Origin: Kordiimonadales bacterium
Lineage (GTDB): Bacteria > Pseudomonadota > Alphaproteobacteria > Sphingomonadales > Kordiimonadaceae
NCBI GenBank assembly: GCA_002401685.1
Contig: NVTU01000013.1
Location: 2,236-55,785, forward strand
Direction: 5' to 3'
Length of the DNA: 53,550 nt
A program made the translations under genes and the position numbers. Position 1 is the first letter of the stretch, and every line of letters begins with the position of its first letter. The notes under the pieces were generated by a model, which did not search any database, was not told where the DNA came from, and saw nothing but the letters and a program-made list of their open reading frames with translations. Positions 1 to 53,550 of this stretch are shown here, in pieces.

Positions 1-1976
1 AGCTCGTTCACATAACCAAACATGTTCGCCAGCGGAACCATTGCATTAATTACCGTGTTCGGACCACGGGTCTCAGACCCTTGGATTTGACCACGGCGCT
101 TATTAAGATCGCCAATTACGTCGCCCATATAATCGTCAGGCGTCACAACTTCAACCTTCATAATAGGTTCGAGTAGCTTAATTCCCGCGTCAACAGCAGC
201 CTGACGAAGTGCACCACGACCCGCAATTTCAAACGCAAGCACGCTCGAATCTACATCGTGATAGCCGCCGTCATACAGCTCGACCGCGAAGTCGATGATT
301 GGGAAGCCAATAAGCGCCCCTGCTGCTGCAATATCATTGATGCCTTTTTCAACACCAGGGATATATTCTTTCGGGATGTTACCACCCTTAATTGAATCAG
401 TGAAAACCACACCAGTACCACGTTCGCCTGGTATAACCCGCATTTTCACGCGACCAAACTGACCAGAACCACCAGACTGCTTCTTGTGGGTGTAATCAAT
501 ATCGACAGCTTTAGCAAAGCTCTCACGGTATGCCACTTGCGGCGCACCAACATTACATTCCACACCGAATTCGCGGCGCATACGGTCAACAAGGATATCA
601 AGGTGAAGTTCACCCATACCCGAGATGATGGTCTGGCCACTTTCTTCGTCTGAAGTAACTCGGAAAGAAGGATCTTCCGCAGCCAAACGGCCGAGGGCGA
701 GACCCATCTTCTCTTGGTCAACTTTAGTTTTTGGCTCAACAGCAACGGAGATCACTGGATCAGGGAATTCCATGCGCTCAAGAACCACCTGATGGTTCAT
801 TGCACAAAGAGTATCACCAGTAGTGGTGCTTTTAAGGCCTGCAAGCGCGATGATATCACCAGCACGTGCTTCTTTAAGATCTTCACGGTTGTTCGCATGC
901 ATTTCAAGCATCCGGCCAACTTTTTCTTTACGCTGCTTCACAGAGTTCATCACCTGCGTGCCGCTTTCAAGCACACCAGAATAGATGCGTGCAAAAGTAA
1001 GCGTACCCACAAACGGATCGTTCATGATTTTAAAGGCAAGCGCGGAGAAAGGCTCGTCGTCTGACGCAACACGGGTAATCGCTTTTTCCGTATCGTGTGC
1101 ATCAACACCCTTGATCGCTTCAATGTCTGTTGGAGCAGGCATGTAGTCGATTACAGCGTCAAGCAGCGTCTGAACGCCTTTGTTTTTGAACGCTGTACCG
1201 TTAAGGACAGGAACAAAATCACCAGCGATAGTACCCTTACGGATAACAGCTTTCAGATCTTCTTCAGAAACTTCTTCACCGTCGAGGTACTTTTCAAGCA
1301 GTTCTTCATCAAGCTCAACTGCAAGCTCAACCATCTCTAGGCGAGCAGCCGTTGCTTTTTCAAGAAACTCAGGCCGAATATCAACATACTCGTATGACGC
1401 GCCTAGATCTTCACCTTTCCAGAGAACTTCCTGGAATTTAACAAGATCAATCAGGCCTTCATATTCAGCTTCAGCACCAATTGGCAGCTGAATGACAAGG
1501 GCGTTAGAACCGAGGCGATCTTTGATCATCTCAACACAGCGCTCAAAGTTCGCGCCGGTACGGTCCATCTTATTGACGAAACACATACGCGGTACGCTAT
1601 ACTTGTCAGCCTGACGCCAAACTGTTTCTGATTGCGGCTCAACACCGGCAACACTATCGAAAACCGCTACAGCACCATCGAGTACGCGCAGGCTACGCTC
1701 AACTTCAATCGTGAAGTCAACGTGGCCCGGTGTATCAATGATATTGATCCGGTGATCATTCCAGAAGCAAGTTGTAGCAGCGGACGTAATAGTAATTCCG
1801 CGCTCCTGCTCCTGCTCCATCCAATCCATAGTCGCGCCGCCATCGTGCACTTCGCCGATTTTGTGGCTACGGCCTGTGTAATAGAGGATGCGTTCAGTAG
1901 TCGTGGTTTTACCTGCATCAATGTGAGCCATGATGCCGATGTTACGATACCGATTAAGTGGCGTTCTACGTGCCAT
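1..1976 (-). CDS. fusA: Elongation factor G (3' end outside window)
   Basis: Ribosomal translocase GTPase, which moves tRNA-mRNA after peptide transfer and also acts in ribosome recycling. The reverse strand reads [20 protein letters not shown] followed by the P-loop [15 protein letters not shown], the switch II motif DTPGHVDF and the NKMD guanine-binding motif. Domains II to V follow without interruption. About 658 codons are present; the family is about 690-700 aa, so roughly the last 35-40 residues lie beyond base 1 (the visible end is [10 protein letters not shown]). The ATG at 1976 is preceded by AAGGA at good spacing. It is the third gene of the str operon, 23 bp after rpsG; a tuf gene would be expected next, outside the window. 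The identification is certain. Confidence 0.98.
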
Positions 1977-1999
1977 TTTAACAGTCCTTACTAACTAGC

Positions 2000-2482
<483 letters not shown>

Positions 2483-2488
2483 TCAATC

Positions 2489-2860
2489 CTACTTAGGACG
2501 CTTCGCGCCGTATTTCGAACGGCTTTGGCGACGGTCTGAAACACCCTGGGTATCAAGCACACCACGAACAGTGTGGTAGCGAACACCAGGCAAATCTTTT
2601 ACTCGGCCGCCCCTGATCAGGATCACTGAGTGTTCCTGCAAGTTGTGACCTTCACCACCGATGTAGGACGTCACTTCATGACCGTTAGACAAACGTACGC
2701 GAGCAACCTTACGGAGCGCGGAGTTTGGCTTTTTCGGAGTCGTTGTATAAACGCGTGTGCAAACACCACGTTTCTGAGGACAAGCCTCAAGTGCTGGTAC
2801 CTTATTTTGTACCGGCTTCGCTTTGCGCGGGTTACGCACTAGCTGATTAATGGTAGGCAT
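2489..2860 (-). CDS. rpsL: 30S ribosomal protein S12
   Basis: A 123-residue decoding-centre protein and the classic locus of streptomycin resistance. It begins [15 protein letters not shown] and contains the loop [18 protein letters not shown] and the [13 protein letters not shown] segment. Both lysines whose substitution gives streptomycin resistance are present: TPKKPNSAL (K43 region) and [10 protein letters not shown] (K88 region). It appears drug-sensitive by sequence. First gene of the str operon; its promoter must lie in the long upstream gap. Length and start match the family exactly. Confidence 0.99.
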
Positions 2861-3485
2861 ATTGGTTCCTTGCCGTTTTTCTCTGTCACCATCACACTAA
2901 AGGCCTGCCTCGGATGCAGCAAAAACCACACCGATTGCTCTTTTGAGCTCGACGAGGCCTCCAGGATAATAAATTTTCAATCTCACTAAGCCAGAAAACC
3001 GCAGCGTTTAGCCTGTTTGGGCTACCACCAACGCTCTGACGAAGGGCGCTATCTATACCGAATATGGGCCAAGGTCAATCAAAAAAAACACACTCAGAAA
3101 AACCATTTTTCCAGGTGGCTGAATAGTTGGCCACATCTACGTTTCAAAACTGCGTTTTTTAGGGAAAACTATAACGTTTCTGCAGCTTTGCAGCGTCTAT
3201 CAGTATCGTGTCTTATTGTCCAGTCCCACGCCCACGATAACAGGGTTAAAAATGGTTAAGGCTACGGTCACCTTATTTGCCGTACCTGCCCCTATTTATT
3301 GCGTGCGAGTCATTAAGGAAAATGGGCAACCAGCAACAGCTTTTTTTAACCCTCTGAGGCCAACTGGTTCAAAAATGCATGGGGCCGTTCCATTTTTAGG
3401 ACCTTTTAGTTCCTATTTGCGACACCCACTTGAACTCCAGGAATTACTCAAACGCTAAACCTTAGAATTTGATCAGGAACCAGCT
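2861..3485. other. Non-coding gap upstream of the str operon
   Basis: A 625-base stretch between the divergent rpsL (minus) and the glutathione-transferase-like gene (plus). It must hold the str operon promoter, but I could not settle on a -35/-10 pair. Short open frames on the plus strand (for example 3216-3458) have no recognisable protein character and no convincing ribosome binding site. I see no tRNA, terminator or repeat in it. Confidence 0.5.
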
Positions 3486-4154
3486 ATGTCGATGAAATGT
3501 TACTTTATAAGCGGAAGCCCTTTTGCTTGGCGCGCACTTTTTGCACTCGAAGCCGTCGGCGCGCCGTATGAAGCTATTGAACTGCACGGCAGCAACGGGG
3601 ATTTAAAAACTCCCGAGTTTTTGGCAATGAACCCGCGCGGTAAGGTCCCTGTACTGGTAGACGGCGATGCCATCATTTACGAAAGTGCGGCGATCCTTGC
3701 CTATCTAGACCGCAAATACCCAGCCAAAGCTCTTTTCGGCAACAGTGCAGCAGATGCCGCGCTTGTCACACAACGGTCAGAAGAAATTGGCAATTACCTT
3801 ATGCCTGCCCTTAGGGATGTCTTCCTACCGGTCTTCACGGGGCAAATTGAGGAAAAAGTAGAACAGGTACAAGCTGGACTGCAAACAGCCCGTGAACAGC
3901 TCTCTCTGATAAACGACTGGCTGGTAGATACCTCTTATATCATAGGAGCGGAGCCCACTGCCGCTGACTATACTCTTTACCCACCGATAGGCCTGCTTAC
4001 ACGCATCCTGTCAAACCCTGCGATCGCAGCACTTGAGGCAAACATCCTACCGTTGGCCGATAACTATCCGGCACTTGCCGCATGGACGATCCGAATAGAA
4101 GCCCTGCCTGGCTATGCGGCCGCCTATCCGCCGCACTGGCGCGACGCAGCCTAA
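3486..4154 (+). CDS. Glutathione S-transferase family protein
   Basis: A 222-residue cytosolic GST-like protein. The N-terminal thioredoxin fold (about 1-78) has the SGSPFAWRALFAL helix-start motif, the cis-proline segment GKVPVL and the ESAAILAYLD glutathione-contact segment. The C-terminal all-helical domain (about 90-215) includes the conserved AEPTAADYTLYPP stretch with the N-capping Asp. Such proteins conjugate or reduce electrophiles with glutathione, but the substrate cannot be predicted. The start at 3486 (ATG, with GGAAC upstream) matches the family. A strong terminator follows at 4242-4287, so it is probably monocistronic. Confidence 0.88.
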   Translation: MSMKCYFISGSPFAWRALFALEAVGAPYEAIELHGSNGDLKTPEFLAMNPRGKVPVLVDGDAIIYESAAILAYLDRKYPAKALFGNSAADAALVTQRSEEIGNYLMPALRDVFLPVFTGQIEEKVEQVQAGLQTAREQLSLINDWLVDTSYIIGAEPTAADYTLYPPIGLLTRILSNPAIAALEANILPLADNYPALAAWTIRIEALPGYAAAYPPHWRDAA

Positions 4155-4241
4155 GCAATACCACCGTTCTATCTCCCCCTCGGTTTATTCCGTTTTACCG
4201 GGGGGTCCTCACTGGCCTCCGTCCCCTACCTTAAGGAGGCT

Positions 4242-4287
4242 GCCCGCAACACCGCCCTATATCACGGTGTTGCGGGCGTTTTTTTTT
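4242..4287 (+). terminator. Strong intrinsic terminator after the GST-like gene
   Basis: A perfect 13-bp GC-rich stem (4242-4254 with 4265-4277, arm GCCCGCAACACCG), a 10-nt loop, and a run of nine T at 4279-4287. It lies 88 bp after the GST stop codon. The same CCCGCAACA core recurs in the terminator after nhaB (8462-8494). Confidence 0.93.
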
Positions 4288-4532
4288 GCATCAAAAACCA
4301 TGCCGCTAACGCGATGCAAGCCCTTATATACACGCCGAAAAAGCGAAGCAGGTACTGATTCACAGTAGGGCTAGGTCCCCTATGCTGAAAAAGGCAAAGC
4401 TTCGAATGGCCCTTAACGCCGCTCCCACCGTGGCTTTGCCGGGCGAAGGCCTGCCTCAGCTTAAAGTGGCCTAGCCTAATGACCGTCCCCAGCATAGTCT
4501 TTCGCTACGTGTCTAATCTAGGGAGGTTCACT
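4288..4532. other. Leader region upstream of the symporter operon
   Basis: Non-coding. It contains an 8-bp inverted repeat (GGCAAAGC at 4393-4400 with GCTTTGCC at 4433-4440) flanked by further GC-rich complementarity, suggesting a structured 5' leader for the symporter transcript. I do not recognise a known riboswitch. The frame that enters the small-subunit gene from 4479 is read-through of this leader, not an N-terminal extension. Confidence 0.35.
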
Positions 4533-4826
4533 ATGAGTGATCAAGACAAGAAGAGCGAAGGAAATAAAGCCGTCGAAAAGGGGTCGCCGCAGGACTATTG
4601 GAAGGCCAACCTCCGCTTGCTTGGCAAGCTATTAGCTATATGGTTTGTCGTTTCCTTTGGCTTTGGCATTCTTCTCGAAGATACCTTGAATGCTATTCCC
4701 TTCTTTGGCTTCAAGCTTGGTTTCTGGTTTGCCCAGCAAGGGTCAATTTATGTATTCGTAGCCCTGATCTTTGTGTATGCCAAAAAAATGGCAGCCCTTG
4801 ATCGTGCTTACGGCGTTGAAGAGTAA
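4533..4826 (+). CDS. Sodium:solute symporter small subunit (DUF4212)
   Basis: A 97-residue inner-membrane protein with two hydrophobic segments (about 31-53 and 62-85) and the family hallmark YWKANLRLL before the first helix. DUF4212 proteins are the obligate small partner of the VC_2705-type sodium:solute symporters, and the large subunit starts 11 bp downstream. ATG 4533 is chosen over the upstream in-frame start at 4479 because GGGAGG sits 7 nt ahead of it and the protein then has the normal family length. The transported solute is probably acetate or another short carboxylate, but this is inferred. Confidence 0.9.
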   Translation: MSDQDKKSEGNKAVEKGSPQDYWKANLRLLGKLLAIWFVVSFGFGILLEDTLNAIPFFGFKLGFWFAQQGSIYVFVALIFVYAKKMAALDRAYGVEE

Positions 4827-4837
4827 GGGGGCGGTTT

Positions 4838-6613
4838 ATGGAACTTCAAACACTTACCTATCTTTTTGTCGGGCTTAGCTTTGCGCTTTATATCGGCATT
4901 GCAATCAAATCGCGCGCCAGCACCACCAAAGAATTCTACATCGCGGGCGGCGGCGTACACCCTGTCGTTAACGGCATGGCCACAGCGGCTGATTGGATGA
5001 GCGCCGCCTCGTTTATCTCCATGGCGGGCATCATCGCCTTCTCAGGCTATGATGCTTCGGTTTATCTGATGGGTTGGACCGGCGGCTATGTACTGCTGGC
5101 GCTTTTGCTGGCGCCTTACCTGCGCAAGTTCGGTAAATTCACAGTGCCCGACTTCATCGGCGACCGCTACTATAGTGATGCAGCGCGCATTGTTGCCGCT
5201 ATCTGCTTGATATTTATCAGCTTTACCTATGTAGCGGGTCAGATGCGCGGTGTGGGTATCGTATTCTCCCGTTTCCTCGACGTTGACATCAACACAGGTG
5301 TTTTCAGCGGCATGGCGATTGTGTTCATGTATGCGGTTCTTGGCGGCATGAAGGGCATCACCTACACGCAAGTTGCTCAGTACTGTGTGCTAATTTTCGC
5401 TTACACAGTACCGGCTGTTTTTATCTCTCTGCTTATCACAGGCAACCCTGTACCGCAGTTTGGTCTTGGGTCCGAGCTTGCTGACGGATCGGGTATTAGT
5501 GTCCTGGAAAAACTGGACAGCACGTTGGTCGAACTTGGCTTTAATGCCTACACAGAGGGCAGTAAATCGACGATCGACATATTCGCGATCACCTTCGCCC
5601 TGATGGTGGGCACTGCTGGGTTGCCACATGTTATCGTACGATTTTTCACCGTACCCAAAGTGGCTGATGCCCGCAAATCTGCAGGTTGGGCCCTTGTGTT
5701 CATTGCGCTCCTGTACACCGTAGCGCCTGCGGTTGGTGCCTTTGCGCGGATCAACTTCATCAATGAAGTTAACGAAACTAAATATACAGAAACCCCAGAC
5801 TGGTTCAAAAACTGGGAGGGCCTTGGCCTGATCGGTTGGCAGGACAAAAACGGTGACGGTAAAATCCAGTACCGCGCCGGTGCAGCCTTTGCTGGTAAGC
5901 CTGTATTCGACGACGATAAGAAAGGCGCGAGCGGCGAACGCATCGTTACCAACACGTCTACCGACAGCGCTAACGAAGTGTACGTAGACCGCGACATTAT
6001 GGTCCTGGCAAACCCGGAAATTGCAGGGCTACCCGATTGGGTTATTGCTTTGGTCGCTGCGGGTGGCTTGGCGGCTGCGCTTTCTACCGCCGCAGGACTG
6101 TTGCTGGTGATCTCAACGGCGGTTAGCCATGATCTGTTAAAGAAAAAGTTCATGCCCCATATCAGTGACAAACAGGAACTGATGTACGCACGAATAGCAG
6201 CGGCTGCAGCCGTGGGCGTGGCAGGCTATGCAGGCATCAACCCACCAGGCTTCGTAGCTGCCGTGGTTGCCTTTGCGTTTGGCTTGGCTGCAGCAAGCCT
6301 GTTCCCCGCGATTCTGATGGGTATCTTCTACAAGAAGATGAACAAAGAGGGCGCGATATCGGGCATGCTGACAGGCTTGATTTTCACCATCGGTTACATT
6401 GGTTACTTCAAGATCATTTCACCGGGTGACAATGTAGCCGCAAACTGGCTCTTTGGTATCAGCCCTGAAGGCATTGGTTCCATTGGTATGCTGATCAACT
6501 TCGCTGTTGCCTTCGCCGTCCAGCGCGTAACAGCACCTACGCCGCAACATGTACAGGATTTGGTCGATCATATCAGGGTACCTTCTGGCGCAGGCTCAGC
6601 TTCAACCCACTAA
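4838..6613 (+). CDS. Sodium:solute symporter large subunit (ActP-like, VC_2705 subfamily)
   Basis: A 591-residue SSS-family permease with about 13 hydrophobic segments, starting MELQTLTYLFVGLSFALYIG. The motifs STTKEFYIAGGG, NGMATAADWMSAASFISMAG and the late segment STAAGLLLVIS resemble cation/acetate symporter ActP. Between the middle helices is a hydrophilic insertion (about residues 310-390) carrying DKNGDGKIQ, which resembles the first nine positions of an EF-hand calcium loop (D336, N338, D340). It is co-transcribed with the DUF4212 subunit (GGGGGCGG ahead of the ATG). It probably imports a small carboxylate with sodium at the inner membrane; the exact substrate is unknown. Confidence 0.9.
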   Translation: MELQTLTYLFVGLSFALYIGIAIKSRASTTKEFYIAGGGVHPVVNGMATAADWMSAASFISMAGIIAFSGYDASVYLMGWTGGYVLLALLLAPYLRKFGKFTVPDFIGDRYYSDAARIVAAICLIFISFTYVAGQMRGVGIVFSRFLDVDINTGVFSGMAIVFMYAVLGGMKGITYTQVAQYCVLIFAYTVPAVFISLLITGNPVPQFGLGSELADGSGISVLEKLDSTLVELGFNAYTEGSKSTIDIFAITFALMVGTAGLPHVIVRFFTVPKVADARKSAGWALVFIALLYTVAPAVGAFARINFINEVNETKYTETPDWFKNWEGLGLIGWQDKNGDGKIQYRAGAAFAGKPVFDDDKKGASGERIVTNTSTDSANEVYVDRDIMVLANPEIAGLPDWVIALVAAGGLAAALSTAAGLLLVISTAVSHDLLKKKFMPHISDKQELMYARIAAAAAVGVAGYAGINPPGFVAAVVAFAFGLAAASLFPAILMGIFYKKMNKEGAISGMLTGLIFTIGYIGYFKIISPGDNVAANWLFGISPEGIGSIGMLINFAVAFAVQRVTAPTPQHVQDLVDHIRVPSGAGSASTH

Positions 6614-6629
6614 CAAGCAGTATAGCAGC

Positions 6630-6661
6630 AAAAAACGGTGTTCGCCGCTAGGGCGGGCACC
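6630..6661 (-). terminator. Probable terminator, minus strand
   Basis: Interrupted hairpin GGTG-TT-CGCC / GGCG-GG-CACC (6637-6661) followed on the minus strand by six T (complement of the A run at 6630-6635). It would end the minus-strand transcript carrying the thioesterase gene, whose stop is about 130 bp upstream. It also lies just after the plus-strand symporter gene. Confidence 0.45.
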
Positions 6662-6789
6662 AATTGCCGGATGAGCGTGCCGGCTCAGAATTCCAAGGGT
6701 CGGAAAACCTCCAAGCTTGAAACCGTAACGCCGTTTTCTTTAGTAGTTGGAAGAGAAAGGACTGGAATTGCTTCTCAGGGCTCCGCGTA

Positions 6790-7227
6790 TTATCGTCGAC
6801 GAAGCAATTTAAAGAGCGCGCTAGCAGACGCAACCAATCTACCATTAGCTGTTATTTTCGCAGAAACCGCCACCAAACCATCGGCTTCGCCGCCGCATTC
6901 AGCTTCGCCTTCCACCCAGTCACCCAGTCTAGCGGCATCGATAAAGTCTGTCGTTAGCCTTGCAGTAACAAAAGGCGGATCAGCCACAGTCATAACAGCG
7001 TGCGCCAGGAGAATATCAGCAAAAGTCATCATCATGCCGCCGTGGCAGACACCACCTGCATTGATATGTCGTTCAGCAACCCGGAACCCGCGCATCGGCA
7101 CCGGCCCTGCTTTCTCGAAAATCGGGCCATTTTCCCATGCGAAGGACGAATTTGAGAGGATCGGCACGAAACCTTCAGGCGGCGCTGCAACGGCCACCAT
7201 CTCTGGTGTCGCGCGCCTAGCGACCAT
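6790..7227 (-). CDS. PaaI-family hotdog thioesterase
   Basis: A 145-residue hotdog-fold acyl-CoA thioesterase-like protein. The central segment NAGGVCHGGMMMTFADILLAHAV contains the family's HGG turn and the catalytic Asp/Glu position (here D in the FAD context). The following TARLTTDFIDAARLGDWVEGE strand pair is typical of PaaI/YbgC-like thioesterases. Its ATG overlaps the end of the upstream DUF192 gene by 11 bp, so the two are probably translationally coupled. The acyl substrate is not predictable. Confidence 0.88.
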   Translation of the reverse strand: MVARRATPEMVAVAAPPEGFVPILSNSSFAWENGPIFEKAGPVPMRGFRVAERHINAGGVCHGGMMMTFADILLAHAVMTVADPPFVTARLTTDFIDAARLGDWVEGEAECGGEADGLVAVSAKITANGRLVASASALFKLLRRR

Positions 7228-7735
7228 TATCAGCCGCGGCGCTGCCAGCAGCCTTCATATTGCCAAGAAGGGCATGGCGAATAACATCGCCCACTTTAAT
7301 ACCCAGCTCTTCCGCTCTACCGCCTGCAATTTCAAAAACCGCCTTGGCCTTGCCTTCGGAAGGCCTACCCGTATCGGTACGCGGCTCAGCGTTAGCAACA
7401 ATATTGATAATGCTGCCATCGGCCTTCAAATAGATAATGTCGAGTGGAATATAGGTATTGCGCATCCAGAAGCGACGGAAATCAGAGTCTTTGAAAATAA
7501 ACAGCATACCTTGATTAGGTGCGATTTTTTTACGGAACATCATGCCCATGTTACGCTGTGCCGTGGTCAAGGCAAGTTCGGTCGCGAATGCATATTTGCT
7601 ACCATCGGCCTTTTCGACAACCAGTTCAGTGTTATAGGCGTCACCGCGAACAGTGCCGGATACTGTCAGCAGGCTTAAAACAAAGAACGCAGCCATTATG
7701 CTGCGTGCTTTCAAAAGATTTTTTCCGATATTCAA
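7217..7735 (-). CDS. DUF192 exported protein
   Basis: A 172-residue protein with a basic N terminus and a hydrophobic stretch (about 14-30) ending near VRGDA, read as a signal peptide. The DUF192 core is recognised by TTAQRNMGMMFRK, GMLFIF, FWMRNTYIPLDIIYL and AVFEIAGGRAEELGIKVGD. The family has a small beta-barrel fold and unknown function. I use the TTG at 7735 because AGGGAAG lies 6 nt upstream; an ATG at 7696 would leave a shorter but still possible signal peptide with a poorer ribosome binding site. It overlaps the following thioesterase gene. Confidence 0.87.
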   Translation of the reverse strand: MNIGKNLLKARSIMAAFFVLSLLTVSGTVRGDAYNTELVVEKADGSKYAFATELALTTAQRNMGMMFRKKIAPNQGMLFIFKDSDFRRFWMRNTYIPLDIIYLKADGSIINIVANAEPRTDTGRPSEGKAKAVFEIAGGRAEELGIKVGDVIRHALLGNMKAAGSAAADNGR

Positions 7736-7823
7736 TGTGCGCTTCCCTAGGTTAGCTATTCAGCGACCAACCTATGGCAACGATAGCCACAACGTCAAGC
7801 GCCGCGGCTACTACACTCAAGTG

Positions 7824-8387
7824 CTAGGCATCACCTGGCAGAGCAATTTGCGCCACCAATGGCCCACGCTCGCCCGTACCAATACGAACCCGCACAGCCT
7901 GTGTTGGCTCAAGATCCGTCAAACCTGCACGGCGCAAGGTTTCGATATGGACAAAAATATCCTGCGTGCCTTCGCCGCGCGATACAAAGCCGTAGCCCTT
8001 CGTGCGGTTAAACCATTTCACTTCCACGTCTTCATAGTCGCGTGCAACTTCAATTTCCATTCCAGGATGGGAGAAAGAAGACCGCCCAATGTCTTCCGGG
8101 GCAACTGCCGTAGAAAGATCTAGCGACCGCACGACCGTTGCTTGTCGGCCACGATCACGGAATACAGCGTCGCAGACAACAGTTGTACCTTCCGGCACAG
8201 ATCGTCGCCCCACTTCACGTAAAACTGAAAAATGTAAAAGAATATCACCGTCGTTATCGTCCGCCACAATAAAGCCATAACCCTTTACTGCGTCGAACCA
8301 TTTTACCTTACCTGTCAGGCCGAGAAGCACTTCCTCGACAACCTCAGCAGGCCGTTCCTCGGTACAAGTTGTATTACGGCCGTCCAT
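7824..8387 (-). CDS. Tandem cold-shock-domain protein
   Basis: A 187-residue protein with two cold-shock domains. CSD1 (about 23-90) has [15 protein letters not shown] and the second RNP-like motif [12 protein letters not shown]2 (about 120-185) has [13 protein letters not shown] and DIFVHIETL. Double-CSD proteins of this length are common in alphaproteobacteria and bind single-stranded nucleic acid, acting as RNA chaperones or antiterminators. ATG 8387 follows GGAGGGGATTAGT, a strong Shine-Dalgarno. It stands alone between the nhaB terminator and the DUF192 gene. Confidence 0.95.
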
Positions 8388-8461
8388 ACTAATCCCCTCC
8401 AGGAGTTCCAGACACCAGCATTAACACGCTGTTAAGAATGGATAAGCCTAGCTCTAAAAAG

Positions 8462-8494
8462 AAGCGCCCGCAACAAAAAATGTTGCGGGCGCTT
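8462..8494 (-). terminator. Intrinsic terminator after nhaB
   Basis: A perfect 14-bp stem (8462-8475 with 8481-8494) with a 5-nt loop. Read on the minus strand it is followed by CTTTTTAGAG, so it ends the nhaB transcript 31 bp after the stop codon. Confidence 0.88.
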
Positions 8495-8524
8495 GTATAC
8501 AACTCATTGTTTGGTTGTGTTTTT

Positions 8525-10111
8525 TTAGTGTCCAGACTTCTCAACCACAGCGTCCGCGTCACTTACGTAATGCGTTATTAGGTTGTGTTCGTACAATTTA
8601 GCCGTCATAGGCTCAAGCAAGAAAGCAACTGCCAGATAGCCAACAATCGACATGGTGATCGTATACGGAAGGGCCATAACAACCATCTTCATGTAGCTGA
8701 GGCGGATCAGCGGCGCCAAAGCAGACGTCAGCAGGAACAAGAAAGCAGCCTGTCCGTTTGGTGTTGCCACTGACGGGATATTGGTACCGGTGTTGATCGC
8801 CACCGCCATCAGCTCAAAGGCCTCACGTGAAATCGTCCCCTCTGCAAAGGCTTTACTTACTTCACCGATGTAAATTGTTGCTACAAATACATTATCTGAT
8901 ATCGCGGAAAGCGCACCGTTCACCACGTAGAAGGCCGTAATCTGATCTGTACCTTCGAGACTAAGGACGAAATTGATTATCGGGGTAAAAAGCTGAAGGT
9001 CTGAAATCACCGCGACAATGGCAAAAAACACGACAAGGAGCGCGGTGAAAGGTAGCGCCTCCTCAAAGGCATGACCGATTTGGTGCTCTTCAGTTATCCC
9101 ATTCAAGGCCGTGATCAAAACAATCACAGACAAACCGATCAGGCCAACTTCGGCAGCGCCAAACATCAAACCAATGATCAACCAAACCCCAACCAAAGCT
9201 TGTGTAATAAGAGCTGCATTGTCGCGTTTTGTGCGCCGTTTGCTTTCAAATTTATCGAAATCCTGAAGAATTATTAGCACCTTAGGCGGAATTTTTGCGC
9301 CGTAACCGAATTTGCCGGTCACCTCAACCAAGATACATGTCAAAAGTCCAGTGATCAAAACTGGCAACGTCACCGGCAGCATGCGCAAGAAGAACTCGAT
9401 AAAGTCCCAACCGGCTCGTGTACTGATGATAATATTCTGAGGTTCCCCAACTGTCGTCATAACGCCGCCAAGCGCTGTACCAATAGCTGCATGCATCATC
9501 AAACTACGCAAGAATGCACGGAACCCTTCAAGGTCCTCCTCGCTAAGTTTATCCAAGTCACCATCATGCAAATGATCATGCGACGTATCAAATGATTTTC
9601 CCGATGCGACCTTGTGATAAATCGAATAGAAACCCACGGAAATACTAATAACAACGGCGGTTACAGTTAAGGCATCAAGAAACGCCGACAGAAAGGCCGC
9701 TAGCGCTGAAAATAGCAATGATAACAATACTTTATTGCGGACATTCACGACAATTTTAGTGAAAACAAACAGCAGAAGGCTCTTCATGAAATAGATGCCT
9801 GCGACCATAAAGATCAACAACAGTACTACTTCAAAATTTCCAATAATCTCTGTGGCAACGTGATGCGGGGAGGTCATTCCCATCGCCACGGCTTCAATGG
9901 CAAGTAATCCGCCAGGCTGCAGCGGATAGCATTTAAGCGCCATCGCCAGGGTGAAGATAAATTCTAGAACCAGAACCCAACCCGCAACATACGGGTCGAC
10001 AGCAAAGAATAAAATCGGATTGATAATCAAGAATGCCAAGATGGTCATCTTGTACCATTCAGCTGAATTCCCCAGGAAGTTCCTGCCTGCGGGGCTCGCG
10101 AAAAGCGACAT
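8525..10111 (-). CDS. nhaB: Na+/H+ antiporter NhaB
   Basis: A 528-residue inner-membrane antiporter that exports sodium in exchange for protons. Conserved NhaB blocks are obvious: [11 protein letters not shown] at the N terminus, [53 protein letters not shown] and, near the C terminus, [19 protein letters not shown]. The open frame continues 60 codons upstream to 10291, but ATG 10111 aligns with NhaB starts and has GAGGGA 6 nt ahead. Monocistronic, with its own terminator. NhaB is best known from gammaproteobacteria, so acquisition by transfer is possible, but I see no compositional evidence for that. Confidence 0.95.
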
Positions 10112-10371
10112 AATATTTCCCTCAAAGATACCTAAATTAGGCAACACCCGATTAGGGCTTACCTTTCCCTGAACCTGTTCTTTACAGAACCTGCCCCTAA
10201 CATATGGGTTCCTTGTAGTTGGCCGCCAAGGGCAAATCAAGGAAATCTCGCCGAATCCCGCCGCTAAACGCCCGCTCATCGCAATAAACAAAAGAGCCCC
10301 TTGCCGCCACTGATAAGCATGCTTAATTTGACACTCTTATTTAATAAGCGCGCGCGCGGAAAAAACACACA
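10112..10371. promoter_or_regulatory. Divergent promoter region nhaB / xdhC-like, with nhaB leader
   Basis: 260 bases separate the divergent starts. On the minus strand the nhaB side contains a small hairpin (GTTCT-GTAA-AGAAC) and other complementary GC-rich stretches about 60-100 nt upstream of the start, suggesting a structured leader. On the plus side a GC-alternating tract (10349-10357) lies just before the XdhC-like start. I recognise no catalogued riboswitch. Confidence 0.3.
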
Positions 10372-11337
10372 ATGCAGTCAGAACTCGAATTCGCCGTCAC
10401 ATGGCTAAAAGATAAAAAAAATATCGTAATTGCCGTTGTAGCCTCCACTTGGGGCTCTGCGCCGCGCCCTGTGGGCAGTATGATGGTAATTAATAGCGAG
10501 GGCCATTTCGAAGGATCGGTCTCTGGGGGCTGCGTTGAAGGCAGCATTGTCGCTGAAGCAACCGCACTGCTTTCCAGCCCCGGCCATAAGGTACTAACCT
10601 TCGCAGTCGGGAACGATGATGCGTGGCAGGTCGGCCTTGCCTGCGGCGGTACAATCGAAATCCACCTTTATAGCCTCTCGCCTGACGCTTTTCCTGCGAT
10701 CGAAGCCGCGCTTCATGCTCATAAAACACGCCAAACCGGCGCTCTTACGGTTTCAAACGGGGGCGAAAGCGTGACATTCACCGCAACAACAACAACAACA
10801 AGCGATCCAGCAGCGACGGGCACCATTACCCATGAATTTGGCGCAGAATGTATGGTCCTGCCCATTGCGCCCAACCTAAAGCTCGTCATTATTGGCGCTG
10901 TCCATATCGCACAAGCCCTTGCACCAATGGCAACAGTGTGCGGGTTCGACGTTACAGTTGTTGATCCGCGAGAGCTATTCCTCGGCGAGCGTGTTTTCGG
11001 CGATGCCGAGCGTATTCATGATTGGCCGGACGAATATCTGGCGGCGCACCCGCTTGATGCCAGCTCCGCCCTCGTCACCCTTACGCATGACCCTAAAATA
11101 GACGAAGCCGCGCTAAAAGCCGGCCTTAAAAGCGATTGTTTTTACATCGGCGCACTAGGCAGCAAGAAAACACAACAATCACGGATCGATAGGCTTTCCC
11201 CCTATTTCACACAAGAACAACTTGGCCGCATCCACGGGCCGGTTGGCTTATCCATTGGGGCAAAGTCACCCGCGGAAATCGCCGTATCCATTATGGCAGA
11301 GCTAACAGAAACAAGGCGACACCGCGATGCTCTTTGA
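10372..11337 (+). CDS. XdhC/CoxI-family molybdoenzyme maturation protein
   Basis: A 321-residue cytosolic protein. The N-terminal XdhC/CoxI domain has GSAPRPVGSMMVI, GSVSGGCVEG (48-57) and LACGGTIEIHL. The C-terminal Rossmann domain begins LKLVIIGAVHIAQAL and continues through VTVVDPRELF to YIGALGSKKT. XdhC proteins bind molybdenum cofactor, assist its sulfuration and insert it into xanthine-dehydrogenase/CO-dehydrogenase-type enzymes. It overlaps the next gene by 11 bp. No molybdoenzyme structural gene is present in the window, so its client is unknown. Confidence 0.92.
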   Translation: MQSELEFAVTWLKDKKNIVIAVVASTWGSAPRPVGSMMVINSEGHFEGSVSGGCVEGSIVAEATALLSSPGHKVLTFAVGNDDAWQVGLACGGTIEIHLYSLSPDAFPAIEAALHAHKTRQTGALTVSNGGESVTFTATTTTTSDPAATGTITHEFGAECMVLPIAPNLKLVIIGAVHIAQALAPMATVCGFDVTVVDPRELFLGERVFGDAERIHDWPDEYLAAHPLDASSALVTLTHDPKIDEAALKAGLKSDCFYIGALGSKKTQQSRIDRLSPYFTQEQLGRIHGPVGLSIGAKSPAEIAVSIMAELTETRRHRDAL

Positions 11338-12922
11338 GGAAATCAGCACCAGGGAGGCAATTGGCTGGAAACTGGCGCACAGCGTAATGCTTGCAGGAAA
11401 GCGCATAGCTAAAGGCACTCTTATTGACCCGACACTGGCGGATACCATGGTCGCACATCAGATCGATCGCGTTTCAGCCTTCAGGCTTGAGGACGGTGAC
11501 CTATGCGAAAATACGACCGCTGAATTAATAGCCGAAGCGCTAACAGGCATTGGCCTAAGGACTGCAAAACCGACACATGGACGCTGTAATTTACATGCCC
11601 TGCATGACGGTGTTTTCATAGCGGACGAAGCGGCCTCAGCCTTCGAGGATATCGATCCATCGGTAGCCATTGCTACAATACGGAACGGCACTAGAGTTAC
11701 AGCTGGGAAGCTTATCGCGACGGTTAAAATCATACCCTACGCTGTAGAAGAACGGCTAGCCAAGGGCATTACCAAGCAACTTGAAAAACTAGAGGTCCAT
11801 GGTTTTAAACCCTTTTCTGCTGCCATTATCTCCTCTGGCGGGGCGACCAACAGTAAGCTTGTCGAAGCGACAAAATCACGGCTTTCATCCCTCGGCACCT
11901 CAAGCCCTGTGACCGTCGATTGTGCCCATACTGTCACCGCGGTAAAAACTGCGCTTTTATCGCAGGCAGACAGCGACTGTGACCTTATTTTGCTGACAGG
12001 CATCTCTGCGATCAGCGACATAAGAGATGTTATTCCTGCCGCACTTAAAGCAGCAGGCGGCTCCGTCACGCACTTGGGCATGCCCGTAGACCCTGGCAAC
12101 CTTCTGATGCTGGGCACGCTTGCAGGTAAAACAGCTATCGGCATACCCCGATGCGCGGCATCGCCGATGCTCAATGGCTTTGATTGGGTGCTGGAACGGT
12201 TTGCAGCTAGGCTTCCAATCGATAGCCGTGCGCTCCAAAAAATGGCGATCGGCGGTTTATTGAAAGAGGTTACTGAGCGCCCAGAGCCGAGGTCGCCCAC
12301 TGCCAGACCTGCCAGCCACTTAACAGCAGCTATTGTATTGGCCGCTGGTAAATCGAGCAGGTCCGGGCAGTCCCATAAATTACTGTCCCGCATAGGCAAC
12401 GCCACTGTAATCGAAAAAACATTGAGCAGCCTTGCCTCGGCCGGTATCCCCTCCCCCTTAGTAATCACCGGCCACCGCGCCGACGAAATCGCGGCAGCCA
12501 TAGCGTCTCCGGATGTCAGATTGATCCAGAACCCAAACTATGCGAGCGGGATGGCGTCCAGCCTTTCCGCAGGCGTTGGTGCGTTAGAGGACGATATCGC
12601 ACAGTGTTTCATTTGCCTTGGCGACATGCCTTTCGTCCGGGCAGAGACATTCGCAGCCTTATCAAAGTCAGCAGCAAATATTTCAGAGGCTGAGATTTTT
12701 ATTCCCACCTTTAACGGCAAGCGCGGCAACCCGGTTTTGTGGCGGCACACCCAGTTCGCCAAGTTACGATCCGTTACAGGGGACAAAGGCGGCAGAGTGC
12801 TTATTAGAGACCAAGACTTTATTGTTATAGAGGTGCCCGTTGATGACCCGGGCATCCTCATCGACCTCGACACACCCGAGGCTCTAAAGCAATTCGGAAT
12901 AACGCCAGAGAAGACTCTTTAA
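11327..12922 (+). CDS. Molybdopterin-binding / MobA-like nucleotidyltransferase fusion
   Basis: A 531-residue two-domain protein. The N-terminal part (about 1-320) resembles the MoeA/MogA-type molybdopterin-binding region, with AAIISSGGATNSK and the LILLTGISAISD stretch. The C-terminal part (about 335-525) is a MocA/MobA-like nucleotidyltransferase with LAAGKSSRSG, FICLGDMPFV and GKRGNPVLW. The expected role is molybdenum-cofactor cytidylylation or insertion for xanthine-oxidase-family enzymes. Coupled to the XdhC-like gene by an 11-bp overlap, which supports a shared pathway. Such fusions are known in alphaproteobacteria; the exact nucleotide is not visible. Confidence 0.88.
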   Translation: MLFEEISTREAIGWKLAHSVMLAGKRIAKGTLIDPTLADTMVAHQIDRVSAFRLEDGDLCENTTAELIAEALTGIGLRTAKPTHGRCNLHALHDGVFIADEAASAFEDIDPSVAIATIRNGTRVTAGKLIATVKIIPYAVEERLAKGITKQLEKLEVHGFKPFSAAIISSGGATNSKLVEATKSRLSSLGTSSPVTVDCAHTVTAVKTALLSQADSDCDLILLTGISAISDIRDVIPAALKAAGGSVTHLGMPVDPGNLLMLGTLAGKTAIGIPRCAASPMLNGFDWVLERFAARLPIDSRALQKMAIGGLLKEVTERPEPRSPTARPASHLTAAIVLAAGKSSRSGQSHKLLSRIGNATVIEKTLSSLASAGIPSPLVITGHRADEIAAAIASPDVRLIQNPNYASGMASSLSAGVGALEDDIAQCFICLGDMPFVRAETFAALSKSAANISEAEIFIPTFNGKRGNPVLWRHTQFAKLRSVTGDKGGRVLIRDQDFIVIEVPVDDPGILIDLDTPEALKQFGITPEKTL

Positions 12923-13002
12923 GATGCGGTAGCGGCGGAGCCGGCATGAAAAGCGCTTTGCGTCTTCAACTTACACGGCATTCAAGAGGGTTACCCCAAA
13001 CA

Positions 13003-14736
13003 TTAGCCAGCAGGCACATTTACGGGGAAACGGATATTGAAGCATGCGCCGCCACCATCCGAATCAGATAATTCAATGCTACCTTTCAGCTTCTGGTAGA
13101 CCGTATTGTAAACGATATTCAGCCCCAATCCCGAGCCTCCCTCTCCCCGTGCCGTGGTAAAGAAGGGGTCAAAGACTTTATCGCGAATGTCATTTGGAAT
13201 ACCGACGCCATTATCTACTAGCGTCATATAGATAAAATCCCGCTGCTGGTTTACCGAGATGTTTACACTTTTGTCGGCCTGTGTTTCGCGCCCTTTAAAC
13301 CCGTGTATAACTGAATTCATAATCAGGTTTGTTAAGATATGAGCTAAATCACCGGGGATTGTTTTAATTTTAACATCAGGCTTGCAACTAAGGCTAACCG
13401 CCACCGATTTCATACGGAGTGTTGGCTTTAGGTTGTCAATAATCTCACTAAGATAGGTGCCTAAATCGAGTTCCCTCCGGTCGCCCACTGCCTGATCAAC
13501 GGCAACCATCCGAAAGCTTTGAATAAGCGTTGCAGCACGTTCTAGATTACGTTGTATTACGGCCGATGCTTCATCGCCCAGCGCAAGGAAGCTTTCCAAC
13601 CCTGTTTTACTGATTGCCCCGCTTTTCAATTGCTGGTCAAGACGCTCAAAGTCGGCACCCAACTCAGTTATTGTTGTAAGGGCAACGCCCAGAGGCGTGT
13701 TGATTTCGTGCGCCACACCCGCAACCAAACCTCCTAGAGAGGCCAATTTTGCCGAACGAACCAGTTCACTTTGAGTCTTCTTAAGAGTTTCAAGGGTGTT
13801 TTCCAGCTCTTTGGTGCGAGCCTGAACCCGTACATCCAGCAGCTCATTAAAGCTCCTCAACCCTTCCTCAGCAACGTTGCGATCATGGGTATCAAGCGTG
13901 CGAATAACCAAATCAGACATGTAACGAATGAAGGAAATTTGCTCTTCTGTTTGCATCGAAATGCTTTGCGCAGAGGAAACAAACAAGGCACCGATGGTGC
14001 GCGTACCACGGGCGATCGGAAACACCAAATGGGCCTGTTTGTCATTTTCCCATATGCCGTTTTCAGTAAGGCCTTCCCTGCTGTCGCCTTCGGGAGGATC
14101 GCCAGAGGTGACAAATCGCCCTGCGGCTAGTGCTTCAAAGAGGCCGGCACAAGATGCTTTCTCAATCTTGCTATCTTCAACGATCGCCTTGCCATCGGTT
14201 CGGTATCCTTCCTGAACATGCAAAGCGGACCCGTCCACGTTCAAGAGCCAAACCTCAAATCTCAACACTCCTAAAGCCCAACAGCTAACTTCTGCTATGC
14301 GTCTGAATGCAATAGCCTTATCCCCGTCTTCAAAAGCCTTATCAACAGAAAGGCGTTCGAGCGCGATTTGCAGACGCGCAATATTACGGCGCTGCAATAC
14401 GAGGCCAGTGACGTCTCGAACTAATGTCATCATGCCGCCATCCGGCAGTGAAACATCATCAAACGTACAAAAACTTCCAAGCGTCACTTCAAGGCAGTTT
14501 TCGCGGGCCAATTCATTTTGTTCTTCCAGGTTTTCTCCGTCAAGTTCCGCCCTAAGCCTAGTCAGTTGGCAGGCATTGCCTATAAGGGACGCCCATACCT
14601 GTTCGCTTCGCTGGCCAGCCTTCAATAATCCTGCAAAAGCCGGCAGTATTTCTGAAAACTCAGGACTATAAAAAGTGAGTTGATGGTTCTTATCGTACAG
14701 CAAGTAAGCAAGAGCGCTATTCTTCAAGTTTCTCAC
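13003..14736 (-). CDS. Sensor histidine kinase (PAS-like, GAF-like, HisKA, HATPase)
   Basis: A 577-residue soluble kinase without clear membrane segments. An N-terminal PAS-like region (about 1-115, starting LAYLLYDKNHQLTFYSPEF) is followed by a GAF-like region (about 130-280), a coiled coil (about 290-330) and the phosphorylation helix LASLGGLVAGVAHEINTPLG (H343). The ATP-binding domain has N box NLIMNSVIHGF, G1 DNGVGIP and the FFTTARGEGGSGLGL lid. It starts with GTG at 14736, preceded by AGGGGATAATAG. It lies 26 bp after the HD-GYP response regulator on the same strand, so the two are a likely cognate pair. The signal is unknown. Confidence 0.94.
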   Translation of the reverse strand: MRNLKNSALAYLLYDKNHQLTFYSPEFSEILPAFAGLLKAGQRSEQVWASLIGNACQLTRLRAELDGENLEEQNELARENCLEVTLGSFCTFDDVSLPDGGMMTLVRDVTGLVLQRRNIARLQIALERLSVDKAFEDGDKAIAFRRIAEVSCWALGVLRFEVWLLNVDGSALHVQEGYRTDGKAIVEDSKIEKASCAGLFEALAAGRFVTSGDPPEGDSREGLTENGIWENDKQAHLVFPIARGTRTIGALFVSSAQSISMQTEEQISFIRYMSDLVIRTLDTHDRNVAEEGLRSFNELLDVRVQARTKELENTLETLKKTQSELVRSAKLASLGGLVAGVAHEINTPLGVALTTITELGADFERLDQQLKSGAISKTGLESFLALGDEASAVIQRNLERAATLIQSFRMVAVDQAVGDRRELDLGTYLSEIIDNLKPTLRMKSVAVSLSCKPDVKIKTIPGDLAHILTNLIMNSVIHGFKGRETQADKSVNISVNQQRDFIYMTLVDNGVGIPNDIRDKVFDPFFTTARGEGGSGLGLNIVYNTVYQKLKGSIELSDSDGGGACFNIRFPVNVPAG

Positions 14737-14762
14737 CTATTATCCCCTGGCCAACACTGTGA

Positions 14763-16331
14763 TCAGGTCACGGCAGGCGCGTCAGCATAACGCTCGCAGA
14801 TATTTCGCACCGTATCTAAGTTCGCAAAGAGTGCATCCACGATTGCGGGTTCAAACTGCTTGCCACTTTCCCTCTTCAATAGATCGAGCACATCTTGCTG
14901 TGGCCAGGGTTTTTTGTAACAGCGGGCCGACGACAGGGCATCAAATACGTCGGCAACAGCTGTAATACGAGCTTCCAATTGAATCTCGGTCCCCTTCAGG
15001 CCTTGGGGATACCCTTTACCATTCCATTTCTCGTGATGCTGGTGCGCTATAGCTGCGCCAATCTGAAGAACAATTCTCTTACTATCTTTAAGGATATTGC
15101 TGCCCAACTCAGCATGGCCGCGCATGATGACCATCTCGTCATCGTCAAGGCGGCCAGGTTTGTTCAAAATGGCGTCTGGGATCCCTACTTTTCCGATATC
15201 ATGGAGGGGTGAAGCCATGCGTAATATTTCTGCCCGCTCTTCATCCATGCCCATATAGAGCGCAATTAATTTTGATATCTCTGCGACGCGTTTCACATGG
15301 TTTCCGGTCTCTAGGCTTCGTGTTTCAACCGCGCCAGAAAGTCGGTAAACCACTTCGCGCTGCGTATCGGCCAACGCCTCTCGCAAATACAAATTCTCTA
15401 CCGCAATCAATACATTGCGAATGAATATATCAATCAGCTGGGTATCGATAACACTAGGCACACCCGTCGCATCAAGGAAAATAATACTGGCACGGTCCGT
15501 GTCGCTAATGACAACGCCCACATAGCCTTCCTCAGTCCAATGCCCGTATTCGCCTCTGCCCGTGGTCAGCGCGGCATTGATAAAATCCATAATTGCATCG
15601 GGGAAATTCCGGCCCACACTCTCGCCTATGTGATCTTCAAAGCGGCCCGTGCCCGCGACAAGGACAAACCCGTCTTTTTCCTGAGTGGCAGCGGCGGCAT
15701 CCCCAATTGTGAAGGCCACATCACGCCCGCCGGTTACCAAGGCCGAAACTTGTTCCAGCACACCGTCCGCAAAATTCGCGATAAATTTTTGCTTGAAGAT
15801 ATGCGCCGAGCTTTCGATAACACGCTTTAGTCCCCTGCGGCTGGCCTCAAGCGCTTTGATATCGCGGTAGCAACGCAAGCCGGAATATGTCACCGAGAAC
15901 AGCTGGTTCGCAGTCAGGTCATTTTTTTCCTTATAATAATCAATATCATAGCGAACGATTACATCACGCTCAGGTGCTTGCCCCGGCTGACCTGTACGTA
16001 GTACAATGCGTATATTTTTATAGGCAAGCTCGTTGCGGATATATTCTACAAGCTTTAACCCAGCGTCTTCGCTTTCCATCACCACATCAAGAAAGACAAG
16101 AGCGAAATCAGGCTCAGCCATAAGTTTTGACCGGGCTTCCCCTCCGGATTCAGCTGACGTAAACGCCAACGGCCTATCGTCAAAATGGAAGCCCTTCAGC
16201 GCAAATTTTGTGGCAAAATGAATATCCGGTTCATCGTCGACGATTAGTATTTTCCATGGATACGCCTTAGAAGCGGGGTCTTGAGAAACAACTAATTCAT
16301 CAGTATCTGCGAATAACAGCTCATCACTCAT
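14763..16331 (-). CDS. Response regulator with DUF3369 and HD-GYP output domain
   Basis: A 522-residue regulator. The receiver domain (about 25-140) has ILIVDDEPDIHFATK, phosphoacceptor D82 in FLDVVM and switch K134. The middle region (about 160-320) matches the DUF3369 type, and an HD-GYP phosphodiesterase domain follows (about 330-505) with PLHDIGKVGIPD (HD at 377-378), HQHHEKWNGKGYP and VADVFDAL. HD-GYP enzymes hydrolyse cyclic di-GMP, and all core metal ligands appear intact. ATG 16331 is preferred over TTG 16343. First gene of a two-gene operon with the histidine kinase. Probable role: signal-controlled lowering of c-di-GMP. Confidence 0.94.
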   Translation of the reverse strand: MSDELLFADTDELVVSQDPASKAYPWKILIVDDEPDIHFATKFALKGFHFDDRPLAFTSAESGGEARSKLMAEPDFALVFLDVVMESEDAGLKLVEYIRNELAYKNIRIVLRTGQPGQAPERDVIVRYDIDYYKEKNDLTANQLFSVTYSGLRCYRDIKALEASRRGLKRVIESSAHIFKQKFIANFADGVLEQVSALVTGGRDVAFTIGDAAAATQEKDGFVLVAGTGRFEDHIGESVGRNFPDAIMDFINAALTTGRGEYGHWTEEGYVGVVISDTDRASIIFLDATGVPSVIDTQLIDIFIRNVLIAVENLYLREALADTQREVVYRLSGAVETRSLETGNHVKRVAEISKLIALYMGMDEERAEILRMASPLHDIGKVGIPDAILNKPGRLDDDEMVIMRGHAELGSNILKDSKRIVLQIGAAIAHQHHEKWNGKGYPQGLKGTEIQLEARITAVADVFDALSSARCYKKPWPQQDVLDLLKRESGKQFEPAIVDALFANLDTVRNICERYADAPAVT

Positions 16332-16580
16332 GGCAAAATCCAAAACGATGTTTTCGACTTACGCATTCTCTGCGGCAACATTCCCCCCGGAGACTCCATG
16401 TTACCATAAAAACCTAATAAATGATTTAGTTCAGCTGCATTCTGTCTTCGGCTTTGCCGCGCAGAATGAATTGTTTTTAAAAACCAGTGAGGCCGACTTT
16501 AGCGCGTCTAGTCAATTGGACAATAACGGGGGCCTGCTTCTCCTAAGGTCCGGTACACGCTATCGCAAGCTTAGGCGCCA
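16332..16580. other. Gap between recX and the HD-GYP operon with a hairpin
   Basis: 249 non-coding bases, the promoter region for the HD-GYP/kinase operon. It includes an inverted repeat CATTCTG (16438-16444) / CAGAATG (16462-16468) with an inner CGGC-TTT-GCCG stem. No T run follows on the minus strand, so it could be a weak terminator for recX or an attenuator rather than a clear intrinsic terminator. Confidence 0.35.
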
Positions 16581-17156
16581 TTAATTCAGCAAACTGAGGA
16601 TTTCTTCTTCGCTGCTAGCCAGTATTTGCTCCACCATACGGTACGGGAAACCGGCGCGCAGCATGGCAGCCTTTTCTTTCTCGGCTTTGCCCTCCACGGC
16701 ACCAACGCGGCGGTAAGGGCCAAAGCGGCGGCGGCGGACATAGGCTGCGGCGGCGACAAGATTAAGGTCTTTATCCGGATCATCCGTCGCACTTGTCATC
16801 AGGTCTGCAACTATATCCTCAGGCACGCCTTTATAGACGAGGTCTTGGCTGATCACCCGGAGTGGTTTGCCTTTGCGCAACAGCGCTGCAAAGCGCTGCT
16901 TGGCATAATTGACATCATCAACATAGCCGTACTCCACACATTTATCAGCGACGGCCTCGATCCAGCCAAGTTGCTCGCCCGTGGGTGCGCCGCCGTCTTC
17001 ATTGCGACGCCGCACTTTGCGATCAAGCACGCGTTTCAGATTTTCCTTACTGCTATTGAAGCGACCAAGATAATGCAGTGCGGCCCGGTCTAGGTATCCT
17101 TCAGTGACTGGCCGGACCTTGCGGTCGTAGGGTTTATTTGTCTTCTTGGCCTGCAC
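16581..17156 (-). CDS. recX: RecX family regulatory protein
   Basis: A 191-residue protein with three-helix RecX repeats: ALHYLGRFNSSKENLKRVL, then GYVDDVNYAKQRFAALLRKGKPLRVISQDL, then a C-terminal repeat ending MLRAGFPYRMVEQIL. The FNSSKENLKRVL and KGVPEDIV motifs are typical. RecX binds RecA filaments and modulates recombination. Here it is not next to recA but directly follows the aminotransferase-like gene, its GTG start lying immediately after that gene's TGA. This arrangement (class V aminotransferase then recX) suggests a shared transcript. Confidence 0.88.
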   Translation of the reverse strand: MQAKKTNKPYDRKVRPVTEGYLDRAALHYLGRFNSSKENLKRVLDRKVRRRNEDGGAPTGEQLGWIEAVADKCVEYGYVDDVNYAKQRFAALLRKGKPLRVISQDLVYKGVPEDIVADLMTSATDDPDKDLNLVAAAAYVRRRRFGPYRRVGAVEGKAEKEKAAMLRAGFPYRMVEQILASSEEEILSLLN

Positions 17157-18353
17157 TCACAAAGCCTCAAGCGCCGTCAGAAATCGGTCAAGCTCGTTGG
17201 TACTATTATAATAGTGCGGGGAAATCCGAACCGCGTCTTCAATGCCCCGCGCCCCGAGGTCCAGTCGGGTATGAAAGATCCCTGCAACTTGCACCGCGAT
17301 GCCTTGCTTTTCTAACGCGGTTTTAATTTCAATTGGCTTAAAGCCATGTTTGTTGAAAGTAATAATCCCTGCCCGGGCATCGGCCTGGCAAGTAGGTATA
17401 ACACCGGGAACATCCCTTAGACCCGCGCGCAGATGATCTGAAAGCACGCGCACTTGCCCGGTCATTTTCTCAACGCCTTGTTCAAGAAAGTAATCAATAG
17501 CTGCTCCGAAACCCATCTGGTTGACGCAGGAGCGTTCCCACGCCTCAAACACACCAGCGTCTTCCCGCATACTATAGGTGTTATCGCCAGTCCAAGTGGC
17601 GGCCTGATTGGTCAGCACCACAGGATCAATAGAACGGCGCGCCTTTTCAGTGATATAAAGAAAACCAATACCCCGTGGGCCACGAAGGAACTTGCGGCTG
17701 GTGCCCGTCGCCATATCGCAGCCAATTGCTTCAAAATTCACTGGCAATTGGCCGACCGCCTGGCAGGCATCAAGCAGGTAAAGAACGTCTTTGGCCTTAG
17801 CTATCTTACCAATTTCTTCCACAGGCAGAACCTGGCCGCTGGAACTCGGCACTTGAGTTACCGCGATCACTTTGGTCCGGCTATCAACCAATTCATCCAG
17901 TTGTGCCAAATCAAGCGTCCCGTCCTCGCCCGCACGGGCCACTCGAATTTCGATACCGTCCCGTTTCGCGCGCTGAAGAAACGCCACATAATTCGCACAA
18001 TACTCGGTGTAGGCGGTGACAATATTGTCCCCTGGCTGCATTAAAATACTGTAAAAAGTTTTCGTCCAAGCATCAACGGCGCTGCTGGTGATGGCATAGT
18101 CAGTGGTTTTTCCGCCTAATAAAGACGCTAGCGACGCATACACGCGCGCAAGACCTTCTGACTGTTGCTCCTGCGCAACATATCCCCCGTACTGAATTTC
18201 AAGATCGAAATATCGTTGCTGAGCCTCAATTACAGCGCGCGGCATCAATGCAGACCCACAGTTATCAAGGTGAACGCGCGCGGAAAGGCCCGGCGTATCG
18301 TCGCGCACGCGCATTAGGTCACTATCCGTGAAGTTTGCTGCCATATTCGTCAT
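17157..18353 (-). CDS. Class V aminotransferase / cysteine-desulfurase-like PLP enzyme
   Basis: A 398-residue fold-type I PLP enzyme. It starts with the substrate strand VHLDNCGSALMP and has the TSSAVDAWTKTFYS cofactor-phosphate region, the YLLDACQAVGQLPV Asp motif and the Schiff-base lysine in GTSRKFLRGPRGIGFLYI. The family includes cysteine desulfurases, isopenicillin-N-epimerase-like proteins and others. There is no obvious active-site cysteine loop of IscS/SufS type, so I do not assign a reaction. Transcribed divergently from the sphingolipid operon and followed without a gap by recX. Confidence 0.85.
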   Translation of the reverse strand: MTNMAANFTDSDLMRVRDDTPGLSARVHLDNCGSALMPRAVIEAQQRYFDLEIQYGGYVAQEQQSEGLARVYASLASLLGGKTTDYAITSSAVDAWTKTFYSILMQPGDNIVTAYTEYCANYVAFLQRAKRDGIEIRVARAGEDGTLDLAQLDELVDSRTKVIAVTQVPSSSGQVLPVEEIGKIAKAKDVLYLLDACQAVGQLPVNFEAIGCDMATGTSRKFLRGPRGIGFLYITEKARRSIDPVVLTNQAATWTGDNTYSMREDAGVFEAWERSCVNQMGFGAAIDYFLEQGVEKMTGQVRVLSDHLRAGLRDVPGVIPTCQADARAGIITFNKHGFKPIEIKTALEKQGIAVQVAGIFHTRLDLGARGIEDAVRISPHYYNSTNELDRFLTALEAL

Positions 18354-18623
18354 TTTTTAGCCGTAATCCTCTCTTAATTCCACGCTACGGTTCGCATCTG
18401 GATTAGAATTAACTTGCGCTATTTAGCGACAAATTGTAATTCAGCCTTAACGCTCGGACGCGATTGTTATAGCGAATGAACGAGCTAAAAAGAATTGAGG
18501 CAAGTAAAAAAATATGGCCTCTTCAATTAGCTCTGTTATAAAGTAAGTTTTTGGGCCTAAGACATAATTAAGGCTCGGGCTTGTTGTTTTTAGATACTCT
18601 CGCTACTGTAACGCGAGAAGCAA
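18354..18623. promoter_or_regulatory. Divergent promoter region of the sphingolipid operon
   Basis: 270 AT-rich bases between the aminotransferase-like gene (minus) and the acyl ligase (plus). A 6-bp hairpin, TCTCGC (18598-18603) with GCGAGA (18613-18618), contains the purine-rich GAGAAG that would serve as Shine-Dalgarno for the TTG start at 18624. I cannot place promoter boxes confidently. Confidence 0.4.
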
Positions 18624-20372
18624 TTGGTTGAAACGGACGCAATGACTGAAGTGACACCTACACTCGATCCAACGCTGCCACGGCGGCTCGCGGATTTTGA
18701 TACACTGGTTGAAGCCATCGAGTATGCTGCTCGTGGCAAGCGCGGTGCTAACTTTTTTAACGCTAAGGGCGAGGTCACAGACTCTGTGACTTGGGCCGAG
18801 ATTTGCGTACGAGCGAAGGTTATCGGGCGCAAGCTTGTGGGCCTTGGCTTTAAAAAGGGCGACCGTATAGCGCTGATCGCAGAGACCAGCGCTAACTTCG
18901 TTAGCTTTTTTGTTGGCTGCCAATATGCCAGCGTTCTTCCTGTACCTTTGCCTTTACCAACGTCTTTCGGCGGTAAAGTTGGCTATGTGTCCCAACTGCA
19001 GATGCAGATGAAAAGTTGCGACGCGAACGGTATTATGGCGCCAGTGTTCATGGACGAGATTATCAACGAAGCCAAAGAAGGCCTCGACTTAATCTTCACG
19101 GGCTCACTGGATGATTATCTAGCGACAGATGCTGATGCTGAACACTGTCTGCCAACACCGGATGACTTGGCCTACTTACAGTATTCTTCAGGCAGCACAC
19201 GTTTTCCGCACGGCGTTGCCGTGACACAGCGGTCACTTTTGGCTAATACGCACGGCATGAGTAAACACGGCGTACCACTCATCGAAACCGACCGCGTTGT
19301 TTCTTGGCTACCATTTTATCATGACATGGGCCTCGTTGGCACCTTAATGACATCGCTTACCTGCCAGATCTCGGTTGATTTTATCCCGACGGAAGAATTT
19401 GCACGTCGCCCCCTCAGTTGGCTACGCGTTCTTAGCGCCACTAAAGGCACAATGACCTATAGCCCCACTTTCGGTTATGACATCTGTGCGCGCCGCGCCG
19501 CAATGCGCTCCAGTGCACTCGAAGGCCTTGACCTAAGCAACGTACGTGTCGCAGGCATTGGTGCTGAAATGATCCGCCCAGATGTGCTTCGATTATTTGC
19601 TGAAACCTTTGAGCCCATCGGCTTCTCAAAATTGGCATTTCTGCCTAGTTATGGCCTTGCGGAATGCACACTTGGCGTTAGCTTTGGCCGCATCGGTGTC
19701 GGCATTGAAATTGATATGGTTGAAGAGCATTCCCTCACGGGGGAAAACCAATTTCTTTCAAAAGCCAGTAAAGACGGTCGGATGCGCGAAGTTGTCAATT
19801 GCGGCACGCCACTTCCAGAATATGACATTGAAATTCGCAATGAAGATGATGTAGCGCTTGCTCCTGAAAAGGTTGGCCGTATTTATTTGCGCGGCACTTC
19901 GGTGATGCGTGAATATTTCAATGATCCAGAGACAACAAGGGCCGTACTCAGCCCTGAAGGCTGGTTAGACACTGGCGATATGGGTTATCTGAAGGGCGGC
20001 GATATTTTCATCGTTGGCCGTGCCAAAGACCTTATCATTGTCAACGGCAAAAACCATTGGCCGCAAGACATCGAATGGGCAGCAGAACAGCTGGAGGAAT
20101 TGAAGACAGGCGACGTTGTTGCCATCTCGGCTCCGGGCGATAACGCTGAAGAAGTACCTATGGTGCTAGTTCAGTGCCGCACCTCTGATTTAGCGTTGCG
20201 GGCCAAAATGACGGACGATATCCGGCAGAAGATAATGCAATCAACAGGGGTGACATGTTTGGTTGAATTGGTAGGACCTCGTGCCCTGCCCCGCACGTCT
20301 TCAGGCAAATTAAGCCGCGTGAAAGCACGTGCGCTCTATATGTCGGGCCAATTACAAGCCATCGCCAGCTAA
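18624..20372 (+). CDS. Fatty acyl-AMP ligase / acyl-ACP synthetase (sphingolipid AasR-like)
   Basis: A 582-residue ANL-superfamily adenylating enzyme. It has the P-loop YSSGSTRFPHG (187-197), the SWLPFYHDMGLVGT motif characteristic of fatty-acyl-AMP ligases, LPSYGLAECTL, WLDTGDMGYL and the C-terminal PRTSSGKLSR lysine. It would activate a fatty acid and load it on the acyl carrier protein encoded two genes downstream. The start is TTG 18624 (GAGAAG upstream) or ATG 18642 (weaker site). First gene of a four-gene run with cerR-like, acp and spt. Caulobacter ceramide synthesis needs an equivalent acyl-ACP synthetase, which supports the role; substrate chain length is unknown. Confidence 0.9.
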   Translation: MVETDAMTEVTPTLDPTLPRRLADFDTLVEAIEYAARGKRGANFFNAKGEVTDSVTWAEICVRAKVIGRKLVGLGFKKGDRIALIAETSANFVSFFVGCQYASVLPVPLPLPTSFGGKVGYVSQLQMQMKSCDANGIMAPVFMDEIINEAKEGLDLIFTGSLDDYLATDADAEHCLPTPDDLAYLQYSSGSTRFPHGVAVTQRSLLANTHGMSKHGVPLIETDRVVSWLPFYHDMGLVGTLMTSLTCQISVDFIPTEEFARRPLSWLRVLSATKGTMTYSPTFGYDICARRAAMRSSALEGLDLSNVRVAGIGAEMIRPDVLRLFAETFEPIGFSKLAFLPSYGLAECTLGVSFGRIGVGIEIDMVEEHSLTGENQFLSKASKDGRMREVVNCGTPLPEYDIEIRNEDDVALAPEKVGRIYLRGTSVMREYFNDPETTRAVLSPEGWLDTGDMGYLKGGDIFIVGRAKDLIIVNGKNHWPQDIEWAAEQLEELKTGDVVAISAPGDNAEEVPMVLVQCRTSDLALRAKMTDDIRQKIMQSTGVTCLVELVGPRALPRTSSGKLSRVKARALYMSGQLQAIAS

Positions 20373-20376
20373 CATC

Positions 20377-21330
20377 ATGGCTAAAAAGTCCACTGGTATA
20401 AAACCGACCGTTGTTGCCTTAACCGGCGGCACGGGTTTTCTTGGCGGGCATATGCTCACCAAACTGCTCGCCGCAGGCTTTCACGTTCGCGCGCTGACAC
20501 GGCGGCCACAAGCGGACCGCGACTGCGTTGAGTGGATCGACGGCTCGCTGTCCGATGAAGCAAGTCTTTTCAAGTTATGTTCGGGCGCTGATCGCCTGAT
20601 CAACCTAGCGGGCCTAACAAAAGCCCTGAGCCGAAATATTTTCTTTGATGTGAATGTCGGCGGCAGCAAATTACTGTTTGAAGCTGCGGCTAAGGCTGGC
20701 GTGACACACGTTATGCATATTTCCAGTTTAGCCGCACGCGAACCGCGTCTGTCGCATTACGGTGCCAGCAAAGCTGGCACTGAAATGCTGCTAACAGCCC
20801 GTAAGTGGCCGTTTTCCTGGACCATTGTACGCCCACCAGCCATTTACGGCCCCGGCGATAAAGAAATATTCAAGCTGCTTAGAGCAGCGAAGTATGGTTT
20901 CCTTCCCTGGGCAGGCAGCACCAAGAACCGCTTTTCCATGATCCACGGCGAAGACCTCGCAGCCGCAATCACACAGTTATCTTATGAGACAAACCACACA
21001 GCCATATTCGAAATCGATGACGGTAAGACAGGTGGTTACAAGCTCAGCGACGTGGCTGAAGCGCTTGCAAACGATAAAGGCAAGTTGCCGAAAGCGTTCG
21101 CTGTGCCCTTTTGGGCGCTCGGAACTGTTGGCGCAATAAACGGCATTATTGCCAGCGCCATCAACCGGCCAGCAATGCTTACGCTGTCTTCGGCTTCCTA
21201 TATGTGCCATCCTGACTGGACAGTACGCGAAAGACGCCGCCCTAACATTGCCAATTGGACGCCTCAATTTGATCTTAAATCAGGCCTAAAGCATACGCTT
21301 GACTGGTATAAGAAAAACGGGCTTTTATGA
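20377..21330 (+). CDS. Extended SDR reductase, CerR-like (ceramide pathway)
   Basis: A 317-residue NAD(P)-dependent extended short-chain dehydrogenase. The nucleotide-binding motif is TGGTGFLGG (16-24), with the catalytic SS...YGASK triad (S116/S117, Y128, K132) and IVRPPAIYGPGD. ATG 20377 is used, 4 bp after the ligase stop; an in-frame start further upstream would overlap the ligase and lacks support. In Caulobacter an epimerase-like SDR (CerR) reduces the 3-keto group of oxidised ceramide and is encoded beside spt. The conserved gene order here argues for the same role; the ketone reduction itself is inferred. Confidence 0.87.
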   Translation: MAKKSTGIKPTVVALTGGTGFLGGHMLTKLLAAGFHVRALTRRPQADRDCVEWIDGSLSDEASLFKLCSGADRLINLAGLTKALSRNIFFDVNVGGSKLLFEAAAKAGVTHVMHISSLAAREPRLSHYGASKAGTEMLLTARKWPFSWTIVRPPAIYGPGDKEIFKLLRAAKYGFLPWAGSTKNRFSMIHGEDLAAAITQLSYETNHTAIFEIDDGKTGGYKLSDVAEALANDKGKLPKAFAVPFWALGTVGAINGIIASAINRPAMLTLSSASYMCHPDWTVRERRRPNIANWTPQFDLKSGLKHTLDWYKKNGLL

Positions 21331-21400
21331 TTGGATAGTTCCCGATATAAGAACGGTAACTTTCTACTTCAACATTCCACGAATTACGCAGGCGAACATT

Positions 21401-21646
21401 ATGGCCGATGCCAAAATACTCGAAAAAATCTCAGCGATCATCACTCCTATCAACCGCAAGGGGGTGGCGCTCACGGGTGCAACGTCTTTTGCAGTAGACT
21501 TAGAGTTTGATAGCCTAACTGTTATGGATATGGTTGCTGATATCGAAGATGAATTTGACATCATCCTGCCACTCAATCTTTTGCCAGATTTAGAGACCAT
21601 TCAGCATTTAGTTGATGCCGTAGAAAAAATCCTAAGCGAGAGCTAA
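21401..21646 (+). CDS. Acyl carrier protein, sphingolipid-dedicated
   Basis: An 81-residue acidic carrier protein with the phosphopantetheine serine in EFDSLTVMDMV (S38) and the usual helix II/III pattern (DIEDEFDIILP). ATG 21401 gives the normal ACP length; the open frame begins 102 bases earlier but that extension overlaps the SDR gene and has no ACP character. It sits between cerR-like and spt, and in Caulobacter a specialised ACP in the same position is needed for ceramide synthesis. It likely presents the acyl chain condensed by serine palmitoyltransferase. The stop is 4 bp before the spt start. Confidence 0.93.
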   Translation: MADAKILEKISAIITPINRKGVALTGATSFAVDLEFDSLTVMDMVADIEDEFDIILPLNLLPDLETIQHLVDAVEKILSES

Positions 21647-21650
21647 CTTC

Positions 21651-22856
21651 ATGGACTTATTCGATAAGTTTGACGGCGTAGCCGCGCTGCACGCCTCTTT
21701 GCCTTTCAAGGACGTTGATCCTTTTAAAGTTGTGATGGACAAAATTTTGTCTGAAACAGTTGCTGTTATCAATGGCCGTGAGACCATTATGGCGGGCACC
21801 AACAATTATATGGGCATGACCTTCAACGAAGAAGCGATGGAAGCTGCTAAGGCTGCCATTGACGCTTACGGCACCGGCACCACGGGCTCACGGGTCCTAA
21901 ACGGCACCTACGGCATCCACAAGGAACTTGAAGCGACGCTGTGCGAGTTTTACGACACAGAACACTGTATGGTGTTCTCGACCGGGTACCAGGCGACACT
22001 TGGCCTTGTTTCTGCACTTGGCGGCAAGGATGACTATATTATCATCGATGCTGACTGCCACGCCTCCATTTATGACGGCTGCTCAATGAGCAACGCCACC
22101 ATCGTGCGCTTTAAGCATAACGATGTTGAGAATATGGAGAGGCGCCTCAAGCGCATTCCTGAAGGCGCAAACAAGCTTGTGGTTGTTGAAGGCATGTATT
22201 CCATGCTGGGCGACGCCGCACCGCTCAAGGAAATGCTAGAGGTCGCTAAGAAGTACGGCTGCATGACGCTCGTTGATGAAGCCCACTCAATGGGTTTCTG
22301 CGGTGAAAAAGGCCGTGGCATAGCGGAAGAACTTGGCGTTGAGCACCTAGCGGATATCGTCGTCGGCACTTTTTCCAAGTCGGTTGGTACAGTTGGCGGC
22401 TTTGCAGTTTCCAATCACCCAAAGTTCGATATTTTGCGCTTTGTTTGTAGGCCTTACATTTTCACGGCCAGCCTGCCGCCGAGCGTGATTGCATCCGCCA
22501 CGGCGGCAATTAAAGCCATCAGCCGGTCAGGCAACCGCCGGGCACATCTGTGGGAAAACGCTCGCCGCTTGCATGCGGGACTCAAGTCAGCCGGTTTTGA
22601 TATGTGCACGAACACAGCGGAAAGCCCAATCGTGGCGGTGCACTTGCCAGACCCTGACGTCGGCACTCGCTTTTGGGAGCAACTGCTGGAAGAAGGCGTT
22701 TACGCCAACATGGCGGCCCCGCCAGCAACACCTTCGGGCGTGTTCCTGATGCGTGTAAGCGTATGCGCACAGCATACCACTGATCAGATTGATGAGATCA
22801 TCAAGCGCTTTAAAGTCACGGCCGAAAAAGTAGCGCTAGAGCTGCGCAACACATAG
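21651..22856 (+). CDS. spt: Serine palmitoyltransferase
   Basis: A 401-residue alpha-oxoamine synthase condensing L-serine with an activated palmitoyl group to 3-ketosphinganine, the first step of sphingolipid synthesis. Diagnostic residues are the PLP lysine in GTFSKSVGTVGGF (K243), the stacking histidine in DADCHAS (H137), VDEAHSMG (D209, H212) and TGSRVLNGTYGIH. The GTFSKSVGT context is that of soluble bacterial SPT rather than KBL or BioF. The acidic N terminus and the upstream ACP suggest acyl-ACP as donor. Last gene of the operon; a terminator at 22882-22908 follows. Confidence 0.93.
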   Translation: MDLFDKFDGVAALHASLPFKDVDPFKVVMDKILSETVAVINGRETIMAGTNNYMGMTFNEEAMEAAKAAIDAYGTGTTGSRVLNGTYGIHKELEATLCEFYDTEHCMVFSTGYQATLGLVSALGGKDDYIIIDADCHASIYDGCSMSNATIVRFKHNDVENMERRLKRIPEGANKLVVVEGMYSMLGDAAPLKEMLEVAKKYGCMTLVDEAHSMGFCGEKGRGIAEELGVEHLADIVVGTFSKSVGTVGGFAVSNHPKFDILRFVCRPYIFTASLPPSVIASATAAIKAISRSGNRRAHLWENARRLHAGLKSAGFDMCTNTAESPIVAVHLPDPDVGTRFWEQLLEEGVYANMAAPPATPSGVFLMRVSVCAQHTTDQIDEIIKRFKVTAEKVALELRNT

Positions 22857-22881
22857 AACGCCACAGTGAAACTAATAAATT

Positions 22882-22908
22882 AGGCGCCTACTTGAAGGCG
22901 CCTTTTTT
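22882..22908 (+). terminator. Terminator of the spt operon, overlapping the convergent gene
   Basis: Stem AGGCGCC (22882-22888) with GGCGCCT (22897-22903), an 8-nt loop, and T run 22903-22908. The downstream half of the hairpin lies inside the last codons (GAFK and stop) of the convergent Tam41-like gene, so coding sequence doubles as terminator. Confidence 0.85.
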
Positions 22909-23823
22909 GCGTAAATTCCAGAAAAGGGAAATACCCGCGATAATCGGGTGCTTGCGCATCCAGTCTTTAACTTCGATCTCAACACCAGAATGGCGGCGAA
23001 TTTTCCAAGCGATATAGTCGATACCGCCATCAAACGTGGCGGAAGCCTTCAATAAGCGCAGAAAGCTAACAAGCTTCCCGTTCCAGCGCCGCGCCAACCA
23101 TTTCATGCGAGGCGCAAAGGCGTCCTTCTGTTTCGCTAAAGGACGCTTTGGGGCTTGCGCAGCGTCAACACCCAAACATTTGAGTGCCAGCGGCGTCAGA
23201 GCGTCATACCGCTCCATATCCAGCAGGTATATCTCGCGGCCCTTACCGCGGGGTTCAGAACGGAGCTCAGAGGCATAAGTCTGCTCGAAAGCTTCAACCC
23301 ACAAATCACTGCTTTCCACAGCCCAGGGCTTGAGAGCCAATAAATTGGCCAACATGGTCGACACCGCCTGCGCGACACTATTTTCTACTGACGCCAAGGA
23401 GATGTCGTCGCGCGGGATGATAAATTTGCACGGCTGACAGAAACGTGCCCACACGGATACGTTCAGGCAACTCGGGCTGGTACGGTCTGCTAAATCCTGA
23501 AGCGATAAAACCGCATATTTTGAGCGAACAACCATGCCGCCCACATCAATCTCGTGGTAAAACACGTTAGGTGGCAGCATTTTATTGGCAAAAGAGAGCC
23601 CCCAAGTACCGTAAGCCTTGCGGTAATCATCAACAATTACATAAAAATCGAGGATTTTATCTTCGATTTCACCTGTTCGTAGACAAGATCCATAAAAAAT
23701 TACGCCCATAACACTATGGCCGTACCGGCGCCCAATGTCTTTGGCTGCAGTTTCTACTTCTTTTGGTACCGCGCGCTCCCATTCATCATGAATAAAAGCG
23801 GCCAATAAGGCGTTATCGGTCAT
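22888..23823 (-). CDS. Tam41-like nucleotidyltransferase (candidate lipid/head-group cytidylyltransferase)
   Basis: A 311-residue protein of the polymerase-beta nucleotidyltransferase fold. It has the GS motif in VIFYGSCLR (G45-S46), metal-ligand ILDFYVIVDD (D59, D65/D66), and then VFYHEIDVGGMVVRSKYAVL, CQPCKFI and a serine/alanine-rich helix ending near SDLWVEAFEQTYASELR. By memory comparison this order matches mitochondrial Tam41/TAMM41, the CTP:phosphatidate cytidylyltransferase. It starts 4 bp after the stop of the DAGK-family kinase, so the two form an operon. I infer that it makes a CDP-activated lipid or head group for sphingolipid or phospholipid decoration; the substrate is unproven. 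Confidence 0.75.
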   Translation of the reverse strand: MTDNALLAAFIHDEWERAVPKEVETAAKDIGRRYGHSVMGVIFYGSCLRTGEIEDKILDFYVIVDDYRKAYGTWGLSFANKMLPPNVFYHEIDVGGMVVRSKYAVLSLQDLADRTSPSCLNVSVWARFCQPCKFIIPRDDISLASVENSVAQAVSTMLANLLALKPWAVESSDLWVEAFEQTYASELRSEPRGKGREIYLLDMERYDALTPLALKCLGVDAAQAPKRPLAKQKDAFAPRMKWLARRWNGKLVSFLRLLKASATFDGGIDYIAWKIRRHSGVEIEVKDWMRKHPIIAGISLFWNLRKKGAFK

Positions 23824-23827
23824 AAGA

Positions 23828-24826
23828 TTAAGTCAGCGCAACAAAAGCCAGCGCTTTATCGCCGCGCAGCAAAATCGGTTTACCCGGTAGCGGATGATAA
23901 ATTTCGCCGTCGAGTGTTACAGGATCCGTTCCTTCGATACGCACTTCATCACCTTTGCGAACATGCGTCCCTTCAATCGACTTCTCACCGAATGCGCCAA
24001 AGATCAACCCTTTGATAGCCCGGAAAAAATTCTTGCCGCCAACCTCAATCGCAGCGAAGCGAAGGCCACCGACGCCCGATGTGCCGTAGGGCTTTAGCCC
24101 CAAGAGGAGTTTATTAAGAGTAGTCGTAATAACTGCAGAATATTGGCCAGACATACGGCCGTGGCCGGGCAAATTAATCGCCATTGGGTCAGAAATTAGC
24201 AATTCCTTGGATTTCCCGACGCCGAATGCAGCGGTAGTCAGCTTAAAAGCGGCTGCCAAATGGGCCAAACTGTTCGGCAAGCCTTTTGAATATGCGTTTT
24301 CGCGGCACCAGAAGATGCCTTTAACAATACCAGCGGCCCCAAAGAAAGTACCCACACGCGGCAATTCGCCATCGCCCAGATCCATCTCAATCAGGTTTCT
24401 TGATTGCAGACTTTCTTCAATACGGTTCTCACGTGCAATTTTCAGCAGTTTCTGGAGCACCTTAGTGGGCTTGCCCTTAGAGCCAAAGTCCGCTGCCGTC
24501 ATATTGGTTTTGCCACCCGGCAGAAACGCAATCGGCGGAATTTTGGTAAAGTGACTTTTGTAAAGAATAGAGGCGAGCACTGCGCCGATTGTGCCGTCAC
24601 CGCCGTTGATGATCAGCATCGCAGGGTTTGCTTTCCCGAATAGCGACAAGGCTTCATCTACGGTATCAATGCCGTTCAGCTCAAAGTGTACAACATTCGC
24701 ACTCGCTTCAACAAGCGCACGTACTGCTTCCATACCGCCAGCATTAGTGCTGCTAAGCGGGTTAGAAATGATTGCTACAAGCGGTATTTCAACGCCGTCT
24801 TTTAACGGTATCTTTTCCAGCTGCAT
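23828..24826 (-). CDS. DAGK-catalytic-domain lipid kinase (ceramide-kinase candidate)
   Basis: A 332-residue member of the diacylglycerol/sphingosine/ceramide kinase fold. The nucleotide-binding loop is LIINGGDGTIGAVL (N74-T79), with FLPGGKTNMTA, a central beta domain containing GFFGAAG-like TFFGAAGIVKG, and the C-terminal DPVTLDGEIY motif that closes YegS/DagK-type proteins. In Caulobacter a kinase of this superfamily phosphorylates ceramide as the first step to anionic sphingolipids. Being next to spt and coupled to a Tam41-like gene makes ceramide or a sphingoid base the leading substrate guess; diacylglycerol remains possible. Confidence 0.85.
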   Translation of the reverse strand: MQLEKIPLKDGVEIPLVAIISNPLSSTNAGGMEAVRALVEASANVVHFELNGIDTVDEALSLFGKANPAMLIINGGDGTIGAVLASILYKSHFTKIPPIAFLPGGKTNMTAADFGSKGKPTKVLQKLLKIARENRIEESLQSRNLIEMDLGDGELPRVGTFFGAAGIVKGIFWCRENAYSKGLPNSLAHLAAAFKLTTAAFGVGKSKELLISDPMAINLPGHGRMSGQYSAVITTTLNKLLLGLKPYGTSGVGGLRFAAIEVGGKNFFRAIKGLIFGAFGEKSIEGTHVRKGDEVRIEGTDPVTLDGEIYHPLPGKPILLRGDKALAFVALT

Positions 24827-24852
24827 GCCAGAAGCGCTCCCTTTAAATCAAA

Positions 24853-24887
24853 ACTAAAAACAATCAGCACTAAAAACTAAAGTGCTG
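24853..24887 (-). terminator. Probable terminator after the DUF2141 gene
   Basis: Stem CAGCACT (24865-24871) with AGTGCTG (24881-24887). On the minus strand it is followed by ATTGTTTTTAGTTTT. It separates the DUF2141 gene from the kinase gene. A second 9-bp repeat, ATAAGTCAA / TTGACTTAT (24903-24911, 24933-24941), lies just upstream of it. Confidence 0.55.
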
Positions 24888-24950
24888 TGAGCTTTAAAAA
24901 ATATAAGTCAATTGCGGCTTACATAGACTCATTTGACTTATTTTTCAAGG

Positions 24951-25517
24951 CTAGCGTCGTCTGAGCTTGCGACGCTTCTTGGCTTTTTCTTCATCAGCAC
25001 CGAAAATATACTTCAGTTTCACCGAAACTTCGCTGACACCTTCAGGTACATTAACCATAACTTCTTCACCGTCCGGCGGGCCAAAGCCCAGGGACGGATT
25101 ATTGGAAAAGCCAAATCCTTCAGAGAAAAAGTCAGCTTTACCGTTTGCATTGATGTCGTGCATAATCACAAGAGCGAAAGTTCCTGCACTAGGGAGCGGC
25201 ACACATATATTCTGCTCATCGTCCAAAGCAACAGGCACATCAACACGCACCAGTTTTTTGCCTTTTTCTAAAAACTCATCAGGATCAGAACTATAAATCT
25301 GCGCCCGTAGGTTTCCCTCTTTCGCTCGGATATTTTCCACCCGGACATTAAGCGCCGCGCCGCCCGCTCCAGCGTCGCACGTGCTTACCGGTGCAATTTT
25401 CGGGGACTGCGCAACGGCACGCCCCACAAAGGCCGCGTTACCTGCTAAAATAGACAAACCACATAAAACCAATGCCTTAGTGGCAAAACTCGGTACAAAA
25501 GATGCCAAACGGGGCAT
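24951..25517 (-). CDS. DUF2141 exported protein
   Basis: A 188-residue protein with a signal peptide (about 1-32, MPRLASFVPSF then a hydrophobic core ending AVAQ) and a DUF2141 domain: NLRAQIYSSDPDEFL, VIMHDINANGKADFF and GFGFSNNPSLGFGPP. The family is periplasmic with an immunoglobulin-like or transthyretin-like look and unknown function. It ends in a basic tail (KAKKRRKLRRR). ATG 25517 has GGAG 8 nt upstream and gives a clean signal peptide; the frame extends further upstream without one. Divergent from the lptF-like operon. Confidence 0.85.
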   Translation of the reverse strand: MPRLASFVPSFATKALVLCGLSILAGNAAFVGRAVAQSPKIAPVSTCDAGAGGAALNVRVENIRAKEGNLRAQIYSSDPDEFLEKGKKLVRVDVPVALDDEQNICVPLPSAGTFALVIMHDINANGKADFFSEGFGFSNNPSLGFGPPDGEEVMVNVPEGVSEVSVKLKYIFGADEEKAKKRRKLRRR

Positions 25518-25714
25518 ATAAATCTCCAAAAAACATTCGCTACTACCTCCTGAAATGCCGCTGGATGGTGGCGAAATTAAGGTCGGTATGACGTCTAAAA
25601 GAGTTAGAGGCAACATGATTTCGTCACCATTGGGGTTTGTTATCTGTTAAAACTTTACGTGAAAGTAGTGAAAACACGCTTGATTAGTTAACAGAACAGG
25701 TGTAGCGCCAAGCT
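25518..25714. promoter_or_regulatory. Divergent promoter region with an 8-bp dyad
   Basis: Between the DUF2141 gene and the lptF-like operon. Arms TCTGTTAA (25643-25650) and TTAACAGA (25688-25695) form a perfect dyad with 37 bases between, ending 19 bases before the lptF-like ATG. This could be an operator or a long-spaced hairpin in the leader. Confidence 0.35.
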
Positions 25715-26911
25715 ATGTTTACCCGAATAGACCGCTATATAATAAAACAGGTTAGTGCCCCGCTTTTTGCGACACTGGGCCTCGCTGCGCTTTTGCTCAT
25801 ATTGGAGAAAATGCTGCGGCTATTTGACTTTGTCATGAACCAGGGCGGCCCAGCCAATGTGGTTTTCAAAATGCTTGTCAGCATGGCGCCGCTGTATATG
25901 GGCCTGGCGTTGCCGGTGGGCTTATTGCTCGGCGTCTTACTAGCCTTCCGCAAGCTATCCCTTTCAAGTGAATATGATGCTATTACATCGTCTGGGGTTG
26001 GCTTGCCGCGTCTGATGCGGCCTCTTCTGGTGATGGCTTTTTTACTGGCTATCGTCAACACGGCCCTTGTTGGATGGATACAACCCCACAGCATCTACAC
26101 CTACCGCACCCTTGAGTTTGACCTCAGAAGTGGTGCGCTTGGTGCCAGCATCCGGGTTGGCGAGTTCATTGAGATTGGTGAAGGCGTAACGCTGCTTGTA
26201 GAAGAGAGTTACGAGCAAGGCGCCGAACTGCGCGGTATATTTATGGAGCGGCCCGATGGTCCCAACGGCGAAGGCCGCATTGCGGTTACTGCTGAGCGTG
26301 GGGGATTCTATTCAACAGGGAATAACCACACCGTTTTATTACGGCTTTTCAACGGTGTGATCGCCAACTTCAGTGAAAACCAAAGTAAACCGCGCGTAGC
26401 CCGTTTTGAGCGCTTTGATTTCCCAATCAACCTCCCTACACGGGATAATTTCATCGAACGCGGCGGGGATGAGCGCGAAAAAACACTGCCCGAGCTGTTT
26501 ACAGAGCGCAATACTGCCCCCACCAGTCAAGAACGCGCGACTTATAATGCCAATTTCCATTGGCGCCTGATGCATAGCCTCAGCTTTTTCATTCTACCGT
26601 TTCTTGCTGTACCAATGGGCCTCACCAACAAACGCACAGGACGCGCAACGGGTATCCCCATCGGCATGACGCTCTTGATCGTCTATAACGAGCTAATGGA
26701 GGGCATGCGCACCGTCGTAGAAAACGGAGCTTCCCCTTTCGCCTCGATCTGGCTGCTATTTGTGGGTTTTGGCGCGCTAAGCTATTTCTTCTACAGGATT
26801 GCAGCCTTCAAGGCTGGCGGCGAACCGCTGGCCCTTGTGGACAGCCTGTGGGCTGCGCTAAGCGGGCCAATTAAACGGGCCGGCAAACGCCTAATGGGAG
26901 TAACCGAATAA
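25715..26911 (+). CDS. LptF-like permease (YjgP/YjgQ family)
   Basis: A 398-residue inner-membrane protein with the YjgP/YjgQ layout: two or three N-terminal helices (from IDRYIIKQVSAPLFATLGLAALLL), a periplasmic jellyroll region (about 130-280) and C-terminal helices (from LSFFILPFLAVPMGL). Together with LptG this family forms the permease that extracts lipopolysaccharide from the inner membrane. The TAA stop shares one base with the ATG of the next gene. Unlike most alphaproteobacterial lptFG pairs it is not followed by lptD/surA/pdxA but by a Wzx flippase, inside a sphingolipid locus, so it may serve a lipid other than LPS. Confidence 0.88.
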   Translation: MFTRIDRYIIKQVSAPLFATLGLAALLLILEKMLRLFDFVMNQGGPANVVFKMLVSMAPLYMGLALPVGLLLGVLLAFRKLSLSSEYDAITSSGVGLPRLMRPLLVMAFLLAIVNTALVGWIQPHSIYTYRTLEFDLRSGALGASIRVGEFIEIGEGVTLLVEESYEQGAELRGIFMERPDGPNGEGRIAVTAERGGFYSTGNNHTVLLRLFNGVIANFSENQSKPRVARFERFDFPINLPTRDNFIERGGDEREKTLPELFTERNTAPTSQERATYNANFHWRLMHSLSFFILPFLAVPMGLTNKRTGRATGIPIGMTLLIVYNELMEGMRTVVENGASPFASIWLLFVGFGALSYFFYRIAAFKAGGEPLALVDSLWAALSGPIKRAGKRLMGVTE

Positions 26912-28056
26912 TGGATCTCCGTACACTCAGGCGCTTCTTCCTACCGTCCCGTACCATTGCTGCCTATATGGTTAAAATGCATCTCAGCCGGTTCTTTGGG
27001 ATCCTGCTAGGCCTAACCGTTGTGCTGCTGTTTCTGGACCTGCTCGCGAATTCAGATAACGTGCTGGATCCGGAGGGCGCTACTTGGGTATCGCTGCTGT
27101 CCTATATTGGTCTTCGCGGGGCACAGCTTGTATCTCAGTTTCTGCCTTTTGCCGTCCTCTTGGCCTCACTGCTCACGTTCGCTACGTTGAACCAGCACAG
27201 CGAAGTTATCATTATGAAGGCGGCAGGCATGTCGGCGCATAATATCCTCCTACCGCTTTTCTTGGCGTCAACCATGATCGCTGGCTTTCATTTTATTTTC
27301 AACGAAACCGCTCTTGTCCGAAGCAATGCAGAATTAGATTATTGGCGCGCCAATGATTTCGCCGTTGACCTACCGCCCAACACTGCTCTGGCCGGCCGGG
27401 TATGGATCAAAGAAGGCAATCAGGTCATTTTAGCGGAATCTGTCAACCGGGTCCCAGGCAGTGTTGTTCTTGTTAAAGTATCCATCTATGAGCGCGACGA
27501 CGCCAAACGGTTGACTGCCATGACAAGGGCTGACCTTGCTCTCTACCAAAATGGCAAATGGACTTTGCATGATGTGCGACGCTTCGATACCGAAACACAC
27601 GAGCTTACCGTAGACGATGTTAAGACATGGGACACCCCTACCAGGCCAAGCCGGTTCCAAGCGCTGACCGTAAACCCAAAACATGTTTCGCTGCCGACGC
27701 TCTGGACATCGATCGAACGGCTGGATGCTGAAGGCATTCCCACCGACCGCTTAATGGCCAGCTTTTTGCAAAAAATTGCGGGACCAGCATCGACTCTCAT
27801 CATGCCACTGCTCGCTGCAATCGCCGCTTTCGGTCTGCACAGGGCAGGTAGCCTCGCGCTGCGTATCGTAATCGGCATGGCACTTGGTTTCAGCTTTTTT
27901 GTTGCCGATAACTTCATGCTTGCAATGGGCGAGTTTGGGGTCGCTCCGCCATTCCTTGCAGCGTGGGCACCGTTCGTTCTGTTCGTGCTCCTAGGATATG
28001 CGGTGATATTCCACACTGAAGAAGGCCACGGCAAAGCGGTAAAGAACACGCCCTGA
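26911..28056 (+). CDS. LptG-like permease (YjgP/YjgQ family)
   Basis: A 381-residue partner permease. It has N-terminal helices (SRFFGILLGLTVVLLFLDLL), the conserved LPFAVLLASLLTFATLNQHSE motif with coupling-helix context, KAAGMSAHNILLPL, a periplasmic beta domain (about 140-265) and C-terminal helices. Start and stop are both one-base overlaps with the neighbours (TAATG and TGATG), so the three genes are translationally coupled. The ATP-binding partner LptB is not in the window. It could be the essential LPS exporter or a sphingolipid-dedicated paralogue; the sequence alone does not decide. Confidence 0.88.
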   Translation: MDLRTLRRFFLPSRTIAAYMVKMHLSRFFGILLGLTVVLLFLDLLANSDNVLDPEGATWVSLLSYIGLRGAQLVSQFLPFAVLLASLLTFATLNQHSEVIIMKAAGMSAHNILLPLFLASTMIAGFHFIFNETALVRSNAELDYWRANDFAVDLPPNTALAGRVWIKEGNQVILAESVNRVPGSVVLVKVSIYERDDAKRLTAMTRADLALYQNGKWTLHDVRRFDTETHELTVDDVKTWDTPTRPSRFQALTVNPKHVSLPTLWTSIERLDAEGIPTDRLMASFLQKIAGPASTLIMPLLAAIAAFGLHRAGSLALRIVIGMALGFSFFVADNFMLAMGEFGVAPPFLAAWAPFVLFVLLGYAVIFHTEEGHGKAVKNTP

Positions 28057-29606
28057 TGCCGAACACACAAAACAACGATATCCAGCCAAACGAGGACAGG
28101 AAACGCATCGCAAACGGTGCTGGCCTGGTGTTTCTTGGCCGCATGGGTGCGCTCATTGAAGCCGCATCGCTGTTTGTTTTTGCTTGGTACTACGGCTCAG
28201 AAACCTTCGGCCTGTTCGCCTACTTATGGACCATCCTCACGGTTTCAACCGTTGTATCAGATGTTGCCATGACAACAGCGATGCAACGATTCGTGCCTAA
28301 AGCAAAAGAAGGTGATGCCGAAAAATACGTTGGGTACGCGCTAAAGCTGACGCTGATTATCAGCACAGCAATCGCTGCAGTCGTTTGTTTTTTTGCGCCT
28401 CACTTAGCGCCTTTAATCAACATCGGCGCAGCTAGTGCAGAGCATCTTACCTCCGTCATCCGCATCTATATCTGGGTGCTTCCCTTATGGACAATGGTTG
28501 AGGTTGCCACCGCTGCGATCCGCGCACGCCGCACCTTCGGCCCCGAAATTCGCATTCGTATATTTTACGAGCAAGGATTGAGGCTGATAGCGGCGACAGT
28601 TTTTGCCGTACTCGGGTACCTAACCTACGGGCTTTTTATCGCTCATTTGGTGAGTGTTTCACTAGCCGCGCTTTTGGCGCTTCGCCTTGTTAGTAAACAA
28701 TATGACCTGAGCGCGATTATACGTGCGCCGCTCACAGGCCCAGTTGCTAAAGAAATGCGGCAATACGGGTTGTCGATTATGCCCGCCAATATTATCAAAA
28801 AACTTTTCAGTGCCTTCCCGGTGATTTACCTCAACTGGCTAATGCCGGGCGCTGCGGGCGCGGATGCTAGTGGCTTCTATACACTTGCCCGAAAGATCGC
28901 CAGCATCATCCTCGCAATCCGCCTCACGTTTGAATATGTGATGGCACCCCTTGCCGCAGAAAAAGAAGGCATGGGGGACCGCAAAGCTCTGCAGGTTATG
29001 TACGGGTTTGCCACACGGCTTTCGATCAGTGTTGCCCTACCTTTCGGTGCAGCGCTTATCCTTGCCCGGAATGACATCCTTGCGGGTGTTCCGCCCGAAT
29101 TTCAGGTAATCTCCAGTGCTATTGCTATATTGTGCATTGGCCGGGTGGTCGAAGCTGCGACCGGGCCTTCGTCTGCAATCATTGAAATGCTGGCCCATCG
29201 CTCCCTGCCGCCGCTGAACGCGCTCCTTGGGTTCTGCACCCTGCTTGCAGTTGGGTATTATATGGTGCCGCTATACGGCGTGACCGGCATGGCTATCGGC
29301 GCTGCGATCGGTATCAATGTTACGGCGTTGCTGTCTATGATTGAGACCATGGTGCTATTTAAACTGTACCCCTACTGCAAGCTGCTCATTCGCCCGCTGA
29401 TTGCCTCGCTTATATTAACGGGCGGCATCGGCGCAATGATCCCTTACAGTGAAACGTGGCCAACACCGCTCGGTTTTATCGCTGCTATCACCAGTTTTCT
29501 GTTGGCGCTGTTCCTGCTGATACGCTACGGCCTGACCTATGAGGACACCGCTTCGCTCGGCAAATTGAACAAGCTGAAGCCAAAACGCAAACCACAGACC
29601 AAGTAA
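28056..29606 (+). CDS. Wzx-type oligosaccharide/lipid flippase
   Basis: A 516-residue polytopic membrane protein with about 12-14 helices of the MATE-like polysaccharide transporter class. It starts with NGAGLVFLGRMGALIEAASL and YYGSETFGLFAYLW and has the conserved loop RAMP-like segment AIRARRTFGPEIRIRIFYEQGLR. Such flippases turn lipid-linked sugars or lipids across the inner membrane. It is coupled to the lptG-like gene by TGATG. No glycosyltransferase is nearby, so a glycan cargo is not supported by context; a decorated sphingolipid is a possible cargo (inference). Confidence 0.85.
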   Translation: MPNTQNNDIQPNEDRKRIANGAGLVFLGRMGALIEAASLFVFAWYYGSETFGLFAYLWTILTVSTVVSDVAMTTAMQRFVPKAKEGDAEKYVGYALKLTLIISTAIAAVVCFFAPHLAPLINIGAASAEHLTSVIRIYIWVLPLWTMVEVATAAIRARRTFGPEIRIRIFYEQGLRLIAATVFAVLGYLTYGLFIAHLVSVSLAALLALRLVSKQYDLSAIIRAPLTGPVAKEMRQYGLSIMPANIIKKLFSAFPVIYLNWLMPGAAGADASGFYTLARKIASIILAIRLTFEYVMAPLAAEKEGMGDRKALQVMYGFATRLSISVALPFGAALILARNDILAGVPPEFQVISSAIAILCIGRVVEAATGPSSAIIEMLAHRSLPPLNALLGFCTLLAVGYYMVPLYGVTGMAIGAAIGINVTALLSMIETMVLFKLYPYCKLLIRPLIASLILTGGIGAMIPYSETWPTPLGFIAAITSFLLALFLLIRYGLTYEDTASLGKLNKLKPKRKPQTK

Positions 29607-29641
29607 ATACCCCGCCACTAAGCTGCGGATCGTTAATTAAT

Positions 29642-29653
29642 CGTTTGCAAACG
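29642..29653. repeat. 12-bp perfect palindrome upstream of the acyltransferase gene
   Basis: CGTTTGCAAACG, in the 113-base gap between the flippase stop and the GTG start at 29720. The position suits an operator for the downstream gene. It is flanked by AT-rich TTAATTAAT and by a possible -10 (CTATAT) about 20 bases later. Confidence 0.35.
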
Positions 29654-29719
29654 TGCTCGGCTCCTATATCCAAGACGGCACCTACCATACGCTAGTATAT
29701 TTGCCGGGGAGACGCGCGC

Positions 29720-30853
29720 GTGACTGCTGTATCAATTGTAGAAATCAATGACAAAGCTGGCCTGAAGCGCTTCGTTGACTGTACCCGGACCATCTACAAG
29801 GATGACCCCAACTGGGTGCAGCCGCTGATGCTTGAGCGTATGGATGTGCTGCAAGCCCACAAGAACCCCTATTTCGATCATGCGGACGTCCAGCTATGGG
29901 TAGCCGTGCGGGACGGCAAAGACGTTGGCCGCATCAGCGCGCAGATCGACAAAATGGCACAGGCGCAGTGGGGCCCCAATTTGGGCCACTTCGGTTTTTT
30001 CGAAGCGGTCGACCAAGAAACAGCCGAAGCCCTGTTGGCAACTGCGGAAGCATGGCTTAAATCCCGCGGTATGGTGCGCATGCAAGGCCCGTGGTCCTTC
30101 TCTGCCACCGAAGAGGTCGGCACACTGATAGAAGGCTTCGAGACCCCGCCCTGCATCATGATGCCGCACGGAAGACCCCAGTATGATGGCTGGCTGAAGA
30201 GCACCGGGCTCGACAAAGCCAAAGACATGTATGCCTATTCGATCAATCTGCGCAATCCAATGCCAGACCGCGCCATGCGCATCGTAAAAATGGCTGAGAA
30301 AAACAAGCGTGTTGTCATGCGCCCGCTCAATATGAAGAAATTCGACGATGAGCTAAAAATCATCATGGATATTTATAACGAAGCCTGGGACCAAAACTGG
30401 GGCTATGTGAAGTTTACCGAAAAGGAAGCCAAACACGCTGCGGCTGGCCTGAAGCCCGTTGTAAAAGCGTACCGCACCTATATCTGCGAATATGACGGCG
30501 AGCCCGTTGCTTTCATGCTAACCATCCCTGACGTGAACCACAAAATACGCGACCTTGACGGCAAACTACTACCAACCGGCATATTCAAACTTCTCTACCG
30601 CATGTTCAACGGCAAAGAAGACCGCTGCCGCGTGCCGCTGATGGGCGTGCGCAAACAGTTCCAGAAAAAGCCGCTCGGTGCCGCCATGGCCATGTGGATG
30701 ATTGACGTCAGCCGCCAGCACGTTGAGAAACGCGGTGCCTACTTCGGCGAACTTGGCTGGATTTTGGAAGACAATGACGGCATGAACAGCATCCTGACCG
30801 AAATCGGCTGCGTAAAATACAAAACCTACCGGGTGTATGAGAAGCCCATCTAA
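29720..30853 (+). CDS. GNAT-fold N-acyltransferase, candidate bacterial ceramide synthase
   Basis: A 377-residue cytosolic protein of the two-lobed GNAT-like family that begins with an IYKDDPNWVQPL segment and continues through FFEAVDQETAEALL, GPWSFSATEEVG, a middle IYNEAWDQNWGYVKFTE motif and the C-terminal ELGWILEDNDGMNSIL. In Caulobacter the bacterial ceramide synthase is an acyltransferase of GNAT-like annotation encoded a few genes from spt. The shared locus and family make that the best guess here, acylating the sphingoid amine. It starts with GTG, GGGGAGA upstream. If not ceramide synthase, it is an uncharacterised acyltransferase. Confidence 0.72.
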   Translation: MTAVSIVEINDKAGLKRFVDCTRTIYKDDPNWVQPLMLERMDVLQAHKNPYFDHADVQLWVAVRDGKDVGRISAQIDKMAQAQWGPNLGHFGFFEAVDQETAEALLATAEAWLKSRGMVRMQGPWSFSATEEVGTLIEGFETPPCIMMPHGRPQYDGWLKSTGLDKAKDMYAYSINLRNPMPDRAMRIVKMAEKNKRVVMRPLNMKKFDDELKIIMDIYNEAWDQNWGYVKFTEKEAKHAAAGLKPVVKAYRTYICEYDGEPVAFMLTIPDVNHKIRDLDGKLLPTGIFKLLYRMFNGKEDRCRVPLMGVRKQFQKKPLGAAMAMWMIDVSRQHVEKRGAYFGELGWILEDNDGMNSILTEIGCVKYKTYRVYEKPI

Positions 30854-30976
30854 AACTTGGGTACAGTTCGGGCGTTTATTGCGCCAATTTGGGGCTAGTA
30901 GCTGGCGGATCAGCGCTAAAGTCCTTTTCCTTTGAGCGTGCAAGCTTATGCTGCAAGCAAGCAAAGGGAGACCAGT

Positions 30977-31936
30977 ATGAAATCAATTTTACCCATAATT
31001 ACCGGCATGACTTTAGCGGCAGCCGCAGCTTCATCCGCAGTGGGTTTAAATGCGCGTACTGGGCTCACTTTAGACCAATATGAAATAGTCTTCGATTCTG
31101 ATCGCTCCGGTTTTCAGGAACTGTATGTAATGGCTGCTGACGGCAGCAATGTACGCCAAATCACCCACCGACGAAACCGCATGCCAGACCATGATGCCCG
31201 CTGGGTTTGGGGCGAAGATAAAGTTGCTTTCCAGTCCTACCGGCGTGGTGGCTGGCGCACCTGGACCATCAACATTGACGGCTCAGAAGCAAAACGCTTC
31301 AGCGATTACGGCAATTATGAAGCGGAAGCCTACTGGTCCAAATCAACTGATAAGGTCGTCTTTTCAAGCTACCGGCCTACGATGAACCTTTTTATTGCCA
31401 ATAAAAGCGGCAAAGTCCTGAAACAGCTAACCTTTAACCGGGATTACAGCGTACTCGTTGATCACGGAAAATTCTCGGATGACGGCCAGCTCATTGCCTA
31501 TGTTTCGAACAAAGATGGCGATTTTGATATCTTCACCATGAACGCGGACGGATCAAACGCCACACAGCATACAAACAACACCGCCGCAGATTTCTCCCCA
31601 AGCTTTTCTCCAGACGGTAAAAAACTGATGTATTACAGCGACGCTGGCGGAAATTTCGACACCTACATTCTTGATGTATCAACAAACATTACTACTAAAA
31701 TCACCAGCAACCCGAGCGAAAGCAACGGGAAATACCGTGCGGACCTGATGGAAGGACCGTCGAGCTTCAAGTCATTAGCGCCAAGCTGGTCGCCGGACGG
31801 AAAATGGATCGCCTTCTTTTGCTTTGAAAACCAAAACGCCGAAATATGCGTCAGCAAACCGGACGGTACTGAACGAAAACGCATAACCACGAACAATGCC
31901 CATGACGGCGCGCCGACATGGCGGTTCAAGCCCTGA
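30977..31936 (+). CDS. Exported PD40 (WD40-like) beta-propeller protein
   Basis: A 319-residue protein with a signal peptide (about 1-25, MKSILPIITGMTLAAAAASS) and four to five PD40 blades of TolB type: IVFDSDRSGFQELYVMAADG, VFSSYRPTMNLFIA, YVSNKDGDFDIFTMNADG, PSFSPDGKKLMYYSDAGG and APSWSPDGKWIAFF. ATG 30977 has AAGGGAG upstream. PD40 propellers bind proteins or carbohydrates in the periplasm. It follows the acyltransferase gene by 123 bp but no link to lipids is visible. It is a different PD40 lineage from those at 44186-53550. Confidence 0.88.
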   Translation: MKSILPIITGMTLAAAAASSAVGLNARTGLTLDQYEIVFDSDRSGFQELYVMAADGSNVRQITHRRNRMPDHDARWVWGEDKVAFQSYRRGGWRTWTINIDGSEAKRFSDYGNYEAEAYWSKSTDKVVFSSYRPTMNLFIANKSGKVLKQLTFNRDYSVLVDHGKFSDDGQLIAYVSNKDGDFDIFTMNADGSNATQHTNNTAADFSPSFSPDGKKLMYYSDAGGNFDTYILDVSTNITTKITSNPSESNGKYRADLMEGPSSFKSLAPSWSPDGKWIAFFCFENQNAEICVSKPDGTERKRITTNNAHDGAPTWRFKP

Positions 31937-31978
31937 ATATAGTTGCGAACTGGGAATGCACTTTGGCTAGAGGCGTAG

Positions 31979-32140
31979 CGCCCGGCCTTGATGGCCGCAG
32001 ACCTGAAGCACGGCCACCGGCTTGACCCGCCATAGCTTGCCGGAAAAACCGTAAAGCTTGGCATCGAACTCGGGGTAGAGACCCCTGCCAGCAGCTTTAT
32101 CACCTCTGCGCTAGCGCTACGTTCCAATGGCCAAGTGTAA
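31979..32140 (+). pseudogene. 3' fragment of a 2-dehydropantoate 2-reductase-like gene
   Basis: Plus-strand frame reading RPALMAADLKHGHRLD, a TAG stop at 32033-32035 where the family has Trp, then LAGKTVKLGIELGVETPAS and on to a TAA at 32138-32140. This matches the C-terminal helical end of PanE/ApbA-type ketopantoate reductases. No N-terminal Rossmann domain exists upstream, where the PD40 gene ends. So it is a truncated, nonsense-bearing relic. The rest of the gap 31937-32395 shows nothing else I can identify. Confidence 0.65.
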
Positions 32141-32395
32141 ACGCAGCTTACCTATAGAACCATTTAGATACCTGTTCAGCCATCACCTGTCTCAGTATCC
32201 GTCATCTACTACGTCCCAGGTCCGGCCCCTCAGTTGGCGTCATACCATGAGACGCTGGTGCGAGAGCAACGCTCGTTCACAGACCGACTGCCTAAGCACC
32301 GCATCAAGACATAACTCCTTATCCTTTCTGCTGCTGGCCATTTACGGAAAAAGCCGTTACGCTTCCCTAACAAATCCAGCAACCGGGAGGGACCA

Positions 32396-33889
32396 ATGAG
32401 CAGTGTATTTGATCCGGAAGGCACGCGCCTTCCTATTAAGGTGGACAGCACATCAAACGGCGAATTTGCACCGGAGCCCCTGCCCGAACGGCAAATCATT
32501 GGCAACGCTGAAGCCCATAAAGCCGTTAGCGAGGCCGCAAAGCGTACCGGGGCTAGCAGACGCAACTTCCTTACCAGCGTATGCGGCGCAGCTGCTACCT
32601 TGGCTGCCTTCAATGCGGTGAATGCCAAACTTGGCCACACTGGCGGCGCTTATGCGCTTGACGCTGAAGCACCCTTCGACAAAGCCGCAGCGCTCAACAC
32701 CCTCGGTAAAAACGAATTTATTTTCGATGTACAGGGCCACTTCGTAAACCCGGAAGGTTCCTGGCTGGAAGGGCTGCCGGACCGCATCAAACCGCTGTCC
32801 GCCTTCCGCGGCGCGAACACATGCGTAGCCGCAGCCCTATCAGAAAGCGACGACGGCCGCGATTATCTCACGTGCCTGAACGCCGACAGTTTTGTTAAAG
32901 ATGTGTTCCTCGACAGCGATACCGACATGATGGTGCTAACCTTTGTGCCGTCCGCCGCTGATCGCGAACCTTTAACCATCTCCGAGGCCGAGGTAACACG
33001 CAAACTGATCGACAGCATGGAAGGCAACCACCGCTTACTCGTACATGGCCGCGTCAACCCCAACCAGGCGGGCGATACTGACCGGATGGAAATGTTGGCG
33101 AAAGACTTCAATGTAAGCGCCTTTAAAACCTATACCCAGTGGGGTCCAGACGGAAACGGCTTCTCCATGGCCAGCGAAGATGTGGGCATCCCCTTCATCG
33201 AACGCGCACGGTCGCTTGGTGTCAAAAACATCGCCATTCATAAGGGGCTGCCTTTTTCCCGCACCCGTAGTTACGAATTTAGCCTGTCGGACGATATCGG
33301 CATTGTCGCTGCCAAATATCCAGATATGAACTTTCTGATCTATCATTCCGGATTTGACCAGCAAGTAACGGAAAACGAATTCAAAGCAGGCAGCGGCAAA
33401 GCCGGTGTAGACTCGCTTATTCAGTCACTGATCGATAACGGCATCGGCAAGCACAGCAACGTCTACGCCGAACTGGGCAGCACCTGGCGCTTCCTGATGC
33501 GCGACCCTGACCAAGCCGCCCACGTAATGGGCAAACTGATGAAATATATGGGAGAAGACAATATTTTGTGGGGAACGGACAGCATTTGGTACGGCTCCCC
33601 ACAAGACCAGATTTTGGCATTCCGCAGCTTTCAGATCTCTGACGAGTTTCAACAAAAATATGGCTACGCCCCGATATCCGCCACGGCAAAAGCCAAAATC
33701 TTCGGTCTCAACGGCGCGGGCGTATACGGTATCAAAGTACCGGAAGTCATCAAGCATGCTAGCCAGGATGTTATCGCAAATGTACGCCAGCTGTATGCTG
33801 AGGCACCGGACCCGCATTTTAATACGTATGGCCCCAAAAACCGCCGCGAGTTTATGGCCTTCCTTAGAACCGAAGGCGAACCGAGATAG
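32396..33889 (+). CDS. Tat-exported amidohydrolase-family protein
   Basis: A 497-residue protein with a twin-arginine signal SRRNFLTSVCGAAATLAAF (RR at 55-56) behind an unusually long 50-residue N region, followed by an amidohydrolase-2-type TIM barrel (about 105-460). Barrel motifs are IFDVQGHF (D111, Q113, H115), LLVHGRVNP, NIAIHKGLP, IYHSGFDQ and ILWGTDSIWYGSP. The first ligand pair, normally HxH, is QxH here. Likely a periplasmic metal-dependent hydrolase or decarboxylase of unknown substrate. GGGAGG lies 5 nt before ATG 32396. Confidence 0.85.
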   Translation: MSSVFDPEGTRLPIKVDSTSNGEFAPEPLPERQIIGNAEAHKAVSEAAKRTGASRRNFLTSVCGAAATLAAFNAVNAKLGHTGGAYALDAEAPFDKAAALNTLGKNEFIFDVQGHFVNPEGSWLEGLPDRIKPLSAFRGANTCVAAALSESDDGRDYLTCLNADSFVKDVFLDSDTDMMVLTFVPSAADREPLTISEAEVTRKLIDSMEGNHRLLVHGRVNPNQAGDTDRMEMLAKDFNVSAFKTYTQWGPDGNGFSMASEDVGIPFIERARSLGVKNIAIHKGLPFSRTRSYEFSLSDDIGIVAAKYPDMNFLIYHSGFDQQVTENEFKAGSGKAGVDSLIQSLIDNGIGKHSNVYAELGSTWRFLMRDPDQAAHVMGKLMKYMGEDNILWGTDSIWYGSPQDQILAFRSFQISDEFQQKYGYAPISATAKAKIFGLNGAGVYGIKVPEVIKHASQDVIANVRQLYAEAPDPHFNTYGPKNRREFMAFLRTEGEPR

Positions 33890-34199
33890 ACCAGGCGGCA
33901 GATCCGTGCAAAACACGGCCTTTCGCCGTTGCCGCTACCAAGGGCGGTTAGGATCGTCGTTCGCAGGAAATTTGCATTGGCGCGGACTGTTTCATGTGCC
34001 GTTAAGCCACTAGATGACATGAAAAAACTAGCCTGTCGGGCCTAGCTGATCTGGCGCTACAGCATAACTGGACACCCTCCGGTGTAAACACGTCCCTTAA
34101 CGCTCTTTTGCTTTCACGATCTGTAGATTTAGTGGCGGTTTTCGCACCGGACTGCTATAAAAAACGTTTAACTCCTTACCTTTCACATAACGGTGTTCG
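33890..34199. other. Intergenic gap, nothing recognised
   Basis: 310 bases between the amidohydrolase stop and the oxygenase start. No coding signal, clear terminator or repeat seen; it must contain the promoter of the oxygenase gene. Confidence 0.4.
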
Positions 34200-34847
34200 A
34201 TGAACCGCCCAGCCATAACTGCCACCAATCACTCCACGGCGTTTGACGAACAAACCCTTGAAGAAATTGCTAATGCTATCAGCAAGCATGGCTACATCAT
34301 CCTGCCCAATGTGCTTAGAACCGACTTATTTGAGCGGCTGCGGCAGCGGGCAAAGGCGTTCACCTCTTCCGAATGGAAAGCCGCAGGCATTGGTCGCAAC
34401 AATGCGCATCATTTAGATAAACAGCTGCGTTCGGACAGCATTCACTGGATCACCGATCGCCATCCGTCAGAAGTAGATTTCATGGCGCTGATGGAGAGCC
34501 TGCGCATTGGTCTCAATCGCCGCTTATTCTTGGGCCTTTTTAACTTTGAAGCCCATTTTTCAAAATACCCAGCGGGTGCATTCTATGTAAAACACATCGA
34601 CGCACTCAAAGGCCGTAGCAACAGGGTTTTGTCGGCGGTGTATTATCTCAATGCCGATTGGCAATTGGATGATGCTGGTGAACTCTTGATTTATCCTGAG
34701 ACGGGAAAAGAGCCCATTGAGCGCGTACTCCCTAAAGGTGGAACACTGGTTCTTTTCGAAAGCGTACGCTTCCCCCACGAAGTGCTTAAAGCCAACCGCA
34801 CCCGGTTCAGCATCGCAGGATGGTTTCGCGTTAACGAAAACAATTGA
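34200..34847 (+). CDS. 2OG-Fe(II) oxygenase (prolyl-4-hydroxylase-like)
   Basis: A 215-residue double-stranded beta-helix dioxygenase. The iron triad is visible as H132-x-D134 (YVKHIDAL) and H193 (RFPHEVL), and the 2-oxoglutarate-binding Arg as R202 (NRTRFSIAGWFR). The motif layout resembles SM-20/P4Hc domain proteins that hydroxylate proteins or small molecules with 2-oxoglutarate and O2. All catalytic residues appear intact. Substrate unknown. Convergent with the DUF1499 gene, 26 bp apart. Confidence 0.9.
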   Translation: MNRPAITATNHSTAFDEQTLEEIANAISKHGYIILPNVLRTDLFERLRQRAKAFTSSEWKAAGIGRNNAHHLDKQLRSDSIHWITDRHPSEVDFMALMESLRIGLNRRLFLGLFNFEAHFSKYPAGAFYVKHIDALKGRSNRVLSAVYYLNADWQLDDAGELLIYPETGKEPIERVLPKGGTLVLFESVRFPHEVLKANRTRFSIAGWFRVNENN

Positions 34848-34873
34848 AAAAAGCTAATTCCAACACCCTTCAG

Positions 34874-35782
34874 CTAATCCTTTTGAGCGATCTGGACCGC
34901 TTGCAAAGCTGCAAACAGGCGCTTAATACGCTTGGCATTCACGCCGATGTCGCTGCCCGCAAACCGAGACACTGAGCGGGCATCGACAGTTACTTTACCG
35001 CCACCTGTCACCACGACACGCAGTACCAAATCATCCTTGAAGCGAAAAAACCTTGTGGTTTCAGTCGCTTCGAAGCGGCCTGTTGCGACATCAGCTACCG
35101 CAATGTCCCAGCCAAACCCATTGGCGGCAACCTCAGCTTTGGCGATAACGTCAGCCACGCTCATAGTCAGGGTGATTGGCTTCAGCTCCGGATAACCGCT
35201 CGCATGCAGCTCACGCCAATTGTCGTTATTTGGATTATTTGGCGAAAGCGTCGCATATGTCAGGATGTTCTCCAAATCCGTTGTAGCATCATGAATTGGC
35301 GGTACACTCAGCGCTGTACCTAACTGTGCGCTCATCATCATTGCCAAACCACCACATGCAATTACCGACAGCCCAGAAAACAAACTCTTAACCTTGTTAC
35401 CTGCTTTGGCGGCGCCAACGGCCCCAGCAATATTGACCAGCACAAAACCCACCGCGGCAAAAGCAGCGAAACGCAGCATCGTGAAAGCCACGCCAACAGA
35501 CCACCATTCGCTAGCATAACCAAAGCCCGCCAGCAGCGCCGTTAGTATCGTGGTCACAGCCGCAGCAATCGCAAACGCGCCAAAGGAAGCGCGCTTCTTA
35601 TCCCAAACCAGCGTTGATACGCCAAGGATAAGCAGCACAACAGTTGCAAGGCCGATGAACATGTCCCCCTGCTGGCCGAAGCCTACAGTAAAAAGGGCGA
35701 TAAGGCCCAAAAGGCCCAGGGCGGCGGCTGATACACCAATTTTATAAGTACCGCTTTTCGGCACCGTTGTGTCCGGTGTCAT
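34874..35782 (-). CDS. DUF1499 membrane protein
   Basis: A 302-residue protein with an N-terminal membrane domain of about five helices (residues about 13-160), followed by a C-terminal soluble DUF1499 domain (about 180-300). The domain is marked by LSPNNPNNDNW, SVADVIAKAEVAANGFGWDI, TRFFRFKDDLVLRV and DARSVSRFAGSDIGVNAKRI. DUF1499 function is unknown. ATG 35782 is used (GGGGAGA upstream, protein starts MTPDTTVPKSG); the frame runs 68 codons further without support. Convergent with the oxygenase gene. Confidence 0.86.
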   Translation of the reverse strand: MTPDTTVPKSGTYKIGVSAAALGLLGLIALFTVGFGQQGDMFIGLATVVLLILGVSTLVWDKKRASFGAFAIAAAVTTILTALLAGFGYASEWWSVGVAFTMLRFAAFAAVGFVLVNIAGAVGAAKAGNKVKSLFSGLSVIACGGLAMMMSAQLGTALSVPPIHDATTDLENILTYATLSPNNPNNDNWRELHASGYPELKPITLTMSVADVIAKAEVAANGFGWDIAVADVATGRFEATETTRFFRFKDDLVLRVVVTGGGKVTVDARSVSRFAGSDIGVNAKRIKRLFAALQAVQIAQKD

Positions 35783-35992
35783 ATGAAGTCTCCCCTTATC
35801 ACCTTGAAGCAAACGTGCGCCAGAGCATGATCCCCGCATCGCGTGCATTGCACGTTCAGACCAACCGCGTACCGGCAAGCCTTTCATGAGCGACCTTGTG
35901 CTTATAGACAAATTCTCAATAGAAACGCGTATTTTAGTCAGATCTGACAAAAACGTGAGATGCCACGACGACCGCACAGCAAACATTTGCCG

Positions 35993-37507
35993 CTAAAGCC
36001 GCTCCTGCGCCAAATTCGCGAATTCGCACAGCAATGGCCGGGTCTCACGTGGGTCGATGATATCTTCAACCATAAAGGCCTCTGCGGTCCGGAACGGGCT
36101 GCGTACTTTATCAAGCCGCGTGCGAATAGCGTCCAGATGCGCTTGGCGGTCCTCGGCGGCCTCCAGCTCTGCCTTGTAGGCCACCTCTATGCCGCCCTCA
36201 AGCGGTAGGCTGCCCCAATCGCCAGAAGGCCACGCGAAACGGTACTGGAACTTGGTATGGTCGCTCATCGCAGCGCCGGCAACACCGTATGCTTTCCGGA
36301 TAATCACGCTCGCCCACGGAACAGTTGACCGGTAAATGCCGTTGAGCGCCTCGACCCCGTGTCGAATGGTGCCTGCCTTCTCTGCCTCGAGCCCGATCAT
36401 AAAGCCGGGGTTATCGACCAAATGCACCACCGGCAGCCGAAACTGGTTCGCAAGTGCAATGAAGCGGTTAATTTTGCGCGCGGCATCCGCAGACCAACTG
36501 CCGCCCATAAACGACGGGTCAGAGGCCAGTACCGCAATCGGCCAGCCGTCCAGCCGCGCAAACGCAGTGATGGATGACTGCCCCCACCGTCGCCCCATTT
36601 CAAACACACTGCCTTTATCAAATACACTCTGCAGGATCTTCCGCATACTGTAAGCCTCGCGCCTATTCTCTGGCACGGCGCTTAAAAGGGAATTATCCTT
36701 GCGGGTTGGTTTGTCTATCGGCGTAACACGCGGGGCTTTTTTGCCCACCGCTGACGGCAGATAAGATAAAAATTTCCGCGCCGCCTCAAAAGCTTCTTCC
36801 TCAGACGCTACCATGTCGTCCACAGCACCGTTACGTGTGTGGATCTCAGCGCCGCCAAGGCTTTCCTTGTCGTGTGTCTCGCCAATCGCCGCCACCACCG
36901 CAGGCCCTGCAGTGAACATATGTGACAATCCTTTGACCATCACACTGTAATGGCTGGCAGTTACCCGTGCAGCACCCAGCCCGGCAACAGAGCCAAGCGC
37001 GAGGGACACAACAGGCACCGTATCCAAATTTTTAACCACATGTTCCCAGCCCGGCAAATACGGCACATAGGTCAGCCCCATGTCTTCCAGCATTTTAACC
37101 GAGCCGCCACCGCCCGTGCCGTCAATCAACCGGATAATCGGCATTTTCCATTCGTGCGCCATCTGCTCAGCCAGCATCGATTTGCGCCAAATGGCTGCGT
37201 CCGCCGCCCCGCCGCGCACGGTGAAATCATCCGCAGCCAGCACGGTGTGCCGCCCAGCAACTTCGGCCTTGCCAAATATGAAGTTTGCCGGGGTAAAATC
37301 CACCAGATCGCCGTCCTCGTCGTAGGTGCCCTTCCCCGCGACCTTACCGATCTCGCGGAAAGTACCGGCGTCTGCCATCTTGGCCACGCGCTGGCGTACA
37401 TCCAGTTTACCGCGACCGTGCTGCCGTTTCAGCTTGTCGGCCCCACCCATTTTTTCGGCAAGGGTACGGCGCTTTTTCAGCTCATCCAGTTCTTTTTTCC
37501 ACGCCAT
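35993..37507 (-). CDS. Acyl-CoA carboxylase carboxyltransferase (beta) subunit
   Basis: A 504-residue carboxyltransferase with the two crotonase-fold halves of the PccB/MccB family. N half: RQRVAKMADAGTFREIG and the oxyanion region LIDGTGGGGSVKMLEDMG. C half: VHLVDNPGFMIGLEAE and IRKAYGVAGAAMS. It would transfer carboxyl from biotin to an acyl-CoA. No biotin carboxylase or biotin carrier gene adjoins it, so it is an orphan here; partners must be elsewhere. Substrate could be propionyl-, methylcrotonyl- or another acyl-CoA. Confidence 0.9.
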   Translation of the reverse strand: MAWKKELDELKKRRTLAEKMGGADKLKRQHGRGKLDVRQRVAKMADAGTFREIGKVAGKGTYDEDGDLVDFTPANFIFGKAEVAGRHTVLAADDFTVRGGAADAAIWRKSMLAEQMAHEWKMPIIRLIDGTGGGGSVKMLEDMGLTYVPYLPGWEHVVKNLDTVPVVSLALGSVAGLGAARVTASHYSVMVKGLSHMFTAGPAVVAAIGETHDKESLGGAEIHTRNGAVDDMVASEEEAFEAARKFLSYLPSAVGKKAPRVTPIDKPTRKDNSLLSAVPENRREAYSMRKILQSVFDKGSVFEMGRRWGQSSITAFARLDGWPIAVLASDPSFMGGSWSADAARKINRFIALANQFRLPVVHLVDNPGFMIGLEAEKAGTIRHGVEALNGIYRSTVPWASVIIRKAYGVAGAAMSDHTKFQYRFAWPSGDWGSLPLEGGIEVAYKAELEAAEDRQAHLDAIRTRLDKVRSPFRTAEAFMVEDIIDPRETRPLLCEFANLAQERL

Positions 37508-37774
37508 AGGTACGGTTTCCTCTGTGTTGATAGCCTCTTATTATGAAATAGGCTCAACAGGCATTAGTCAATTGTACAAGGCAAAGATAAATCGTTGAAG
37601 GCCTTAACTACCCATGGGTAACGTGGCCCGTCACCCTTTCGCCAAAGTTTATAAAAATGGGCTTTCCACGCTTCTTGGCAAGTGGTAAAATCCTGAAATA
37701 GCCCCGATTAGATTAGGGTATGTATACTAGTTTTGCCCCGGACAATTCAGCACCCGCTGCCTGAGGAGAGCAAA
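37508..37774. promoter_or_regulatory. Divergent promoter region carboxyltransferase / PAS_5 gene
   Basis: 267 non-coding bases. A GAGGAGAG Shine-Dalgarno lies just before ATG 37775. No other element was identified with confidence. Confidence 0.35.
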
Positions 37775-38311
37775 ATGCCGGAAATAAGTTTCGTCTGGAA
37801 GGAAGAGTGCGAATCCTTGTGTCACGCACCGCTGGAGCTCATCGAATGTACCGCACTGGACAAACGACATCCTGCGCTCCTTTTTTATGACTATTGGAAA
37901 AAAATAGGCGCTGGGCACATGCCGGACCGGTCGGATTTTGCGCCGATGGATGTGCCCACGGTGTTGAAATGGTTCATGTTGTTCCGTCGAGAAACTGTCG
38001 ATGACGAAGATAAGTATTTTCTCTATTTACAGGGCTCATCAGCGGCAGATTTAACACTCGGCCTGCTTCAGGGAAAATATCTCGACGAATTCACCAACGA
38101 AAGCTGTTATGTCACGCGCCGCAATCTGATGCGGCAGGTTATTGAAGAAGAACAGCCAGGTTTTGCCCGGGTTATCATCGGCAAGATCAAAAGTGAGTGT
38201 GAATATGATGTCAATGTCACCGTGGGCATGTTTCCGCTAACCGACGGTGATAATCATCTTGTATTTGTTGTACCCGTGCCTGAATCGCTGTTGATCCGCA
38301 ACACGTTCTAA
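37775..38311 (+). CDS. PAS_5-type sensor domain protein
   Basis: A 178-residue single-domain cytosolic protein. The pattern HPALLFYDYWKKIGAGHMPDRSDFAPMDVP followed by a beta-rich PAS core (YFLYLQGSSAADLTLGLLQG, YDVNVTVGMFPLTDGDN) is that of the PAS_5 family common in alphaproteobacteria. These stand-alone PAS proteins have no output domain and poorly known roles. ATG 37775 is selected because GAGGAGAG is 5 nt upstream; an in-frame start 14 codons earlier is not supported. Confidence 0.82.
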   Translation: MPEISFVWKEECESLCHAPLELIECTALDKRHPALLFYDYWKKIGAGHMPDRSDFAPMDVPTVLKWFMLFRRETVDDEDKYFLYLQGSSAADLTLGLLQGKYLDEFTNESCYVTRRNLMRQVIEEEQPGFARVIIGKIKSECEYDVNVTVGMFPLTDGDNHLVFVVPVPESLLIRNTF

Positions 38312-38455
38312 GCATGCGTCTCAATAGCCTAGACCAGACACTTAGGTCAGCGGCGACACCTGCTGCGCCAAACAAGTGCACCGCACTACATTAAACGGCT
38401 GCCGCCCTTGTACCGCCTATAGGTTGCGCACCAGCGCCCTACCATCGAGGCGCTA

Positions 38456-39913
38456 TTAAGCCTTTGCCCGGCTACCCTTAATCACAGGTTTGAGGCCAAA
38501 ATCCTGACGCCGAAACACTTTGAAAATCAGCAAAAATCCTGACAAGCCAATCCATACCGCGATGAAGCCAAAAATGATATTCCACACATGGTTAAAACTT
38601 TCCGCGCGCGGATAATCCATCATATGCAGCATCCACACCGTATCAAACAGCCTACGGTCGTTTGTATAGCGCGCCGCCAGCCGCCCATTTGTCTGGTCAA
38701 AATACAGCATCGTTTCGTCGGCATCCGCAAATGCTATTGCCCATGTCGGGCCCGACCCGTCGCGTGCTTCCCAATTTTCCGCGGCGTTCACCAGCACAGC
38801 AGGTTGCATTGCCCCTGCGCCAGCATAATCCGCCAGCGCCATCGCTTCGGCTTCCGCCGCAGTGACAGTGTAGGGACGACCGGTGATCGCGTCATATTGA
38901 CGTATCCCGCCCGTACCGCGGGTTTGGTAAACATAGCGGTTAAACACACGCCGTAAGGTGACGCGGTGCACTGCATCGGTACTGGCTGTGATAATCTCTG
39001 CTGCCGGAACAAAGGCGGGCTGCTCGACCATTGGCAGTGGCGCAGGCCGGTTGGCCGGACCTCTGCCGTGGGCTTTACTATCGTCGATCAGGCTCATGAA
39101 CAGACCACTGCCCACCCACAGGATCACTTGTGCCCCGATCAATAGCCCCAACCATTTATGTAAAAACCGCATATAACGCATCGACATACGCGGAGTGAAG
39201 TCAGCAGGCTGGGGTTTGCGGGTAAAGCTATAGAACAGCATCCAGGCGCCGCTCAGCGCTGTGGTCAGCCCCAGCGCCGTAGCGATGATCAGCAGCCACG
39301 AATTGATATCCTCGCGATTTTCATAATCCATGATATGCAGCATCCACAGAAAATCAAACGCCCGCCACAAGTCATGGCGGCGCCCAACCTGATCCCCAGT
39401 GCTGCCGGAAAAATATATGGCACTATCATTGATATCATCATAGTCAACGCGCCACAGCGGCAGGGAACGCCCGCGCACTTCAGCCGGAATATGGTCCAGA
39501 GCGATCACTTGTCTCACCGCCGCGCCGTCATCATAGATTTCAGCCGCCAACGCCGCGATCGTAGCCTCGTCCAGCGGCGATATCACCGCGCCGGTTTCCG
39601 CATCAATCAGCAGGCTATCACGGCCACCACGCACCACATAATAGGCTTTGCCGAGCATGGTTTTCAGCTGCAGCGAGCGCGCTGCAGGATACTCTGCGCG
39701 CAAACTGGCTACCGTTACGACATGGTCCGTGGCAGATAGTGCTGTTGGCACCACTGGTTTGATCAGATGATCACCGTGGATCACCTCAATCGGCACCGTC
39801 ACCATATAGAAGCCGCTGATAAACCAGAGAAAGAATTGAACACCAATGACCAGCGCCAACCATTTATGGATCTTGCGGGAGAATATTTTTGCAGTTTTAC
39901 GAGACATTAACAT
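38456..39913 (-). CDS. PepSY-associated TM helix protein, internally duplicated
   Basis: A 485-residue inner-membrane protein with two tandem modules, each HKWLxLxIGxQxxLWxxSG (residues about 16-34 and 249-267) plus a periplasmic PepSY-like region and a following LDxxWMLHxMDY motif. It ends with a final helix (FGFIAVWIGLSGFLLIF). PepSY-TM proteins are often encoded with siderophore receptors and are proposed to reduce or release iron, but no receptor is in the window. ATG 39913 has AAAGG at good spacing; a second ATG at 39907 is possible. Confidence 0.87.
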   Translation of the reverse strand: MLMSRKTAKIFSRKIHKWLALVIGVQFFLWFISGFYMVTVPIEVIHGDHLIKPVVPTALSATDHVVTVASLRAEYPAARSLQLKTMLGKAYYVVRGGRDSLLIDAETGAVISPLDEATIAALAAEIYDDGAAVRQVIALDHIPAEVRGRSLPLWRVDYDDINDSAIYFSGSTGDQVGRRHDLWRAFDFLWMLHIMDYENREDINSWLLIIATALGLTTALSGAWMLFYSFTRKPQPADFTPRMSMRYMRFLHKWLGLLIGAQVILWVGSGLFMSLIDDSKAHGRGPANRPAPLPMVEQPAFVPAAEIITASTDAVHRVTLRRVFNRYVYQTRGTGGIRQYDAITGRPYTVTAAEAEAMALADYAGAGAMQPAVLVNAAENWEARDGSGPTWAIAFADADETMLYFDQTNGRLAARYTNDRRLFDTVWMLHMMDYPRAESFNHVWNIIFGFIAVWIGLSGFLLIFKVFRRQDFGLKPVIKGSRAKA

Positions 39914-40206
39914 GGCACACCTTTAGATGGTGATAGTATAAAAGGCAACGTCGCACTGGCAAACCCGGCAAAAATGGGAACAAACACCACCACAAAGGCG
40001 CGGCTCAAAGCCCAGGCTACCGGCCCAAGACAGAGCAAGCCAAAACACCTTCCAGCGCGTGCCTTTAGAATGTGAGAAAAAATACCAGTAACAGGGGTAT
40101 ACTCTAGGCGGCGTGCATAATCTAAGGGCCGTAAAGACACTATAGGACACACGGAGCGCACGGTGTACGCAGAATAACCAGCCGCTAAAGCAGCCAAATC
40201 CCGCAC
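39907..40206 (-). CDS. Possible small hydrophobic protein upstream of the PepSY gene
   Basis: A 99-codon frame starting GTG right after the stop of the small ORF at 40207 and ending TAA inside the ATGTTAATG start region of the PepSY gene. The C-terminal half has a hydrophobic helix (FVVVFVPIFAGFASATLPFIL). Stop/start overlap hints at translational coupling, but there is no recognisable family and the middle of the frame looks random. It may be a decayed gene or chance. Confidence 0.25.
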   Translation of the reverse strand: MRDLAALAAGYSAYTVRSVCPIVSLRPLDYARRLEYTPVTGIFSHILKARAGRCFGLLCLGPVAWALSRAFVVVFVPIFAGFASATLPFILSPSKGVPC

Positions 40207-40413
40207 TTAAACCGAAATATCCAGGCGCAACCCATTGCCTGCTCCTGCAGAGGCTACAGGATCAATCCGTACGCGGCTTTCCGGCACCGATGAAATATCC
40301 AGCTTCGCACCGCCGCCTTCTTTTACATCAAGTTTAAGGCTATTAGATTGCTGAGATTGATGTCCGATTTGAAGCGATTGCTGCGCTGCACCGCCGCCAA
40401 TACCACTGATCAT
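40207..40413 (-). CDS. Small hypothetical protein, 68 aa
   Basis: Starts MISGIGGGAAQQSLQIGHQS, Gly/Gln/Ser-rich, and ends in NGLRLDISV. Three related short segments, SLKLDVK, AKLDISS and GLRLDIS, suggest a small internal LxLDIS-type repeat. No membrane segment or signal peptide and no family recognised. An AGGG lies 8-9 nt upstream of the ATG. Low-complexity but codon use looks protein-like. Confidence 0.45.
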   Translation of the reverse strand: MISGIGGGAAQQSLQIGHQSQQSNSLKLDVKEGGGAKLDISSVPESRVRIDPVASAGAGNGLRLDISV

Positions 40414-40687
40414 ACGAAATACCCTAAACTGAAAACTATCGGCTGAAATGCTGAGGCCATTATTGCCAGAAAAGGGGCCTGATGTACAGAAACGCCTAAA
40501 ATTTTAACCAATTTTTAGCGATCTTTTCGCGCAAACTCCGACACGGCACGGACCAAACCGGCTTGGGCTGGTTCTGCTAGCATGAAGAGGGTTTAGCACA
40601 GTAGTTTTACTTAGTTGTGGGGTGGTCAAAAAAAAGCGCTCGGCTCTCAAAAAAGGGGCGACCATGGCAGCCGTCCCATTTGCATAT

Positions 40688-41233
40688 TTATTTAAGGTAC
40701 TCATCCGGGATCGGGGTATCAGGCGTTTCTCCCTGCCAGAAGATATTTACAATCCACCAGCGCTCGTCTTTATAGACCAACTGAAAGCTATTGATCCCGC
40801 GCGCGAAAATCTCCCCGTCCGGCGTGCGCCGCGCCGCGTATGTGCTGAACACATGCACAATGTTGCCATAACGCTCGCTTTTGCGGGACAGTTCAACTTC
40901 GAAAAAGCCGTTATCTGTGAAGGCCTTATCAACGCGCGCGATATATTCTTCAACACCGTATAGCAGCGGCCCACGCGGCGTGTTGGGGATAAGCCTACCG
41001 CCTTCTATGAACAGCGACCGCATCCGATCCCAATCCCGCACCTCGCCCACGGCGCCAGAGATCACGTCATAAATCGCCGCCATAATACCGTCCACCGAGC
41101 CCACATCTTTGGTATCCGCGTTCAGCATAGGCGCCTCAGCCGCTTCGTCCTGCGCCAGAGCAAAAGCATGCCCGGCAATCGGTACTACAAATAAGCTGCC
41201 CACCACGACCAAGCTACAAAGTATTTTCCTCAT
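40688..41233 (-). CDS. Exported NTF2/SnoaL-like protein
   Basis: A 181-residue protein with a signal peptide (about 1-28, MRKILCSLVVVGSLFVVP, cleavage near AFALAQ) and an NTF2-like cone fold (about 42-175): DWDRMRSLFIEGGRLIP, GVEEYIARVDKAF, VELSRKSERYGNIVHVFSTYAARR and INSFQLVYKDERWWIVNIFW. This family has variable ligand-binding or enzymatic roles. ATG 41233 has AAGGGGA upstream. It follows a possible 42-aa ORF by 18 bp. Confidence 0.85.
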   Translation of the reverse strand: MRKILCSLVVVGSLFVVPIAGHAFALAQDEAAEAPMLNADTKDVGSVDGIMAAIYDVISGAVGEVRDWDRMRSLFIEGGRLIPNTPRGPLLYGVEEYIARVDKAFTDNGFFEVELSRKSERYGNIVHVFSTYAARRTPDGEIFARGINSFQLVYKDERWWIVNIFWQGETPDTPIPDEYLK

Positions 41234-41251
41234 CCTAATGTCCCCTTACTA

Positions 41252-41380
41252 TCATTTAAGTTCAGATATCACCTGCTTCGTCGCTTCCTTCAGGTCCTCA
41301 TGCAGGATTTCCACTACCCGCGCCAGCTCGCGCTGAGGGGCTCGCGACAAAGGGGCTGAATTGGTTTTCAATTCCCCCAA
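41252..41380 (-). CDS. Possible 42-aa small protein
   Basis: A minus-strand frame with TTG start at 41380 (CGGAG 5 nt upstream) reading MGELKTNSAPLSRAPQ then a charged amphipathic helix ELARVVEILHEDLKEATKQ to a TGA at 41252. It lies 18 bp before the NTF2-like gene. It looks protein-like but could also be the 3' end of a lost gene, since the frame is open to a TAA at 41405. Confidence 0.35.
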   Translation of the reverse strand: MGELKTNSAPLSRAPQRELARVVEILHEDLKEATKQVISELK

Positions 41381-41404
41381 AGAAAGCTCCGATAAATATG
41401 AGGA

Positions 41405-41758
41405 TTATAGTGCTGCCAGCACCTTAGCAGGTTGCATGGGGACGGCAAGGCGGGTGACTGGACTTATCAGATCCCCCAATTAGGCCTGTTATAAAACTCC
41501 TGATATTATTTTGGCTTAAAGGAGATTCTCTGACCGTCGTTATCGGAGGCATCCAATTAGTGCGCGTGTTGCATGGCGCACAAGAGATCGACCAGCAGGG
41601 TTTTAAGGGTAATGGCAGCGCCTCATTTCGAAAAAGAGCCATCCGCTGTAATGAGGGGCTGGGAATCTTCTGCCCTGCACGCGGGGATGATGATCAGCCA
41701 AACCCGTTTAGATTGTATAGCCAATTGATGTGAGTCTTGACATGCCTGACTGGCGATA
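41405..41758. other. Unassigned stretch, possibly decayed coding DNA
   Basis: No intact gene. Both strands carry short open segments that change frame (for example plus-strand 41521-41733 and a 72-codon minus-strand frame 41424-41642), none of which I can match to a family. It lies at the downstream edge of the duplicated hydrolase array and may be relic DNA. Confidence 0.3.
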
Positions 41759-41805
41759 GGTCTTTGTTTAAATTGTACTTACTACTGAATTTTAAATCAA
41801 AGGTC
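41759..41805. repeat. Imperfect inverted repeat
   Basis: Left arm 41759-41774 (GGTCTTTGTTTAAATT) and right arm 41788-41805 (AATTTTAAATCAAAGGTC), nearly complementary, with a 13-nt loop. AT-rich, just downstream of the serine-hydrolase relic. It could be a weak terminator or a remnant of a small mobile element. Confidence 0.5.
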
Positions 41806-41840
41806 AGTAGTCTCTCTATAGTAGGCAAAAGGTGGCAGGA

Positions 41841-42083
41841 TTAGTTGGCAAAAGCCGGCAGAATTCTTGTTGCCGTCAGCGATGAGGTATTATTATCTCT
41901 ATCATTCGCCGTGACCACTACAACCAGATCAAGCTCTTCGGATCACTATGATATATTGGCCTCGACGGCAGTGGCCTCCTGCGCGAGGTTTTTACCATCG
42001 TCGGCACCTGCGGCGACAAAGCTACTCATACCGTTCAAGAGAGCGATCCCGATTAAACTTTTAAATTTCAAGCTGAGGGTCAT
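41841..42083 (-). pseudogene. Internally deleted serine hydrolase relic
   Basis: ATG at 42083 reads MTLSLKFKSLIGIALLNGMS and then about 25 residues parallel to the N termini of the serine hydrolases at 45079-49699. It then jumps directly to their last 40 residues: EELDLVVVVTAN, LTATRILPAF and a TAA at 41841. About 950 bases of the middle, including SxxK, are missing, and one extra base near the junction (ATCCGAAGAG versus ATCGAAGAG) breaks the frame so a TAG follows at once. It is the nearest downstream copy of the array and clearly non-functional. Confidence 0.9.
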
Positions 42084-42111
42084 ATGTATGCTCTAATTAT
42101 AGTATGATTGA

Positions 42112-42262
42112 GCAGAAAGTACCGCAGAGCGCGGTTGAAAATATAGTTTCAGGGCGGTTCGGACGGATATGTCTCCCCTGTTTTCAGGCGTTGCACCTTC
42201 ATTGATTTCAGGATCAACTTCATCTGCTTGGTAAGATGTTGCTTTAATTGAGGATCACCGGA
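42112..42262 (-). pseudogene. 3' fragment of an esterase gene (array relic)
   Basis: About 130-150 bases that align with the 3' end of the esterase gene 43303-44130, sharing GGTTGAAAA, ATAATTTCAGGGC-like and GGATATGTC blocks in the same order on the plus strand. No start or upstream part remains. It precedes (in minus orientation) the serine-hydrolase relic, matching the esterase-then-serine-hydrolase order seen at 49699-49870. Confidence 0.75.
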
Positions 42263-42351
42263 TTGGGGTTTAATCTTCAAAAAACCACGGTAGCTAATTA
42301 ATCATAAGGCTGGCGGAATAGAAATACATCATCAGTCCCTTCCGCACAGGA

Positions 42352-43233
42352 TTAAGCTAAAGCGTCTTCAAACAAATGCAAAAGACGGGCCCAGGCTTTT
42401 TCCGCTTGTTTTTCATTATAAAGAATGGAATCCGGTGTGCACCAACCATGCAAAGTGCCCTCATAAACCTCAATTTCGGCGGGCACACCCGCGGCTTTAT
42501 AAGCAGCTCTTAAAATGTTTTTGGTTTCAGGCGATCTTTTATCATCATTTTCAGCAATGGCATGAAGCACATGTGCCGGTGATTTTGGTATAAGAAGATG
42601 CAGGCTATCAGGTCGATCTGAAACCAACCCGCTACTCCCATGAAATGAGGCCGCGGCCGCAACACGATATGGAACGGCAGCTGCCGTCAACATGATAAGA
42701 CGCCCCCCCATACAATAGCCCATTGTGCCTATCTTGCGATCCAGGTCGACGCTGGCCTGATCATCAAGAAAATCGATATAGGCCTTCGCATCAGAGGTGC
42801 CGGCATCATTGGTAAGCTTACGCGCCATGCCCCTTAAGAATTTCATGGTGTCGGGGTCACGAGTACTAGCATCTGGCCCCACCACCGGCGCTTTAGCATC
42901 CCGGTAATAGGGATTTACCACCAAAACTGAATAACCGGCTTCAGCCAAGCGTTTAGCCAGTGCTTTATTGGCAGGCCGCAACCCCATAATATTTGGCCAA
43001 ATGATAACACCTGGATGTTTACCACGAGAGGGATGGACAAAATAACAATCAGAAACACCGTCAGGCGTTGCTACTTCGACGCTTGTTTCTGTCACGGAAT
43101 TGGCAAAGGCCACCTTAGGCAACATAGCCGTCAATAGGGCCGCTGCGCCCATTTTACTAAAATCGCGTCGGTCTATTTTTCCTCCATTTAAAAGGAATTG
43201 TTCATTATCTTTTTCTGTTAGTTCATCGCACAT
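42352..43233 (-). CDS. Tat-exported dienelactone hydrolase-family protein
   Basis: A 293-residue protein with a twin-arginine signal (DRRDFSKMGAAALLTAMLP, RR near residues 22-23) and a dienelactone-hydrolase alpha/beta fold. The nucleophile is Cys in GYCMGG, with the acid in AIAENDD and His in GTLHGWC, so the Cys-Asp-His triad is complete. ATG 43233 is preferred over 43239 because GGGAG sits 7 nt upstream. It may hydrolyse lactones or other esters in the periplasm. It lies inside the array but its leader is unrelated to the shared leaders. Confidence 0.88.
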   Translation of the reverse strand: MCDELTEKDNEQFLLNGGKIDRRDFSKMGAAALLTAMLPKVAFANSVTETSVEVATPDGVSDCYFVHPSRGKHPGVIIWPNIMGLRPANKALAKRLAEAGYSVLVVNPYYRDAKAPVVGPDASTRDPDTMKFLRGMARKLTNDAGTSDAKAYIDFLDDQASVDLDRKIGTMGYCMGGRLIMLTAAAVPYRVAAAASFHGSSGLVSDRPDSLHLLIPKSPAHVLHAIAENDDKRSPETKNILRAAYKAAGVPAEIEVYEGTLHGWCTPDSILYNEKQAEKAWARLLHLFEDALA

Positions 43234-43302
43234 GATCATCTCCCTGTTGATATGGAAACCTGGGGTAACAGTCTCTTTTGACGGGGCTTTGAAAGACCTA
43301 CC

Positions 43303-44130
43303 TCAACGGACCACCGGCGTGGTTGAAAAGTATAATTTCAGGGCAGTTGGAATGGATATGTCGCCACTGTTTTCATGATCCGCACCCTCATTGATCTCAA
43401 GATGCAACTTTACCTGCTTAGGAAGATGTTGTTTTAACAGCGTGGTCAATCGATCATAATCCGTTTTAAGCTCCAGCGTTTCTTTGCTGCCAACACTGAC
43501 ATAAACGAATGCTGGAAAGTCGATGTCCTGTTTAAACACCCGTTTCAGCTCACTAAACGTCTTGTCGCCATATTGTCCAATAGAGGGGCTGGTTATGAAA
43601 TAGCCATCAAATAAATCCGGTGACTGACTTAACGCATAGGCTACAAATTGTCCGGCCCAGGAATGCCCAATGAAAACCCGGCGGCCATTGGTTCTGAATT
43701 TCTTGCTGGCAAAGGGGATGAGTTCATTTTTAATGAAGGACAGCAATTTACCGCCGTTGCCAAACACCTGTTTCCCGTCCCGCTCCACACTAATGAAGTG
43801 CGGCAGAAAATCCATCCCCCGGCGAATATTTTCAATTGCTATCACAATCACTCCAGGCACCATTTTTGCGTTAGAATATTCGCCTGCCGTTCTTGCCGCA
43901 ATTTCATCAGCTTGATGATCTGCATCAAGCATATAGAGGACCGGATAACCCTCTTTGCTGTCTGGGTCATAATTTTCCGGTAGATGAACGACAATTTCTC
44001 TGGTTTCTTGCAGGATTTCAGACTGGATGCTGAAATTATCCTGCTGTGCCAAGGCCACAGGGCCAGATACCGCTCCGGAAACCAGACAGAACAGAAATAT
44101 TTTTACAAATGATGTGCTGAACTTAAACAT
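43303..44130 (-). CDS. Exported esterase (Fes/IroE-like alpha/beta hydrolase), copy A
   Basis: A 275-residue protein with a signal peptide (MFKFSTSFVKIFLFCLVSGA, cleavage near LAQQ) and an esterase-D/enterochelin-esterase-like fold. Visible are TREIVVHLPENY, GYPVLYMLDAD, nucleophile S157 in IGHSWAGQ, and a likely catalytic His in GADHENSG. Family members cleave ester-linked substrates including cyclic siderophores. It is a close paralogue of 51947-52777 and its ends survive as relics at 42112-42262, 49743-49870 and 50707-50823. Follows a PD40 gene on the same strand. Confidence 0.88.
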   Translation of the reverse strand: MFKFSTSFVKIFLFCLVSGAVSGPVALAQQDNFSIQSEILQETREIVVHLPENYDPDSKEGYPVLYMLDADHQADEIAARTAGEYSNAKMVPGVIVIAIENIRRGMDFLPHFISVERDGKQVFGNGGKLLSFIKNELIPFASKKFRTNGRRVFIGHSWAGQFVAYALSQSPDLFDGYFITSPSIGQYGDKTFSELKRVFKQDIDFPAFVYVSVGSKETLELKTDYDRLTTLLKQHLPKQVKLHLEINEGADHENSGDISIPTALKLYFSTTPVVR

Positions 44131-44185
44131 AATACTCTACTTCTAATTTTGGCAAATATGCCTGACACTTATTTCTGTACATTTA

Positions 44186-45067
44186 TTATTTGGGCCTCAG
44201 CGTCTCAATAATCTGCGCATTCACCCAGTATATATCCACTTGTCTTTCGCCGTTTACGCGCTCCCCAACACGCCGATCGAAGAAGATAAACTTCCCGTCA
44301 GGAGACACACTCGGATAGTTTTCGGCGCTGTCGGTATTTATCTTGTCGCCCATGTTGATGGCAGGGCCCCATGCACCGCCCGCCGTCCGGTAGCTGATAT
44401 AGAGGTCAGAGCTCCCGTGCCCGCCTTCTCTTCTGCTATCCCAGATAATGTAGCTCTCATCCGGTGCAATGAAGGGGTGGGCATTGTATCTGCCGACGGC
44501 AAACTGCGGGCCCAGGGACTTAGGTTGGCCGTATTTGCCGTCTACCAGCCGTGAGTAGCGCAGCGGCGTATCCAGTTTTGGGGTATAGGTATCAAAATAA
44601 TAGGTGCCGCTCGATGCCGCGGAAAGCCGCATGATGGCGATGTCTTTAAAAGGTGCGCCGAGGCTTTTTAACTCCGACCAACCGGTGCTGGTGCGCTCTA
44701 TGTATGTTTTTGCAAAATAGACGGTCATCCCATCGGGGGAGATAGAGGGCTCACTCTCTCCGTGTTTGACAACAGAGTGCTGCCACCGGTTATTTTTATA
44801 TTCAATGACAGCCAACCCGTGTTCCTTATATTTGCCGCCACGCCTGACGAAATAAAAGGCCTTCATATCATCCGCGAACATGCCCTCAATTTCGCGGTGT
44901 TCTTCTGTATTAACAATGCCAGGCGCAAAAATTTCAGGCGTAGAGCCGGGCGGCGTTTGACCCAGATAAGGGCCATCGGGGATGGGAATAGCATCTTGGC
45001 TATGGCTGCCGCTGCTGATCATCAGTGCAGAAAGAAGCAGCAGTATTGTAGGTGAAAGTGATTTCAT
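44186..45067 (-). CDS. Exported PD40 propeller protein, copy A
   Basis: A 293-residue protein with a signal peptide (MKSLSPTILLLLSALMISSG) and PD40 blades: FADDMKAFYFVRRG, SISPDGMTVYFAK, PFIAPDESYIIWDSRREGG, DLYISYRTAGGAWGPAINMG and SVSPDGKFIFFDRR. It ends with the family tail DIYWVNAQIIETLRPK. Homologues with SPDG/APDE blades are periplasmic and may bind substrates or partner proteins. Its gene starts 11 bp after the stop of the serine hydrolase at 45079, and the junction sequence is nearly identical to that at 47208-47218. Confidence 0.88.
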   Translation of the reverse strand: MKSLSPTILLLLSALMISSGSHSQDAIPIPDGPYLGQTPPGSTPEIFAPGIVNTEEHREIEGMFADDMKAFYFVRRGGKYKEHGLAVIEYKNNRWQHSVVKHGESEPSISPDGMTVYFAKTYIERTSTGWSELKSLGAPFKDIAIMRLSAASSGTYYFDTYTPKLDTPLRYSRLVDGKYGQPKSLGPQFAVGRYNAHPFIAPDESYIIWDSRREGGHGSSDLYISYRTAGGAWGPAINMGDKINTDSAENYPSVSPDGKFIFFDRRVGERVNGERQVDIYWVNAQIIETLRPK

Positions 45068-45078
45068 GATTTTTGCCC

Positions 45079-46272
45079 CTATTCAACAAACGCAGGTATG
45101 ATGGTTTTTGAAACCTGAGCCATTATGGTGTCTTCCCTATCAACGCCGGTGATCACAACAATTAAGTCAAGCTCTTCAACCGTTATGATGCGTTGTCCGC
45201 CACCACCCCAAGATAAATTGACATCATAGCTTTTATCTCCGACTGATATATTCGTTTGATACCAAAAATAGCCGTAGAAAAAGTCTTTGGGATGCCAATC
45301 TGCAGTAGGCTTGGTAATTCTACTGGTGGCCTTAGCTAAATAATCTGCAGATATCAGTTGCTCGCCCTGCCAATTGCCTTTGCCGGTGATCAAGGTGCCC
45401 CACTTGACCATAGCGCGCGATGTCATGCTTACGCGCCAACCAGCTTCTGGCAGGCCGCTAACGGCAGTCTGCCAGCTATAATTCGTGATGCCCATCTTAC
45501 TGAGAAGTTCATTTTTAATAAAGTCTTTGGCTGTGCCTGGCACAACGGCCTCGATGACTTGCATCACCAACCCTGGACCCGTGCCATATAAAAAGCTCTG
45601 AGACTCTGCGGTAATAGGCGCGCTATTCTCTAGAAGGGCCTGAACTTGGCCTTGGCCCTTTAACGCAGCGGGATCTTTCTCGAATTCTTCCCTTCGTTCG
45701 TCACTGATGCGAAGCCCCGTGCTCATGATCAATGCTTGGTGCAGGGTGATCTTTTCTGCGCCCTCAACAAATTTTGTTGGGTCGAGATCTTTGAGAAAGC
45801 TGACCAACGGCTTGTCTAAATCGGCCATCGTCAGATACCCCATCTGGATCGCGCGGCCAAGCGCCAGACTGGTGTAGGTTTTAGCCGCTGAAGATTGGCC
45901 GTGGGGCAGATTAATACGAGCACGCTGATAGTATGATTCAAAGAGGAGTTTACCCTTATGGGCAATGAGCAGGCTGTCGTATTCACCGTGTGTACTGTCA
46001 GCGATTTCTTGAGCCAGCTTGACAACTTTATCTTTATTGCCGCCATCAACGCCTAATTCGCCAACTGCAATACCGTCTTTTCTATCGGCTGGGCTTGAAT
46101 CAATATAGGCTTTTTTGAGTAAAGGCATATCCCAGAATGAGAGCTTGGCCTCGGCGGCTGTGGCCTCTGGCGCGAGGCCATTATTTTCTTCGGCACTTTG
46201 GGCGGCAAAACTACTCATGCCGCTCAAGAGAGCAATCACGATTAAACTTTTGAATTTCACATTGAAGTTCAT
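45079..46272 (-). CDS. Exported beta-lactamase-fold serine hydrolase, copy A
   Basis: A 397-residue protein with a signal peptide (MNFNVKFKSLIVIALLSGMS, cleavage near AAQSAE) and a class-C beta-lactamase/DD-peptidase-like domain (about 75-395). SxxK is S128-A-A-K131, followed by YTSLALGRAIQMG. The usual YxN Tyr segment reads FLYGTGPG, and the late WGGGGQRI replaces KTG. Such enzymes include esterases, D-aminopeptidases and transpeptidase-like hydrolases. GGAG lies 7 nt before ATG 46272. It forms a duplicated unit with the following PD40 gene. Confidence 0.88.
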   Translation of the reverse strand: MNFNVKFKSLIVIALLSGMSSFAAQSAEENNGLAPEATAAEAKLSFWDMPLLKKAYIDSSPADRKDGIAVGELGVDGGNKDKVVKLAQEIADSTHGEYDSLLIAHKGKLLFESYYQRARINLPHGQSSAAKTYTSLALGRAIQMGYLTMADLDKPLVSFLKDLDPTKFVEGAEKITLHQALIMSTGLRISDERREEFEKDPAALKGQGQVQALLENSAPITAESQSFLYGTGPGLVMQVIEAVVPGTAKDFIKNELLSKMGITNYSWQTAVSGLPEAGWRVSMTSRAMVKWGTLITGKGNWQGEQLISADYLAKATSRITKPTADWHPKDFFYGYFWYQTNISVGDKSYDVNLSWGGGGQRIITVEELDLIVVITGVDREDTIMAQVSKTIIPAFVE

Positions 46273-46320
46273 ATCTATTCTCCAGATGGTCAATGCCTCT
46301 ATTCAGGGCAAAAATATGGC

Positions 46321-47208
46321 TTATTGTTTGGGCCTGAGGTCCTCAATGATCTGCGCATCGATCCAGAACAAGTCTGATTGAGAACCCGTATCGCCGTTTG
46401 CTACCGGCACCATTCTATTGAAGAAGAGATGTTTTCCGTCAGGCGTGACCTGCGGGCCTCCTTCTTGAGCTCTTGTGTTGACCTTGTCGCCGAGATTAAT
46501 CGCCTCACCCCACGAACCATCTGGCTGACGGAAACTGATATAGAGGTCACCTTCGCCAAATCCGCTTTCTCTTTCGCTGTCCCACAAAATATAAGATTCG
46601 TCTGGTGCGATGAAGGGGTGGGCATTCCACTTGCCAGAATTAATTTCTTTACCGAACGGCTTCGGCTCTTCACGTTTGCCGTCGACCAGGAGCGAATAGC
46701 GAATAATGCCATTGCCGTTTGTGCTTCTCTCATCAAGAACTAAAGTGCCTTTAGCTGAAGCAGAAAGGCCCATGATGGGTATATCTTCAAACGCGGAACC
46801 GAGGCTTTTCATTTTTGACCAGCCATCAGCCGTGCGCTCTTTATACTCTGCCTTAAAGTGCAGGGTATTGCCATCTGGCGCGAAGAAAGGCCTGCGCGTC
46901 TCAGCTGAGCCTGCCAGTCGCTGCCAACCATCACCCTCTCTTTTGTAAACAGCATTTTCAGGTTCTGGTGCGTCCCTAGTGTGCCGCCACCGGCTGACAT
47001 AAAATTCGTTCATATCCGGGGAGAAACCACCAACATCCCCCCATTCTTCTGTGTTCACTATGCCGGGTGCAAAGGGCATAGCGGTTAAGCCCGGCAGCGT
47101 TTGCCCGAGATAAGGACCTTCGAGAACTGGCAACTCATCTTTACTATGGCTGCCGCTGCTGATCATAAGTGCAGAAAGAAGCAGTATTGTAGGTGAAAGT
47201 GATTTCAT
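46321..47208 (-). CDS. Exported PD40 propeller protein, copy B
   Basis: A 295-residue paralogue of the PD40 proteins at 44186 and 52843, with the same signal peptide (MKSLSPTILLLSALMISSG) and blades FSPDMNEFYVSRW, FFAPDGNTLHFK, PFIAPDESYILWDSERESG, DLYISFRQPDGSWGEAINLG and TPDGKHLFFNR, ending DLFWIDAQIIEDLRPKQ. It starts 9 bp after the stop of the serine hydrolase at 47218. The close matching of the two SH-PD40 junctions shows a tandem duplication of about 2.1 kb. Confidence 0.88.
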   Translation of the reverse strand: MKSLSPTILLLSALMISSGSHSKDELPVLEGPYLGQTLPGLTAMPFAPGIVNTEEWGDVGGFSPDMNEFYVSRWRHTRDAPEPENAVYKREGDGWQRLAGSAETRRPFFAPDGNTLHFKAEYKERTADGWSKMKSLGSAFEDIPIMGLSASAKGTLVLDERSTNGNGIIRYSLLVDGKREEPKPFGKEINSGKWNAHPFIAPDESYILWDSERESGFGEGDLYISFRQPDGSWGEAINLGDKVNTRAQEGGPQVTPDGKHLFFNRMVPVANGDTGSQSDLFWIDAQIIEDLRPKQ

Positions 47209-47217
47209 GATTTTTCC

Positions 47218-48414
47218 TTACTTAGCAAACGCAGGTAGGATAGTGCTTGAAACCTGAGCCATTATTGTATCCACGCGATCATCGCCTGTGATCACGACAA
47301 TTAGGTCAAGTTCTTCGATCGCTACAATGCGTTGTCCGCCGCCACCCCAAACTATATTGGTGTCATAGCTTTTGTCTCCGACTGTTAACTTGGTTTGATA
47401 CCAAAAATAGCCGTAGAAAAAGTCTTTGGGATGCCAACTAGCCGCAGCCTTCGTAATGCCACTGGTGGCCTTCGCTAAATACTCTGCGGATATCAGTTGC
47501 TCGCCCTGCCATTTGCCTTTGTTGAGGGCCAAGGTTCCCCATTTGATCATATTGCGCGATGTCATACTTGACCCAGAACTTGCCCCTGGCAGGCCGCTAA
47601 CATCAGTCTGCCAGCCATAAGTTGTAATGCCCATTTTATCGAGAAGTTCTTTTTTGATAAAATCTTTTGCGGTTCCCGGCACCACAGCGTCAAGTACCTG
47701 CATTACCAGTACCGTATCAAAACCTTGGTATAAGAAGCTTTGAGTTTCTTTGGTGATAGGTGCGCTTTGTTCTAAATACGTTTGAACGTGCCCTTGGCCT
47801 TCTAATTGGCTGGGGTTTTCCCTGAATTTTGTTCTCTGATCCCTACTTACGCGTATTCCCGAGCGCATGGTCATTGCTTGATGGAGCGTGACTTTTTCTG
47901 CGCCCGCAACAAATTTTGCAGGATCGAGGTCTTTGAGAAAACTGACCACGGGCCTGTCTAAATCAGCCATGCTGAGATAGCCCAACTGGATAGCGCGGCC
48001 CAGTGCCAAGCTGGTGTAAACTTTGGTCGCTGACGCTTGCGGGTGGGGCAGATTGATACGGGCCCGCTTAAAGTATGATTCAAAGAGAAGCTTGCCGTTT
48101 TGGGCGATCAGCAGGCTGTCGTAGTCACCGTGTTTACTGTCAGCGATTTCCTGAGTCAGCTGGATAATCTTGTCTTTGTTACCGCCATCAACGCCTAATT
48201 CGCCAACTGCAATACCGTCTTTTCTATCGGTTGGGCTTGAATCAATATAGGCTTTTTTGAGCAAAGGCATATCCCAGAATGAGAGTTTGGCCTCGGCGGC
48301 TGTGGCCTCTGGCGCCAGGCTCTTATCGTCTTCGGCACTTTGGGCGGTAAAGCTACTCATACCGCTTAAGAGAGCGATCACGATTAAATTTTTGAATCTC
48401 ACATTGATAGTCAT
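47218..48414 (-). CDS. Exported beta-lactamase-fold serine hydrolase, copy B
   Basis: A 398-residue paralogue of the enzyme at 45079. Same leader type (MTINVRFKNLIVIALLSGMS), SxxK as SATK in HPQASATKVYTSLALG, and the same C-terminal EELDLIVVITG and ILPAFAK. The Tyr region reads FLYQGFDTVLVMQV, diverged from copies A and C, so substrate use may differ. ATG 48414 follows CTGGAGAATAAAT. Together with the PD40 gene 46321-47208 it forms the second duplicated unit. Confidence 0.88.
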   Translation of the reverse strand: MTINVRFKNLIVIALLSGMSSFTAQSAEDDKSLAPEATAAEAKLSFWDMPLLKKAYIDSSPTDRKDGIAVGELGVDGGNKDKIIQLTQEIADSKHGDYDSLLIAQNGKLLFESYFKRARINLPHPQASATKVYTSLALGRAIQLGYLSMADLDRPVVSFLKDLDPAKFVAGAEKVTLHQAMTMRSGIRVSRDQRTKFRENPSQLEGQGHVQTYLEQSAPITKETQSFLYQGFDTVLVMQVLDAVVPGTAKDFIKKELLDKMGITTYGWQTDVSGLPGASSGSSMTSRNMIKWGTLALNKGKWQGEQLISAEYLAKATSGITKAAASWHPKDFFYGYFWYQTKLTVGDKSYDTNIVWGGGGQRIVAIEELDLIVVITGDDRVDTIMAQVSSTILPAFAK

Positions 48415-48487
48415 ATTTATTCTCCAGATTGCAAACAACCTTGCGCCGCGCCCCGCTGGGTGATGCCCAGCCGAGCCCGTTCGGGTC

Positions 48488-49699
48488 TTACTTGATAAAA
48501 GCAGGCAGAATTCTTGTTGCCGTCAGCGATGAGGTATTATCATCTCGAGCGTTGGCCGTGACCACGACAACCAGATCAAGCTCTTCGATCACAATGATAT
48601 ATTGCCCGCCGCCGCCTCTGGCCGCTTGGCTCAAGTAGCTCTTATCGCCTGCGGACAAATCGGCCTGCCAGAAGAAATAGCCGTAAGCCGTGCCGGTGAC
48701 ATTGGGGATATCCGCGAAGTTTTCATCAGTCCTGGATTGGACAATTTTACTGGTCGCTTTGGCAATATAGGCTGCTGGTATCAGCTGTTCGCCATCCCAT
48801 TTACCGTTGTTGATGACCAGGGTGCCCCATTTGACCATAGCGCGCGACGTCATGGTCACGCGCCAACCAGCTTCTGGCAGGCCGCTAGGGCTAGTCCGCC
48901 AGCGATAATTCGTGATGCCCATCTTGTCGAGAAGTTCATTTTTAATAAAGTCTTTGGCCGTACCAGGCACGACGGCGTTAAGCACTTGCATCATCAAGCC
49001 TGGACCCGTGCCATATTTAAAGCTGTGAGACTCTGCGGTGATAGGCGCGCTATGCTCGAGCAAAACCTGAACTTGGCCTTGGCCTTTTAACGGGCCGGGG
49101 TTTTCCCTCCACTCTGTCCTTTTATCACTACTGATGCGAAGCCCCGTGGTCATGGTCAGCGCATGGCGCAGGGTGATTTTTTCTACACCAGCGACGAATT
49201 TTGTTGGATCGAGGTCTTTGAGAAAGCTGACCAGAGGCTTGTCTAAATCGGCCAGGGTCAGATACCCCATCTGGATAGCGCGGCCAATCGCCAGGCTGGT
49301 ATAGGTTTTAGTCGCTGACGCTTGGTAATGGGGCAGGTTGATGCGACCGCGCTTATAGTAGGATTCAAAAATGAGCTTGCCCTTATGGGCGATCAGCAGG
49401 CTGTCGAAGTTACCATGTTTATTTTCCGCGATCTCCTGCGCCAGCTGCAAAATCATCGCTTTATTGCCGCCATCGACGCCCAATTCACCGACGGAGATAC
49501 TGTCTTTTCTGTCAGTCGGCGCCGCATCGATAAAGGCTTTTTCGAGTAAAGGAATATCTCTGAATGAGATATTGGCGTCGGCGGCGCTAATCTCCGGCGC
49601 GAGGCGTTTACCGTCGTCGGCACTTTGGGCGGCAAAGCTACTCATACCGCTCAAGAGAGCGATCACGATTAAACTTTTGAATTTCGAATTGATAGTCAT
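48488..49699 (-). CDS. Exported beta-lactamase-fold serine hydrolase, copy C
   Basis: A 403-residue paralogue with leader MTINSKFKSLIVIALLSGMS, SxxK as SATK (ASATKTYTSLAIG), FKYGTGPGLMMQV and C terminus RILPAFIK. It carries extra residues near 320-335 (VQSRTDENFADIPNVTG) compared with A and B. No PD40 gene follows; the next gene downstream is serine hydrolase copy B. Its C-terminal DNA is the closest match to the relic at 41841-42083. Upstream lies the esterase relic 49743-49870. Confidence 0.88.
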   Translation of the reverse strand: MTINSKFKSLIVIALLSGMSSFAAQSADDGKRLAPEISAADANISFRDIPLLEKAFIDAAPTDRKDSISVGELGVDGGNKAMILQLAQEIAENKHGNFDSLLIAHKGKLIFESYYKRGRINLPHYQASATKTYTSLAIGRAIQMGYLTLADLDKPLVSFLKDLDPTKFVAGVEKITLRHALTMTTGLRISSDKRTEWRENPGPLKGQGQVQVLLEHSAPITAESHSFKYGTGPGLMMQVLNAVVPGTAKDFIKNELLDKMGITNYRWRTSPSGLPEAGWRVTMTSRAMVKWGTLVINNGKWDGEQLIPAAYIAKATSKIVQSRTDENFADIPNVTGTAYGYFFWQADLSAGDKSYLSQAARGGGGQYIIVIEELDLVVVVTANARDDNTSSLTATRILPAFIK

Positions 49700-49742
49700 A
49701 TTAATCCTCTAGATTGTAAACAACCCTGCCCAGGGCAAAACC

Positions 49743-49870
49743 GTGGGGAATAGTTTCTATTGAAAGGGCTTTGAAAATCTGATTTCAACAGCCCGCAGGC
49801 GTTATTGAAAAATATAATTTCTGGGCCTTGGGGATAGATAGGGCACCCTTGTTGTCAGGCGTTGCAGCTT
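49743..49870 (-). pseudogene. 3' fragment of an esterase gene (array relic)
   Basis: Aligns with 43258-43385, the 3' end and downstream flank of esterase copy A: GGGGCTTTGAAA-like, CAGGCGT-TATTGAAAAATATAAT and TAGATAGGGCACC blocks occur in the same order with scattered changes. The coding part upstream has been replaced by the HEAT-like gene at 49940-50710, while the matching esterase 5' end survives at 50707-50823. Confidence 0.75.
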
Positions 49871-49939
49871 GAACAGCAAGGCTCTACCGGCTCCAATTAA
49901 GGATGTGTCCGCAGAACTCCTGAAATTTTATTCCCTCCG

Positions 49940-50710
49940 TCACCATTCTCCTGTGAATCTTCTAAACCGCTGGTCCAGGACTGTCTTACGCACAATGTAA
50001 TCCGGGTCGTGGGTTCGGTCCCGGAGAAGCGCACTGGCAAGGTCTTCGTGCCCTCCATGTTCAACCACAAAAAAGACAGAGAATCTTCGCACCCACGGAT
50101 CTGGATGGTGTTTAGCCGCCCATGCGAGCACCTCGGCCGTTTTACGCTCCTGCCCCGGCATCCACCAAGCCAATGTGTACGGAATTTTATTCATTGTTCC
50201 TTCTTCAGCGGATGCAATCAATGCTTCAAAAAACGCGTTTTGAATGTCGGGAAAGTGTTCCTCTACGTCTACCCAAAATTCATTTTTTTTCTCTGAGAAG
50301 TCACTCTCTTCATCATGATTGAGCCGTGCATTCAAAGCGGCAAAAGCCATCGCTGTTTTCACCCGTTGTGCTTTCTCAGGATGGGTAAACAATCGCAGAA
50401 GCACGTCGGGCTTTTCACCATCCAAAACCAGGTTAAGCACCAACGCTTCTTCATTGGAGAAATCCGTTGTCAGTTTCGCAGATTCAGTTTCGTCACCCTG
50501 TCCGCCGTCTGTTTCAGGTTCCTTCGGTGGGGACGCTGGTTCTGAATGGTCCATTTCAGCTGCGTACCGTTCAATAAACGCTGGCGGGTCGGCGAAAACC
50601 ACTGGACTTGCACCCAATCCAGCCAATGCATGGACGAGAAAAATGACAACGACCATTGCGACAACGGCCGTTGCCATGATTAATTTTTTAAATGTAGAAC
50701 TGATGTTCAT
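49940..50710 (-). CDS. Exported or anchored HEAT-like repeat protein
   Basis: A 256-residue protein. A hydrophobic N-terminal segment (MNISSTFKKLIMATAVVAMV and on to about residue 32) is a signal or anchor, followed by an acidic low-complexity linker (HSEPASPPKEPETDGG) and helical repeats in the C-terminal two thirds. The last of these (PWVRRFSVFFVVEHGGHEDL, DPDYIVRKTVLDQRF) resemble HEAT/PBS-lyase repeats. No enzyme motif seen. Its first codons and ribosome binding site match those of the serine hydrolases, and ATG 50710 overlaps the stop of a 38-aa esterase-leader relic. Confidence 0.75.
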   Translation of the reverse strand: MNISSTFKKLIMATAVVAMVVVIFLVHALAGLGASPVVFADPPAFIERYAAEMDHSEPASPPKEPETDGGQGDETESAKLTTDFSNEEALVLNLVLDGEKPDVLLRLFTHPEKAQRVKTAMAFAALNARLNHDEESDFSEKKNEFWVDVEEHFPDIQNAFFEALIASAEEGTMNKIPYTLAWWMPGQERKTAEVLAWAAKHHPDPWVRRFSVFFVVEHGGHEDLASALLRDRTHDPDYIVRKTVLDQRFRRFTGEW

Positions 50711-50823
50711 ATTAATCCTCCAGATTGTAAGTAGCGCTGTGCCAGTGAAGAGGGGGCAGATACTGCTCCGGAAACCAGACAAAATAGAATTATTTTTACA
50801 ATTGATGTGCTGATCTTAAACAT
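50707..50823 (-). pseudogene. 38-aa esterase 5' relic acting as a possible leader ORF
   Basis: ATG 50823 reads MFKISTSIVKIILFCLVSGA then VSAPSSLAQ, the signal peptide of the array esterases. It then continues into RYLQSGGLI and a TGA that overlaps the ATG of the HEAT-like gene (ATGA, 4 bp). So an esterase was truncated right after its signal sequence and the remainder became an upstream ORF. Whether it is translated is unknown, but the overlap would couple it to the next gene. Confidence 0.75.
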
Positions 50824-50955
50824 AATATTCTACTTCTCATTTTGACAAACATGCGTGATATCGTAACAACTGAACGACAAACGACTTCAGCCAGTGGTCT
50901 CTCTGCTCCCAGCAATAGCTGCGAGCACGAGATGTGGTCGAAATTCTATTCATGC

Positions 50956-51861
50956 TCATTCGCCGGCACTATTCTCAGCCATCAAGTCTGATAGCCATTT
51001 GAAGCTGCGCACCGCTGTTGCCGGGAAAGCTTCTGAGTGGCTAGACTGCTCAACGACCTCAAGCTCTTTCGGGTTGAGGCCTGCATCCTTATGGCGCTGT
51101 AATATAGACATAAATGTTTGAATTAGCGGTATTGCGTCGGTTTCTTTCTCGCCCACACTCACATACACATTGGCATCCAGCGGTGTGCCATCAGCTTCGC
51201 GTTTTGCGGCGAGATCTTGGAGAAACTTTAAGCTCTCTGGGTCGAAAGCCGGACTACCCAGCACATAATGTTTGAATGTATCTGGCTCTTCAAAAAGAAT
51301 ATAGGAACCAAACTCACCGCCGAGGGAGAAACCAAAATAGATGCGCTCCGCAGGATCTGTCTGGTAGTTTGCCTCCACATATTTGATCACGTCATTGCGG
51401 ATAAAAGTAAGGTGGTTCCGAGCTTGGCCAAAATTGTACTTCTCTTGTAGTTCATGGTTGATAGGTGGGATTATCGTGTAATCGCGGAAGCGACTTATAT
51501 GAGCCCGTTCATCACCATCAAAATCTTCTGCGGCATCTTTCTGCCAGGAAATAACCACCAAAATGGCGTTCGGCAGCACGTATTCCGCAGCCCCTGAAAG
51601 CATCTCCATATGCCATGCACCATCCGTGGCATAAATCACCGGGTGTTTCGTATCTTCGGTTTTTGCATAATCGTCAGGCAGCCTGACATAAAGCTCATAT
51701 TTCCTGTCGTTCGCTGTGTCCTTAATAGGCACTACTTGCGATCTCGGTATCTCATAAGCTTTTGGCTCACTCCCGCCGTCATTAGCTATCGCACCAATGT
51801 TAGTTACACTGCCGAAAACGAAGGCAATGATGATACTTTTGAATTTCGAACTGATGTTCAT
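50956..51861 (-). CDS. Exported alpha/beta hydrolase (esterase-D type)
   Basis: A 301-residue protein with a signal peptide (MNISSKFKSIIIAFVFGSVT, cleavage near AIAND) and an esterase fold: KYELYVRLPDDYAKTE, HPVIYATDGAWHM, nucleophile Ser in FGFSLGGEFGSY and a C-terminal SSHSEAFP His. It belongs to the same broad superfamily as the array esterases but is distant in sequence. Its first nine codons match the serine-hydrolase leader rather than the esterase leader. Lies between esterase copy B and the esterase relic. Confidence 0.87.
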   Translation of the reverse strand: MNISSKFKSIIIAFVFGSVTNIGAIANDGGSEPKAYEIPRSQVVPIKDTANDRKYELYVRLPDDYAKTEDTKHPVIYATDGAWHMEMLSGAAEYVLPNAILVVISWQKDAAEDFDGDERAHISRFRDYTIIPPINHELQEKYNFGQARNHLTFIRNDVIKYVEANYQTDPAERIYFGFSLGGEFGSYILFEEPDTFKHYVLGSPAFDPESLKFLQDLAAKREADGTPLDANVYVSVGEKETDAIPLIQTFMSILQRHKDAGLNPKELEVVEQSSHSEAFPATAVRSFKWLSDLMAENSAGE

Positions 51862-51946
51862 ATTAATTTCCTATATTCTGCGCACCCTTGAATAATCAAA
51901 AACTGCGAGTAACGGCTTTTTTTGAAAAGGTTTTGGCAGCGTTGCT

Positions 51947-52777
51947 TCATTCAGCTGCTGGACTGGGGGTAAAATATAGTTGCATCGCTTTGGGAATGGA
52001 TATTGCGGCAGTGCTCGCATGATTTGCACCGTCATGGGCCTCATGGTAAAACGTTACCTTCTCTGGCAGGTATTGCTTTAGCAATGCAGTCAAACGATAG
52101 TACATTGCCAGCATGATAGGGTCCTCGATCGCGCCAACACTTACATAAACAAATCCCGGAAAATCCAGACCTTGTTTTAAAGTTTGCTCCAGTGCTTCAA
52201 AAGTTTTTTTACCCCATTCCCCCTCAGTTCCAAAAGCCGGGCTGGTGATAAAGTAAGCATCGAACAGGTTCGGTGATTGGCTCATTGTATACGTCAAAAA
52301 TTGTCCGCCCCATGAATGCCCGGCAAAAACCCGGCGGCCATTGGTTTTGAACTCTCTCTCAACAAAGGGGATGAGCTCATCTTTTATATATGCCAACAGC
52401 TTACCGCCATTACCAATTGCCTGCTCGCCGTCTCGCTCAGAATCGTAATAGTGCGGAAGAAAGTCTACCCCCCGGCGAACATTTTTAAGACCAATCACGA
52501 TCACTTCGGGCATTATGTCCGCCCAGTTGTAAAAACTGGCTATTTCAGCAACCAGTTTATCGGTGGAACCTGCATCCAAATTATAAATGACCGGATAACC
52601 CTCTTCCCTGTCAGGATCATAGTTCTTCGGTAAATGGACGACAATTTCCCTAGTCTCTTGCATGGCTTCAGACTGGATACTGATCTCTTGCTGTGCAATG
52701 GCTAGTGGCGCAGATACTGCGCCAAAAACCACACAAAACAGGAAGGCTTTTAGGAATGATACACTGAGTTTAAACAT
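51947..52777 (-). CDS. Exported esterase (Fes/IroE-like alpha/beta hydrolase), copy B
   Basis: A 276-residue close paralogue of 43303-44130. Signal peptide MFKLSVSFLKAFLFCVVFGA, TREIVVHLPKNYDPD, GYPVIYNLDAG, nucleophile S155 in AGHSWGGQ and His in DGANHAS. All triad residues appear intact. It starts downstream of the PD40 gene at 52843 on the same strand, repeating the PD40-then-esterase order of 45067-43303. Confidence 0.88.
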   Translation of the reverse strand: MFKLSVSFLKAFLFCVVFGAVSAPLAIAQQEISIQSEAMQETREIVVHLPKNYDPDREEGYPVIYNLDAGSTDKLVAEIASFYNWADIMPEVIVIGLKNVRRGVDFLPHYYDSERDGEQAIGNGGKLLAYIKDELIPFVEREFKTNGRRVFAGHSWGGQFLTYTMSQSPNLFDAYFITSPAFGTEGEWGKKTFEALEQTLKQGLDFPGFVYVSVGAIEDPIMLAMYYRLTALLKQYLPEKVTFYHEAHDGANHASTAAISIPKAMQLYFTPSPAAE

Positions 52778-52842
52778 AATATATTATCTCTTTTGCTTAG
52801 TATGCTTGATTGAGAAACTTCCGTTCGCTTGTTCAAACGCAG

Positions 52843-53550
52843 TTATTCTGTGGGCCTAAGCGTCTCAATAATCTGCGCATCCACCCAGTATATATCCACA
52901 TTGTCCGCACCCTCTGCGTCTACAGATCTATTGAAGAGAATGTATTTTCCGTCTGGCGTCACGCTTGCCGCAGCGTCCCAACCGGCTGTGTTTATCTTAT
53001 CCCCCATATTAATAGCGGGACCCCATGCGCCGTCCGGCTGCCGGTAACTGATATAGATGTCACTATCGCCGTATCCGCCGTCTCTTTGACTATCCCAGAT
53101 AAGATAGCTCTCATCTGGCGCGATGAAGGGATGGGAGTTCCATTTTCCAGTGTTAATGGCTTTGCTCAACACCCTCGGTTCTTCACGTTTGCCGTCTACC
53201 AGACGTGAAGAACGAATAGGAGCATCTTCATACCCTCCTTTTCCGTCTTCAACTATCTCGTCAAAAACGTAGGTTCCTTCAGCGGAAGCGGTAAGGCGCA
53301 TGATCAATATATCGTCGAAAGGCGCTGCAAGGTCTTTTCTCTCTGACCAGCCAGCCTCAGTGCGCTCCATATAGCGTCTGCCCAAATGCATGGTCCTGCC
53401 ATCAGGCGCGATGATGGGTTGCCCCGGCCTGGGTCCCACAACTGTCTCAAGCCACCGGTTATTTTTATTTCGGAAAACAACAATCTCGTGTTTTTTAGTT
53501 TCCACATTTTCTCTGAGAAAATAGAACTCTTTCATGTCGGGTGTGAAGGT
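52843..53550 (-). CDS. PD40 propeller protein, copy C (5' end outside window)
   Basis: At least 236 codons are visible; the frame is open to the window edge, where it reads TFTPDMKEFYFLRENV. By comparison with copies A and B, about 55 N-terminal residues including the signal peptide are missing. Blades include IIAPDGRTMHLG, PFIAPDESYLIWDSQRDGG, DIYISYRQPDGAWGPAINMG and SVTPDGKYILFNR, with the tail DIYWVDAQIIETLRPTE. Its methionine at 53535 is internal. Confidence 0.88.
   Translation of the reverse strand, partial: TFTPDMKEFYFLRENVETKKHEIVVFRNKNNRWLETVVGPRPGQPIIAPDGRTMHLGRRYMERTEAGWSERKDLAAPFDDILIMRLTASAEGTYVFDEIVEDGKGGYEDAPIRSSRLVDGKREEPRVLSKAINTGKWNSHPFIAPDESYLIWDSQRDGGYGDSDIYISYRQPDGAWGPAINMGDKINTAGWDAAASVTPDGKYILFNRSVDAEGADNVDIYWVDAQIIETLRPTE

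Follow-up and report, generated by a model that had tools for sequence, protein, structure and literature searches.

The closest described counterpart of the locus studied here is the ceramide phosphoglycerate (CPG) pathway of Caulobacter. Its kinase CpgB (CC_1160) has been shown biochemically to phosphorylate ceramide; in vitro its activity on diacylglycerol was comparable to that on ceramide, and deletion of cpgB was reported to leave the phosphatidate level unchanged (PMC10331486). After the kinase step, CC_1161 (CpgC) is required for CPG, and CC_1159 (CpgA) and other genes are required for the addition of a second phosphoglycerate. Among the Caulobacter cluster genes tested, CC_1160 and CC_1161 were the only ones needed for CPG itself (PMC11324152). 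The Conclusions of that paper mention that CC_1161 has a CDP-diacylglycerol (CDP-DAG) synthase domain and suggest that ceramide is NDP-activated; section 9 describes the sets of orthologues present in six further proteobacteria. The idea of a nucleotide-activated ceramide for CC_1161 is therefore already in print, as is a CPG-only gene set: that of Zymomonas mobilis, which lies in ten scattered regions and accounts for CPG without CPG2 (PMC11324152), whereas the Kordiimonadaceae genes described below form one cluster. The words Tam41, Mmp37, DUF2141 and Kordiimonas do not occur in the main text of the same paper.

For the step from ceramide-1-phosphate to CPG, the mechanism of CpgC was still called unidentified in a 2025 paper (PMC12275187) and likewise in a 2026 preprint (PMC13228409). 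CDP-glycerate is the product of a different cytidylyltransferase, CpgD, and deletion mutants of cpgD still make CPG (PMC12275187). A further point of comparison is Tam41, the mitochondrial CDP-DAG synthase, which retains one of the three nucleotidyltransferase acids (PMC11646218) and binds membranes via a positively charged C-terminal helix (PMC7018664). What is new here is a test of the Tam41 fold, the description of a single-acid site, the distribution across 385 genomes and the Kordiimonadaceae cluster itself.

A lipid kinase and a nucleotidyltransferase in a sphingolipid gene cluster

We analysed a 53,550-nucleotide stretch of contig NVTU01000013.1 (the window). The source genome, a 2.68-Mb assembly that is 77% complete, is probably from Kordiimonadaceae; the first eight related loci comprised seven from Kordiimonadaceae and one from an unclassified alphaproteobacterium. 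The original prediction described a nucleotidyltransferase gene 4 bp past a DAGK-family kinase gene and convergent with spt, and it named Caulobacter as a lead. Both genes of the pair are on the minus strand with the kinase first, the ATG of the nucleotidyltransferase lies 4 bp past the kinase stop, and 31 bases separate its own stop from that of spt. The coordinates, the gap and the PF00781 and NF047599 matches (Table 1) all confirm this layout, and the pair does lie in a phosphosphingolipid cluster of the Caulobacter type.

Table 1. Features of the sphingolipid gene cluster, in window positions.
Feature	Position	Strand	Basis
Fatty acyl-AMP ligase (AasR-like acyl-ACP synthetase)	18624..20372	+	NCBIfam NF006624, 773.5 bits, cut-off 600
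NAD-dependent epimerase/dehydratase (CerR-like)	20329..21330	+	PF01370 6.5e-21, scanned from 20371
Acyl carrier protein (AcpR-like)	21299..21646	+	PF00550 1.9e-8
Serine palmitoyltransferase (Spt), convergent with the pair	21651..22856	+	NCBIfam NF047599, 596.2 bits, cut-off 500
Hairpin with T-rich tail at convergent junction	22882..22903		Pattern scan only
CpgC-like nucleotidyltransferase with a Tam41-like fold, 311 aa, proposed CTP:ceramide-1-phosphate cytidylyltransferase	22888..23823	-	ORF, AlphaFold2, Foldseek
CpgB-like lipid kinase of the DAGK family, 332 aa, proposed to act on ceramide	23828..24826	-	DAGK_cat PF00781 2e-12
DUF2141 protein	24951..25616	-	PF09912 1.3e-21; 124 bp upstream of kinase, same strand
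LptF/LptG-family permease (LptF-like)	25715..26911	+	PF03739 3.7e-62
LptF/LptG-family permease (LptG-like)	26911..28056	+	PF03739 1.2e-67
MATE/polysaccharide-type flippase candidate	28056..29606	+	PF01554 1.5e-5
GNAT-like protein, candidate ceramide synthase CerS	29720..30853	+	PF00583 0.001, 19.7 bits, below cut-off 20.7

The CerR-like ORF is given as listed, and its true start may be further in. By eye, the N-terminal stretch of the DUF2141 protein looks like a signal peptide. The flippase candidate has a homologue in another CpgC locus (L047) that matches PF01943 (1.4e-10). The GNAT-like gene owes the name CerS to the published N-acyltransferase CC_1154 (PMC11324152), and it has homologues in 35 of the 53 CpgC loci compared below. 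The hairpin at the convergent junction is a possible shared terminator of spt and the nucleotidyltransferase gene; across the region, the pattern scan gave 10 terminator-like sites versus 4.5 expected by chance.

The best structural model of the kinase had a pLDDT of 74.3, against 45–47 for the other four of the five models. It matched bacterial diacylglycerol kinases, sphingosine kinase 1 and YegS, as well as chain B of a TIM22 complex entry, which we take to be AGK. In the kinase sequence, GGDG is found at residue 75 and the CxxxCxxC motif is missing. CpgB, too, is without CxxxCxxC, in contrast to human ceramide kinase (PMC10331486).

The window pair can be mapped one-to-one onto Caulobacter by synteny, a step that the original prediction had left undone. 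Gene order and published annotation support the kinase as the counterpart of CpgB (CC_1160 / CCNA_01218) and the Tam41-like gene as that of CpgC (CC_1161 / CCNA_01219). Compared by motif and gene position, the two kinases are both of the DAGK type, with GGDG and without CxxxCxxC, and both adjoin CpgC. The window nucleotidyltransferase gene lies between the ceramide-kinase gene and spt; Caulobacter CpgC has the same place and the same cluster partners, and the published hint of a CDP-DAG synthase domain agrees with the Tam41 likeness of the window gene. Three members of the Caulobacter cluster, CpgA, the metallophosphoesterase and CpgD, are missing from the cluster in the window, which has DUF2141 in addition.

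The order of partners from CC_1161 to CC_1152 is seen in members of the CpgC sequence family; the window has some of these partners. Two loci, L058 and that of Roseomonas marmotae (L104), contain the kinase, the CDP-alcohol transferase, the phosphoesterase, LptF/G, the CerS-like gene and both nucleotidyltransferases. The gene order of L058 equals the published CC_1165–CC_1152 order, plus a hydroxylase gene and with a HIT gene where Caulobacter has CC_1157. In the Caulobacter-type set on the R. marmotae plasmid, the CpgC relative is annotated as a 'hypothetical protein' and lies between the kinase and a convergent Spt-type gene.

Fold and active site of the CpgC family

No Pfam model matched the window CpgC or any of eight close relatives. 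An AlphaFold2 model built from 8 sequences (mean pLDDT 84.9) had Tam41 (6ig4, 6ig2) as its top three PDB matches in Foldseek, with E values of 1.2e-6 to 2.1e-6 over 277–301 columns, 17% identity and TM scores of 0.43–0.49, which are modest. Ranks 4–20 were taken by aminoglycoside nucleotidyltransferases, HalB and another nucleotidyltransferase-like protein (TM 0.25–0.36), and no bacterial Tam41 structure was named among the 50 PDB matches listed. The predicted model thus supports a Tam41-like fold for the second gene, which is a statement of homology.

The Pfam family of Tam41, PF09139, did not take in the window protein; it was matched by three of 34 CpgC family members. When 17 distinct relatives were scanned singly, 15 had no match, L031 reached 29.0 bits against a cut-off of 24 and L028 reached 23.2. 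The same model run over 398 genomes of the phylum gave three matches, none above cut-off. Searches of PDB sequences that started from CpgC, by phmmer and by profile, did not reach Tam41. Two CpgC profiles did find a nucleotidyltransferase-domain protein (9xbd) in PDB sequences, at E 0.019 and 0.52. Other PDB sequence matches (thioredoxins, hydrogenases, iron receptors and others) had E values of 0.7 or worse and were rejected, and two weak matches of the window CpgC, to ANT(9) (0.053) and a thioredoxin (0.095), were set aside. The original prediction had drawn the Tam41 likeness from the order of motifs and had made it depend on structure prediction. It is upheld by the three best PDB matches, and also by the distant relatives that match PF09139, L031 above the cut-off.

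Across 34 aligned CpgC members, Y44, G45, D59, K102, W125, R127, Q130, P131, E186, R188 and E190 never varied. D59 was kept in 34/34, whereas position 61, the next canonical acid, was acidic in 0/34; E91, a possible third acid, was kept in 28/34. With the acids assigned from motif and model, not by superposition on Tam41, only one of the three acids usual in nucleotidyltransferases is invariant in the family, which is the single-acid pattern reported for Tam41. The last 81 residues of the window protein contain 19 K/R versus 6 D/E. The window CpgC therefore resembles mitochondrial Tam41 in having it as best structural match, in its one conserved acid and in its cationic C-terminus. Unlike Tam41, it is tied to sphingolipid genes; the two share 17% identity, and the Pfam Tam41 model misses the window protein.

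Distribution of CpgC and the Kordiimonadaceae variant

To describe the distribution of the family, we used a CpgC profile (E ≤ 0.001) and the Spt of the window (E ≤ 1e-90) on 385 alphaproteobacterial genomes. CpgC was found in 42 genomes, which carry 23 family labels, Spt in 49 and both in 41 (Fisher 5.6e-46, with related genomes treated as independent). Spt occurred without CpgC in 8 of its 49 genomes. Only G334 had CpgC without an Spt at this threshold, and there CpgC adjoins an Spt-like gene of lower score (L078).

Gene neighbourhoods were compared in 53 loci: the window, the eight first found, 40 of the 41 other matches in the class and four of 17 plasmid matches. The omitted class match, G163, has a CpgC gene split over two contigs. 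Counts of genes per locus are lower bounds, because a number of the stretches are short or are cut off by the end of a contig (for example, L051, 3.0 kb; L010, 5.6 kb). The gene labels come from profiles built mostly on those same loci; calling genes by longest ORF mislabelled GC-rich loci, and the counts therefore use the profile-based table. The kinase was found in 50/53 loci, on the same strand as CpgC in all 50 and as the next labelled gene in 48, including a Diaphorobacter plasmid in which it lies downstream of CpgC with two unlabelled genes between. Spt was found in 40/53 loci and was convergent in 37. Within the stretches read, the kinase label was absent from L060, L061 and L065. Three loci (L080 and L081, from two genomes that belong to the same order as the window, and L102, from Qipengyuania citrea) had the kinase–CpgC pair and DUF2141 with no other labelled partner in these stretches. 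These differences between partner sets suggest that the core is the kinase–CpgC pair, and that the later head-group steps vary.

Of the 53 loci, 19 had a CpgA-like CDP-alcohol transferase, 20 had DUF2141 and two had both; the DUF2141 protein is a possible periplasmic partner of the pair. The window-type flippase occurred in 11/53 loci, none of which had CpgA in the stretch, a contrast limited to one flippase profile, since Caulobacter has a flippase gene, CC_1166 (PMC11324152). This profile also left unlabelled a gene near Spt that is annotated as a 'lipopolysaccharide biosynthesis protein' in the Roseomonas record.

Next, we focused on the CpgA/CpgD branch in Kordiimonadaceae. The CpgA profile, which gave 344–485 bits for four annotated CDP-alcohol transferases in plasmid CpgC clusters, found no strong CpgA in eight Kordiimonadaceae-group genomes. 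Matches there reached at most 42.3 bits, bar one: L100, in the Kordiimonas marina genome, scored 118.9 bits, is on a different contig from the CpgC of that genome and has a single NCBIfam match, far below cut-off. Similarly, no strong CpgD was found in ten Kordiimonadaceae-group genomes (best 31.7 bits in the window's genome and at most 79.8 in nine relatives, versus 272–375 bits in four control genomes). As the window's genome is 77% complete, these absences rest on its relatives. Judging from these sequence searches, Kordiimonadaceae seem to lack the branch responsible for the second phosphoglycerate. Because there is no strong CpgD and at most a weak CpgA homologue, the product is probably not a diphosphoglycerate.

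The same genomes contain other CDP-alcohol transferase-type genes (PF01066). Among seven other Kordiimonadaceae-group genomes, five had two such genes and two had four matches; the incomplete genome of the window had one gene. In four of the five two-gene genomes the pair looks like PgsA plus PssA. NCBIfam pgsA was above cut-off in L084 and L086, the two of these four that were scanned, and in the window's genome (L002), and pssA scored 108.3, 100.0, 106.4 and 106.3 bits in the four, against a cut-off of 107. The fifth genome, G399, has a second gene of a different type (L096). A CC_1153-like gene was present outside the CpgC cluster in 10/10 Kordiimonadaceae-group genomes (151–241 bits). These genes were rejected as markers of a second sphingolipid locus, as the eight stretches around them, among ten retrieved, contained no kinase, CpgC or Spt label.

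Proposed reactions of the pair

Taken together, we think it fairly likely that the window pair is CpgB–CpgC and that it makes ceramide-1-phosphate and then, with CTP, CDP-ceramide, followed by an unnamed transferase and export. By analogy with the Caulobacter enzyme, the kinase would convert ceramide to ceramide-1-phosphate. CpgC would then use CTP to attach CMP to the phosphate group of this lipid, yielding CDP-ceramide and pyrophosphate, a step that we infer from the fold, the place of the gene and Caulobacter genetics. Its cationic C-terminal part would bring CpgC to the membrane for this reaction. A further enzyme would swap CMP for glycerate or another alcohol, and the flippase and the LptF/LptG pair would carry the finished lipid to the outer membrane. 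Such export has been proposed for Caulobacter by others, and for the window cluster we infer it.

The fold and the single-acid site are those of an enzyme whose known product is CDP-DAG, and CpgC could accordingly be a true Tam41-type CDP-DAG synthase fed with phosphatidate by the kinase. Phosphatidate may also be a product and substrate of the pair, because CpgB phosphorylates diacylglycerol in vitro, about as actively as ceramide (PMC10331486). That L031, the best PF09139 scorer, sits in L060, a locus in which no kinase was found in the stretch read, also counts against the CDP-ceramide reading, as do the modest TM scores, the lack of a Pfam match for the window protein and the eight Spt genomes without CpgC. 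We nevertheless consider a CDP-DAG synthase unlikely. The original prediction was set to fall if the pair made CDP-DAG in a genome with no other CdsA; the window's genome has a separate CdsA (PF01148, 7.2e-53), which makes a housekeeping CDP-DAG role of CpgC unlikely. CpgC moreover tracks Spt, with 41 shared genomes against one CpgC-only genome among the 385, deletion of cpgB in Caulobacter did not change phosphatidate (PMC10331486) and CC_1161 mutants lose CPG (PMC11324152).

Nucleotidyltransferase folds take varied acceptors, and the original prediction had offered activation of a head group with CTP as an alternative. CpgC would then activate glycerate or phosphoglycerate instead of the lipid, and CDP-activated glycerate is indeed used in the pathway (PMC12275187). 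This role fits CpgD (CCNA_01210), which is also a cytidylyltransferase of the Caulobacter pathway but has another fold, of the inositol-1-phosphate cytidylyltransferase type; it does not fit the window gene. CpgD already makes CDP-glycerate, and CPG survives its deletion (PMC12275187). The kinase accompanies CpgC in 32 of the 34 loci in which no CpgA was found, and the ten Kordiimonadaceae-group genomes have no strong CpgD homologue, so that we regard head-group activation by CpgC as improbable. The need for just CC_1160 and CC_1161 among the cluster genes tested (PMC11324152) would also be explained if CpgC converted ceramide-1-phosphate to CPG without freeing a CDP-lipid, or both activated and transferred. 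However, direct attachment of glycerate was described as energetically 'not very favourable', with an extra enzyme suggested (PMC11324152), and the fold of CpgC is that of a nucleotide transferase. We give this one-enzyme route a small chance, similar to that of a CDP-DAG synthase.

Returning to CDP-ceramide as the product of CpgC, a broader reading is that the CpgC enzymes, as ceramide-1-phosphate cytidylyltransferases, form a branch of the Tam41 fold devoted to sphingolipids, with CDP-ceramide as their common hub. In Kordiimonadaceae, a housekeeping CDP-alcohol transferase of the PssA or PgsA type, or another enzyme, would then use CDP-ceramide to make a head group other than diphosphoglycerate. 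We put this forward tentatively, as somewhat short of an even chance. If it is true, different bacteria would draw different phosphosphingolipids from CDP-ceramide. A single search of a limited literature collection for CDP-ceramide in bacteria found no paper; if CDP-ceramide were confirmed, bacteria would own a CDP-activated sphingolipid. The Tam41 fold and the single-acid site make the CpgC step concretely testable with CTP and ceramide-1-phosphate. The Kordiimonadaceae cluster, which has no recognised CPG2 branch, could reveal the head group of the smaller module.

Genes beside the kinase and the ceramide synthase candidate

A DUF2141 gene lies beside the CpgB-like lipid kinase, and the N-terminal stretch of its protein, read by eye from the sequence, resembles a signal peptide. 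By profile tally, DUF2141 occurs in 20 of the 53 loci that carry CpgC, the Tam41-fold nucleotidyltransferase, and only 2 of the 53 contain it together with the CDP-alcohol transferase CpgA. The term DUF2141 is absent from the main text of PMC11324152.

Location of the DUF2141 gene in the window
Feature	Coordinates	Strand	Position
DUF2141 gene	24951-25616	minus	124 bp upstream of kinase

Three loci from Kordiimonas relatives (L006, L008 and L009) have an additional gene between the flippase and the candidate ceramide synthase CerS, which in L006 matches a fatty acid desaturase. A hydroxylase-type gene, usually near CerS, is found in 27/53 loci. At the flippase-CerS position, the window holds neither type of gene.

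Clusters with two CpgA-like genes

Six clusters (L045, L049, L050, L053, L061 and L101) each contain two CpgA-like CDP-alcohol transferases, one adjoining the kinase or CpgC and the other LptG. One of these copies could be the missing CDP-ceramide user in these clusters.

L101 is located on pDCB2, a plasmid of the betaproteobacterium Diaphorobacter sp. JS3051 that was typed as conjugative IncP. The CpgC relative there is accompanied by a kinase, a pair of CDP-alcohol transferases, LptF/LptG and an NRPS gene, and mercury resistance genes lie alongside; no gene in the L101 stretch read was labelled Spt (serine palmitoyltransferase).

A separate CDP-alcohol transferase group

The Kordiimonas marina genome and G399, a Kordiimonadaceae-group genome, share a separate conserved gene group (L116 and L117) in which a CDP-alcohol transferase and a flippase-like gene accompany a nucleotidyltransferase that weakly resembles CpgD (74 and 65 bits with the CpgD profile). 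This group may be a source of another head-group lipid.
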